DNA of 41,664 nucleotides from assembly GCA_947589485.1 (NCBI GenBank), contig CANQBK010000009.1, forward strand, positions 1 to 41,664, in the 5' to 3' direction. The translations under genes and the position numbers were made by a program. Each line of letters starts with the position of its first letter. The stretch's first letter is position 1. The stretch is from an uncultured Clostridia bacterium (GTDB taxonomy: Bacteria > Bacillota > Clostridia > Oscillospirales > Acutalibacteraceae). Below the pieces are notes generated by a model that worked only from the letters and a program-made list of their open reading frames with translations, had not been told where the DNA came from and made no database searches. Of this stretch, positions 1 through 41,664 are shown piece after piece.

Positions 1-468
1 GAACCCACGCAAGGGGTTCCCCGTAATTTTTTGTTTTCTTTTTTTAGAAATGATAGTTAAGGGCTCCGCCCTTAAAAACCCGCCAAAGGCTCCGGCGCAG
101 TGCCTGCGCCCCCGATTCGCGAAGTCGTTCGCTCCGCTCACTCTTAACTCGAACAATAAATACCTTCACGCGGCGTAAGCTAATATAATTGAATATGATA
201 ATTAAAGGCTCCCACACCGGCTCGCGCCGAAACTTTTAACTATGGGTACATTAACTTATGTCGCGCGAATGTACTTATCTCTTTCAGTACGAGCGAACGG
301 AGTGAGCGACAGCGCGAATTGACAGTGCGGGCACCGCACCGCGAATCGCCTGCGCCGGCTCGGCGCCGCCAAAGGCTCTGCCTTTGGAATCCGCAAGCCT
401 TTGAAAAGGCTTTGACCGAAACTTTTAACTATGGGTACATTAACTTACGCCGGCTCGGCGCACACAAA
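1..468. repeat. Intergenic repeat island 1 (mosaic of palindromic modules)
   Basis: No gene is supported here. The stretch is built from modules that recur in island 2. Module A (1-40, with a GGGGTTCCCC motif and a T-rich tail) recurs at 19160-19199. Module B (about 55-155, with the AGGGCTCCGCCCTT hairpin and a GCGAAGTCGTTCGCTCCGC stretch) recurs twice at 19215-19462. Module C (about 370-447, with AAAGGCTCTGCCTTT) recurs at 19537-19611. Module D (about 229-334) recurs near 18910-19019. Small reading frames inside the island follow the palindromes and lack ribosome binding sites. The island lies downstream of the minus-strand transglutaminase gene. It begins at the window edge, so its left limit is unknown. 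Confidence 0.85.
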
Positions 469-2850
469 TCAGATATATGCCTTTATAAACTTGTATATGG
501 GCTTTTTATACCACACCAGTTCGCCATAAAGATATTTAGAAATTCCTATATATAACGTCCTTACAAAATCATCATCTTCTTTGTTGTGACTGTATTCCGA
601 ATAGTTCACCTTCAGCATTATATCAATAAGCCGATTCGCCTGTTCATTAGAAATCACATCTATATTTTTGCTCAACAATTCGGCAAATTCTTCCTCCGAA
701 CCGTTATATTTTTCCAATATCCCACAAAAATGAATTGATTTTATTATCAAATCAAAAAGCCGTCTGCTGTCGGCAGTCTTTATACGGTGAAGTCTGAATA
801 TACGCCTTGACGGAAAGAAAACAATCACGAAAATTAACGCACCGCCCAAAATCGCAAGAATCCATACATACGAGAATGTATCGCTTTCGTCATTAAAGGT
901 ATCGTCCGAATCGTCTGACGAATCCTCCTCCGACCTATCGCTGAAATGCCAATCGTGTTCTTCCATAATTCGGTTCATAACATACTTGTCATATCCCGGA
1001 TAGCTTACATTCATTGTCCCCGATTCCGTCGGTGTAACATCAACGGGTACCCAACCATAGTCCTTTAAAAATATTTCTACCCACGCATGAGACGCATAGT
1101 CTTTAACCTCGGCAAAATATCCTTTATCGCTCTCTTTGGAATTAGTATTATTCACATTTCTTTCGACAAAACTATCAGGCGTAACTGCCAACCCCGTAAC
1201 ATACCGTGACGGAATACCGTACATTTTGTACATAAGTGCGGCGGCAGAGGCAAAATGTACACAATACCCTTTCCCGTTGTCAAAAAGAAAATAGTCCACT
1301 ATATCCTTGTTAAACGGAGCAGTTCCGGGATTAACCGTATATTTTGCCTTTGTTTGCAGTGTGTAAAGAATAAATGTCGTAATTTCATTGAGGTCATTAA
1401 GCGGTGTTTCTCTGCACAATTTCTCTAACCGTTCATTGCCTTCGGGTACAATTGTATAATAATACTTCATTTCCTCCTCGTACCTATCTACCAGCTTTTC
1501 GGCTTCGGGATACAAAGCCCATAATTCGTTCATATTAATTTTGTCACTGCGGATATAATTGTTTTCGTACCCCATATATCCATAACCCGTATTTACGGAT
1601 TTGTTTATATTCTTTATTATCTCACCTGCGGAATATTCGGCATTATAGGGAATGTAATATTTATTTATAGTATTTCGACTTATGTTAAATATCCTCATAT
1701 TATATATGTCGTTGGAAGAATCCTCTAACTCAAGAGTGCCTTCGTAAGATTTTAGAGGGGTCTTATAACCCATTCTAAAATAAATGTCCGAAATAGGGTC
1801 GCTTGAAGAAACATCTGACCAAGGGGCTTGAATATTGTCCTGTTTCATAATCGAGCTTAATAACGGCTCCATACCGATATATTCGTTATTGTCCCCGTAA
1901 TATTCAAATGCGTTAGACCATTCTCCGTTTGAATATGTAATGCCCTTAAAGTTGCTTAAATACAGCTTTTCCGACGGACGCTTGTCCGTTGATATATAAA
2001 TCATCGGTTCGCCCGTCTGCCTGAGGTTTCCTCGGCTTACCTCTCCTCCGCTTATATTACTGTCAAAATTGCCTGTAAACCGTGCCAAATTGTCCTTTAT
2101 TGCGCCGTCGGCATAATATACCGATAAGAAAAGGTCTTCTTCGGCACTGTTTTCAATGGGAAATGACGGCATCAACGCAGCCAGTACAAGAATAACGACA
2201 CACAAACAGCTTGCCGTGCCTGCTTTTGCCCTTGTTGTCATTTTGAAGCTGTCACGCGGACTTCGCGAACCCGTCATATTAACAACCGTAAAGCCTATTT
2301 GAAATATAACCGTCATAATTGCCGCAGCCGTACTCACGCTCATACCAAAAATAGGCGGAACGATAAGTATTGCCGCCGAAAGCAAAAACAAAACGGAATG
2401 GTTCCTTAAAACAAACTCGACGGCAAACAAAATGTACAGCACAAGCAAAATAAGAACTATGGCGGTTAAAGGCGTAGCATTTATAAGCGACGAAAAATTT
2501 GCGGTTCCGTAAATTGAAAAATGCTGCGAGATTGAAAGAACCTGCGGTACTATCACCGCAGCACCCGCTAAGCATATAATTACGGTAGAATATATAAAAA
2601 TCCGTTTTTGGTAAAAAAACAAATACCATAATGCAAAGGTAAAAATCGCTCCCACCGAACATAACAAAAGATAAAATTCAAACGGTATTTCGATTATGTC
2701 CTTTGCCGCAGTACACAACCCGAATATTCCGATTATGTAAATTATTATGAGGCTGACGGAACCGTCCATTTTTCTGAACATTTCTTTTTCGTGTTTTTTC
2801 TCGGTTTTGCTGCAAGTTTGAGAAGTGGATTTTATAACTATTTTTTTAAT
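469..2850 (-). CDS. TgpA-like membrane transglutaminase; probable AUU start
   Basis: Membrane-anchored transglutaminase-like protein of the DUF3488/TgpA type, about 793 aa. About seven hydrophobic helices fill the first ~220 residues. An extracytoplasmic transglutaminase core follows, with a putative triad Cys530 (GYCVHFASA), His588 (SHAWVEIF) and Asp604 (VDVTPT). After it come an acidic Ser/Asp linker, another membrane helix and a cytoplasmic tail resembling DUF4129. It is the last gene of the ybaK-moxR-DUF58 operon; MoxR, DUF58 and TgpA genes commonly occur together, with unclear function. Start choice: the first ATG is at 2781 with only a poor A-rich upstream region. An AAGGAGG site overlapping the DUF58 stop is followed after 9 nt by ATT at 2850-2848, in frame, with an in-frame TAG three codons upstream of it. 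I therefore prefer AUU, which adds 23 residues. Substrate is unknown. Confidence 0.85.
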   Translation of the reverse strand: MKKIVIKSTSQTCSKTEKKHEKEMFRKMDGSVSLIIIYIIGIFGLCTAAKDIIEIPFEFYLLLCSVGAIFTFALWYLFFYQKRIFIYSTVIICLAGAAVIVPQVLSISQHFSIYGTANFSSLINATPLTAIVLILLVLYILFAVEFVLRNHSVLFLLSAAILIVPPIFGMSVSTAAAIMTVIFQIGFTVVNMTGSRSPRDSFKMTTRAKAGTASCLCVVILVLAALMPSFPIENSAEEDLFLSVYYADGAIKDNLARFTGNFDSNISGGEVSRGNLRQTGEPMIYISTDKRPSEKLYLSNFKGITYSNGEWSNAFEYYGDNNEYIGMEPLLSSIMKQDNIQAPWSDVSSSDPISDIYFRMGYKTPLKSYEGTLELEDSSNDIYNMRIFNISRNTINKYYIPYNAEYSAGEIIKNINKSVNTGYGYMGYENNYIRSDKINMNELWALYPEAEKLVDRYEEEMKYYYTIVPEGNERLEKLCRETPLNDLNEITTFILYTLQTKAKYTVNPGTAPFNKDIVDYFLFDNGKGYCVHFASAAALMYKMYGIPSRYVTGLAVTPDSFVERNVNNTNSKESDKGYFAEVKDYASHAWVEIFLKDYGWVPVDVTPTESGTMNVSYPGYDKYVMNRIMEEHDWHFSDRSEEDSSDDSDDTFNDESDTFSYVWILAILGGALIFVIVFFPSRRIFRLHRIKTADSRRLFDLIIKSIHFCGILEKYNGSEEEFAELLSKNIDVISNEQANRLIDIMLKVNYSEYSHNKEDDDFVRTLYIGISKYLYGELVWYKKPIYKFIKAYI

Positions 2851-2864
2851 GGCGCCCTACCTCC

Positions 2865-3953
2865 TTACAATTCAAAAATATAACTGACAAGCTCTTTTTC
2901 AAAATTCTCTTTTGTAAATAAAAATACGGCTTTGCCCATAAAGTACCATTCAAGCCTTGTGTTTATGACCATTAAGCTCGTACCCAGTTCTTCGTAAATT
3001 CGTGCGATTTCCTCTTGCGTACAGCTTGTGTCCGTCATATACAAACTTGTCATAATATCAATAAGCCTATCCTCGGAATCCAATACAATACTGTCAATCG
3101 TACTTTTATCCTTGTTGTACCAACTCACACGAACCATTGCATTGTTTCTGAGCAGAGCGTTCATAACGGAGTAGCTTATATCATAAAATGCGTCCATAAT
3201 CGAAGCTGTTTGTACCGCCGCACAAGACGTATCCAAAAGCAGGTCAAACACAAAGTCATTTTCGTCGGGAAATTCCTTTACCCAAGGTATTCCCGTTCGG
3301 GCTGTGTAATTGAAATGCAGGTGCCTGTATAAATCACCTTGACGGTATTCCCTTATGAGTTTTATCTCGCTGTGGTCGCTGCCGCTTTTGCTCGAAAGGA
3401 AATCTGTTAAGGGATCACCGGCATAATCCCCTGCCAAAGGCATATTTATCTTTATTTGCCTGTCAACGGGAATGACAAATATACTTTCGGAACCCTCAAG
3501 CCGTTTCCCCGAAGAAAATATTGACAGCCAATCATATACCTTTAAGCGTTTAAGCGTCAAAGTTACGGGACCGCAGTACGGAGCGGTAAAATAAAAGCTC
3601 ATAATATCGGGTTCTTTGTTTTTTCCGGCTGAAGCGCTCCCGTAAAATTTTTTACGGAATTTTTTCTTATCGGTTTTATATTTCATAAAAAACGAAACAC
3701 TAAGACGGTTAACGGGTATTTTCCCTTGGTTCACCGCCTGTACGCTGCACATTTTTTCCATATTTTTATAGGCTATTTTATTTTGCGTGGGAATTTTTAT
3801 ATTTATTTTGCGTTTTATAATTCTCGGCAGCAAAGCGAGCACAACTATTGCCGCTGCGGCACAAATTGCCATAACCATAAGAATTTGGCTGCTGTACATA
3901 CCGGCAATATACCACATAATGAATATCAGAGCAATAACGGTCAGCTTTTTCAT
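2865..3953 (-). CDS. DUF58 domain membrane-associated protein
   Basis: 362 aa. Two adjacent N-terminal hydrophobic helices (about residues 4-42) are followed by a soluble region. The diagnostic DUF58 stretch REYRQGDLYRHLHFNYTARTG lies near residue 200. The C-terminal half resembles a vWA-like fold, as in other DUF58 proteins that partner with MoxR ATPases. The ATG overlaps the stop of the upstream moxR gene by 4 nt (ATGA), so translational coupling is likely. The GGGAGT just before it serves as ribosome binding site. Family knowledge: MoxR-DUF58 pairs are thought to act as chaperone and scaffold modules at the membrane. The specific role here, perhaps activating or assembling the downstream transglutaminase, is inference. 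Confidence 0.92.
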   Translation of the reverse strand: MKKLTVIALIFIMWYIAGMYSSQILMVMAICAAAAIVVLALLPRIIKRKINIKIPTQNKIAYKNMEKMCSVQAVNQGKIPVNRLSVSFFMKYKTDKKKFRKKFYGSASAGKNKEPDIMSFYFTAPYCGPVTLTLKRLKVYDWLSIFSSGKRLEGSESIFVIPVDRQIKINMPLAGDYAGDPLTDFLSSKSGSDHSEIKLIREYRQGDLYRHLHFNYTARTGIPWVKEFPDENDFVFDLLLDTSCAAVQTASIMDAFYDISYSVMNALLRNNAMVRVSWYNKDKSTIDSIVLDSEDRLIDIMTSLYMTDTSCTQEEIARIYEELGTSLMVINTRLEWYFMGKAVFLFTKENFEKELVSYIFEL

Positions 3954-4903
3954 TGATTTACTCCCATATAAGGCCGTTCGACCGTATCTATAATTTGTTT
4001 TATTACGGAATATTTTGTTTGACCCGACAGTCTTGCACCCGAATTTAAAATAATCCTATGGTTAAGAACATACGGAAGCTGACCTATTACGTCGTTTGGT
4101 ACAACAAAATCTCTCCCTTTTATCCACGCCGCCGCCTTTGACATTTTAACCATTGCGATTGTTGCTCTCGGACTTGCTCCTCGTTCAATATACGGATTGT
4201 TCCTTGTTGCGGAAACCAATTTCAGTATATAAGAATACACCTCGTCCTTTATGTATATATTATATATGCTGTCCTGCATTTCAAGCATAATCTCTTTTGT
4301 AAGCACGGGATTGACCATATCCGTCCGTGCCTTTTTTCCGACCGAATGTGCCATTTGCAGCTCACTGTTAAAATCGGGGTATCCCAAAGACATATTGATC
4401 ATAAACCTGTCAATTTGAGCTTCCGGCAACATTTGTGTTCCGGACGTACCCGACGGATTCTGCGTTGCAACAACAAGAAAAGGCTTTGGAACATCTCTTG
4501 TAACACCCTCGACGGAAACCTTTCTTTCCTCCATAACCTCAAGCAATGCCGACTGCGTTTTTGGAGAAGTACGGTTGATTTCATCAGCCAAAAGCAGATT
4601 ACAGAAAACGCTCCCCTCCTGATAAACAAACCGTTCCTCGTCACGTCTGTAAACCGAAAAGCCGGTAAGATCCGACGGCATAACGTCCGGCGTAAACTGT
4701 ACACGCTTACATTCAAGTCCCATTGCCTTTGAAAAAGCAACCGCAAGCGTAGTTTTTCCAACACCCGGAATATCCTCCAAAAGCACATGACCGTTTGCAA
4801 GAAACGCCGTCATAATTTCAAGTATTTCGTTATTTTTACCGAGGATAACCTTATTTACTTCCCTAAGTACCGCATTTGCGGATTCAATATAATTTACTGA
4901 CAA
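3950..4903 (-). CDS. MoxR family AAA+ ATPase
   Basis: 317 aa, typical length for MoxR. Walker A GVGKTT is at residues 47-52 and Walker B LLLADEIN at about 103-110. ATQNP (sensor 1) and the GASPRATIAM sensor-2 stretch are all visible. The start is TTG at 4903, with GGGAG nine bases upstream; no in-frame ATG gives a full N-terminus. It lies 16 nt downstream of the ybaK-like gene and overlaps DUF58 by 4 nt, so the four genes form one transcription unit. MoxR ATPases act as chaperone-like remodelers, usually on vWA-domain partners. The partner here is presumably the adjacent DUF58 protein. Confidence 0.95.
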   Translation of the reverse strand: MSVNYIESANAVLREVNKVILGKNNEILEIMTAFLANGHVLLEDIPGVGKTTLAVAFSKAMGLECKRVQFTPDVMPSDLTGFSVYRRDEERFVYQEGSVFCNLLLADEINRTSPKTQSALLEVMEERKVSVEGVTRDVPKPFLVVATQNPSGTSGTQMLPEAQIDRFMINMSLGYPDFNSELQMAHSVGKKARTDMVNPVLTKEIMLEMQDSIYNIYIKDEVYSYILKLVSATRNNPYIERGASPRATIAMVKMSKAAAWIKGRDFVVPNDVIGQLPYVLNHRIILNSGARLSGQTKYSVIKQIIDTVERPYMGVNQ

Positions 4904-4919
4904 ATCATTTCACTCCCTG

Positions 4920-5402
4920 TTATTTTTGTTTTACAATATCGGCAAATTCAAATTTTATTGCCTTTGCGAGGGAATCTAAGGAAATTTCTATCTGAAAGCC
5001 TATTCTTCCTCCGCTGCAAAATACGGTACCGTAATTTTTTGCTGACGAGTGTACCGTTGTACGGAAAAATTTTTTCATACCGATAGGAGAACACCCGCCG
5101 TGAACATATCCCGTAAGCCCCAAAAGCTCCTTTGATTTTACCATTGAAACAGATTTTTCACCGACAGCCTCGGCAGCCTTTTTCAAATCGAGTTCTTCCG
5201 AAACGGGAACCATATATACATAATGATTACCGCTTTTTCCTACTGTCACAAGAGTTTTAAAAACTTGATTCGGATTTTCCCCCAAGACCTTTGCAACATC
5301 TAAACCGCCCACGGCTCCGGTATCGGTATAGTGATGCTCTTTATATTCTATTTTCATTTTGTCCAGCATACGCACTGCATTTGTTTTTGTTTCTTTAACC
5401 AT
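4920..5402 (-). CDS. ybaK: Cys-tRNA(Pro)/aminoacyl-tRNA deacylase, YbaK/EbsC family
   Basis: 160 aa, the normal size of YbaK/EbsC proteins, which hydrolyse mischarged Cys-tRNA(Pro) in the cytoplasm. Typical features are the DVAKVLGENPNQVFKTLVT segment, the conserved lysine region around KSKELLGL, and the glycine-rich GYVHGGCSPIGMKK active-site loop. The ribosome binding site GGTGA lies 7 nt before the ATG. It is the first gene of the minus-strand operon with moxR, DUF58 and the transglutaminase, downstream of a good promoter at 5443-5470. Its association with the MoxR module looks incidental. The exact tRNA specificity cannot be told from sequence. Confidence 0.93.
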   Translation of the reverse strand: MVKETKTNAVRMLDKMKIEYKEHHYTDTGAVGGLDVAKVLGENPNQVFKTLVTVGKSGNHYVYMVPVSEELDLKKAAEAVGEKSVSMVKSKELLGLTGYVHGGCSPIGMKKFFRTTVHSSAKNYGTVFCSGGRIGFQIEISLDSLAKAIKFEFADIVKQK

Positions 5403-5442
5403 AAAAAATCACCGAAATATAATATTAATGTCTATGTTTTAT

Positions 5443-5470
5443 ATTTTAACATATATATAATTTTTTTCAA
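5443..5470 (-). promoter_or_regulatory. Sigma-A promoter for the ybaK-moxR operon
   Basis: Reading the minus strand: -35 TTGAAA (5470-5465), a 16-nt spacer ending in TGT, then -10 TAAAAT (5448-5443). The TGn before the -10 makes an extended -10 element. The predicted start near 5436 leaves a leader of about 34 nt. Confidence 0.6.
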
Positions 5471-5571
5471 GTATCGCTGCAAAATACATAATAATATCAA
5501 CCGTAACGCCGTACAAAGACGAATGTAGCAACACCCCGTTACACGCTTTACAATCAATTTATAAAAAAATA

Positions 5572-5600
5572 TTGAAAAATACAAATTGTATTGATATAAT
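5572..5600 (+). promoter_or_regulatory. Consensus-like plus-strand sigma-A promoter
   Basis: TTGAAA (5572-5577), a 17-nt spacer, then TATAAT (5595-5600): almost a perfect sigma-A promoter. The predicted start near 5607 is about 245 nt upstream of the next gene. It drives either a long leader or a separate short transcript. Confidence 0.55.
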
Positions 5601-5770
5601 TTTAATGTAGTACAGATTGCGTCAACTTATCCGTACCGCTGCGCTCAAAACGATATTGACATTGTATTTTTATCAACAGTTTTTGTATTAACATTTAATT
5701 TACAAAAATATATGGATTTTTTGTTTAAAATGTGTTATTATGGTTTTGAATGTTAAAAGCTGTAATTATA

Positions 5771-5798
5771 TTGCGGTATTGCGTTCGATGATTATACT
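5771..5798 (+). promoter_or_regulatory. Proximal promoter candidate for the P-loop gene
   Basis: TTGCGG (5771-5776), a 16-nt spacer, TATACT (5793-5798). It would give a leader of about 48 nt before the ATG at 5853. This is a weaker -35 match than the distal promoter but a more usual distance. Confidence 0.45.
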
Positions 5799-5852
5799 CC
5801 GTTTATATACGGATTACAGTATATTGAAATTCTTAAAAGGGAGTTTTACTTA

Positions 5853-6446
5853 ATGGAAGAAAAAAGACTTTTATTCGTAACTTCACCGCCTGCCTGCGGT
5901 AAAACCAAGCTCTCAAAAAGGCTTGCAAAAGAAATAAAACACATTGTTTACCTTGACAAAGATACTCTGATACCGCTGTCAAAACAAATTTTCACTGTTG
6001 CCGGTCAGCCGTACAACAGAAGTTCCGATTTTTTTGAAAAAGAAATACGCGACTACGAATATGACGTTATACTCGACCTTGCCTTTGAAGCGCTCAAATA
6101 TGAAAACCTTGTTATGGTCAACGCGCCGTTCACAAGGGAAATACGCGACGACAACTATATCAAAAATTTAAGGCAAAAGCTGAAAGAGCTTAACGCAAAG
6201 CTCTCTGTCGTTTGGATAGTCACAGACCCCGAAGTATGCCATCAGCGTATGATAGAGCGTAATTCAGACCGAGATACATGGAAGCTGGAGCATTGGGACG
6301 AATATATGTCGTCGCTCAACTTCAACATTCCGGAGAACCTGCGTGAAAAAGACGACGAAATGAGTCTTATTCTTTACTATAATTCAACGGACGAAATGGC
6401 TGAAGAATCCTTTGCAAAGCTAATCAAATATTTTGAAAATTATTGA
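5853..6446 (+). CDS. P-loop ATPase/kinase of unknown substrate (AAA_33-like)
   Basis: 197 aa, cytoplasmic. The N-terminus has a nucleotide-binding loop, SPPACGKTKLS (about residues 10-20). It fits GxxxxGK[ST] except that the first glycine is serine. LVMVNAPF (about 90) and VVWIVTDPEVCHQRMIERN (about 128-146) resemble the Walker B-like and LID regions of small kinases, with arginines that could contact phosphates. The ribosome binding site AAGGGAG lies before the ATG. The gene stands alone between a divergent operon and a convergent thioesterase, with a shared terminator downstream. I recognise the fold class but not the substrate. Confidence 0.85.
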   Translation: MEEKRLLFVTSPPACGKTKLSKRLAKEIKHIVYLDKDTLIPLSKQIFTVAGQPYNRSSDFFEKEIRDYEYDVILDLAFEALKYENLVMVNAPFTREIRDDNYIKNLRQKLKELNAKLSVVWIVTDPEVCHQRMIERNSDRDTWKLEHWDEYMSSLNFNIPENLREKDDEMSLILYYNSTDEMAEESFAKLIKYFENY

Positions 6447-6554
6447 CGGACATATCTTATCGTGTTCCCGTGTTGTGTTTTTCCGACTGCCTGTTTATTT
6501 GTTTACGGTAATATTGCGGCGGCAAATACGCATAAATACTTTTGAACCCGAAAT

Positions 6555-6600
6555 AAGCCCCCAACATTTGTTTTAAACAAGTGTTGAGGGCTTTTGCGTG
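6555..6600. terminator. Bidirectional intrinsic terminator
   Basis: A long inverted repeat, 6555-6593 (AAGCCCCCAACA against TGTTGAGGGCTT, one mismatch, extended by TTGTTT/ACAA pairing), is followed by TTTTGCGTGTTT on the plus strand. It sits between two convergent genes (ends 6446 and 6617) and can serve both. Confidence 0.7.
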
Positions 6601-6616
6601 TTTCGGCCCAAACAAT

Positions 6617-7021
6617 TCAGCCTAACTTTGCCGCTGTCTTTTCTTGGGCTTTTTTCATAAAACTGTCGATTTTTACGGTAAAGCGTTCGTGCTTTCCGCG
6701 TGCAATAAGACCGGCATTGTCATAAGCGGATATATCAAAGCTGTATTTCCTGCCGTCAATGCAGGTAAGCACTGCTTTTGCAGTAATATCCGCACCTATG
6801 GGGCTTGCGCTGATATGTTCAATTGAAATCATCGTGCCGACGCTTGTTATACCCTCTTCCAAGTATTCCCCCAAAAGTTCAGACGCCGCACGCTCCATAA
6901 GCGCCGCGACAGACGGAGTTGCAAATACATCAAGCGTACCGCTGCCCACCGTACTTGCAACATTTGTCTTGTCCACTTTTGAAAAAACCGTTTTTTCCGT
7001 ACCCGTTACAGGATTGCCCAT
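6617..7021 (-). CDS. Hot-dog fold thioesterase, FlK-like family
   Basis: 134 aa single-domain protein. The pattern TVGSGTLDVFATPSVAALME, then a conserved glutamate helix, SVGTMISIEHISASPIGADI, and finally GLIARGKHERF matches the fluoroacetyl-CoA thioesterase (FlK)-like hot-dog family. The putative catalytic Thr/Glu/His equivalents are visible in the ATPSVAALME and IEHISASP segments. Most family members are not fluoroacetate-specific and probably cleave small acyl-CoA thioesters. GGGAG lies upstream of the ATG. It is a single gene, divergent from the DUF1624 gene. Substrate cannot be assigned. Confidence 0.88.
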   Translation of the reverse strand: MGNPVTGTEKTVFSKVDKTNVASTVGSGTLDVFATPSVAALMERAASELLGEYLEEGITSVGTMISIEHISASPIGADITAKAVLTCIDGRKYSFDISAYDNAGLIARGKHERFTVKIDSFMKKAQEKTAAKLG

Positions 7022-7196
7022 TTTAAATTACTCCCTTGTTTTTCTTGATTATGCAGCATTTTGCTGATATAATTTTAGTGGTTTCATTGTAACACATTGT
7101 GATAAAAAATAAAACCCGTTACGGGTATATTCTATTGCAAATGTTGTTTATTGTTGCTTATCAAAATAATATTTTGACCGAAACGGAGGAACAGCT

Positions 7197-8024
7197 ATGT
7201 CAGACAATCCAGCCGAATCAGAAAAAATGTCGGTATCCGAACCGAAAGCAAAGTCAAAGGTCAAAAAACGTATCCATACTCTTGACGAGCTAAGAGGGCT
7301 TGCCGTATTCTGTATGATATTTTATCACGCATTTTATTCAATGGGAGTGTTTTTTAACTTTAAGTTCGGAACAGACCTGACGAATTTTTTTATGCCCGCC
7401 GAACCCTACTTTGCGGCACTGTTCATATTTATATCGGGAATATCCTCGAACCTTACGCACTCAAATTTGGAACGAGGCTGTAAATTGTTCTTTATTTCCT
7501 ATGCTCTTACAATAGTGACGTTTTTTGTTGTCGGTCCGGGAAATATGATTCGATTCGGTATTCTGCACATGCTCTCCGTATCAATGATTGCATACGGGCT
7601 GCTGACAAAGGTAAATAGTCTTATACCGATGTGGATAGGCGCGGCAGTAAATATAATATTGTTTGTAATCACATTTAACATAACAAGCGGCTCCATAGGC
7701 ATACCGTTCCTATTCTCGTACCGTCTGCCGGAAGATTGGTACAACTCCGGAGTTTTCTATATGTTCGGACTTCCCGACAAAAACTTCGTATCATCTGACT
7801 ATTTTCCGCTGATGCCGTGGTTTTTCCTGTTTTTTGCAGGAGGTTTTATCGGACGGCTTGCCGCAAACAAAAAATTCCCGAAATTCACCTACAAAAAACA
7901 TATACCGTTCCTTGCTTTCCTTGGCAGACACGCACTGATAATTTATTTAGCGCACCAACCCGTAATATTCGGAATATGTTATCTGATACAATTAATTACA
8001 AATTCGCCCGCACCTCAAGCATAG
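7197..8024 (+). CDS. DUF1624/HGSNAT-type membrane acyltransferase-like protein
   Basis: 275 aa multi-pass membrane protein, about seven hydrophobic helices. After a short charged N-terminus comes the hallmark TLDELRGLAVFCMIFYHAFY (about residues 27-46), characteristic of the heparan-alpha-glucosaminide N-acetyltransferase catalytic (DUF1624) family. It ends with GRHALIIYLAHQPVIFGI, also typical. The ribosome binding site GGAGG lies 7 nt before the ATG. Bacterial members are mostly uncharacterised, and transmembrane acetylation of a surface glycan is the usual guess. It is the first gene of a plus-strand run with the next hypothetical gene, tex and the HAD gene (gaps 27, 65 and 50 nt). Confidence 0.9.
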   Translation: MSDNPAESEKMSVSEPKAKSKVKKRIHTLDELRGLAVFCMIFYHAFYSMGVFFNFKFGTDLTNFFMPAEPYFAALFIFISGISSNLTHSNLERGCKLFFISYALTIVTFFVVGPGNMIRFGILHMLSVSMIAYGLLTKVNSLIPMWIGAAVNIILFVITFNITSGSIGIPFLFSYRLPEDWYNSGVFYMFGLPDKNFVSSDYFPLMPWFFLFFAGGFIGRLAANKKFPKFTYKKHIPFLAFLGRHALIIYLAHQPVIFGICYLIQLITNSPAPQA

Positions 8025-8051
8025 AATATTTAACGTAAAAGGATTGATAAT

Positions 8052-8729
8052 ATGGACGGAAACAACAGCATAAAAACGGAACAGGAAAAAGATGTTCCCC
8101 GACTCTCGGATAAGGCTCAATGTCAAAATGACGCCGAATACAAAAAGGGCTGTATGATTTACAGAATAGGATTTATTGCCTTATTTGTTTTAACGGTGCT
8201 GATTTTATCGGCGAATTTTTTACACATACAAATTACTGCCGGTAACATACCGATCAATAATTTTTTGTACCTTGTGTGCATACTGCCCGTTATTCCGATT
8301 TTCTTCGGACTTGAAAAGTCAAGAAAAGTATGTAAAAAGTACGGAAATTACGGTTTGAAAAGCCACACCGTATGCCTGATACTGTTTTTTGTGCTGACGG
8401 TACTTATCGCTGTGTTCGGAATATACGGAATTGTCCGCAATCCTTACGCAAACGCCGAAACAAGCGAAATTACGGTTCGTGACGAAGAATTTACGGCGGT
8501 GCAGATAAACCTTGCCGACGGAACATTAAATCTCGGAAGCGGCGAGGTTCCGGATTCTTATGTCGTAGAGGTTTATAAAAATTACGGTATATTCAGAAAA
8601 AGGCTTGCCGTTTCCGAGCCGTCAAACACACGCTATCAATATACAGTAAAGGAGGGCGCCGACGACGACAGCTTTATACTTGTCGTTAAGCAGGGCAGCC
8701 GAGGCGCAATAACGGACTTTAAATGTTGA
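8052..8729 (+). CDS. Hypothetical membrane protein
   Basis: 225 aa, not recognised. A charged cytoplasmic N-terminus (about 35 residues) is followed by three hydrophobic helices (about 37-60, 73-92 and 112-133). A C-terminal soluble domain of about 90 residues rich in beta-type residues is predicted outside the membrane. It has two cysteines in the N-terminal half and one as the last residue. AAAGGA lies before the ATG. It sits 27 nt after the DUF1624 gene, so probably co-transcribed. Confidence 0.75.
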   Translation: MDGNNSIKTEQEKDVPRLSDKAQCQNDAEYKKGCMIYRIGFIALFVLTVLILSANFLHIQITAGNIPINNFLYLVCILPVIPIFFGLEKSRKVCKKYGNYGLKSHTVCLILFFVLTVLIAVFGIYGIVRNPYANAETSEITVRDEEFTAVQINLADGTLNLGSGEVPDSYVVEVYKNYGIFRKRLAVSEPSNTRYQYTVKEGADDDSFILVVKQGSRGAITDFKC

Positions 8730-8794
8730 CCTTAGACAGCGGACAGGTAACCTTTCCGCATTGACCTAAAAATAACTATGAAAGGATTTATCTT

Positions 8795-10960
8795 ATGGAG
8801 CAAATAATCAAACAGCTTTCCGAAGAGTTTAAAATAAAAATCGAATATATACAGAATATAGTAAATCTTCTTGACGAGGGCAACACTATACCGTTCATTG
8901 CCCGTTACAGAAAGGAAATGCACGGAACGCTGGACGACCAAACGATACGTGAAATAAGCGAAAGACTTGAATATCTGCGCAGCCTGGACAAACGGCGTGA
9001 AGAGGTTTACGGTCTGATTGACGGTCTGGGAAAAATGAACGAGGATATTGCCTCGGCACTTTCCGAAGCAAAACTGCTGTCGGAAATAGAGGACATTTAC
9101 CGTCCCTACAAACCAAAAAGAAAGACCCGTGCCTCCGTTGCAAAGGAGTGCGGACTTGAGCCGCTCGCAAATGAAATTTACGGGCAGACAGACGGTATAC
9201 CGCTCAAAATCGCGGAAAAATACATAAATCCCGAAAAAGGTGTTGAAACGGCAGAGGACGCCCTAAAAGGAGCGGCGGATATAATTGCAGAAAATATATC
9301 TGACAACGCCGAAATACGCAAACGGTTAAAAAATATAATTCGTCTTAACGGGAACATTGTATCGAAAGCAATCGACCCCGAAAGCAAAAGCGTATATACA
9401 CCGTATTATGACTATAAAGAACCCGTAAAGAGCATTGCAAGCCACAGGATACTTGCAATCGACAGAGGGGAACGTGAAAATTTCCTGAAAGTAAGCATTG
9501 ACATTGACAGTACCAAATGCCTTACGATAATATACAAGCTGCTTTTAAAAGCCGACAACGAATGTGCAGAGATAGTAAGAAATGCCTGCGACGACGCATA
9601 TTCAAGACTTATTTTTCCGTCGGTAGAGCGTGAAATACGTTCCGAGCTTACCGAAAGAGCCGACGAACAGGCAATCAAACTTTTTGCAGTCAATCTCCGT
9701 CAGCTTTTAATGCAGCCGCCCGTAAAAGGACACACAACGATTGGTCTGGACCCCGGATACAGGACAGGCTGCAAGCTGGCTGTCGTGGACGAAACCGGCC
9801 GTGTGCTCGACACTGCCGTTATATATCCGACACACGGCGAGGCTCAAATAAAAAAATCAAAGAAAACTCTATGCGATATGATAGAAAAGTATAATGCCGA
9901 AATTATAGCGATAGGAAACGGAACCGCGTCAAAAGAAACCGAAATTTTCACAGCGGACTGTATTTCAAATATAAAGAACAATGTATCCTATATGGTTGTA
10001 AGCGAGGCGGGAGCGTCGGTATATTCGGCGTCAAAACTCGCCGCATCGGAAATGCCCGATCTCGACCTCACTCTAAGAAGCGCCGTATCAATCGCAAGAA
10101 GGCTGCAAGACCCGCTTGCGGAGCTTGTTAAAATAGACCCGAAGTCGATTGGGGTGGGACAGTACCAGCACGATATGCCGCAAAAGAAATTGGACGAAGC
10201 TCTTGACGGAGTTGTAGAGGACTGCGTAAACAGCGTAGGGGCGGATCTTAACACAGCCTCGCCTGCGCTGCTTTCAAGAGTTGCCGGCATAAGTGCGTCA
10301 GTCGCAAAAAATATAGTCGCGTACCGTGAAGAAAACGGTGCGTTTAGTTCCCGCAGCGAACTTAAAAAGGTACCCAAGCTCGGACCGAAAACATTTGAGC
10401 AGTGTGCGGGTTTCCTGCGTGTACCCGAAAGCGTCAACCCGCTTGACCACACGGCGGTACACCCGGAATCATACGATGCGGCAAACCATCTTTTGGAGAT
10501 GTGCGGCTGTACGCCGAACAATACAGCAAACGGCGGTATTGCCGATATTAAAGAAAAGGCAAAAAAAATCGGAATAGAAAACGCCGCCGCAAAAATAGGA
10601 ATAGGCGTGCCCACGCTTAACGATATTATAGAGGAGCTTGCAAAGCCGGGACGCGACCCCAGAGATGAACTTCCGCCTCCCCTGCTGCGTACCGATGTTC
10701 TTGACATAAAGGATTTAAAAACGGGAATGGAGCTTAAAGGTACGGTAAGGAACGTAATTGACTTCGGCGCATTTATTGACATAGGCGTACATCAGGACGG
10801 TCTTGTACACATATCGCAAATAAGCGAAAAAAGAATAAAGCACCCGTCCGACGTACTTAACGTGGGCGATGTGATCAACGTCCGCGTACTGGACGTTGAT
10901 ACGGAAAAAGGCAGGATCTCGCTGACAATGAAAGGTATCGGCGGTGAAAAAAATACCTGA
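8795..10960 (+). CDS. tex: Tex-family RNA-binding transcription accessory protein
   Basis: 721 aa, full length for Tex. In order: Tex N-terminal helical domain (QLSEEFKIKIEYIQNIVNLL, with the conserved IPFIARYRKE at about 30-40), a YqgF/RNase H-like domain beginning TIGLDPGYRTGCKLAVVDE at about 315, helix-hairpin-helix motifs around 490-560 (LLSRVAGISASVAKNIVAYR), and a C-terminal S1 RNA-binding domain (GTVRNVIDFGAFIDIGVHQD, about 645-710). Tex proteins bind nucleic acid and associate with transcription. AAAGGA precedes the ATG. The long antisense frame within it is a shadow. Confidence 0.97.
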   Translation: MEQIIKQLSEEFKIKIEYIQNIVNLLDEGNTIPFIARYRKEMHGTLDDQTIREISERLEYLRSLDKRREEVYGLIDGLGKMNEDIASALSEAKLLSEIEDIYRPYKPKRKTRASVAKECGLEPLANEIYGQTDGIPLKIAEKYINPEKGVETAEDALKGAADIIAENISDNAEIRKRLKNIIRLNGNIVSKAIDPESKSVYTPYYDYKEPVKSIASHRILAIDRGERENFLKVSIDIDSTKCLTIIYKLLLKADNECAEIVRNACDDAYSRLIFPSVEREIRSELTERADEQAIKLFAVNLRQLLMQPPVKGHTTIGLDPGYRTGCKLAVVDETGRVLDTAVIYPTHGEAQIKKSKKTLCDMIEKYNAEIIAIGNGTASKETEIFTADCISNIKNNVSYMVVSEAGASVYSASKLAASEMPDLDLTLRSAVSIARRLQDPLAELVKIDPKSIGVGQYQHDMPQKKLDEALDGVVEDCVNSVGADLNTASPALLSRVAGISASVAKNIVAYREENGAFSSRSELKKVPKLGPKTFEQCAGFLRVPESVNPLDHTAVHPESYDAANHLLEMCGCTPNNTANGGIADIKEKAKKIGIENAAAKIGIGVPTLNDIIEELAKPGRDPRDELPPPLLRTDVLDIKDLKTGMELKGTVRNVIDFGAFIDIGVHQDGLVHISQISEKRIKHPSDVLNVGDVINVRVLDVDTEKGRISLTMKGIGGEKNT

Positions 10961-11010
10961 ATATTTTGTAATATAATACAAGACAATAAAATAAGGAAAA
11001 GGAATATAAA

Positions 11011-11697
11011 ATGAAAAAATATGATATTGTACTTTTTGACCTTGACGGCACAGTAAGCGAATCCGGCGAAGGTATACTCGATTGTGTTCGTATGATGTTT
11101 GAGGAAATGAACAAACCGCTGCCCGATGAAAAATCACTTGCGGCGTTTATAGGTCCGCCGATGTACGACAGTCTGAAACGATGTGGGTTCAACCGTACCG
11201 ATGCGGAAAAGGGAGTTGAAATTTATAAAAGTAACTTTGTCAAGCACGGCATATACAAGAACCGTGTTTATGACGGGCTGAACGATGTCCTTATACGTCT
11301 GAAAAAGAACGGGATACGTTTGGGCGTAGCGTCAACCAAATACCAAAAGTTTGTTGACAAAATAATAACTATGCTGGGGCTTGACGATTGTTTTGAAATT
11401 GTCGGAGGTTCAAACTCCCTTGCGGGGCAAAAACCCGAAAACGACGAACCTCCGCGCGCCAACAAAATCGAAGTTATGAATTATGTTATTAATTCACTGA
11501 AAAAAAGCGATAACGACCGTATAGTTATGATAGGCGACACAAAATATGACGCAGAGGGCGCGTCAGCAGTCGGCTGCGACTTTATAGGGTGCCTTTACGG
11601 ATACGGAACAAAAGAGGAAATGGAAGCCTTTTATACAGCCGGCAAGCCTGTTTTTGTGGAAACGCCGTCGGAAATAGCGGACAAACTGATTATATAA
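11011..11697 (+). CDS. HAD-superfamily phosphatase (phosphoglycolate phosphatase-like)
   Basis: 228 aa. HAD motif I is DLDGT (residues 10-14, nucleophile Asp), motif II VAST near 107, a lysine follows in SLKK, and motif IV MIGDTKYDAEGA near 173-184. A helical cap lies between motifs I and II, as in Gph/PpaX-like subfamily IA enzymes. The ribosome binding site AAGGAAAAGGA precedes the ATG. It is 50 nt downstream of tex and probably closes that operon; its 3' end is only 27 bp from the convergent spoIID gene, with no clear terminator between. The substrate is not determinable from sequence. Confidence 0.92.
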   Translation: MKKYDIVLFDLDGTVSESGEGILDCVRMMFEEMNKPLPDEKSLAAFIGPPMYDSLKRCGFNRTDAEKGVEIYKSNFVKHGIYKNRVYDGLNDVLIRLKKNGIRLGVASTKYQKFVDKIITMLGLDDCFEIVGGSNSLAGQKPENDEPPRANKIEVMNYVINSLKKSDNDRIVMIGDTKYDAEGASAVGCDFIGCLYGYGTKEEMEAFYTAGKPVFVETPSEIADKLII

Positions 11698-11724
11698 ATA
11701 AAACGGTTATATTCGTATTGACAT

Positions 11725-12768
11725 TTAGGTTTTTTCGGCGGTTATTTTTACATCGCTGTAATACATATTAAGAATCTGCCTGTAATCCGAACCCTGAAGC
11801 GCCATATATTGCGCGCCGTACTGGCTCATTCCCACACCGTGACCGTAACCCAAAACGGTAAACTTGAAACCGCCTATACCGTGCGTAATGCTGAAACAAG
11901 CGCTTCTCAGTGAAAAAATCCCCCGTATATCCGCTCCGCCGAAAGTCTTGCCGCCGACAGTTATGCTTTTGACCGCTCCCGCCTTTGTTCTTTCGGTTTT
12001 ACCTATCCATTTTTCAGGCTTTCCCGACAAATCGGCATCTTTGTTTTCGGCAAGGATTATTTTTTTAAATTCCTCATCAGAAAATTCACATACGGATTTA
12101 TATTCCGGCGCAAGTCTGTCGCCGGGACTTGCCACGGATATAAGGTGTTTGTCGTCTTTACCGAAAATGTCCTTTGCGTTTTCGGTTTCTCCGCTTGAAA
12201 TCGCATGATAGGCGGCGTCTATATAATTTCCGCCGTCATCGGTAAGCACCTCACCGAAAACCGAATCCACAGCCGCCGTTATTTTACTTTTGCTCTTTTC
12301 ATACAGGTTCCCCCACTTTTCCCTCATCTGTTCATCGCTTAAAAAATATTCTCCCTTTGACAAATCGGCTTGAAAATCCGCACCATTAAGCTCTTTGTCG
12401 GCATTGTCACTTTGCTGTCGGCGTATTCTGCAAAAATGGGTGTAACAGGCAACACACTGGGCTTTCAGTGCTTCGGTTTCAAATGACGGCAGCATTTCGT
12501 ATGCTACGGCTCCGATACAAAAGGTTTTATCATCGACCTCGACAACACTGCCGCTTGACGTATCAAGTATCTTAAATACCTTTTGATATGAATCTTTATT
12601 CGGAGTATCGGAGGCTTGTGTTTTTTCGGTACTCCGTACACTTTCTGATTGACTTGACAATGTGCCGCGTGAGTTAAGCACCGCATTTTTTGTTCCGCCA
12701 AAAGACAAAAACGGAAGAGCAGCCATAATTAAAAATGCCGTTATATACAGTATCGGTTTTTTTTTCAT
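11725..12768 (-). CDS. spoIID: SpoIID/LytB-domain protein (stage II sporulation protein D)
   Basis: 347 aa. An N-terminal signal/anchor helix (about 5-22) and a Ser/Thr-rich linker precede the SpoIID domain. AYEMLPSFETEALKAQCVA (about 110) carries the glutamate equivalent to the lytic transglycosylase catalytic residue. The C-terminus has GYGHGVGMSQYGAQYMA followed by YRQILNMYY, which is diagnostic. In spore formers SpoIID is a peptidoglycan lytic transglycosylase needed for engulfment. AAGGAG lies 5 nt before the ATG. A middle insertion of about 60 residues makes this member variable. The canonical ACYTHF segment reads Cys-Tyr where many relatives have Ala-Arg. Confidence 0.92.
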   Translation of the reverse strand: MKKKPILYITAFLIMAALPFLSFGGTKNAVLNSRGTLSSQSESVRSTEKTQASDTPNKDSYQKVFKILDTSSGSVVEVDDKTFCIGAVAYEMLPSFETEALKAQCVACYTHFCRIRRQQSDNADKELNGADFQADLSKGEYFLSDEQMREKWGNLYEKSKSKITAAVDSVFGEVLTDDGGNYIDAAYHAISSGETENAKDIFGKDDKHLISVASPGDRLAPEYKSVCEFSDEEFKKIILAENKDADLSGKPEKWIGKTERTKAGAVKSITVGGKTFGGADIRGIFSLRSACFSITHGIGGFKFTVLGYGHGVGMSQYGAQYMALQGSDYRQILNMYYSDVKITAEKT

Positions 12769-13216
12769 TTTATCTCCTTCACCGCAAATATTGCTCTACA
12801 TACAAATTAACCTCAAATATAAAACTGTTTTCTTGACAGCAAGGACAAAAAGGACTAAAATATTAAATGCCAAATTTAATGAAATGTGATACATATTATT
12901 TGCTTGGTATCAAATTTTTCGGCAAGACTTTCCCGTCTGCGGAAAACGCCGCAAGACATATTAAATTTTTTTAAATACAGTACGCCTCTCCCCCTTTATA
13001 ATAAGATATATGAGGCGGCAGCCGTTTTATGAAACCGTAACGGCGCAAATATTGACTTTTTATCCGCATTTGTGTATTATGTGTCCGGCAGTTTCAACGC
13101 CCCGTACATATTTCGGCGGTACGGGTCAAATCTTCAATTCCGGAACGTAACGCATAAGGCTGAACTTTGCCCTTTGTGTACGCTCTGTATATAACAAAAC
13201 ACGAAGGAGTTTTTTT
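12769..13216. other. 448-bp gene-free region between divergent genes
   Basis: No gene supported; short frames lack ribosome binding sites. It must hold the promoters for spoIID (minus) and for the membrane protein (plus). A TATAAT at 12997-13002 on the plus strand could be a -10 box but lacks a good -35. I could not identify a clear sigma-E type promoter for spoIID. Confidence 0.6.
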
Positions 13217-14539
13217 ATGAAAATCAAAAATTTGTGGCTTCCCGTGATAATCCTTACCCTTATCGGCGGAACGGCAAAAATATGCGACACGCTGTTCAAC
13301 GTACACGGAGAGGGATTTTTTTTCGGCTCCGGCGTATGCAACGCCATAGTAATCGCATCTATTGTCCTGATTTTGATTATCGGGCATATATTGAGCTTAT
13401 TTGACAAAAAAAAGTATTCCGAAGCCGTACCGCTCAAAAACACGACCTGTGGTGTGTTCGGCTTTATTGCGTCGGTAATGATACTCGGCGGCGGTATTTT
13501 GTCGATAATCACCATCGGAAGCCAACCGTTTGCGGTTCTGAATATAGTGACCTGTATACTTACGCTTATCGGCGGCGGTGTGTTACTGTTTGAGTCATGT
13601 ATTTCTTTTACGGGTCAAAACGGCATAAAAAAATTTCCGCTGCTTTCACTTGCCGTTCCGCTTTATATTTGCATAAGGTTTATAAACATTTTTTTGCAGT
13701 ATATGGACAAATCAATCAGTTCAACCGAAATTTTCGATATTATAGCTGTGGCGCTGCTGCTTATGTTCTTTATGTACCAGTCAATGTTCTTTGCGGAAAT
13801 AAACACTACGCTTGCGGTAAGAAAAGCCACTGTTTACGGCTGTGCATACATTATGTGCGGACTTATAGCCGCAATTGATATACTTATAAAGATGACATAT
13901 CCCGCAGTCGAGTCAAATATTGACACGGAAATTGTTGAACCCGCCATAACGACCATAATAAGCTGCATCGGTGACATTGCGCTGTGCGGATATGCAGTTT
14001 GCTTCATTAAAAGCGCACAAAAAAGCGTTGTTAAATCATTGCATAATATTGAAAACAATGTCAGCAGTGAAAAAGAATCTTTTGAAAATGATAAAACGGA
14101 CGCGGTTACGGATAATACGGCGGATAGCGAAACGGACGAATCGAACGAGGTTACGGATAATTCGGCGGATAGCGAAACCGACGAACCGAACGAGGTTACG
14201 GACAATTCGGCGGATAACGAAGCCGACGAATCGAACGAGGTTACGGATAATTCGGCGGATAGCGAAACCGACGAATTGAATGAGGATACGGATAATTCGG
14301 CGGATAGCGAAAGCGACGAATCGAATGAGGTTACGGATAATTCGGCGGATAGCGAAACGGACGAATCGAACGAAGTTACGGACAATTCGGCGGATAGCGA
14401 AACCGACGAATTGAATGAGGATACGGATAATTCGGCGGATAGCGAAACCGACGAATTGAATGAGGATACGCTCCGTAAGGAATCCCCAACAACCGTAAAT
14501 GTAAAACCCGTAATTGCAATACCGATTGAAGAAGATTAA
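13217..14539 (+). CDS. Eight-helix membrane protein with acidic repeat tail
   Basis: 440 aa, family not recognised. Residues 1-275 contain about eight hydrophobic helices. The remainder is a hydrophilic tail dominated by eight near-identical 15-residue repeats (consensus VTDNSADSETDESNE), strongly acidic and presumably disordered, followed by a short end VKPVIAIPIEED. GAAGGAG lies 7 nt before the ATG. The repeats are also near-identical in DNA, so copy number probably varies between strains. An acidic tail on a multi-pass protein might bind cations or a partner, but that is inference. It stands alone upstream of gap. Confidence 0.85.
   Translation: MKIKNLWLPVIILTLIGGTAKICDTLFNVHGEGFFFGSGVCNAIVIASIVLILIIGHILSLFDKKKYSEAVPLKNTTCGVFGFIASVMILGGGILSIITIGSQPFAVLNIVTCILTLIGGGVLLFESCISFTGQNGIKKFPLLSLAVPLYICIRFINIFLQYMDKSISSTEIFDIIAVALLLMFFMYQSMFFAEINTTLAVRKATVYGCAYIMCGLIAAIDILIKMTYPAVESNIDTEIVEPAITTIISCIGDIALCGYAVCFIKSAQKSVVKSLHNIENNVSSEKESFENDKTDAVTDNTADSETDESNEVTDNSADSETDEPNEVTDNSADNEADESNEVTDNSADSETDELNEDTDNSADSESDESNEVTDNSADSETDESNEVTDNSADSETDELNEDTDNSADSETDELNEDTLRKESPTTVNVKPVIAIPIEED
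14105..14464 (+). repeat. In-gene 45-bp tandem repeat, 8 copies
   Basis: Eight in-frame copies of a 45-bp unit (starting GTTACGGATAATTCGGCGGA) encode the 15-residue acidic repeat of the membrane protein. Copies differ mainly at the Ser/Leu/Pro position and at the Val/Asp position of the unit. It is coding and has no CRISPR-like spacers. Confidence 0.95.
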
Positions 14540-14599
14540 AATTCAAACACGGCTTTTATAAAACACACAAAAAATTTTTTTTAAAATTTATGCAAACAC

Positions 14600-14626
14600 T
14601 TGTAATTTAATGAAAAATGCTATAAA
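14600..14626 (+). promoter_or_regulatory. Promoter for gap
   Basis: An extended -10 TGCTATAAA (TATAAA at 14621-14626) is preceded by TTGTAA at 14600-14605. The spacer is 15 nt to TATAAA or 17 nt to the overlapping TAAAAT. It would give a leader of about 30 nt containing the strong AGGAGGT site. Confidence 0.55.
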
Positions 14627-14661
14627 ATATATTTAGTAAAAATATTAGGAGGTAATTTCCA

Positions 14662-15699
14662 ATGTCAGTTAAAGTTGCTATTAATGGTTTCGGTCGTATC
14701 GGCCGTCTCGCATTCAGACAAATGTTCGATGCAGAAGGTTATGAGATTGTTGCAATCAACGATCTTACAAAGCCCTCTATGCTTGCACATCTTCTTAAAT
14801 ACGATACCGCTCAGGGCGGTTACTGCGGCAAAATCGGCGAAAGTCTTCACACAGTAAGCGCTGATGACGAGGCAGGCACCATTACAGTTGACGGCAAAAC
14901 TCTTACAATTTACGCAAAGGCTAACGCTGCCGAGCTTCCTTGGGGCGAAATCGGCGTAGATGTTGTTCTTGAGTGTACAGGCTTCTACTGCTCAAAAGAT
15001 AAGTCACAGGCTCACTTGGACGCAGGCGCAAAGAAAGTTGTTATTTCCGCTCCCGCAGGTAACGATCTTAAAACAATTGTTTACAGCGTAAACGAAAATA
15101 CACTTACCGCTGACGATAAAATCATTTCTGCTGCTTCCTGCACAACAAACTGCCTCGCTCCTATGGCTAAGGCTCTTAATGATTATGCTCCAATTCAGAG
15201 CGGTATTATGTCAACGATCCATGCTTATACAGGCGACCAGATGATTCTTGACGGTCCTCACAGAAAGGGCGACCTTAGAAGAGCAAGAGCAGGCGCTGCA
15301 AACATCGTTCCTAACTCAACGGGTGCGGCTAAAGCAATCGGTCTTGTTATTCCCGAACTTAACGGCAAGCTCATCGGTTCCGCTCAGCGTGTTCCGGTAC
15401 CTACCGGCTCAACAACAATACTTACTGCTGTTGTTAAGGGCGACAACGTAACCAAAGAAAGTATAAATGCCGCTATGCAGACAGCTTCCTCAGAATCATT
15501 CGGATATAACGAGGATCCGATAGTTTCCTCTGACGTTATCGGTATGAAGTACGGCTCACTCTTTGACGCTACACAGACAATGGTAAGCAAAATTGCCGAT
15601 GACCTCTATGAGGTACAGGTTGTTTCGTGGTATGACAACGAGAACAGCTACACAAGCCAAATGGTAAGAACAATCAAATATTTTGCCGAACTCGGCTAA
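14662..15699 (+). CDS. gap: Glyceraldehyde-3-phosphate dehydrogenase (type I)
   Basis: 345 aa. The NAD-binding start is [17 protein letters not shown], and the catalytic cysteine is C160 in [12 protein letters not shown]. The histidine is in [12 protein letters not shown] and the substrate-binding [20 protein letters not shown] stretch is present. Catalyses the phosphorylating NAD-dependent oxidation of glyceraldehyde 3-phosphate in glycolysis. TAGGAGGT precedes the ATG by about 8 nt. Codon use is visibly more biased (GCT, CTT, AAG, TCC) than in its neighbours, as expected of a very highly expressed gene. Monocistronic: own promoter and a clear terminator. The gap-pgk-tpi cluster of many Firmicutes is not present here. 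Confidence 0.98.
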
Positions 15700-15727
15700 T
15701 AAACCTTTTACGGTCTAAAATAATTTT

Positions 15728-15765
15728 AAATACTCTGTCGTTTATCGGCAGAGTATTTTTGTTTT
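15728..15765 (+). terminator. Intrinsic terminator of gap
   Basis: A perfect 10-bp stem AAATACTCTG (15728-15737) and CAGAGTATTT (15749-15758) with an 11-nt loop, followed by TTGTTTTG. It begins 28 nt after the gap stop. Confidence 0.9.
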
Positions 15766-15958
15766 GCATAAATTATATAAACCGACTGTCAATTTGATTT
15801 TAGGAAAATAATCCCTTTTTCGTCCGAAACCAAATCAATTGACAATATAAAATCATTGTGATATTGTAGTAATGGATTTTTGCTTTTTGTACAATATTTA
15901 AAGTATTATAAAGTTCATTTCCGATAAATAAAATATATTATGTGCGGAGGAATAGAGT

Positions 15959-17542
15959 GTGAAAAAAGAAATGAAGAAAAAGACAGTTCAAAAAATACTT
16001 TGCGCGTTTCTTGCAGCCCTAATGCTCGGAGCTTATACGGGAACGGCTTTACCTCAGTACACGGGTACGGGAATTACCGCCGAGGCTGCCATACACAGCG
16101 ATTTTGAATATTATTATAACACTGACGGTACATTGACGATTACAAAATACAACGGTACTTCTTCCGATGTTGTAATACCGTCAAAAATAAGAAACAGTAA
16201 AGTCACTAAAATAAACAATAAAGCATTTTACAACAACACGGGGCTGAAAAGCGTAACTGTTCCGGACAGTATTACGAAAATAGGCTATCAAGCGTTTTGC
16301 GGCTGTACCGGACTGAAAAGCATTAAAATCGGCAACGGCGTTAAGGAAATAGGCTCTCAGGCATTTTACGATTGTACGGGTCTTTCAGCCGTAACATTAC
16401 CGAACAGCGTTACATCAATAGCCGACAAAACATTTGGTGAGTGTACGGGACTGAAAAGTATAACGATTGGCAAGGGTGTTACAAAAATAGGCTCATCAGC
16501 ATTTATTAATTGCACAGGGCTGACAGACGTGACGATACCGGGCGGCGTTACAATGATAGACCGCTCCGCATTTTACGGTTGCTCGGGGCTGAAAAACATA
16601 ACGATACAAAACGGTGTTACATCAATTGATGACTTTGCATTTTCAAAATGCACGGGGCTGACAAGCATAAAAATTCCCGAAAGTGTTACGAAAATAGGAA
16701 TCTTAACATTTTACAATTGTCCCAAACTCACAATTTACGGAAAGAAAAATTCATACGCATACCGATATGCCGAAAATAATGCCATACCCTTTAGGTCAAC
16801 AACCGATACGATTGTAACCGACGTAAAGCTGAACACAACACGCACATGGATGGGCAGAGGAGAAACATATCAGCTTAACGCAACGATAAGTCCGAGCAAT
16901 GCGGAAAACAAAAAATTAACTTGGACTTCAAGCAACAATAATATAGCAACGGTAAGCAATGGTAAGGTAACGGCAAAAAAGGACGGAACCGTAACGATTA
17001 CGGCAAAAGCGAGCAGCGGCAAAACAGCGTCCTGCAAAATAACGGTTCAGCCGCCGGCATCGAAAATCACACTTAACAAGTCCACATTGTACTTGGGCGT
17101 TGGCGAACAGTTCCAACTCACAAGCTCTGTTCAATCGGGTACAGCCTCGGCAAAGAGAGGGTTTGCGTCAAGTGACAACAGTATATGCTACACAAGCGGA
17201 AACGGACTTTTGACCGCAAAGAAAATCGGCACAGCATATATTACGGTAAAAACATTTAACGGCAAAACCGCAAAATGTAAGGCAGTAGTACAGCCGCCTG
17301 CAAAAGCCGTGCATATAAGCAAGTCGTGGCTTACACTTCACGTTGGACAGAATTTTCAGCTTTCAAGCTGGGTAGACGCAGGTACGGCATCTACAAAACG
17401 TGCTTGGAGTTCAAGCGATAACAGCACTGTTTATACAAGCGGTAACGGACTTTTGACCGCAAAGAAAGAGGGAACCGCATACATTACCGTAAAAACCTAC
17501 AACGGAGTATCCTCCACCCTTAAAGTAAAGGTCATAAAATAA
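15959..17542 (+). CDS. Secreted BspA-type leucine-rich-repeat protein with Ig-like domains
   Basis: 527 aa, GTG start with GCGGAGG upstream. A signal peptide (about 1-44, cleavage near AEAA) is followed by about eight LRR_5/BspA-like repeats of about 23 residues (pattern AFxxCTGLKSITIGxGVTxIG; about 50-275). Three Big_2-like bacterial Ig domains follow (about 285-365, 366-445 and 446-527), each with an SSDNS-type strand and a GxAxITV end. No LPxTG or membrane anchor is visible, so it is probably released or held non-covalently. It is 18 nt upstream of a second LRR gene whose signal peptide is nearly the same. BspA-like proteins typically mediate adhesion; the ligand is unknown. Confidence 0.9.
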   Translation: MKKEMKKKTVQKILCAFLAALMLGAYTGTALPQYTGTGITAEAAIHSDFEYYYNTDGTLTITKYNGTSSDVVIPSKIRNSKVTKINNKAFYNNTGLKSVTVPDSITKIGYQAFCGCTGLKSIKIGNGVKEIGSQAFYDCTGLSAVTLPNSVTSIADKTFGECTGLKSITIGKGVTKIGSSAFINCTGLTDVTIPGGVTMIDRSAFYGCSGLKNITIQNGVTSIDDFAFSKCTGLTSIKIPESVTKIGILTFYNCPKLTIYGKKNSYAYRYAENNAIPFRSTTDTIVTDVKLNTTRTWMGRGETYQLNATISPSNAENKKLTWTSSNNNIATVSNGKVTAKKDGTVTITAKASSGKTASCKITVQPPASKITLNKSTLYLGVGEQFQLTSSVQSGTASAKRGFASSDNSICYTSGNGLLTAKKIGTAYITVKTFNGKTAKCKAVVQPPAKAVHISKSWLTLHVGQNFQLSSWVDAGTASTKRAWSSSDNSTVYTSGNGLLTAKKEGTAYITVKTYNGVSSTLKVKVIK

Positions 17543-17560
17543 TTTAAGGGAGGATTTTCG

Positions 17561-18889
17561 GTGAAACACCGCAAAAATAAAATCACGGTTAAAAAAATAT
17601 TTTGCACCGCTCTTGCGGCTTTAACACTCGGAGCTTATGCCGTAACGGCTCTGCCGCAGTATACCGGTACGGGCATTACGGCACAGGCGGCTTCTGCATC
17701 TGTCGATTTTGAATACAGCAACGATGATTACGGCACAATCATTATAACAGGTTATAAAGGCACCTCATCAAATGTTGTTATACCGTCGGAGATAGACGGT
17801 AAAAGTGTTACAGAGATAGGCGAGCAAGCATTTTGGACTTGTACGGAACTGACAAGCGTAACAATTCCCGACAGTGTGGAATCAATAGGCAGACGTGCAT
17901 TTTACTGTTGTACAAAGCTGGCAGATATAACTATCCCCGACAGCGTGGAATCAATAAAAAGTTCCGCATTTGAAAGCTGTACGGAACTGAAAAAAATAAA
18001 AATAGGCAACGGCGTTAAATACATAGGCAATTCGGAAATGGGCGGTTCGATAATGGGTAATTCAATATTTTCCGGCTGTAAAGAACTGACAAATATTGAA
18101 GTAAGCGACGGAAATAAATACTATTCTTCACAAAACGGTATTTTGTTTAATAAGAATAAAACCAAATTAATTACTTATCCTGCCGGCAAAAACGGAGATT
18201 ATACCGTTCCTGGCACCGTTACGTCAATAGGTAACACAGCGTTTGAAAACTGTACAGAGCTTGAAAACGTAACAATTACCGACGATGTTACATCAATAGA
18301 AAAGTTTGCATTTATTGACTGCACAAAATTGAAAAAAGTAACAATCGGCAACGGTGTTACATCAATAGAAGAATCCTCATTTGCCGGCTGCACTGAGCTT
18401 AAAGACGTAACTATCGGCAACAATGTTACATCTATAAACGAATTTGCGTTTAGATATTGTATAAATTTGTCAAGTATTACGCTTCCAAACAGCGTTACCG
18501 AAATAGGTGACAGCGCATTTGAGGGCTGTACACGGTTGTCGAGCATAATTATTCCCGAAAGCGTTAAATCAATCGGAGCCAAAACATTTTCCAACTGTCC
18601 CGACCTGACGATTTACGCAAAAATCAACTCTTATGTACAGAAGTATGCCGATGACAATTCAATTAATTTTAAGTCCATAGACACAGAGCCGATAGACGGC
18701 AAACATAAAATTTCATTAAACGGCGAAAGTCAGGATACGGAAATGATTGTGTCCGAGCCGAAAGCCCCTAAGAGAAACGGCAGTCTGATTCAAATTATCT
18801 TAATTGTGATAGGAATTTTGTTAATTGTAGGTATAACCATCGCAGTAATTATCCCGAACAAAAGAAAATCAACTAACAACAAACAATAG
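17561..18889 (+). CDS. Membrane-anchored BspA-type leucine-rich-repeat protein
   Basis: 442 aa, GTG start with AGGGAGG 7 nt upstream. The signal peptide region shares LGAYxxTALPQYTGTGITAxAA with the upstream gene, showing duplication. About eleven LRR_5-type repeats follow, one interrupted by an insertion (about 165-215: NKYYSSQNGILFNKNKTK, TYPAGKNGDYTVPG) typical of BspA proteins. A C-terminal transmembrane helix (about 408-432) and a basic tail (NKRKSTNNKQ) anchor it. It lacks the Ig domains of its neighbour. The pair probably forms an operon giving one anchored and one released surface protein. The gene ends directly in repeat island 2. Confidence 0.9.
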   Translation: MKHRKNKITVKKIFCTALAALTLGAYAVTALPQYTGTGITAQAASASVDFEYSNDDYGTIIITGYKGTSSNVVIPSEIDGKSVTEIGEQAFWTCTELTSVTIPDSVESIGRRAFYCCTKLADITIPDSVESIKSSAFESCTELKKIKIGNGVKYIGNSEMGGSIMGNSIFSGCKELTNIEVSDGNKYYSSQNGILFNKNKTKLITYPAGKNGDYTVPGTVTSIGNTAFENCTELENVTITDDVTSIEKFAFIDCTKLKKVTIGNGVTSIEESSFAGCTELKDVTIGNNVTSINEFAFRYCINLSSITLPNSVTEIGDSAFEGCTRLSSIIIPESVKSIGAKTFSNCPDLTIYAKINSYVQKYADDNSINFKSIDTEPIDGKHKISLNGESQDTEMIVSEPKAPKRNGSLIQIILIVIGILLIVGITIAVIIPNKRKSTNNKQ

Positions 18890-19690
18890 CGCAGGCACTG
18901 CGCCTTGAGCGAAACTTTTGAATATGGGTACATAAATTTATGGCGCGCGAATGTACCTATCTCTTGCAGTAAGAGCGAACGGAGTGAGCGATAGCGCGAA
19001 TTGAGAGCGCAGGCACTGCGCATTTTCGCCCGCCTTTTTTAAAAGGCGGCAGGGTCAAGGGACAGCGTCCCTTGTCGCAGTCCGCAGACTGCGAAACTCT
19101 TATTACTTCAAAAAAGCAGGAGGGGCGAAAAACAGTCCGGTGGACTGTTTTTCGGTGGGGAACCCACGCAAGGGGTTCCCCGTAATTTTTTGTTTTCTTA
19201 TTTCTTAAAAATGAGAGTTAAGGGCTTCGCCCTTAAAACCCACCAAAGGCTCCGGCGCAGAGCCTGCGCCCCCGATTCGCGAAGTCGTTCGCTCCGCTCA
19301 CTCTTAACTCCGAACAACAAATGTTTTGACGCGGCATAAGTTAATATAATTGAAAATGATAGTTAAGGGCTTCGCCCTTAAAACCCACCAAAGGCTCCGG
19401 CGCAGAGCCTGCGCCCCCGATTCGCGAAGTCGTTCGCTCCGCTCACTCTTAACTCCGAACAACAAATGTTTTGACGCGGCATAAGTTAATATAATTGAAA
19501 ATGATAGTTAAGGGCTTCGCCCTTAAAAACCCACCAAAGGCTCTGCCTTTGGAATCCGCAAGCCTTTGAAAAGGCTTGACCGAAACTTTTGAATATGGGT
19601 ACATAAACTTATGGCGTGCGAATTGAGAGCGCAGGCACTGCGCCGCGAATCGCCTGCGCCGGCTCGGCACCGAAACTTTTAATTTTAGCT
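18890..19690. repeat. Intergenic repeat island 2 (mosaic of palindromic modules)
   Basis: No gene in over 800 bp. It lies between two convergent 3' ends (LRR protein on plus, ferredoxin on minus). It contains copies of all four modules seen in island 1, plus hairpin units of its own. Those include the GGGACAGCGTCCC unit near 19060, GCAGTCCGCAGACTGC near 19077-19092, and AAAAACAGTCCGGTGGACTG with its T-rich arm (about 19130-19152). The modules are separable and reordered relative to island 1, which argues for mosaic insertion, not one simple duplicated block. GC content is far above the flanking genes. Confidence 0.85.
19213..19540. repeat. 145-bp direct tandem repeat within island 2
   Basis: The unit starting GATAGTTAAGGGCTTCGCCC occurs at 19213 (as GAGAGTTAAG), 19358 and 19503, exactly 145 bp apart. 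The first two copies are nearly identical over their whole length. The third diverges after about 38 bp into module C. Each unit holds AGGGCTTCGCCCTT and GGCTCCGGCGCAGAGCC inverted repeats. Confidence 0.92.
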
Positions 19691-19715
19691 AACATAGACT
19701 ATTATCTGCATTTGT

Positions 19716-19903
19716 TTATTGGTCGGCTGTAATTGCTGAAACGGGACACGAGTCTACCGCTTCAAGTACATTTCCCTTTGCATCGCCCTCCGCCTCCGCA
19801 TAGGCTTCAGCTTTATCATCATCACCCATACGAAAAACCGACGGTTCAATTGTCGGACACAATCCACAACCTATACATATATCTTTATCAACAAAAGCTC
19901 TCA

Positions 19904-19904
<1 letters not shown>
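19716..19904 (-). CDS. Single-cluster 4Fe-4S ferredoxin
   Basis: 62 aa. CIGCGLC near residues 11-17 supplies three cluster cysteines, and the fourth is in VDSCPVSAI near residue 54. This is the pattern of small monocluster [4Fe-4S] ferredoxins with a long acidic loop between. The ATG overlaps the enolase stop by one base (TAATG) and uses the AGGGGAG site inside the enolase end, so it is translationally coupled. It is the last gene of the ldh-eno-ferredoxin operon, an odd partner set for a ferredoxin. It presumably carries low-potential electrons in fermentation; the redox partner is not shown by context. Confidence 0.92.
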
Positions 19905-21232
<1,328 letters not shown>

Positions 21233-21236
21233 CTAT

Positions 21237-22190
21237 TTATAAACGCACCGATGTTTCAATTACATCTTTGAGTGTATCTGCCGACCTTCTTAACGCTGTC
21301 TGTTCATTTTCGTTCAACTTGATGGGAACATCGCTTTCAACGCCGTCCTTGCCGATAATAACGGGCATACTAAGCGCAACATTGTATATACCGAAGTTCC
21401 CGTGCTGAATACTGGACACGGGTAAAATGGACTTTTCATCGCGTACAATAGCCTCACAAATACGCTTTACCGACATTGCAATACCGTAATAGGTTGCCTG
21501 CTTTTTATTTATAATTTCGTATGCACTGTTTTTTACGTCCTCAACTATATTTTTCATAGATTCCTTATGCTTAAAAAAGCCGCGCATTTCACAAAATTGA
21601 TTTATTTGAATACCCGAAACATTAGCACTGCTCCATGCGGCAATTTCACTGTCACCGTGTTCGCCTATTATAAATGCGTGTACACTTCGGCTGTCAACGT
21701 CAAGATGTTCTCCCAAAAGATATTTTAACCTTGCACTGTCAAGAACCGTACCGGAACCAAACACTCTGTTTTCGGGATAGCCGCTCAACCTTGCGGCAGT
21801 ATAAGTCAAAATATCAACGGGATTTGCAACTACAAGAAGAATTGCATCTTTGTTTCTGCTTGTAATTTGCGGAATAATTGACTTAAAAATTCCTACGTTT
21901 TTATTAACAAGCTCCAACCGTGTTTCACCCGGCTTTTGATTTGCACCCGCAGCCAAAATAATAAGCGACGCATCGGAAATATCGTCATACGTTCCAGCAT
22001 ATATCTGCATAGGCTTTGCAAACGGGAGTCCGTGACTTATGTCGAGAGCTTCCCCTTCTGCTTTGTCCTCGTTGGAATCAATAAGAACCATTTCCGAAAA
22101 CAGTCCGCTCTGCATAATTGCAAACGCCGATGAGGCTCCCACATATCCGCAGCCGATAACCGCAACCTTTCTGTTGTTTATTTCGCTCAT
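21237..22190 (-). CDS. ldh: L-lactate dehydrogenase
   Basis: 317 aa. N-terminal NAD-binding VAVIGCGYVGASSAFA; AAGANQKPGETRLELV carries the glutamine that distinguishes lactate from malate dehydrogenases plus the loop arginine. DSARLKYLLGE and the catalytic histidine in IIGEHGDSEIAAWS are present. Reduces pyruvate to L-lactate with NADH. AAGGA lies 9 nt before the ATG. First gene of the operon with eno and a ferredoxin. A 15-bp palindrome at 22308-22322 lies upstream but does not match the Rex consensus. Pairing with enolase links two steps of lower glycolysis to lactate formation. Confidence 0.97.
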   Translation of the reverse strand: MSEINNRKVAVIGCGYVGASSAFAIMQSGLFSEMVLIDSNEDKAEGEALDISHGLPFAKPMQIYAGTYDDISDASLIILAAGANQKPGETRLELVNKNVGIFKSIIPQITSRNKDAILLVVANPVDILTYTAARLSGYPENRVFGSGTVLDSARLKYLLGEHLDVDSRSVHAFIIGEHGDSEIAAWSSANVSGIQINQFCEMRGFFKHKESMKNIVEDVKNSAYEIINKKQATYYGIAMSVKRICEAIVRDEKSILPVSSIQHGNFGIYNVALSMPVIIGKDGVESDVPIKLNENEQTALRRSADTLKDVIETSVRL

Positions 22191-22307
22191 TTTACCAGTC
22201 CTTAATAAAAATATTTTTCTAAGGCGCCGGACAGCCCTGCTTTACAGGTTATTATTTCCGAAAATTTTCTTTTTATCCAAATGTATTTATTATTTGCAGG
22301 GTATTAA

Positions 22308-22322
22308 TATACTTTAAGTATA
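22308..22322. promoter_or_regulatory. Palindrome upstream of ldh (possible operator)
   Basis: TATACTT-T-AAGTATA, seven paired bases on each side of one central base, about 120 nt upstream of the ldh start. It could be an operator or a chance AT-rich palindrome. It does not resemble the TTGTTAA-type Rex site. Confidence 0.25.
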
Positions 22323-22380
22323 ATAATTGATTTATATAATTAAAAGTATAAATATTTTTAAAAATTTTTTTAAAATCCTC

Positions 22381-22409
22381 TTGCAATTTACAAAAAGATA
22401 TGGTATTCT
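22381..22409 (+). promoter_or_regulatory. rrf: Promoter of the isolated 5S rRNA gene
   Basis: TTGCAA (22381-22386), a 17-nt spacer ending in TGG, and TATTCT (22404-22409) with the TGn extended -10. It is placed about 35 nt before the mature 5S start, as expected for a dedicated rRNA promoter. Confidence 0.65.
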
Positions 22410-22444
22410 TATAAAGTCGTTTGAAGCGATGTAAAAATTAATAA

Positions 22445-22560
<116 letters not shown>

Positions 22561-22568
22561 ACCAAAAT

Positions 22569-22600
22569 AACCGTCCAATAGGGCGGTTGTTTTATTTTAT
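22569..22600 (+). terminator. Intrinsic terminator of the 5S rRNA gene
   Basis: AACCGTCC-AATA-GGGCGGTT forms an 8-bp stem with one G-U pair and a tetraloop, followed by GTTTTATTTTAT. It starts 8 nt after the 5S 3' end. Confidence 0.88.
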
Positions 22601-22645
22601 AAAAAAATTGAATTTGACATAACCTTAACTATGTTTAGAAATCTC

Positions 22646-22685
22646 AAAAAGGAATAAGCATAACCGTTGTGCTTATCCCTTTTTA
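22646..22685 (-). terminator. Terminator of prfC (bidirectional form)
   Basis: On the minus strand, AAAAAGGGATAAGCA pairs with TGCTTATTCCTTTTT around a short loop and ends in a T-run. It begins 14 nt after the prfC stop and could also stop plus-strand readthrough from the 5S gene. Confidence 0.8.
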
Positions 22686-22699
22686 TATTGCAGGCTTGA

Positions 22700-24289
22700 T
22701 TAGTTTTTGCTGAAATCGGACAGCCGCAAACCCTCATTATGTTCAAGCGCCCATGTTACGTTCCATTCACTGCTGAACAGAAGCAAATGCTTGCCCTTTA
22801 AATCTTGAATACGTCTTGTGTCGGACGTAAGATTAAGCGTTTTGGGGTCAATGTCGTCATTGTCAATCCAACGTATAAGCTCATACGGCATATTTTCGAG
22901 AACAATATCAACATTATATTCATTTTTAAGTCTGTACTCCAAGACCTCAAACTGAAGTACACCCACAACGCCGACAATAACTTCTTCCATACCTCCGCCC
23001 AAATTTTGGAATATTTGAATTGCGCCCTCCTGTGCAATTTGGGAAATTCCCTTTACAAACTGCTTACGCTTCATTGTGTCTTTCAGTCTTACCTGTGCAA
23101 AATGTTCCGGAGCAAAAGTGGGAATACCCTCAAAGCACACCTTGTTTGACGGAGAACAGACGGTGTCGCCTATTGAAAATATACCCGGGTCAAACACGCC
23201 TATAATATCACCCGCATAAGCCTCGTCAATAACCTCACGGTCCTGCGCCATAAGCTGCTGCGGCTGCGAAAGCCGCATTTTTCTGTTTCCCTGTATATGG
23301 CAGACCTCCATCTGTTTTTCATATTTGCCCGAACAAATACGCATAAACGCAATTCTGTCACGATGTGATTTATTCATATTTGCTTGAATCTTAAACACAA
23401 AGGCAGAAAAATTATCATCAAACGGGTCAACAATTCCGTCAACGGTTTTTCTGGGAAGCGGCGGAGTTGTCATTTTAAGGAAATCCGCAAGAAACGGCTC
23501 TACTCCAAAATTTGTCAATGCAGAACCAAAAAACACGGGCGTAAGCCTTCCGTGGCGTACCGCATCAAGGTCAAGCTCGTCACCGGCACCCTCAAGAAGC
23601 TCAATATCATCTGTTAATGTTTGAGCCAATGTATCGCCGAGTTTCTCGTTCAAAGTCGGGTCATCTATTTTCAGTGCATCCATATCGACTTCACGCTGAC
23701 CGTTGTTTGCGGTAAACATAAGAATTTCTTTTTTAGCAAAGTCATATACACCCTTAAAATCTCTGCCGCATCCTATGGGCCAGTTCATAGGGCATGTGTG
23801 AATACCCAACACTTCCTCAATATCATCAAGCAGTTCATACGGACTTTTTGCCTCACGGTCCATTTTGTTTATAAAGGTAAAAATCGGTATGTCACGGAGC
23901 AAACATACCCTAAACAGCTTTCTTGTTTGTGCCTCTACACCTTTTGAGGCATCTATAACCATTACTGCGGAGTCGGCTGCCATAAGGGTACGGTAGGTAT
24001 CCTCCGAAAAGTCTTGGTGTCCCGGTGTATCTATAATATTAACGCAATATCCCCCGTAGTTAAACTGCATTACGGACGAAGTAACCGAAATACCGCGCTG
24101 TTTTTCAATTTCCATCCAGTCGGAAACGGCGTGTTTATCCGTTTTTTTACCTTTGACGGAACCTGCAAGCTGAATAGTTCCCGTATAGAGCAGCAGCTTT
24201 TCGGTAAGAGTAGTTTTACCCGCATCAGGATGTGAAATTATTGCAAATGTTCTTCTTTTATCTATTAAATCCTTATTTGAAATCGACAA
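22700..24289 (-). CDS. prfC: Peptide chain release factor 3
   Basis: 529 aa with the start chosen here, the usual RF3 length. GTPase that recycles RF1/RF2 after peptide release. G1 is SHPDAGKTTLTEKLLL, G3 IIDTPGHQDFSEDT and G4 TFINKMDREA, followed by translation-factor domain II and the RF3 C-terminal domain (VGVVGVLQFEVLEYRLKNEY). The frame is open further upstream to an ATG at 24322. However, GGAGG followed after 7 nt by TTG at 24289 gives the standard N-terminus ahead of NKDLIDKRRTFAIISH, so TTG is preferred. Monocistronic, with its own terminator at 22646-22685. Confidence 0.96.
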   Translation of the reverse strand: MSISNKDLIDKRRTFAIISHPDAGKTTLTEKLLLYTGTIQLAGSVKGKKTDKHAVSDWMEIEKQRGISVTSSVMQFNYGGYCVNIIDTPGHQDFSEDTYRTLMAADSAVMVIDASKGVEAQTRKLFRVCLLRDIPIFTFINKMDREAKSPYELLDDIEEVLGIHTCPMNWPIGCGRDFKGVYDFAKKEILMFTANNGQREVDMDALKIDDPTLNEKLGDTLAQTLTDDIELLEGAGDELDLDAVRHGRLTPVFFGSALTNFGVEPFLADFLKMTTPPLPRKTVDGIVDPFDDNFSAFVFKIQANMNKSHRDRIAFMRICSGKYEKQMEVCHIQGNRKMRLSQPQQLMAQDREVIDEAYAGDIIGVFDPGIFSIGDTVCSPSNKVCFEGIPTFAPEHFAQVRLKDTMKRKQFVKGISQIAQEGAIQIFQNLGGGMEEVIVGVVGVLQFEVLEYRLKNEYNVDIVLENMPYELIRWIDNDDIDPKTLNLTSDTRRIQDLKGKHLLLFSSEWNVTWALEHNEGLRLSDFSKN

Positions 24290-24398
24290 TGCTTTTCCTC
24301 CAAAACGTAATATTATTTTCAATGTTCCAAAGATATATTTTAAACCATTGACAAAGAATAATCAAGTTTATTTCTCCAATTGATAAAAACTCCGAAGA

Positions 24399-24450
24399 GA
24401 AAAACGCAAAAATATTCGGCTGCCGTAAACGGCATATACGGCAGCCGAAT
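24399..24450 (-). terminator. Intrinsic terminator of the tcdA-like gene
   Basis: A perfect 13-bp inverted repeat ATTCGGCTGCCGT / ACGGCAGCCGAAT (24414-24450) with a short loop. On the minus strand it is followed by ATTTTTGCGTTTTT. It lies 70 nt beyond the gene end. Confidence 0.85.
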
Positions 24451-24520
24451 GTTTTGTTTTACTCATAGTATAATATACAATAAGTATATTTATTATTACA
24501 TTGTCCGTTACCGACTGTCC

Positions 24521-25231
24521 TTAATTTTTTATCAAATCCTTAATAACCTCACCGGCGGCAATAAGTCCCGCAACGGACGGTACAAAGGCTATACTCGCCG
24601 GTATTATTTTATGGGATTCAGGATCCGTTTCCTTTGTTTTTGGGACAGTCGGTTCCTCCTTTGAGTAAACAACTTTAAGATTCTTTATACCTCTCGATTT
24701 TAATTCTTTCCGCATAACACGGGCAAGAGGACAAACAGAGGTCTTGTATATATCGGATACTTCAAACCGTGACGGATCCAGCTTGTTGCCGGCTCCCATT
24801 GAAGAAATAACAGGCACACCCACATCGCAGGCACGGCACACAATAGACAGCTTTGCCTTTACGGTATCAACAGCGTCTATTATATAATCGTATTGTGAAA
24901 AATCAAACATTTCTTCGGTTTCGGGCGAATAGAAAACATTATACAATTTCAGCTTAATGTTCGGGTTTATATCTTTGACACGTTCGGCGGCTGCCTGTAC
25001 TTTTGTAAGCCCCACGGTAGACGACAGCGCAATAATTTGACGGTTTATATTTGATATACTTACTGTATCCTTATCTATAAGATCAAGCGCCCCTACTCCG
25101 CTGCGTGCAAGAGCTTCAACGGCATAACCGCCCACGCCGCCTATTCCGAAAACTGCCACTCTGGCTGCGGACAATTTTTCTAATGCTTCACTGCCTATTA
25201 AAAGTTCGGTTCTTGAAAATCTGTTTTCCAT
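24521..25231 (-). CDS. tcdA: tRNA threonylcarbamoyladenosine dehydratase-type E1-like protein
   Basis: 236 aa, ThiF/MoeB/HesA (E1-like) superfamily. The ATP-binding GIGGVGGYAVEALARSGVG lies near the N-terminus. DLIDKDTVSISNINRQI follows, with the substrate-binding Asp and Arg, then IIDAVDTVKAKLSI, and SSMGAGNKLDPSRFEV, typical of TcdA/CsdL proteins. These cyclise t6A to ct6A in tRNA. Start: an earlier ATG at 25258 has no ribosome binding site. The ATG at 25231 has AAGGGGA about 10 nt upstream and gives the usual start MENRFSRTELLIG. Stands alone between two terminators. Confidence 0.92.
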   Translation of the reverse strand: MENRFSRTELLIGSEALEKLSAARVAVFGIGGVGGYAVEALARSGVGALDLIDKDTVSISNINRQIIALSSTVGLTKVQAAAERVKDINPNIKLKLYNVFYSPETEEMFDFSQYDYIIDAVDTVKAKLSIVCRACDVGVPVISSMGAGNKLDPSRFEVSDIYKTSVCPLARVMRKELKSRGIKNLKVVYSKEEPTVPKTKETDPESHKIIPASIAFVPSVAGLIAAGEVIKDLIKN

Positions 25232-25269
25232 AACTGATAAATCCCCTTTAGCTTTCATACATCAATAAT

Positions 25270-25313
25270 AATAAATCTTCAATGTATATTAAACCATACA
25301 TTGAAGATTTATT
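25270..25313 (-). terminator. Hairpin/terminator after the transglutaminase-like gene
   Basis: A perfect 18-bp inverted repeat: AATAAATCTTCAATGTAT (25270-25287) and its complement at 25296-25313, with an 8-nt loop. It is located 26 nt beyond the stop. The stem is AT-rich and is followed on the minus strand by ATTATTATTG, not a clean T-run, so termination efficiency is uncertain. Confidence 0.55.
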
Positions 25314-25338
25314 GTTTAATTCGGAAATATTTGAATGT

Positions 25339-27414
25339 TTAATATTTCGGTGTGGGGCTTGTGCAGCGGTTCAAATTAATATCAAATTTATGATCCTTTG
25401 TTATTACAGAATCAGGCACAAGGAAGTAATCGTAAACAAGAATATCGGACGTGCTTATGGGGTCGTCCCACGTTACATCTATGTTGTACCAATTATTGTC
25501 AATCTTTACTTGGTTCCACATATGTTCGGCATATCCGCCCATACCGTATGCTTTACCCGTTACTATTTCCGTATCTATACCCGCACTCAGCGCCATTGCC
25601 TGGAAAGTCTCGGCATAGCCTTGACATACGGCTTTGTGCTGTTGGATAACGCCCTTTACGGTATAACTCGACTGCGGTATCGTACCCTTGTTATAGTTGT
25701 CAATATCATATTCGGTATTGTTTACTATCCAGTCGTGAATCTTTTTAACCTTTTGTATTTCCGTCATAGATGATGTAACTATTTTTTTCGCTGTTGTTTT
25801 CGCAAGTTCATAATCATCATTTACTTTTGACGAAACAGTCAAGCCGTAATACTGCGAAAGATATTTCCCCGTTGCGTCCTTAGCGGCTATCCTTACCGTA
25901 TAATTTCCCGACTTATACGGGGCGTCGAAAACCGCAGATGTGTTTTCCGAGTAGTCTTTTACATCTATCCATTTTCCGTCGGAACCCTTATATGAATACT
26001 TGTATGTGTACGGAAGAACGCCTCCCGAATAGCTTGCCCTTGCAACAACGGAACCTCCCGAATTTGTATACGTCACCGCCTGCGAGCCGTTGTTTTTAAA
26101 TTCGGATTTTGTATCCTTTTTAACGGTTATGTTCAGATATTTTGAAGTATAGCTGCCAACAGCATCGTTTGAAGCGACCCTCACGGTATAATTTCCCGGC
26201 TCGGACGGCATTTTTATTCTTGCGCTTGAATCGGACGAATTTTTGACAACATAAACCCAATCTTCATTATCTTTCCTGTAAGAATAGGTATATGTATAAG
26301 GCTCGACTCCTCCGCTAAAGCTCGGAACAGCGGTTATTGACCAATCAGCCCACGTCGACCCCGTGCTTAACTTTGAGCCGCTTTCCTTAAATGTTTTTCC
26401 CGTATCCTTTTTGACCTTTATGTTAAGGTATTTTGAAGTGTAGGCTCCAACCGAATCCTTTGCGGCTATCCTTACCGTATAATTCCCCGCCTTGGACGGC
26501 ATTTTTATCTTTTGGCTTGAAGATGTAACATAACCCGTAACATCAGTCCAATCTCCGCCGTCTTGTTTATAAGAATACTTGTAAGTATAAGGCATAACGC
26601 CGCCTGTAAAGTTACCCGATGCGGTTATTGACCAGTCCGCCCATGTGGACGACGTACTCAATTTTGAACCGTTTTCCTTAAATGTTTTTCCCGTATCTTT
26701 TCTTACCTTTATGTCAAGATATTTTGAAACATAAGTACCGACAGAATCCCTTGCGGCTATCCTTACCGTATAGTTTCCCGCCTCGGACGGCATTTTTATT
26801 TTTTGGCTTGATGAGGTAACATAACCCGTAACATCAGTCCATTCTCCGCTGCCCTGTTTATAAGAATACTTGTAATTGTACGGCAATACGCCGCCTTCCG
26901 GAACTGTACTTGCGGTAATAGTCCAGTCCGCCCATGTATTGTAGGAGCTAAGCTCCGCTTTTGTTTGGGTAAATGTGGTTTTTGTGTCTTTCTTTACGGT
27001 TATGTAAAGATATTTTGAAGTATATGAGCCGTTCGAGTCCTTTGCCGCTATTCTTACTGTGTAGTTACCGCCGGTCGACGGCATAACTATACTTTGTGTT
27101 TTGGACGAAGTGTATCCCGTTACATCTTTCCACTCTCCGCTGCCCAATCTGTAAGAGTATTTGTAAGTAAAACTACCTGTTCCGCCCTTAAACGAAGCGT
27201 ATGCCTTTATCGTCCAGCCTGCCCACGTTGACGAAGCGCTCAGCCTTGAGCCGTTATCGCTCGGCGGAGCAGCCGCAGAAGCACTGAAAGCATAACCATT
27301 TTCATTATAAGATTTGTTAAAAAAACCCGATACAAAGGCACCGGAAACAACGATTGCCGACGCAAGGGCAACCGCTGAGATTTTTCGCAACAAACGGTTC
27401 TTTGATTTTTCCAT
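25339..27414 (-). CDS. Secreted transglutaminase-like protein with five Ig-like repeats
   Basis: 691 aa. An N-terminal signal peptide (basic start, hydrophobic core about 12-30, Ala-rich cleavage region near 45-50) precedes five repeats of about 92 residues. Four share the motif STWADWTI or close variants plus KYSYRxGSGEW, GNYTVRIAAKDS and SKYLxIxVKKDT; the fifth is divergent. The C-terminus (about 520-691) is a transglutaminase-like domain: KIHDWIVNNTEYD, Cys in HKAVCQGYAETFQ, His in AEHMWNQV, Asp in IDVTWDDP. The ribosome binding site GGGAGG precedes the ATG by about 7 nt. No sortase or membrane anchor. Probable cell-surface cysteine protease or crosslinking enzyme; substrate unknown. Confidence 0.9.
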   Translation of the reverse strand: MEKSKNRLLRKISAVALASAIVVSGAFVSGFFNKSYNENGYAFSASAAAPPSDNGSRLSASSTWAGWTIKAYASFKGGTGSFTYKYSYRLGSGEWKDVTGYTSSKTQSIVMPSTGGNYTVRIAAKDSNGSYTSKYLYITVKKDTKTTFTQTKAELSSYNTWADWTITASTVPEGGVLPYNYKYSYKQGSGEWTDVTGYVTSSSQKIKMPSEAGNYTVRIAARDSVGTYVSKYLDIKVRKDTGKTFKENGSKLSTSSTWADWSITASGNFTGGVMPYTYKYSYKQDGGDWTDVTGYVTSSSQKIKMPSKAGNYTVRIAAKDSVGAYTSKYLNIKVKKDTGKTFKESGSKLSTGSTWADWSITAVPSFSGGVEPYTYTYSYRKDNEDWVYVVKNSSDSSARIKMPSEPGNYTVRVASNDAVGSYTSKYLNITVKKDTKSEFKNNGSQAVTYTNSGGSVVARASYSGGVLPYTYKYSYKGSDGKWIDVKDYSENTSAVFDAPYKSGNYTVRIAAKDATGKYLSQYYGLTVSSKVNDDYELAKTTAKKIVTSSMTEIQKVKKIHDWIVNNTEYDIDNYNKGTIPQSSYTVKGVIQQHKAVCQGYAETFQAMALSAGIDTEIVTGKAYGMGGYAEHMWNQVKIDNNWYNIDVTWDDPISTSDILVYDYFLVPDSVITKDHKFDINLNRCTSPTPKY

Positions 27415-27551
27415 TAACCTGCCTCCCGATAAATTTCAATAATAAGCAGCAGATTTTGTCGGCTTTAATCAACTGCTGCGGTTTAATACAGTCGGGGCGT
27501 TATAAAGCCCTTAAACCGTACCGATTATACAACCGACGTCGACACCTTTTT
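27415..27551 (-). promoter_or_regulatory. Structured 5' leader of the transglutaminase-like gene
   Basis: On the minus strand the predicted leader (about 137 nt) has two adjacent hairpins. CGGTTTAA...TTAAACCG (27518-27479) has an inner GGGC/GCCC pairing. GCAGCAG...CTGCTGC (27479-27446) follows directly. Neither matches a riboswitch class I know. The rest of 27415-27722 holds two divergent promoters and no gene. Confidence 0.4.
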
Positions 27552-27557
27552 TATTGG

Positions 27558-27586
27558 ATTATATCAAATTATCACTTTGCTGTAAA
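27558..27586 (-). promoter_or_regulatory. Promoter of the transglutaminase-like gene
   Basis: Minus strand: TTTACA (27586-27581), a 17-nt spacer, TATAAT (27563-27558). Predicted start near 27551. Confidence 0.6.
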
Positions 27587-27655
27587 GTCGGAAAGAAATA
27601 CAAAAATTTATAAAAATATTTTCTGTATTTATATTAAGTTGGTAATAATTAACGC

Positions 27656-27684
27656 TTGATTTATTCCATATTACGGGTTACTAT
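27656..27684 (+). promoter_or_regulatory. Promoter of the VanY-like gene
   Basis: TTGATT (27656-27661), a 17-nt spacer, TACTAT (27679-27684). The predicted start near 27691 leaves about 32 nt before the ATG at 27723. This also argues against a start at 27693. Confidence 0.55.
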
Positions 27685-27722
27685 ATTAATGTATGTTTTT
27701 TACCCGAACGAAAGGACAATAT

Positions 27723-28844
27723 ATGAATTATAACGACAATACAAAAGGAACAAAAAACAGCGGAAATTTAAACGCAGCCGCAAAGTTTATAAAAGATGCG
27801 TTTACGATTGATTTTGATAAGCCTTTAACAATAAAAAACCAGTTTATGATACTTTTTGTAACGTTGTTTATATCCACTTTTTTGTTTACCATAGTTTATT
27901 TTGTACACAATGCCGGCGTACCGTCAGGAAACGCCGAACCCGTGTCAAACAAGCCCGGCACAACGCAGGTCGAAAAAACTGAAAGCAAACCCGAAAGCAG
28001 AACCGAAAGCAAACCTCAGGAAAGTTCAAAAAGCGAATCGAGCTATAACGGTACTTTAAAAAATCTGACAACCGTTAAAAAAGACCATGACGAGGTATAC
28101 AACGGAGATCTTATTTTAGTCAATAAGGATTATGCCTGCCATCACGACGGCGAGGAAACCGTTTCGCTCTTGGACGTTAAAACCGACACTTACGTTGTTT
28201 CGGACGCATCGGTAAGGGTCAACGAATCCATTGTAGACACCGTAAATAATATGTTTGACGATTTCTACAACATTTACGGTGAAAGCCGGGTTATGATAGC
28301 CTGTGGTTACAGAAGCAGTTCTTTACAACAGGAGCTTTTTGACGCCGAAACTGCTGACAAAGGTGAAGAACAGGCTGAAGAATGGGTTGCGCCGCCGGGA
28401 TACAGTGAGCATCAAACCGGTCTTGTAATGGACCTTGACCTTATGGTAGAGGACGGAATAGACGGTATAGATTATGACGGTCAGGGAATATACTCTTGGA
28501 TCAATGAAAACTGTTACAAATACGGTTTTATTCTGCGTTATTTGGAAGGCAAGGAAAAAATCACCGGCTATGAATATGAACCGTGGCATTTCAGATATGT
28601 CGGAGTTCCGGCAGCCTGCTACATTACCCAAAACTCCATTACACTTGAGGAATATATGGACAAAATACAAAAAAGCGGAGTAAATAATCCTCTTGTAATA
28701 AAGGACAACGGCAAGGTATGGTATACCTATTATGTAAAGGCGAACGAAAACGGAGAAACCGATGTTCCCGTTCCAGTAAATTACGAATATACGATTTCGG
28801 GAGATAACTGCGACGGATTCATTGTAACAGCAGAAATTTCATAA
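27723..28844 (+). CDS. D-alanyl-D-alanine carboxypeptidase, VanY family
   Basis: 373 aa. A cytoplasmic N-terminus of about 40 residues, one membrane helix (about 44-68), then a Ser/Glu/Lys-rich linker (about 75-115) lead to an extracytoplasmic VanY domain. Zinc-site motifs are visible: the PGYSEHQTGLVMDLDL segment (His and Asp) and EPWHFRYVG (Glu and His), with CGYRSSSLQQELF before them. It trims the terminal D-Ala of peptidoglycan stems. Start at 27723 (AAAGGA about 6 nt upstream) instead of an ATG 30 nt earlier that coincides with the predicted transcription start. Not accompanied by van resistance regulators, so a housekeeping cell-wall role is likely. Confidence 0.93.
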   Translation: MNYNDNTKGTKNSGNLNAAAKFIKDAFTIDFDKPLTIKNQFMILFVTLFISTFLFTIVYFVHNAGVPSGNAEPVSNKPGTTQVEKTESKPESRTESKPQESSKSESSYNGTLKNLTTVKKDHDEVYNGDLILVNKDYACHHDGEETVSLLDVKTDTYVVSDASVRVNESIVDTVNNMFDDFYNIYGESRVMIACGYRSSSLQQELFDAETADKGEEQAEEWVAPPGYSEHQTGLVMDLDLMVEDGIDGIDYDGQGIYSWINENCYKYGFILRYLEGKEKITGYEYEPWHFRYVGVPAACYITQNSITLEEYMDKIQKSGVNNPLVIKDNGKVWYTYYVKANENGETDVPVPVNYEYTISGDNCDGFIVTAEIS

Positions 28845-28861
28845 AAAGACTGTTCTTGAAC

Positions 28862-28905
28862 GGGGAACCTATGCAATGGGTTCTCCGTAATTTTTGTTTT
28901 TTTTC
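28862..28905. repeat. Degenerate copy of repeat module A
   Basis: GGGGAACCTATGCAATGGGT and the following TCTCCGTAATTTTTG resemble the module at 1-40 and 19157-19199 with several substitutions. It is placed just downstream of the VanY gene, where it could also form a weak terminator hairpin with a T-run. Confidence 0.65.
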
Positions 28906-28985
28906 GGAAATGAGCGTTACCGCTTTCTTGCGCCGTAAACTAAAACTACGTTCGCACGTCATAAGTTTATTTTGTTTTTATAATA

Positions 28986-29014
28986 TTGCAAAAAAAGCAA
29001 AACAAGAGTATAAT
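28986..29014 (+). promoter_or_regulatory. Strong sigma-A promoter of the SPFH operon
   Basis: TTGCAA (28986-28991), exactly 17 nt, TATAAT (29009-29014). The start near 29021 lies inside the longest open frame of the next gene, which confirms that its true start is downstream at 29058. Confidence 0.75.
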
Positions 29015-29057
29015 CAAAAATAAATATAATTGTACTAAATTTAAGGAGATGGTAAAA

Positions 29058-30416
29058 GTGGGAATTATTAAAGCAATAAAAAATTCCGCAGGAGGAATGT
29101 TGGCGGATTCGTATCTTGAATGTTACCGTCCGGGTCCTATGAACCGTACAACAGTCGTTGTACCGGGTGTTTTCAGAGATGCAGGTCAAAACAGAAATAC
29201 CAATACAAAACGTCTTAATAATGTTATCTCAAACGGATCAATAATCGAGGTGGGTCCGTATCAGCTTATGTGCGTTGTTGACGGCGGACGTGTTGTTGAC
29301 TATTCGGCAGAACCGGGTTACTTTCAGCTCTCAAATTCAAGCGTTCCTTCATTCTTTAACGGAACAAATTCGATTCTGCCGGCAATAAGAGAGGGTCTTG
29401 ACAGAATAAGATTCGGCGGCAACGAATATCATGAACAGAGAGTTGTATATATTAATCTGCGCTCCATAGAAGGAATTAAGTTCGGTACAAGAGCGCCCGT
29501 TCCATTTTACGACGAAAATTATAAAATTGATGTTGCGGTGCGTGCAAACGGTCAGTTTTCAATTAAAATTTGTGACCCGTGGAAATTTTTCAATGAGGTT
29601 ATTCCCTCAGAATGTGTGACAGACGGTGTAAGGCTCGACGCAGAAGAATTTTTGAACGCAACCTTTATGTCGGAATTTTTGGGCGCATTGGGCGAGGCTC
29701 TCAGCAGCCTGTCATGCGAACATATTTCTTTGTCAAGAATACCCACACAAACAACAAAACTGTCAAAATATATGTCGGACGCTCTTGATCCGGTATGGAA
29801 AGAATCAAGAGGTATAGAAATTCTGAATGTCGGCTTTAACAGCCTTACATACGACGAGGATACAAAAAAACTCCTACAAAAAAGAAATGACACCGCAATT
29901 TATTCCGACCCTGCAATTCAGCAGGCTTTTATAAACACTTCAATTGCAAGAGGAATTGAAGCCGCAGGTTCAAATTCGGGCGGCGCCGCTGTCGGATTTA
30001 TGGGTATGAATATGGCAATGAATACCGGCGGAAATTTTATGGGTCAGGTAAACGACTCGATACAACAGCAGCAGGCTCGTGCGGCGGCTCAGCAAAACCA
30101 AAACGCTTTGCAGCAAAACCAAAACGCTCCGCAGCAAAACACTTGGACCTGTTCGTGCGGTCACAGCGGAAATACCGGAAAGTTCTGCGCCGAATGCGGC
30201 TCTCCAAAGCCTGCGGATAACGGCTCGTGGAAATGCCCGTCCTGCGGAGCCTCCAACACAGGGAAGTTTTGTGCCGAATGTGGAACCAAACGCCCCAACG
30301 CCGCACCCAAAAAAATCAAATGCGACAAATGCGGATATGAACCGGACGCAAACCTGCCTGTACCAAAGTTCTGCCCAAACTGCGGAGATCCGATAAATCA
30401 GTCCGATTATACATAA
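29058..30416 (+). CDS. SPFH-domain protein with three C-terminal zinc ribbons (YdjI-like)
   Basis: 452 aa. The N-terminal two thirds match the SPFH (virion core protein-like) family related to B. subtilis YdjI: GIIKAIKNSAGGMLADSYLE at the start, then a band-7-like core and a Gln/Ala-rich linker. Three zinc ribbons follow at about 363-383 (CSCG...CAECG), 397-417 (CPSCG...CAECG) and 421-447 (CDKCG...CPNCG). GTG start at 29058 with AAGGAG 9 nt upstream; an in-frame ATG abutting that site is too close. First gene of a five-gene run. In Bacillus, YdjI and YdjG work with a PspA homologue (YdjF) at the stressed membrane; no PspA gene is next to it here. Confidence 0.9.
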   Translation: MGIIKAIKNSAGGMLADSYLECYRPGPMNRTTVVVPGVFRDAGQNRNTNTKRLNNVISNGSIIEVGPYQLMCVVDGGRVVDYSAEPGYFQLSNSSVPSFFNGTNSILPAIREGLDRIRFGGNEYHEQRVVYINLRSIEGIKFGTRAPVPFYDENYKIDVAVRANGQFSIKICDPWKFFNEVIPSECVTDGVRLDAEEFLNATFMSEFLGALGEALSSLSCEHISLSRIPTQTTKLSKYMSDALDPVWKESRGIEILNVGFNSLTYDEDTKKLLQKRNDTAIYSDPAIQQAFINTSIARGIEAAGSNSGGAAVGFMGMNMAMNTGGNFMGQVNDSIQQQQARAAAQQNQNALQQNQNAPQQNTWTCSCGHSGNTGKFCAECGSPKPADNGSWKCPSCGASNTGKFCAECGTKRPNAAPKKIKCDKCGYEPDANLPVPKFCPNCGDPINQSDYT

Positions 30417-30470
30417 CCGAATACATAATTCCAAGAGGTGACAAACTGCCTTTAAGGCATAAATACGACT

Positions 30471-31544
30471 ATGGAAACTGTTTCTTACAAATGTATAAAC
30501 TGCGTTGCTCCTCTCATCTACAATGCCGACAGCCATAAATTTACATGTGAATTTTGCCGAAGCGAATTTACGGAAGAAGAACTTAGAGCGCATTGGGGTG
30601 ATATAGACCAAAGCTTGGACAACGAATCCCAACCGGAAACTGCCGCACCTGACCCCGAGGACTTTCAGGCAAATACGGCAATGTATTTCTGCGAAAACTG
30701 CGGTGCGGAAATCATTACCGATAAATCGACCGCAGCATCTTTCTGCTTATACTGCCACAGTCCCGTTGTTATTTCAAACAGACTTACGGGAAACTGGAAG
30801 CCCGATATGGTCATACCGTTCCTCATATCCGAGGAAGCTGCAAAACAAAGATTTTTTGAATTTTGCGGGAAAAAACATTTTCTCCCCAAGAACTTTTTAT
30901 CGGACGCACATCTTGATATGATGAAGGGAGTTTATTTCCCGTATTGGATGATAAATTCATTGAAAGACGGAGGAATTACAGCCAGAGCAAAAAAAGTCCG
31001 CAGATGGATACGGGATGATTATGAATATACCGAAACCAAAATATACAAAATACAACGCTCCGGTAAGATTGATTTTAAGAACTTCCCTCATTCAGCTTTC
31101 AAAAATCAGGATAGGAACATTTTGAAATATGTCAATCCCTATGATGACAAAGACTTAAAAAAATTTTCAATGGCTTACCTTTCGGGATTCTTTGCCGAAA
31201 AACGTGACACCGAACGTCAGGAGGTTCAGGCTGAGGTAGACAGGGAGCTTCAAGAATACGCACAAAAAATTTATGAAAACACAATCGACCCAAGCTATGA
31301 TTCGGTAAGTGTTGAAAGCCTAAAGCTGCACACAATAAACGAATCGTGGAAATATGCTATGCTGCCTGTATGGCTTATGACGTTTAAATATAAAAATAAA
31401 AACTATATTTACGCAATGAACGGTCAAACAGGAAAAAATTACGGGGAGCTGCCATGCTCAAAATCGAAATTGGCGTTGCTCGCAGCGGCAATTTTTATTG
31501 TGCTTTCCGTATTGGGGATACTCGGAGGTTATTATCTGTTATGA
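30471..31544 (+). CDS. Zinc-ribbon membrane protein (YdjG-like)
   Basis: 357 aa. Two N-terminal zinc ribbons: Cys8/Cys11 with Cys26/Cys29, and Cys74/Cys77 with Cys92/Cys95 (TFIIB-like spacing). A central soluble domain of about 230 residues starts FISEEAAKQRFFEF and includes KGVYFPYWMI and MLPVWLMTFKYKNKNYIYAM. One C-terminal membrane helix (about 334-357) ends the protein. This architecture resembles B. subtilis YdjG, a partner of the SPFH protein YdjI. It is 54 nt after the SPFH gene and overlaps the next gene by 4 nt (ATGA). GAGGTGA lies upstream. Confidence 0.88.
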   Translation: METVSYKCINCVAPLIYNADSHKFTCEFCRSEFTEEELRAHWGDIDQSLDNESQPETAAPDPEDFQANTAMYFCENCGAEIITDKSTAASFCLYCHSPVVISNRLTGNWKPDMVIPFLISEEAAKQRFFEFCGKKHFLPKNFLSDAHLDMMKGVYFPYWMINSLKDGGITARAKKVRRWIRDDYEYTETKIYKIQRSGKIDFKNFPHSAFKNQDRNILKYVNPYDDKDLKKFSMAYLSGFFAEKRDTERQEVQAEVDRELQEYAQKIYENTIDPSYDSVSVESLKLHTINESWKYAMLPVWLMTFKYKNKNYIYAMNGQTGKNYGELPCSKSKLALLAAAIFIVLSVLGILGGYYLL

Positions 31545-31918
31545 AAAAAATTATAGTTCAGGTATCGGCTGTACTGGCTATCGCCGCAGCACTGCTGTTC
31601 GGCTCGGCAGCCGTTTACGCCGCAGGAACATCGCAAACGGATATATCGTCATCGGAAAAAACAACCGCAGTGTCGGCTGCCGAAGAATCGTCACACAAAA
31701 AAGAACGTTCCAAAAAGCCTGATTTTAACAAAATTATAATTGTTTCCGTCGGAATAAGCGCTATAATATCATTGTCAACGGTATCCTGCGTTTATCACGG
31801 TTATAAATCAAACGGAAAAACCGAAACGTATCCATACAATAAAGCGCCGCTAAATCTAAGAGTATCACAGGATACTCTTATTGACACAAATGTAACAAAA
31901 ACAAAGATACAAAAATAA
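31541..31918 (+). CDS. YgcG/YdjH-like protein apparently lacking the TPM domain
   Basis: 125 aa. The start overlaps the preceding stop (ATGA), giving a signal peptide (about 1-30, ending VYAAG). A short Ser/Thr linker and a membrane helix (about 63-85) follow, then the tail KAPLNLRVSQDTLIDTNVTK. That tail resembles the C-terminus of clostridial TPM-domain (YgcG-like) proteins that usually sit beside SPFH and TFIIB-ribbon genes. Such proteins have a TPM domain of about 130 residues between signal peptide and membrane helix; here only about 32 residues separate them. It therefore looks like an internally deleted or reduced member. The resemblance is from memory of the family and is moderate. 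Confidence 0.7.
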   Translation: MKKIIVQVSAVLAIAAALLFGSAAVYAAGTSQTDISSSEKTTAVSAAEESSHKKERSKKPDFNKIIIVSVGISAIISLSTVSCVYHGYKSNGKTETYPYNKAPLNLRVSQDTLIDTNVTKTKIQK

Positions 31919-32013
31919 AGATACAAATAAGGCATTTTGTTTTTAACCCGACAAAAATCCGCAAAAGCACCTCTGTATTTTTATTGTTTGTTAAAAACTA
32001 TGGGGTAAATAAT

Positions 32014-32532
32014 ATGAAACTTGACTTAATGCCCGTTGTTACGGAAAAACAAATTGTTGAGATAGAAGAAGCCGCAAACTATGTTTGGCACAACTATTAT
32101 AAGGAAATATATTCAAAAGAACAAATCGAATATATGCTCAAAAAGTTCCAGTCAAAGAAAGCGGTCAAAAAACAAATGTCCGAGGGCTATCTGTACTATA
32201 TGCTTATGTGCGACGAAAACTTTGCGGGATATTTATGTATACAGATACAAAGCGACTGTATTTTTATATCACGATTATATATAAAACCCGAATACAGAAG
32301 ACAGGGACTTTCCAAAAGGCTTATCGCACACGTTGATTCTATTTTTTCTTCAAAGGAAAACGAATTGAACCACATTAAAAAATTGAAACTCAATGTGGAA
32401 AGAAAAAACATATTCGCAATAAACGTATATGAACATTTGGGCTTTAAAAGAGTAAGGTCTGTTGATACAGATATTGGCAAAGGATTTATATGCAAAGAAT
32501 TTGTTATGGAAAGAAAGGTCGCAGGCGTTTAG
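32014..32532 (+). CDS. GNAT family N-acetyltransferase
   Basis: 172 aa. The acetyl-CoA binding core FISRLYIKPEYRRQGLSKRL (motif A, R/Q-x-x-G-x-G/A-like RRQGLS at about 97-102) is preceded by a beta strand. LNVERKNIFAINVYEHLGFK is typical of motif B. The substrate is unknown. Start ATG at 32014 with TGGGGT upstream; an earlier TTG at 31984 has no ribosome binding site. Same strand as the SPFH cluster and 95 nt downstream, so possibly co-transcribed. Confidence 0.9.
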   Translation: MKLDLMPVVTEKQIVEIEEAANYVWHNYYKEIYSKEQIEYMLKKFQSKKAVKKQMSEGYLYYMLMCDENFAGYLCIQIQSDCIFISRLYIKPEYRRQGLSKRLIAHVDSIFSSKENELNHIKKLKLNVERKNIFAINVYEHLGFKRVRSVDTDIGKGFICKEFVMERKVAGV

Positions 32533-32542
32533 GTGAAATGAA

Positions 32543-32944
32543 ATGGGCAAAAAATTAAAGAATTACATACATGAGCTTCAGGCTCTTTTGGAAAACGGCG
32601 GCAAAATCGAAAACATTGAAGCCTTAAAAAAGGAATTGCTTACCGAAATACAATTTTGGCAGCACGAACGTCTAATACATCTTCTTGTGACGTTTCTTTT
32701 TGCGCTGCTCACAATGACAATGGTAGTTGTACTGTTTTTTTACAAAAGCATAGGCGTGCTGGTACTGCTCGGTATGCTGCTTGTGCTGCTTATTCCCTAT
32801 ATAAGACATTATTATATACTGGAAAACGGCGTACAAACTCTTTATACATTTTATGAAGAGCTTACAAAGCGTGAGCATATAATACCCGAGGAAACCGTTC
32901 CGAAAATCAAGGGCGTATATATAAAACCGCTGAAAAAACAATAA
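32543..32944 (+). CDS. Small two-helix membrane protein, unknown
   Basis: 133 aa, not recognised. A charged N-terminus (about 45 residues, possibly helical) precedes two adjacent membrane helices (about 50-70 and 73-93). A cytoplasmic C-terminus contains a YTFYEELTKREHIIPEE stretch. AGGTGA lies before the ATG. It begins 10 nt after the GNAT gene and ends at a clear terminator, so it closes this transcription unit. Confidence 0.8.
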   Translation: MGKKLKNYIHELQALLENGGKIENIEALKKELLTEIQFWQHERLIHLLVTFLFALLTMTMVVVLFFYKSIGVLVLLGMLLVLLIPYIRHYYILENGVQTLYTFYEELTKREHIIPEETVPKIKGVYIKPLKKQ

Positions 32945-32947
32945 TAA

Positions 32948-32997
32948 AAATCCCGTAACGGAAAACATCGTTCCGCTGCGGGATTTCTTTATTTTGC
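32948..32997. terminator. Terminator of the SPFH cluster
   Basis: AATCCCG-TAA-CGGAA / TTCCG-CTG-CGGGATT hairpin with a small internal loop (32948-32987), followed by TCTTTATTTTG. It is placed directly after the last plus-strand gene. Confidence 0.82.
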
Positions 32998-33013
32998 TGT
33001 TAAAAAACGGCTC

Positions 33014-33043
33014 ACGGTTTAAAATCATTTTATCGTAAACCGT
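33014..33043 (-). terminator. Terminator candidate of hisS-aspS
   Basis: Perfect 8-bp inverted repeat ACGGTTTA / TAAACCGT (33014-33021 and 33036-33043) about 20 nt beyond the aspS stop, followed on the minus strand by GAGCCGTTTTTT. Confidence 0.55.
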
Positions 33044-33062
33044 TTTTCCGTAAATAACGACT

Positions 33063-34850
33063 TTATTCCTTTTCGGTTTCACTTATTTTAATTCCAAGCT
33101 CCTCAAGCTGCCGAGGGTCAACGTCCGACGGAGCATTTGTCATAAGCTCGCTTGCGTTCTGTACCTTTGGAAACAGTACAACGTCACGCAGAGTAGGCGC
33201 TTTAAGCATTTGCATTACAAGTCTGTCAAGACCTATACCCATACCTCCGTGCGGCGGCGCTCCGTATTTGAACGCGTCCATCAAAAACCCGAATTTCAGA
33301 CGTGCCTCATCGTCGCTCATTCCGAGCATCTCAAACATTTTTTTCTGAAGTTCGGGATTTGTTATCCTTATCGAGCCTGACGACAGCTCGATTCCGTTCA
33401 GAACCATATCGTATGCTTTTGCATAAACCTCGCCCTTGTTTCCGTCGAGCTTGTCAAGACAATCGTCCGTAGGTGAAGTAAACGGATGGTGCATTGCCAC
33501 CCATTCTCCGCTTTCCTTGTCAAACTCAAAAAACGGGAATTTTACTACCCAAAGGAAATTGAAACCGTCGCCGATAATATCGAGCCGCTTTGCACACTCT
33601 CCTCTTACCGCACCGAGGGTCGTAAGGACATTGTTTGTGTCGGTATCGGCAATTATGAACACAACATCTCCCTTTTCCGCACCCGCTTTTTCCAAAATTC
33701 CATTTAGTTCTTCTTCGGTAACAAACTTTTTAAAGCTCGACGCAGCACCGTCATCGGTAAGCCTTATCCATGCAAGCCCTTTAGCACCTATGCCCCGTAC
33801 AAACTCGGTGAGCTTGTCTATTTCCTTTCTTGTGTAGGTTTTAACGGCATTTTTGGCTGTAATACCTCTTACACTGCCGCCGCCCTCAACAGCACTTTTG
33901 AACACCCCGAAACCGCTGTTTGCGACTGTATCGGTAAGGTCAAATATTTCCATACCGTAACGAGTATCGGGCTTATCAGAGCCGAAACGTTCCATAACCT
34001 CTTTATATGTATAGCGAGGAAACGGTACGGGTATGTCAATATCCATAACCTCTTTAAACAGTCTTTTTATGTATCCCTCGCCTATTTGAAGTACATCGTC
34101 CATATCAACAAATGACATCTCAATGTCGATTTGCGTAAACTCAGGCTGACGGTCGGCACGGAGATCCTCATCACGGAAACATCTTGCAATCTGCATATAT
34201 CTGTCAAAACCCGCAACCATACACAATTGTTTGTACATTTGGGGCGATTGCGGAAGAGCATAAAACGAACCTTTGTGTATTCTTGACGGCACAAGGTAAT
34301 CCCTTGCACCCTCGGGAGTGGATTTTATAAGCATCGGTGTTTCAAGCTCAATAAAACCGTTTTCGTCAAAGTAATCCCTGGTAACCTTGGCAACTCTATG
34401 CCTAAACATCATATTGTTTTGCAGTTCCGAACGCCTGAGGTCAAGATAACGGTACTTAAGCCTTGTTGCCTCCGAAGCCGTGCTGCTGCCTGCAATCTCA
34501 AACGGCGGTGTTTCGGACTCCGAAAGGATACGCAGCTCGTTTACCTCTATCTCAATATCGCCTGTTGGAATTTTGTTTGTTTTTGCGCTTCTTTCCCTTA
34601 CAGTGCCTACAGCCGCAAGAACATACTCGGAGCGTACCGAGGACGCTTTTTCAAATACGGCTCTTTCGGTGTTATCGTCAAAGGCAAGCTGAATTATACC
34701 GCTCCGATCACGGAGGTCGATAAATATAAGGTGTCCCATATCTCTCATACGCTGCGCCCAGCCGCACAAAACAACCTTTTTACCTATATCAGAGGCGCGC
34801 AGCTCGCCGCAGTAGTTCGTTCTTTTAATACCGGTCAAAAATTCCGACAT
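33063..34850 (-). CDS. aspS: Aspartyl-tRNA synthetase (bacterial type)
   Basis: 595 aa, the bacterial AspRS length including the GAD insertion domain. The N-terminal anticodon-binding OB fold is KKVVLCGWAQRMRDMGHLIF. The class II motif 2 region is CFRDEDLRADRQPEFTQIDI and the motif 3 region is GMGIGLDRLVM. Charges tRNA(Asp). AAGGAAG lies about 8 nt before the ATG. It is 20 nt downstream of hisS, the common hisS-aspS operon of Firmicutes. I see no T-box leader. Confidence 0.98.
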   Translation of the reverse strand: MSEFLTGIKRTNYCGELRASDIGKKVVLCGWAQRMRDMGHLIFIDLRDRSGIIQLAFDDNTERAVFEKASSVRSEYVLAAVGTVRERSAKTNKIPTGDIEIEVNELRILSESETPPFEIAGSSTASEATRLKYRYLDLRRSELQNNMMFRHRVAKVTRDYFDENGFIELETPMLIKSTPEGARDYLVPSRIHKGSFYALPQSPQMYKQLCMVAGFDRYMQIARCFRDEDLRADRQPEFTQIDIEMSFVDMDDVLQIGEGYIKRLFKEVMDIDIPVPFPRYTYKEVMERFGSDKPDTRYGMEIFDLTDTVANSGFGVFKSAVEGGGSVRGITAKNAVKTYTRKEIDKLTEFVRGIGAKGLAWIRLTDDGAASSFKKFVTEEELNGILEKAGAEKGDVVFIIADTDTNNVLTTLGAVRGECAKRLDIIGDGFNFLWVVKFPFFEFDKESGEWVAMHHPFTSPTDDCLDKLDGNKGEVYAKAYDMVLNGIELSSGSIRITNPELQKKMFEMLGMSDDEARLKFGFLMDAFKYGAPPHGGMGIGLDRLVMQMLKAPTLRDVVLFPKVQNASELMTNAPSDVDPRQLEELGIKISETEKE

Positions 34851-34870
34851 AATAATACTTCCTTTATAAA

Positions 34871-36190
34871 TTAATTTATACTGTCATTCATTTGTTCTAT
34901 AAGTTTTGAATTGCAGTTTTCCACATAAATATTAAAGAAACTGCTAAAAAAGCTGTCGTCCAAAGAAATATCCGTTTGTTCCCCGCTTTCCATATTACGC
35001 AGTACCGCCTTATTTTCGGCAAGCTCATTGTCACCTATAACCATACTGAACTTTGCCTTTATTTTATCGGCATATTTCATTTGCGCTTTAAGGCTCCTGC
35101 CTACCGTATCGCCCTCGGCTATAAGAGAGGAATTTCTTATTCCCTCAATAAGCTCAAACGCCTTTAGTTTTGCGGCATCACCTATTCCGGCAATATAAAT
35201 ATCACACGTCTGCGGCTTTGGAATTTCAATATTTTGGCTTTCCATAAGCAAAATAAGCCTTTCCATACCCATACCGAAGCCGAGCGACGGGGTATGCTTT
35301 CCGCCAAGCTCCTCCACAAGTCCGTCGTAACGACCGCCGCCGCACACGGTACCCTGAGCGCCTATGTCGTTTGAAACGAACTCAAAAACAGTCCTGGTAT
35401 AATAATCAAGGCCGCGTACTATCTGCGGATTGACCGCATATTCAATACCTGCCGAGTCAAGGCAGTTTTTTACCCCGTCAAAATGCTCCTTACATTCTTC
35501 GCATATATAATCAAGCACCGTCGGAGCATTTGCCGCAATTTCGGTACATTCGGGATTTTTGCAGTCAAGTATTCTCATAGGGTTTCGGTCAAGACGTGAA
35601 AGGCAGGTTTCGCACAAACAGTCCTTATGTTCGCCGAAATACTCTTTCAATGCGGCGTGGTAATTCGGACGGCATTTTGGACAGCCTATCGAATTTATTT
35701 CAAGGCTAAGACCCGATATACCCAACCTGTCAAAAACGGATTTTGCGGCGCATATAACCTCTGCATCGGCAAAATGTGACGGCGCGCCGTAAACCTCCAT
35801 TCCAAACTGGTGAAATTCACGCAGACGTCCCTTTTGCGGTTTTTCGTAACGGTAGCAAGAAGTAAAATAATACGCCTTTATGGGATAGCCGTCATTATAT
35901 ATGCCGTGCTCCAGCATTGCTCTGGCGGCTCCCGCAGTACCCTCCGGACGCAGGGTTACGCTTTCGCCGCCCTTTGTCGTAAAGGTGTACATTTCCTTTT
36001 GTACAACATCGGTCGTATCTCCTACCGAGCGGTTAAAAAGCTCGGTATGCTCAAACACGGGTGTACGAATCTCTTTAAATCCGTATGACTCTGCCTGTTT
36101 ACGCATAATATCTTCCACAAACTGCCATTTATGGCTTTCGGCGGGCAGTATATCCTGAGTGCCCTTAATTCCGCAAGTAATAGGTTTCAT
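34871..36190 (-). CDS. hisS: Histidyl-tRNA synthetase
   Basis: 439 aa, class II. GTQDILPAESHKWQFVED at the N-terminus, motif 2 SCYRYEKPQKGRLREFHQFG, the histidine-specific GLDYYTRTVFEF, motif 3 GFGMGMERLI, and a C-terminal anticodon-binding domain. Residues about 170-245 contain a Cys-rich insertion (CPKC, CLCETC, CKNPEC, CEEC) as in many clostridial HisRS, which could bind zinc. AAGGAAG lies 8 nt before the ATG. First gene of the hisS-aspS unit, with a promoter at 36228-36256. Confidence 0.98.
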   Translation of the reverse strand: MKPITCGIKGTQDILPAESHKWQFVEDIMRKQAESYGFKEIRTPVFEHTELFNRSVGDTTDVVQKEMYTFTTKGGESVTLRPEGTAGAARAMLEHGIYNDGYPIKAYYFTSCYRYEKPQKGRLREFHQFGMEVYGAPSHFADAEVICAAKSVFDRLGISGLSLEINSIGCPKCRPNYHAALKEYFGEHKDCLCETCLSRLDRNPMRILDCKNPECTEIAANAPTVLDYICEECKEHFDGVKNCLDSAGIEYAVNPQIVRGLDYYTRTVFEFVSNDIGAQGTVCGGGRYDGLVEELGGKHTPSLGFGMGMERLILLMESQNIEIPKPQTCDIYIAGIGDAAKLKAFELIEGIRNSSLIAEGDTVGRSLKAQMKYADKIKAKFSMVIGDNELAENKAVLRNMESGEQTDISLDDSFFSSFFNIYVENCNSKLIEQMNDSIN

Positions 36191-36227
36191 AAAAATATCT
36201 TCCTTTCGGATTTTTTAAACTCTTTAT

Positions 36228-36256
36228 ATTATACCATACACCCCTATCTATTGCGA
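36228..36256 (-). promoter_or_regulatory. Extended -10 promoter of hisS-aspS
   Basis: Minus strand: TGGTATAAT (-10 at 36233-36228) preceded 17 nt upstream by TCGCAA, a weak -35. The predicted start near 36221 gives a leader of about 30 nt, too short for a T-box. Confidence 0.5.
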
Positions 36257-36274
36257 GAGATTTCCGAAAAATTA

Positions 36275-36321
36275 TTGCGCCTTATATCCCCATACCTAAA
36301 GGTAGGGGCTTTACGGCGCAT
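36275..36321. other. Long GC-rich hairpin upstream of hisS promoter
   Basis: TGCGCC...CCCCATACCT-AA-AGGTAGGGG...GGCGCA forms a two-part stem around a tiny loop. It lies between the metG terminator and the hisS promoter. No T-run follows on either strand, so it is not an obvious terminator. Confidence 0.5.
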
Positions 36322-36371
36322 TGGGTAAACGCAAATAGGCAATTATTTTTAATTTGTTGTTTCAAAATTTT

Positions 36372-36410
36372 AAAGCGGCAAGTCCGTTAACATAAGACCT
36401 GCCGCTCTTT
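36372..36410 (-). terminator. Intrinsic terminator of metG
   Basis: Minus strand: AAAGAGCGGCAGGTC pairs with GACTTGCCGCTTT (minor mismatches), followed by AAAATTTTG. It lies 8 nt beyond the metG stop. Confidence 0.75.
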
Positions 36411-36417
36411 AAGAAAA

Positions 36418-38361
36418 TTATCTTATCCTGCTGCCCGGCTCGATGCCGTCAACAAAAATAACTTTTATTTTATCGTTGTCATCGGCGGCAAGTATCATAC
36501 CGTTGCTTTCAACACCGCAAAGAACAGCGGGTTTAAGGTTTGAAACAAGTATAACGCTTTTTCCGACAAGCTCTTCCGGCTTGTAAAATTTTGCGATACC
36601 GCTTGCCACGGTACGTTCGCCGTTTCCGTCGTCAAGCGTCAGCTTTAAGAGCTTTTTGGCTTTCTTTATCGGCTCGCACGCCTTGATTTTTGCAACCGTA
36701 AGTTCTATTTTTTCAAAGTCGTCAATCCCTATAAGAGCCACGCCCTCCGCTTTGCTTTCAGACTTTTTTTCTTCCTCTTTTTGTGAACCGATAAATTCAT
36801 TAAGCTCCTCTATCTCCTTGTCAACGTCGATTCTCGGGAAAATTATCTCACCCTTATGCACCGTAACATTTTTGGGCAATACGCCAAACTCTGATGTTTT
36901 TTCATACATCGCATCTTCGGCTGAAACGCCTGTCTGTTCCCATATTTTAGGCATTGTTTCGGGCATAAACGGCGACAGCAGAGTTGATACTATCCTTATC
37001 GCCTCCAACAGGTTATACAATACCGCAGCAAGTCTGGGCTTTTTGCTTTCGTCCTTTGCAAGTATCCATGGGAGAGTTTCGTCAATATATTTGTTTGCCC
37101 TTGATACGACCTTAAATATTTCTGCAAGGGCGTTGTTAAGCCTTATTTGATCTATACACTCGTCCACCTTGTCGACAAGTGTACGGCACTGTAAAATAAA
37201 TTCCTCGTCAAACGCGTCGTTTTCGTGCTGTTCGGGAAGTGTACCGCCAAAATATTTGTCAACCATAGCAACCGTCCTTGACACAAGGTTGCCAAGACCG
37301 TTTGCAAGATCCGAATTTATACGGTTAATCATAATTTCGTTTGAAAAAGAACTGTCAGCGCCAAGAGCCATTTCACGCATAATATGGTACCTTATTGCGT
37401 CGGCGCCGTATCGTTTGCCCAAAACAAACGGGTCAACAACATTACCGAGAGATTTGCTCATTTTTTGACCGTTAAATGTTATCCAGCCGTGAACGGCAAG
37501 ATGCTTTGGCAGCGGTATGTCGAGCGCCATAAGCATTGCAGGCCATATAATCGCGTGGAAACGCATAATATCCTTTGCGACCATGTGTACATCTGCCGGC
37601 CAAAATTTATCGTAATCATCATAACGGCTGTTGCCGTAACCAAGAGCCGTTATATAGTTTGACAAAGCATCTATCCACACATAAACAACGTGGTTCGTAT
37701 CGAATGTAACAGGTATTCCCCACTTAAAGCTCGTTCTGGATACGCACAAATCCTCCAGTCCGGGTTTTATAAAATTATTTACAAGCTCGACAGCCCGTGT
37801 TTTCGGCTGCAAATAGTCTGTTTCGGTAAGGAGCTTTTCTATTCTTTCGGCAAACGGCGACATTTTTAAAAAATACGCTTCCTCGCTTGCCTCCGTAACC
37901 TCTCTGCCGCATTCGGGACACTTTCCGTCAACAAGCTGCGAATCGGTCCAAAAGCTCTCGCAGGGTGTGCAATACTTTCCTTTGTACTCGCCCTTATATA
38001 TATATCCTTTGTCATAAAGAGCCTTAAATATTTTTTGAACCGACTCTATGTGATAATCGTCCGTTGTACGAATATACCTGTCGTAGCTTATATTCATAAA
38101 GCTCCAAAGTTTTTTGAAATTTTCAACAATTCCGTCAACATATTGCTTTGGCGTAACGCCCTCTTCCGCGGCTTTTTGCTCGATCTTCAGCCCGTGTTCG
38201 TCCGTACCCGTAAGGAACATTACGTCGTAACCCTGCATTCTTCTATACCTTGCGATAGAATCGCAGGCAGCCGTCGTGTAGCAGTGACCGATGTGCGGGT
38301 TGCCCGACGGATAGTAAATCGGGGTGGTAATATAAAATTTTTCACCGTTATGTTTCTGCAT
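36418..38361 (-). CDS. metG: Methionyl-tRNA synthetase
   Basis: 647 aa, class I, with a C-terminal tRNA-binding domain. The HIGH motif is PSGNPHIGHCY near residue 18, and the zinc knuckle is CTPCESFW...CPECGREV near 128-150. KMSKSLGNV lies near 300 and the anticodon domain follows. The final about 105 residues (KIELTVAKIKACEPIKKAKK onward) form a Trbp111-like EMAP domain used for dimerisation. AGGAGG lies 8 nt before the ATG. Monocistronic, with its own promoter and terminator. Confidence 0.98.
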   Translation of the reverse strand: MQKHNGEKFYITTPIYYPSGNPHIGHCYTTAACDSIARYRRMQGYDVMFLTGTDEHGLKIEQKAAEEGVTPKQYVDGIVENFKKLWSFMNISYDRYIRTTDDYHIESVQKIFKALYDKGYIYKGEYKGKYCTPCESFWTDSQLVDGKCPECGREVTEASEEAYFLKMSPFAERIEKLLTETDYLQPKTRAVELVNNFIKPGLEDLCVSRTSFKWGIPVTFDTNHVVYVWIDALSNYITALGYGNSRYDDYDKFWPADVHMVAKDIMRFHAIIWPAMLMALDIPLPKHLAVHGWITFNGQKMSKSLGNVVDPFVLGKRYGADAIRYHIMREMALGADSSFSNEIMINRINSDLANGLGNLVSRTVAMVDKYFGGTLPEQHENDAFDEEFILQCRTLVDKVDECIDQIRLNNALAEIFKVVSRANKYIDETLPWILAKDESKKPRLAAVLYNLLEAIRIVSTLLSPFMPETMPKIWEQTGVSAEDAMYEKTSEFGVLPKNVTVHKGEIIFPRIDVDKEIEELNEFIGSQKEEEKKSESKAEGVALIGIDDFEKIELTVAKIKACEPIKKAKKLLKLTLDDGNGERTVASGIAKFYKPEELVGKSVILVSNLKPAVLCGVESNGMILAADDNDKIKVIFVDGIEPGSRIR

Positions 38362-38397
38362 AATATTATCCTCCTGTCAAAAATTACGGATAACATC

Positions 38398-38425
38398 ATT
38401 ATATCATTTTTTGTTTATAATTCAA
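38398..38425 (-). promoter_or_regulatory. metG: Promoter of metG
   Basis: Minus strand: TTGAAT (38425-38420), a 16-nt spacer, TATAAT (38403-38398). Predicted start near 38391, leaving a 30-nt leader without a T-box. Confidence 0.6.
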
Positions 38426-38580
38426 CATCTTGCCAAAACTGTTTTGCACTTATTTTGTAGGTTTACGATTGATATGTTACAGTGAGTAAAAAATAATAGC
38501 AAATAGGAAGAACCTGTGTTACAGTTTTTATAATGCCTTAAAAATCGCTTATTTAGTAGCTTTTTAAAATTATATCCCCG

Positions 38581-38630
38581 AAAAAACCCCGAATTATTGT
38601 TTTTTAAAAACGTAATTCGGGGTTTTTTTA
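38581..38630. terminator. Terminator of the integrase gene
   Basis: AAAAAACCCCGAATTA ... TAATTCGGGGTTTTTTT, a strong hairpin with A and T tracts on both sides. It is active in both orientations in principle and sits 1 nt from the integrase stop. Confidence 0.88.
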
Positions 38631-38631
38631 A

Positions 38632-39771
38632 TTATATTATATTATCAAGAACCTGCAAAGCCCGTTCCCTCTCCTTAGGATATAAATGTGAATACGTCTG
38701 CAATGTAATTTTTATATCGGAATGTCCAAGTCGGCGAGCAATTTCTTGAATGTTAATACCATTATTAGCAAGAAACGAAGCGTGAGAATGTCGAAAATCA
38801 TGTATACGGATGTGCTTAACATTTGCAGCTAAAGCATATTTTCTATTAGCATTTTCTATTGTTGCGTCTTTTAAAGGAATAATACCACCGCATATAAAAT
38901 AATCGTCATTGAAATCCTGCGCAAAAGTTTTGCATCTATTATAATGCTCGTCAAGAACTATTTTAAGTGGTTTAGGTATGCCAATGTTTCGGATAGAGGA
39001 TTTATTTTTCGGTGGGGTGATTTTGTCCTCACCTTTTATTTTTGCAATGCTCTTTGTGATATGGATTTCATTATCAATAATATCATTCCAAGTTAAGGCT
39101 TTGATTTCTCCTTTTCTCGCTCCGGTAAAAAATGCAATGTAAAAAAAGACATATAAATCCCACTTATTCAATTGTTCGGTTTTTTCCGCAACATCACGAG
39201 CAACAGAAATGAAGAGTTTAAATTCTTCCGGTGTATAATAAAGCATCTCTTTATGATCCTCGAGAGGAGCTTTAAAATTTCCTACTTTAAGTAACGGATT
39301 GTTAGGTAAATATTCAAGCTTAACTCCAAAATAAAGCATAGTCCTGAATTCACTATAAATATTTTTTCGCATTTTTGCACTAAGATTTAAAGATTCGATT
39401 TTATTTTTCCATAATTGCAAATTTTGTACATTTAGTTTATTTAATTTACAATCGCCAAGATATGGTAAAACGTGGCAACTTATAACATTAATACTTTTAA
39501 TCAAAGACGTTTCTCTCACTTCATGAGTTTTAGCAACAATATATTTTTGATAAAGTTCATTTACTGTCATTCGAGCAGCCGGAGCTGTTTCTTTAAATTG
39601 ATACTTTAATTCCAATTCAAGTTGCTTTGCCTCATCAGCTCCATAAGCTGTACGCTCGATCTGTTTATTAGTTCCGTTGTTATCAGTATAGTTTATCCTC
39701 ACCCTGTATTTTTGCTTACCGTCTTTTTTTACGGGCTTGCCGTTTTTGTCGAAAACTTTATTTATCGGCAT
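38632..39771 (-). CDS. int: Tyrosine recombinase / site-specific integrase
   Basis: 379 aa. A short arm-binding-like N-terminus (KQKYRVRINYTDNNGTNKQI) and a SAM-like core-binding domain (about 65-165) precede the catalytic domain. Catalytic residues are the Arg in FTGARKGEIKALTW, His and Arg in IRIHDFRHSHAS, His in RRLGHSDIKIT and the Tyr nucleophile in LQTYSHLY. This is the organisation of Tn916/phage-type Firmicutes integrases. The ribosome binding site (AAAAGGT, about 13 nt before the ATG) is poorly spaced, implying weak expression. No excisionase gene is adjacent. It lies next to the presumed element boundary. Confidence 0.95.
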   Translation of the reverse strand: MPINKVFDKNGKPVKKDGKQKYRVRINYTDNNGTNKQIERTAYGADEAKQLELELKYQFKETAPAARMTVNELYQKYIVAKTHEVRETSLIKSINVISCHVLPYLGDCKLNKLNVQNLQLWKNKIESLNLSAKMRKNIYSEFRTMLYFGVKLEYLPNNPLLKVGNFKAPLEDHKEMLYYTPEEFKLFISVARDVAEKTEQLNKWDLYVFFYIAFFTGARKGEIKALTWNDIIDNEIHITKSIAKIKGEDKITPPKNKSSIRNIGIPKPLKIVLDEHYNRCKTFAQDFNDDYFICGGIIPLKDATIENANRKYALAANVKHIRIHDFRHSHASFLANNGINIQEIARRLGHSDIKITLQTYSHLYPKERERALQVLDNII

Positions 39772-39791
39772 TATTCAATCACGACCTTTTT

Positions 39792-39828
39792 AAAATCCGC
39801 CTTGCTAAAAAAAGCATAGGCGGATTTT
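39792..39828 (-). terminator. Terminator between the RHH gene and integrase
   Basis: AAAATCCGCCT...AGGCGGATTTTT hairpin with a short inner GCT/AGC extension, directly after the RHH gene stop. It should separate that gene from the integrase transcript. Confidence 0.8.
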
Positions 39829-39833
39829 TAACT

Positions 39834-40256
39834 TTATTTTACATTTTCACCGTTTTTTAAAAGCCAGTCTTTTATAATTTCTCTAATCATTTCCGAACGA
39901 TTAATTTTTTTATTTCTGGCAAATTTATCGACTTCACTTACCATTTTTTTACTTAGATTAATTCCAATATAACAATTTTCATCTTTTGTTATATTAAATA
40001 CTCTATTGAAAATCTCAATCGGTAATTTTTCTTCTGCCCATTTTTTAGCTTCTTCATAACTTAATGGATGTATACTTTCACCGTTAAGCCAAGTTTTGGG
40101 ACCGCCGATTATTCCATAAAGGAAAAACTCTCCTGTCTTTTTTCGATATAAAGTTTCTTTTACAAATTCAAAATCATTCCTCTCATTGTTGCTCCAAGTT
40201 CCTATTACTTGTGCGGTTTGTGTATCATATATTTTATTATTTTTTATCTTTTTCAT
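39834..40256 (-). CDS. Ribbon-helix-helix domain protein of mobile elements
   Basis: 140 aa from the chosen start. The N-terminal about 95 residues (NNKIYDTQTAQVIGTW, KKTGEFFLYGIIGGPKTW, PLSYEEAKKWAEEKL) resemble a small domain found on clostridial phages and conjugative elements. The C-terminal about 40 residues (NLSKKMVSEVDKFARNKKIN then RSEMIREIIKDWL) are a typical RHH/CopG DNA-binding fold. Such proteins are often annotated as antitoxins or element regulators; no toxin partner is next to it. An in-frame ATG 18 nt earlier (40274) lacks a ribosome binding site; GGA sits 9 nt before the ATG used here, so the choice is weak. Confidence 0.8.
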   Translation of the reverse strand: MKKIKNNKIYDTQTAQVIGTWSNNERNDFEFVKETLYRKKTGEFFLYGIIGGPKTWLNGESIHPLSYEEAKKWAEEKLPIEIFNRVFNITKDENCYIGINLSKKMVSEVDKFARNKKINRSEMIREIIKDWLLKNGENVK

Positions 40257-40434
40257 AAAATTAATTCCATTCATATATTTTCAAGTCGATTTAACGTATC
40301 TTTTGCATAAACATACCGCTTTTGCTTTCCAGCCTATCATTCCTCGATGTCGTGTGCGAATTGTTTTGTAGCTTTTGATATACTCGTTCAACATAAAAAT
40401 CGGTTAATTTTTGCTCCACTGGTTTTATAGCAGA

Positions 40435-41121
40435 CTATTTTTTATAAAGTGGGTCTTCTTTTACTTTGTCTGAACCAGGTTTTGATACCTTTGTTTGTAA
40501 ACCGTCAATATGTTCATTCAAACTTGATTTTATAGTATGCCACATCGGGTCAAGGATAAAGTCTATGCCTTCCCTACGCGCGTGTTTTGCGGCAGGAACA
40601 AAGTCACTGTCACCGGCTATAAGTATTATTTGGTCAACTTGCTTTTTATAAGCAAGAGAAGAAATATCCAAACAGATCCTCGTATCAACACCCTTTTGTT
40701 TTATATCAAGTTTAAAATCATTTTCTTTTAAATCGTCAATCGTTAATGTTTTATTACATAGTTTTTTGACTATGTCCATTTTTATGATGTACCCTATGGT
40801 ACCTTCAAGCAATTCACCACGCCTTATAGCAACCTTTCGTTTTGACTTTAATTCTTCAAAAAAACTGTTACTCCATTTATACACTTCTGTTTTTTTAAGG
40901 TCAATATTTTTTTTTAAAAATGGGTGATATACCATTTTATTTGACGGCATACAATCATAATAAAATATTCTATATAAATCTTTTTTGGAATGTTCTGTTT
41001 TTAAATGTCTTTGGCAATAACTAATCAACTCGTAGGCTCTATCTTCTGGTGACTTAATTCCCCAAATATATTCGGCACGCTTTAAATAAAAACCTCCATC
41101 AACTAATATAGCAACTTTCAA
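40435..41121 (-). CDS. NYN-domain (PIN-like) putative ribonuclease
   Basis: 228 aa, NYN/DUF88 (LabA-like) family. Acidic metal-site residues are visible: VAILVDGGFYLKRA at the N-terminus, KGVDTRICLDIS (about 148-160) and LIAGDSDFVPAAKHARREG (about 172-190), followed by DPMWHTIKSSLNEHIDG. This is the PIN-like nuclease core; family members act on RNA. Start: AAGGAG is followed after 8 nt by TTG at 41121, while a GTG at 41130 overlaps the ribosome binding site and is rejected. The region immediately upstream encodes a structured RNA ending in a terminator-like hairpin. No partner protein gene is adjacent. Function in the element (defence, toxin or RNA processing) is not shown. Confidence 0.88.
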   Translation of the reverse strand: MKVAILVDGGFYLKRAEYIWGIKSPEDRAYELISYCQRHLKTEHSKKDLYRIFYYDCMPSNKMVYHPFLKKNIDLKKTEVYKWSNSFFEELKSKRKVAIRRGELLEGTIGYIIKMDIVKKLCNKTLTIDDLKENDFKLDIKQKGVDTRICLDISSLAYKKQVDQIILIAGDSDFVPAAKHARREGIDFILDPMWHTIKSSLNEHIDGLQTKVSKPGSDKVKEDPLYKK

Positions 41122-41145
41122 TTTTACCACTCCTTATTTTTATAT

Positions 41146-41232
41146 AAAAAAGCTCTCGGTCTCAACACTTCCCGTATGGTGGGAGGTCTACTGCCAAGAG
41201 CTTACAATCAAAACATAGTAGTCCAACTACTA
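41146..41232 (-). ncRNA. Structured RNA / attenuator in the NYN leader
   Basis: On the minus strand the predicted transcript starts with hairpin 1, TAGTAGT-TGG-ACTACTA (41232-41216). A 12-nt linker leads to hairpin 2 (41203-41150): an outer stem AAGCTCT / AGAGCTT extended by GG/CC, and an inner stem ACCTCCC / GGGAAGT with a 7-nt apical loop. The outer stem runs into TTTTTT (41151-41146), so it is also an intrinsic terminator. The NYN ribosome binding site begins only about 10 nt later. It could be an independent small RNA of about 87 nt with partial readthrough into the nuclease, or an attenuator. It is present once and matches no RNA family I can name. Confidence 0.6.
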
Positions 41233-41238
41233 ATATAT

Positions 41239-41266
41239 ATTATGCACATTTTAGAGAAAAAATCAA
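41239..41266 (-). promoter_or_regulatory. Promoter of the NYN leader RNA
   Basis: Minus strand: TTGATT (41266-41261), a 16-nt spacer, CATAAT (41244-41239). The predicted start, about 7 nt on, falls on the first base of hairpin 1 (41232). Confidence 0.5.
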
Positions 41267-41404
41267 TAGTAAATTTAAAATTGTAACTATTTTTATAAAA
41301 AATGCTTAAAATATTATACAAAAAAGTGTGAGTTTTAACAATAGCCTGAGCAACTTTTTCAGCTTCTATTTGCAGATGGCGGAGTTTTTCGTTAATTATG
41401 ATGT

Positions 41405-41509
41405 TTAAGTAAGATGCAGTTCTTCTTTAAGTGCTTTTTGCAGCAACTGCGAGAAATTAACCTTTTCCATCACTGCAATATCATTCAGCTATTTAGGAAT
41501 TGTCAGTTT
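41405..41509 (-). pseudogene. Decayed HicB-like antitoxin C-terminus
   Basis: Minus-strand translation gives KLTIPK, then a TAG stop where relatives have Trp, then LNDIAVMEK and VNFSQLLQKALKEELHLT before the final stop. LTIPKW-LN-IA followed by NFSQxLQxALK is the C-terminal ribbon-helix-helix segment of HicB family antitoxins. The N-terminal HicB domain is missing and a TAA stands three codons before LTIPK, so this is a remnant. Further downstream on the same strand (41341-41392) another orphan fragment (KLRHLQIEAEKVAQAI) is readable but unassigned. Confidence 0.6.
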
Positions 41510-41664
41510 TTAATTTTCGTTTATATAATCTTGTTTTTCCTCTATACTTGAAAATTCAGAGTGAATGTAGCATTCTTTTAATTCTGTTAAATAATTAAAT
41601 TTCCATTCATGTTGACAAGGTTGTTCATAATTAGAGAAAAACTCTTTTGTAAATTTCTCGTATG
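41510..41664 (-). CDS. 3' end of an unrecognised gene, cut by the window edge
   Basis: The minus-strand frame is open from the right edge for 50 codons to TAA at 41512-41510. The readable C-terminus includes FTKEFFSNYEQPCQHEWKFN and LKECYIHSEFSSIEEKQDYI and ends NEN. I do not recognise it. Codon use and the absence of stops suggest a real coding end, but it is in the same frame as the HicB remnant that follows, so it may be part of a degraded locus. Confidence 0.45.
   Translation of the reverse strand, partial: YEKFTKEFFSNYEQPCQHEWKFNYLTELKECYIHSEFSSIEEKQDYINEN

Follow-up and report, generated by a model that had tools for sequence, protein, structure and literature searches.

The NYN-domain nuclease gene of the 41,664-nucleotide stretch of uncultured Clostridia DNA analysed here (the window) is preceded by a short structured RNA that is, with near certainty, real, conserved and tied to a subfamily of NYN proteins, and our comparative analysis suggests that this RNA probably holds the nuclease in check. 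The promoter, 5' hairpin, 54-nt stem, T6 run, AAGGAG and TTG-started NYN gene that the original prediction had read from the sequence were all found at the positions it gave (Table 1), and its wider proposal is partly supported by the comparisons described below, in which the RNA proves to be conserved, to have a promoter and a T-tailed stem by prediction, and to be linked directly to NYN genes in mobile elements, in a type III-like order.

Table 1 Features of the NYN locus in the window
Feature	Position	Strand	Basis or remark
Putative sigma-A type promoter	41237..41266	-	Sequence and promoter scan
-35 box TTGATT	41266-41261	-	Sequence
-10 box CATAAT	41244-41239	-	Spacing 16; alternative TAATAT at spacing 18
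RNA 5' hairpin TAGTAGT-TGG-ACTACTA, 17 nt, 7 perfect pairs, loop TGG	41232-41216	-	Sequence
Core RNA hairpin, 54 nt: P1, internal loop (GUA, GA), P2, P3, apical loop (AU)	41203-41150	-	Covariance model R1, 66.5 bits
T6 run 3' of P1	41151-41146	-	Sequence
Ribosome-binding site AAGGAG of NYN gene	41135-41130	-	Sequence
NYN-domain nuclease gene, 228 aa, TTG start	40435..41121 (stop included)	-	Pfam, PHROGs
Ribbon-helix-helix protein; its gene follows NYN in the element	39834..40274	-	RHH_1, 24.9 bits
Tyrosine integrase of the element	38632..39771	-	Phage_integrase, 73 bits

Taken from position 41232, the window RNA folds at -28.1 kcal/mol (z -3.3), a value matched by 1 of 200 dinucleotide shuffles, and its P1 stem with the T run is also predicted to be terminator-like. 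A simple terminator scan reported no site; the scan takes loops of 3-8 nt only, and the internal loop is larger. For the NYN gene, the TTG start, 8 nt past the AAGGAG, is favoured by the family alignment over a GTG at 41130. Since the ribbon-helix-helix and tyrosine integrase genes follow downstream on the same strand, the NYN module is part of an integrated element, in agreement with its earlier placement in mobile DNA. Upstream of the RNA, the window carries the C-terminal remnant of a HicB-like gene (named by eye; 41400-41511), and elsewhere (13900-14540) it encodes a protein with a long stretch of near-identical acidic repeats.

The window protein reaches the gathering score of the Pfam NYN family (PF01936; 45.1 bits against a cut-off of 24.2). 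Pfam includes a ToxN model, and at E 0.1 it returned NYN alone, which bears out the earlier view of the protein as NYN rather than ToxN-like. AbiF is a HEPN RNase, and Pfam found no Abi_2 domain in the window protein. PADLOC gave weak partial matches only, and PHROGs placed the protein in phrog_5783, to which no function is assigned there. No solved relative was found by sequence at E 0.1; the best solved folds for the predicted structure (pLDDT 87.9) were 2qip (VPA0982) and the NYN domain of MARF1, from both of which the window family stands apart as a separate subfamily (phrog_5783), distinguished by its long conserved motifs and its partner RNA. Conservation in this subfamily is strong, with 31 columns invariant among 50 NYN sequences, and D8, D146, D152, D171 and D173 are invariant in them; we take the invariant acidic residues of NYN domains to be catalytic. 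Conservation of this strength is unusual for a toxin.

Starting from the protein, we found an NYN gene in 3 of 99 genomes, the window's own included, and then worked with 91 NYN loci: 80 of 85 taken from one-per-species genomes by a pattern search, some of them near-copies, and 11 in viral contigs. A covariance model (R1), built from 32 aligned upstream RNAs with a three-stem structure, gave 69 matches at E 1 across 95 sources. In 63 of the 91 loci it identified an RNA no more than about 135 nt ahead of the NYN match, with E-values of 2.3e-4 or lower. To judge by their titles, the loci positive for R1 belong to Bacillota, Spirochaetota, Planctomycetota, Acidobacteriota and Pseudomonadota. In 12 more loci, a variant T-tailed hairpin lies upstream of the NYN gene; six loci share one form (L037, L044-L047, L083), four Bacteroidales loci share another, adding Bacteroidota to the distribution, and L054 and L089 have variants of their own. 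Among all variants, ten have z-scores of -1.9 to -5.3 (L062, L068, L077, L130, L037, L047, L054, L089, L124, L126), and L044-L046, L083, L078 and L125 were recognised by eye. The variant hairpins of Bacteroidales, lambdoid phages, Thermus, the L037 group, L054, L089 and genome G158 are likely, on few sequences, to be homologous to the R1 RNA.

No RNA-like hairpin was found at 15 of the 90 assessable loci (the sequence of L030 starts 6 nt before the NYN gene), and these are the 14 loci of a clade of Rhodanobacteraceae and neighbours together with L063. With its filters off, R1 did not exceed 8.0 bits in any of the five loci searched from this clade, or 10.3 bits in L063; two RNA-less Rhodanobacteraceae controls had z-scores of -0.6 and -2.4, and the T run was absent from them. 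In a tree of 117 NYN proteins, from which three rows with an interrupted frame (L038, L055 and L103) were excluded, R1 RNAs fall on either side of the midpoint root, which serves for drawing only, and the 14 RNA-less rows form a single starred clade with a stem of 0.88 and tips of 0 to 0.18. We infer that this clade fits a chromosomal gene that left mobile life. An in-frame TAA interrupts the NYN gene of L103 (genome G145), while the RNA of this locus matches R1 at 43 bits.

Conservation and covariation upstream of homologous NYN genes, on which the original prediction had staked itself, are both present. In the 32-row alignment, all 15 pairs were changed on both sides, with a score of.592 against.262 when shuffled and.205 at best when slid. 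Across 64 distinct rows, 15 of 15 pairs again showed changes on both sides, covariation was.626 against.252 in shuffles (0 of 500 reaching it), and 91.1% of cells were pairing against 72.3%; the count of 15 both-side-changed pairs taken alone was reached by 21 of 500 shuffles and the other measures by none, and the rows of alignments A2 (which includes the solitary L095) and A9 were placed by the model, so that they are biased towards it. The covariation supports a set of nested stems, in which the third P2 pair is doubtful, being unpaired in 36 of 63 rows. Conservation extends to unpaired positions, namely the GUA on the 5' side of the internal loop (G in 60, U in 63 and A in 63 of 64 rows), the GA on its 3' side (G in 58, A in 62) and the AU of the apical loop (61 each); the internal loop presumably resembles a UAA/GAN motif. 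P1 mostly comprises 7 to 11 unbroken pairs and runs into T. Tested singly, R1 RNAs are not always more stable than shuffles (L031, z -0.9; L117, -1.5; L148, -1.1). The 5'-end hairpin, whose sequence varies between relatives, was found at p 0.1 or less in 43 of 79 cases, with 30 composition shuffles each.

Promoter matches accompany this structure. Among 78 NYN-paired loci, the window included, at least 9 of 12 promoter positions matched in 72, at least 10 in 58 and at least 11 in 34, compared with 31%, 5.5% and 0.4% of dinucleotide shuffles, respectively; the spacing was 17 in 61 of the 72 loci with at least 9 matches.

These observations bear on simpler explanations. A chance hairpin is ruled out by the covariation and the linkage to NYN. 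A plain terminator of the upstream gene is unlikely, as the promoter lies directly upstream of the RNA and some of the most conserved positions are unpaired ones in the loops, for which a terminator has no need. The window contains no tRNA or tmRNA, and 5S rRNA was the only Rfam family found in it at gathering. Below that threshold, TEG147 (RF03535) aligned to the window RNA over positions 1-60 of its 60 (34.6 bits against a gathering cut-off of 56.1; E 3.7e-5 and 1.2e-5), and it appeared at E 1, also below the cut-off, in 3 of 10 loci scanned (L004, L029 and L031; best 42.5 bits, in L004). By blastn, which is weak for RNAs of 60 nt, the window RNA had no match in deposited phages and the TEG147 consensus none in phages and plasmids; an 18-mer of the L109 RNA in 7 Gordonia records (E 8) was judged to be chance.

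The surroundings of the NYN genes point to mobile elements. For 100 of 164 downstream and 66 of 90 upstream ORFs, scanned with Rhodanobacteraceae left out, the commonest downstream families were integrases and recombinases (Phage_integrase 20, Resolvase 11), and HTH_3 (13) and Peptidase_S24 (6) were found upstream. NYN copies often lie between the repressor and integrase genes of prophage-like elements, as in Streptococcus phage Javan85, where the gene sits between an XRE regulator and an integrase. In the lambdoid Escherichia phage ev099 and Proteus phage Brookers, NYN follows a LexA-like repressor gene, a position that we take to be that of rexAB in lambda. Nine of 15 phage records with NYN were opened, and six contained the R1 RNA (L120-L123, L129, L131) and three a variant (L124, L125, L130). 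Among three of 162 plasmid records opened, the Xanthomonas plasmid has an R1 RNA (27.4 bits) and the Thermus plasmid a variant hairpin; the Campylobacter plasmid (L127), from the genus that supplies 134 of the 162 records, showed no convincing RNA, with a 13.7-bit candidate worse than its shuffles (z +1.0) and an unrelated-looking hairpin.

Further features were seen at individual loci. On the Campylobacter plasmid, NYN comes after the gene for a very large protein related to SNF2, and on the Thermus plasmid (L126) it has a helicase on one side and an N-6 DNA methylase on the other, like a defence operon. In Blautia schinkii (L031, 1381-2115), an array of seven tRNA genes stands beside the NYN module on the other strand. 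The ev099 stretch is matched in 274 of 5426 E. coli genomes, in 73 of them over at least 80%; of two copies opened, one equals the ev099 gene letter for letter (RefSeq gives two pieces) and an IS element interrupts the other.

Scanning with R1, in which the protein was not used, revealed that the RNA also occurs alone. Hits were obtained in 13 of 291, 5 of 398, 3 of 60, 11 of 394 and 17 of 393 genomes (overlapping sets; scans of more than 40 genomes were run with stricter filters), amounting to 34 distinct places, of which 17 adjoin an NYN gene and 17 have none in the fetched flank. Searched at E 1e-10, NYN was found in 0 of 16 genomes behind solitary RNAs, the window genome aside, and in 14 of 14 control genomes whose RNA is paired. 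Of the 291 genomes in the class sample, 13 had the RNA and 7 NYN, with 6 having both by R1 and 7 the RNA only; the seventh NYN genome (G158) carries a T-tailed variant hairpin (z -4.2). Among the 60 nearest genomes, RNA and NYN are confined to the same 3. Four pattern scans of viral contigs, with patterns derived from NYN-linked RNAs, yielded 19 distinct RNA loci, 11 with NYN (counting L135 through L088, the other locus of its contig) and 8 without; NYN was present in 0 of the 8 viral records with a solitary RNA, which may be fragments.

The 25 solitary loci hold 26 RNAs, as L150 carries two, and these keep both the structure (.624 against.242) and the unpaired core (G in 23, U in 25 and A in 25, and G in 22 and A in 23, of 26). 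Their covariation may in part be inherited from paired ancestors, and they score below paired RNAs, with a median of 45.6 bits compared with 54.5 (17 each). Some of them seem to have decayed, among them a second copy in the window genome (G000:C15:33883-33936, L095), in which about 74 bp including the -35 box are gone and GUA has become GUG. On contig C15, this copy adjoins a tRNA-Pro gene, and a longer homologue of the HicB-like gene (L095, 1686-2102; 93% identical over 203 bases) lies upstream of it.

Because structure and unpaired core are kept where NYN is absent, we count these places against plain attenuation, which the original prediction had allowed for. They also weigh on a related explanation, in which the hairpin is a cis-acting leader or attenuator of the NYN gene, bound or cut by the nuclease itself for autoregulation and with no antitoxin role. 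The position of the RNA between promoter and gene, the terminator-like P1 with its T run and the Rfam typing of TEG147 as Cis-reg would all suit such a leader. We nevertheless consider it unlikely, given the absence of NYN at the 17 genome places and 8 viral loci just described, and given that, of 25 solitary RNAs with sufficient upstream DNA, 15 have a promoter with at least 9 of 12 matches and 11 one with at least 10, more than the shuffle rates above. In addition, one RNA of the phage contig L133 lies downstream of NYN, and Teg147, a homologous RNA of S. aureus HG003 with a length of 60 nt, has been classed as a bona fide sRNA on the basis of RNA-seq, its table row giving no Northern blot (PMC5826253).

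The claim that the RNA is a single unit holds for the window and for most NYN loci, which have at most one R1 match, but not for L039, where two separate units stand one behind the other upstream of one NYN gene (2288-2340 and 2430-2486), nor for L133, where a first RNA precedes NYN and a second follows it (6446-6499 and 7458-7511). Apparently, L136 is kin to the L133 element and retains the second RNA only.

Neighbouring genes raise another explanation, that the RNA serves mobile elements in the control of integration or lysogeny, with several cargo genes placed after it, NYN being one. Integrases and recombinases are the commonest families downstream of NYN, and for 8 of the 25 solitary loci Pfam shows one not more than about 3 kb downstream (L101, L104, L112, L113, L136, L162, L164, L166). 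Other defence-type genes occur as well: the L108 RNA precedes a gene for an AbiLi-like ATPase, the L138 RNA stands 20 nt before a Schlafen (SLFN_AlbA_2) gene, and the L150 RNAs (6221-6274 and 3850-3904) flank AbiD, one lying between the SIR2 and AbiD genes and the other after AbiD. Each of these other effectors was met once, however, and NYN with the RNA or a variant is also found without an adjoining integrase, in lambdoid phages and on the Xanthomonas and Thermus plasmids, which makes a role in integration or lysogeny very improbable in our judgement. Five solitary RNAs are promoterless (L100, L109, L117, L119 and L148; at best 6, 6, 7, 6 and 4 of 12 matches, the score of L119 resting on 93 nt upstream), and among these the L117 and L109 RNAs precede terminase genes and the L148 RNA an HNH gene.

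We give similarly little credence to the RNA as a guide or cofactor with which the nuclease finds or positions its target. One RNA, one protein and conserved loops would agree with this; yet the core has no variable guide-like segment, its variable parts being mostly paired stems, and RNAs in genomes lacking NYN would be hard to explain.

On balance, our analysis favours a mobile, RNA-controlled NYN nuclease resembling type III or AbiF systems in its action, the solitary RNAs being decoys or antidotes that were retained. Many copies of the RNA stand by themselves, but few of the nuclease do except in one clade, as would be expected if the nuclease were tolerated only with the RNA; an RNA that is useful or harmless by itself would fit the solitary copies. 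Such a system would make a short structured RNA from a strong promoter and express NYN by readthrough of the T-tailed stem, with most transcripts ending at P1 and the RNA therefore in excess. The conserved GUA/GA internal loop may form the contact with the nuclease, which would stay inactive until transcription ceases or the RNA disappears, for example upon phage infection, and the freed enzyme would then cleave RNA of the cell or of the phage. The solitary copies found in integrative elements and phages could be retained antitoxins, or decoys against the NYN modules of other elements, so that the RNA borne alone by many mobile elements is perhaps a shield. In favour of the RNA as antitoxin we count the linkage, the covariation, the promoters, the solitary RNAs, the integrase and repressor neighbours, and the AbiF and ToxIN precedents; against it stand the strong conservation of NYN, the single unit, the 15 of 90 RNA-less loci, the Campylobacter plasmid L127 and the decayed solitary RNAs.

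More tentatively, and with considerable doubt, these loci could belong to a hitherto unrecognised multi-phylum class of RNA-controlled nucleases with a common RNA core, Teg147 included, in which the RNA would act in addiction or defence when with NYN, as an antidote when alone by an integrase with a promoter of its own, and as a decoy made only during infection when promoterless in phage modules, and could also be joined to AbiLi-like or Schlafen AlbA_2 proteins. If true, this would bring a new and widespread nuclease fold to RNA-antitoxin systems, suggest a role for an orphan family of staphylococcal sRNAs and provide a natural example of phage-borne RNA decoys; the conservation of the RNA lets a covariance model find both sides of the conflict without the protein.

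Among the papers listed by searches of open-licence PMC literature, none links such an RNA to NYN by its title or the start of its abstract. The closest known RNA is TEG147, all 60 model positions of which align with the window RNA, with the same kind of stems and an AGUA and GA core. The family was made in an Rfam course (PMC7779021) and Teg147 is expressed from a genomic island (PMC3053349); it differs from the window RNA in that no NYN link is given in the portions of PMC5826253, PMC7779021 and PMC3053349 drawn on here. With type III systems (ToxIN, CptIN and TenpIN; PMC5086642), the window locus shares, by sequence prediction, the order of one promoter, RNA, Rho-independent terminator and endoribonuclease toxin gene. 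In type III systems a pseudoknotted tandem-repeat RNA is joined to a ToxN-like toxin, whereas the window locus has no tandem array and, by sequence, no ToxN, CptN or TenpN toxin; the NYN protein and single RNA unit place the module outside type III. For ToxIN, a phage-borne mimic of the RNA antitoxin has been described, pseudo-ToxI (PMC3475682). The layout of the NYN module is also that of AbiF/RCd22 in the C. difficile prophage phi027, where a SigA promoter is followed by a short ncRNA, a Rho-independent terminator and the toxin gene (PMC12373285). AbiF/RCd22 combines an Abi-family protein with an RNA containing two abiF motifs, whereas the window combines NYN with one unit of different structure. 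According to PMC12373285, most transcription ends at the terminator in that system, and RCd22 accumulates and represses AbiF, also via an RNA-protein complex, so that the antitoxin role of an RNA has been shown for the same layout.
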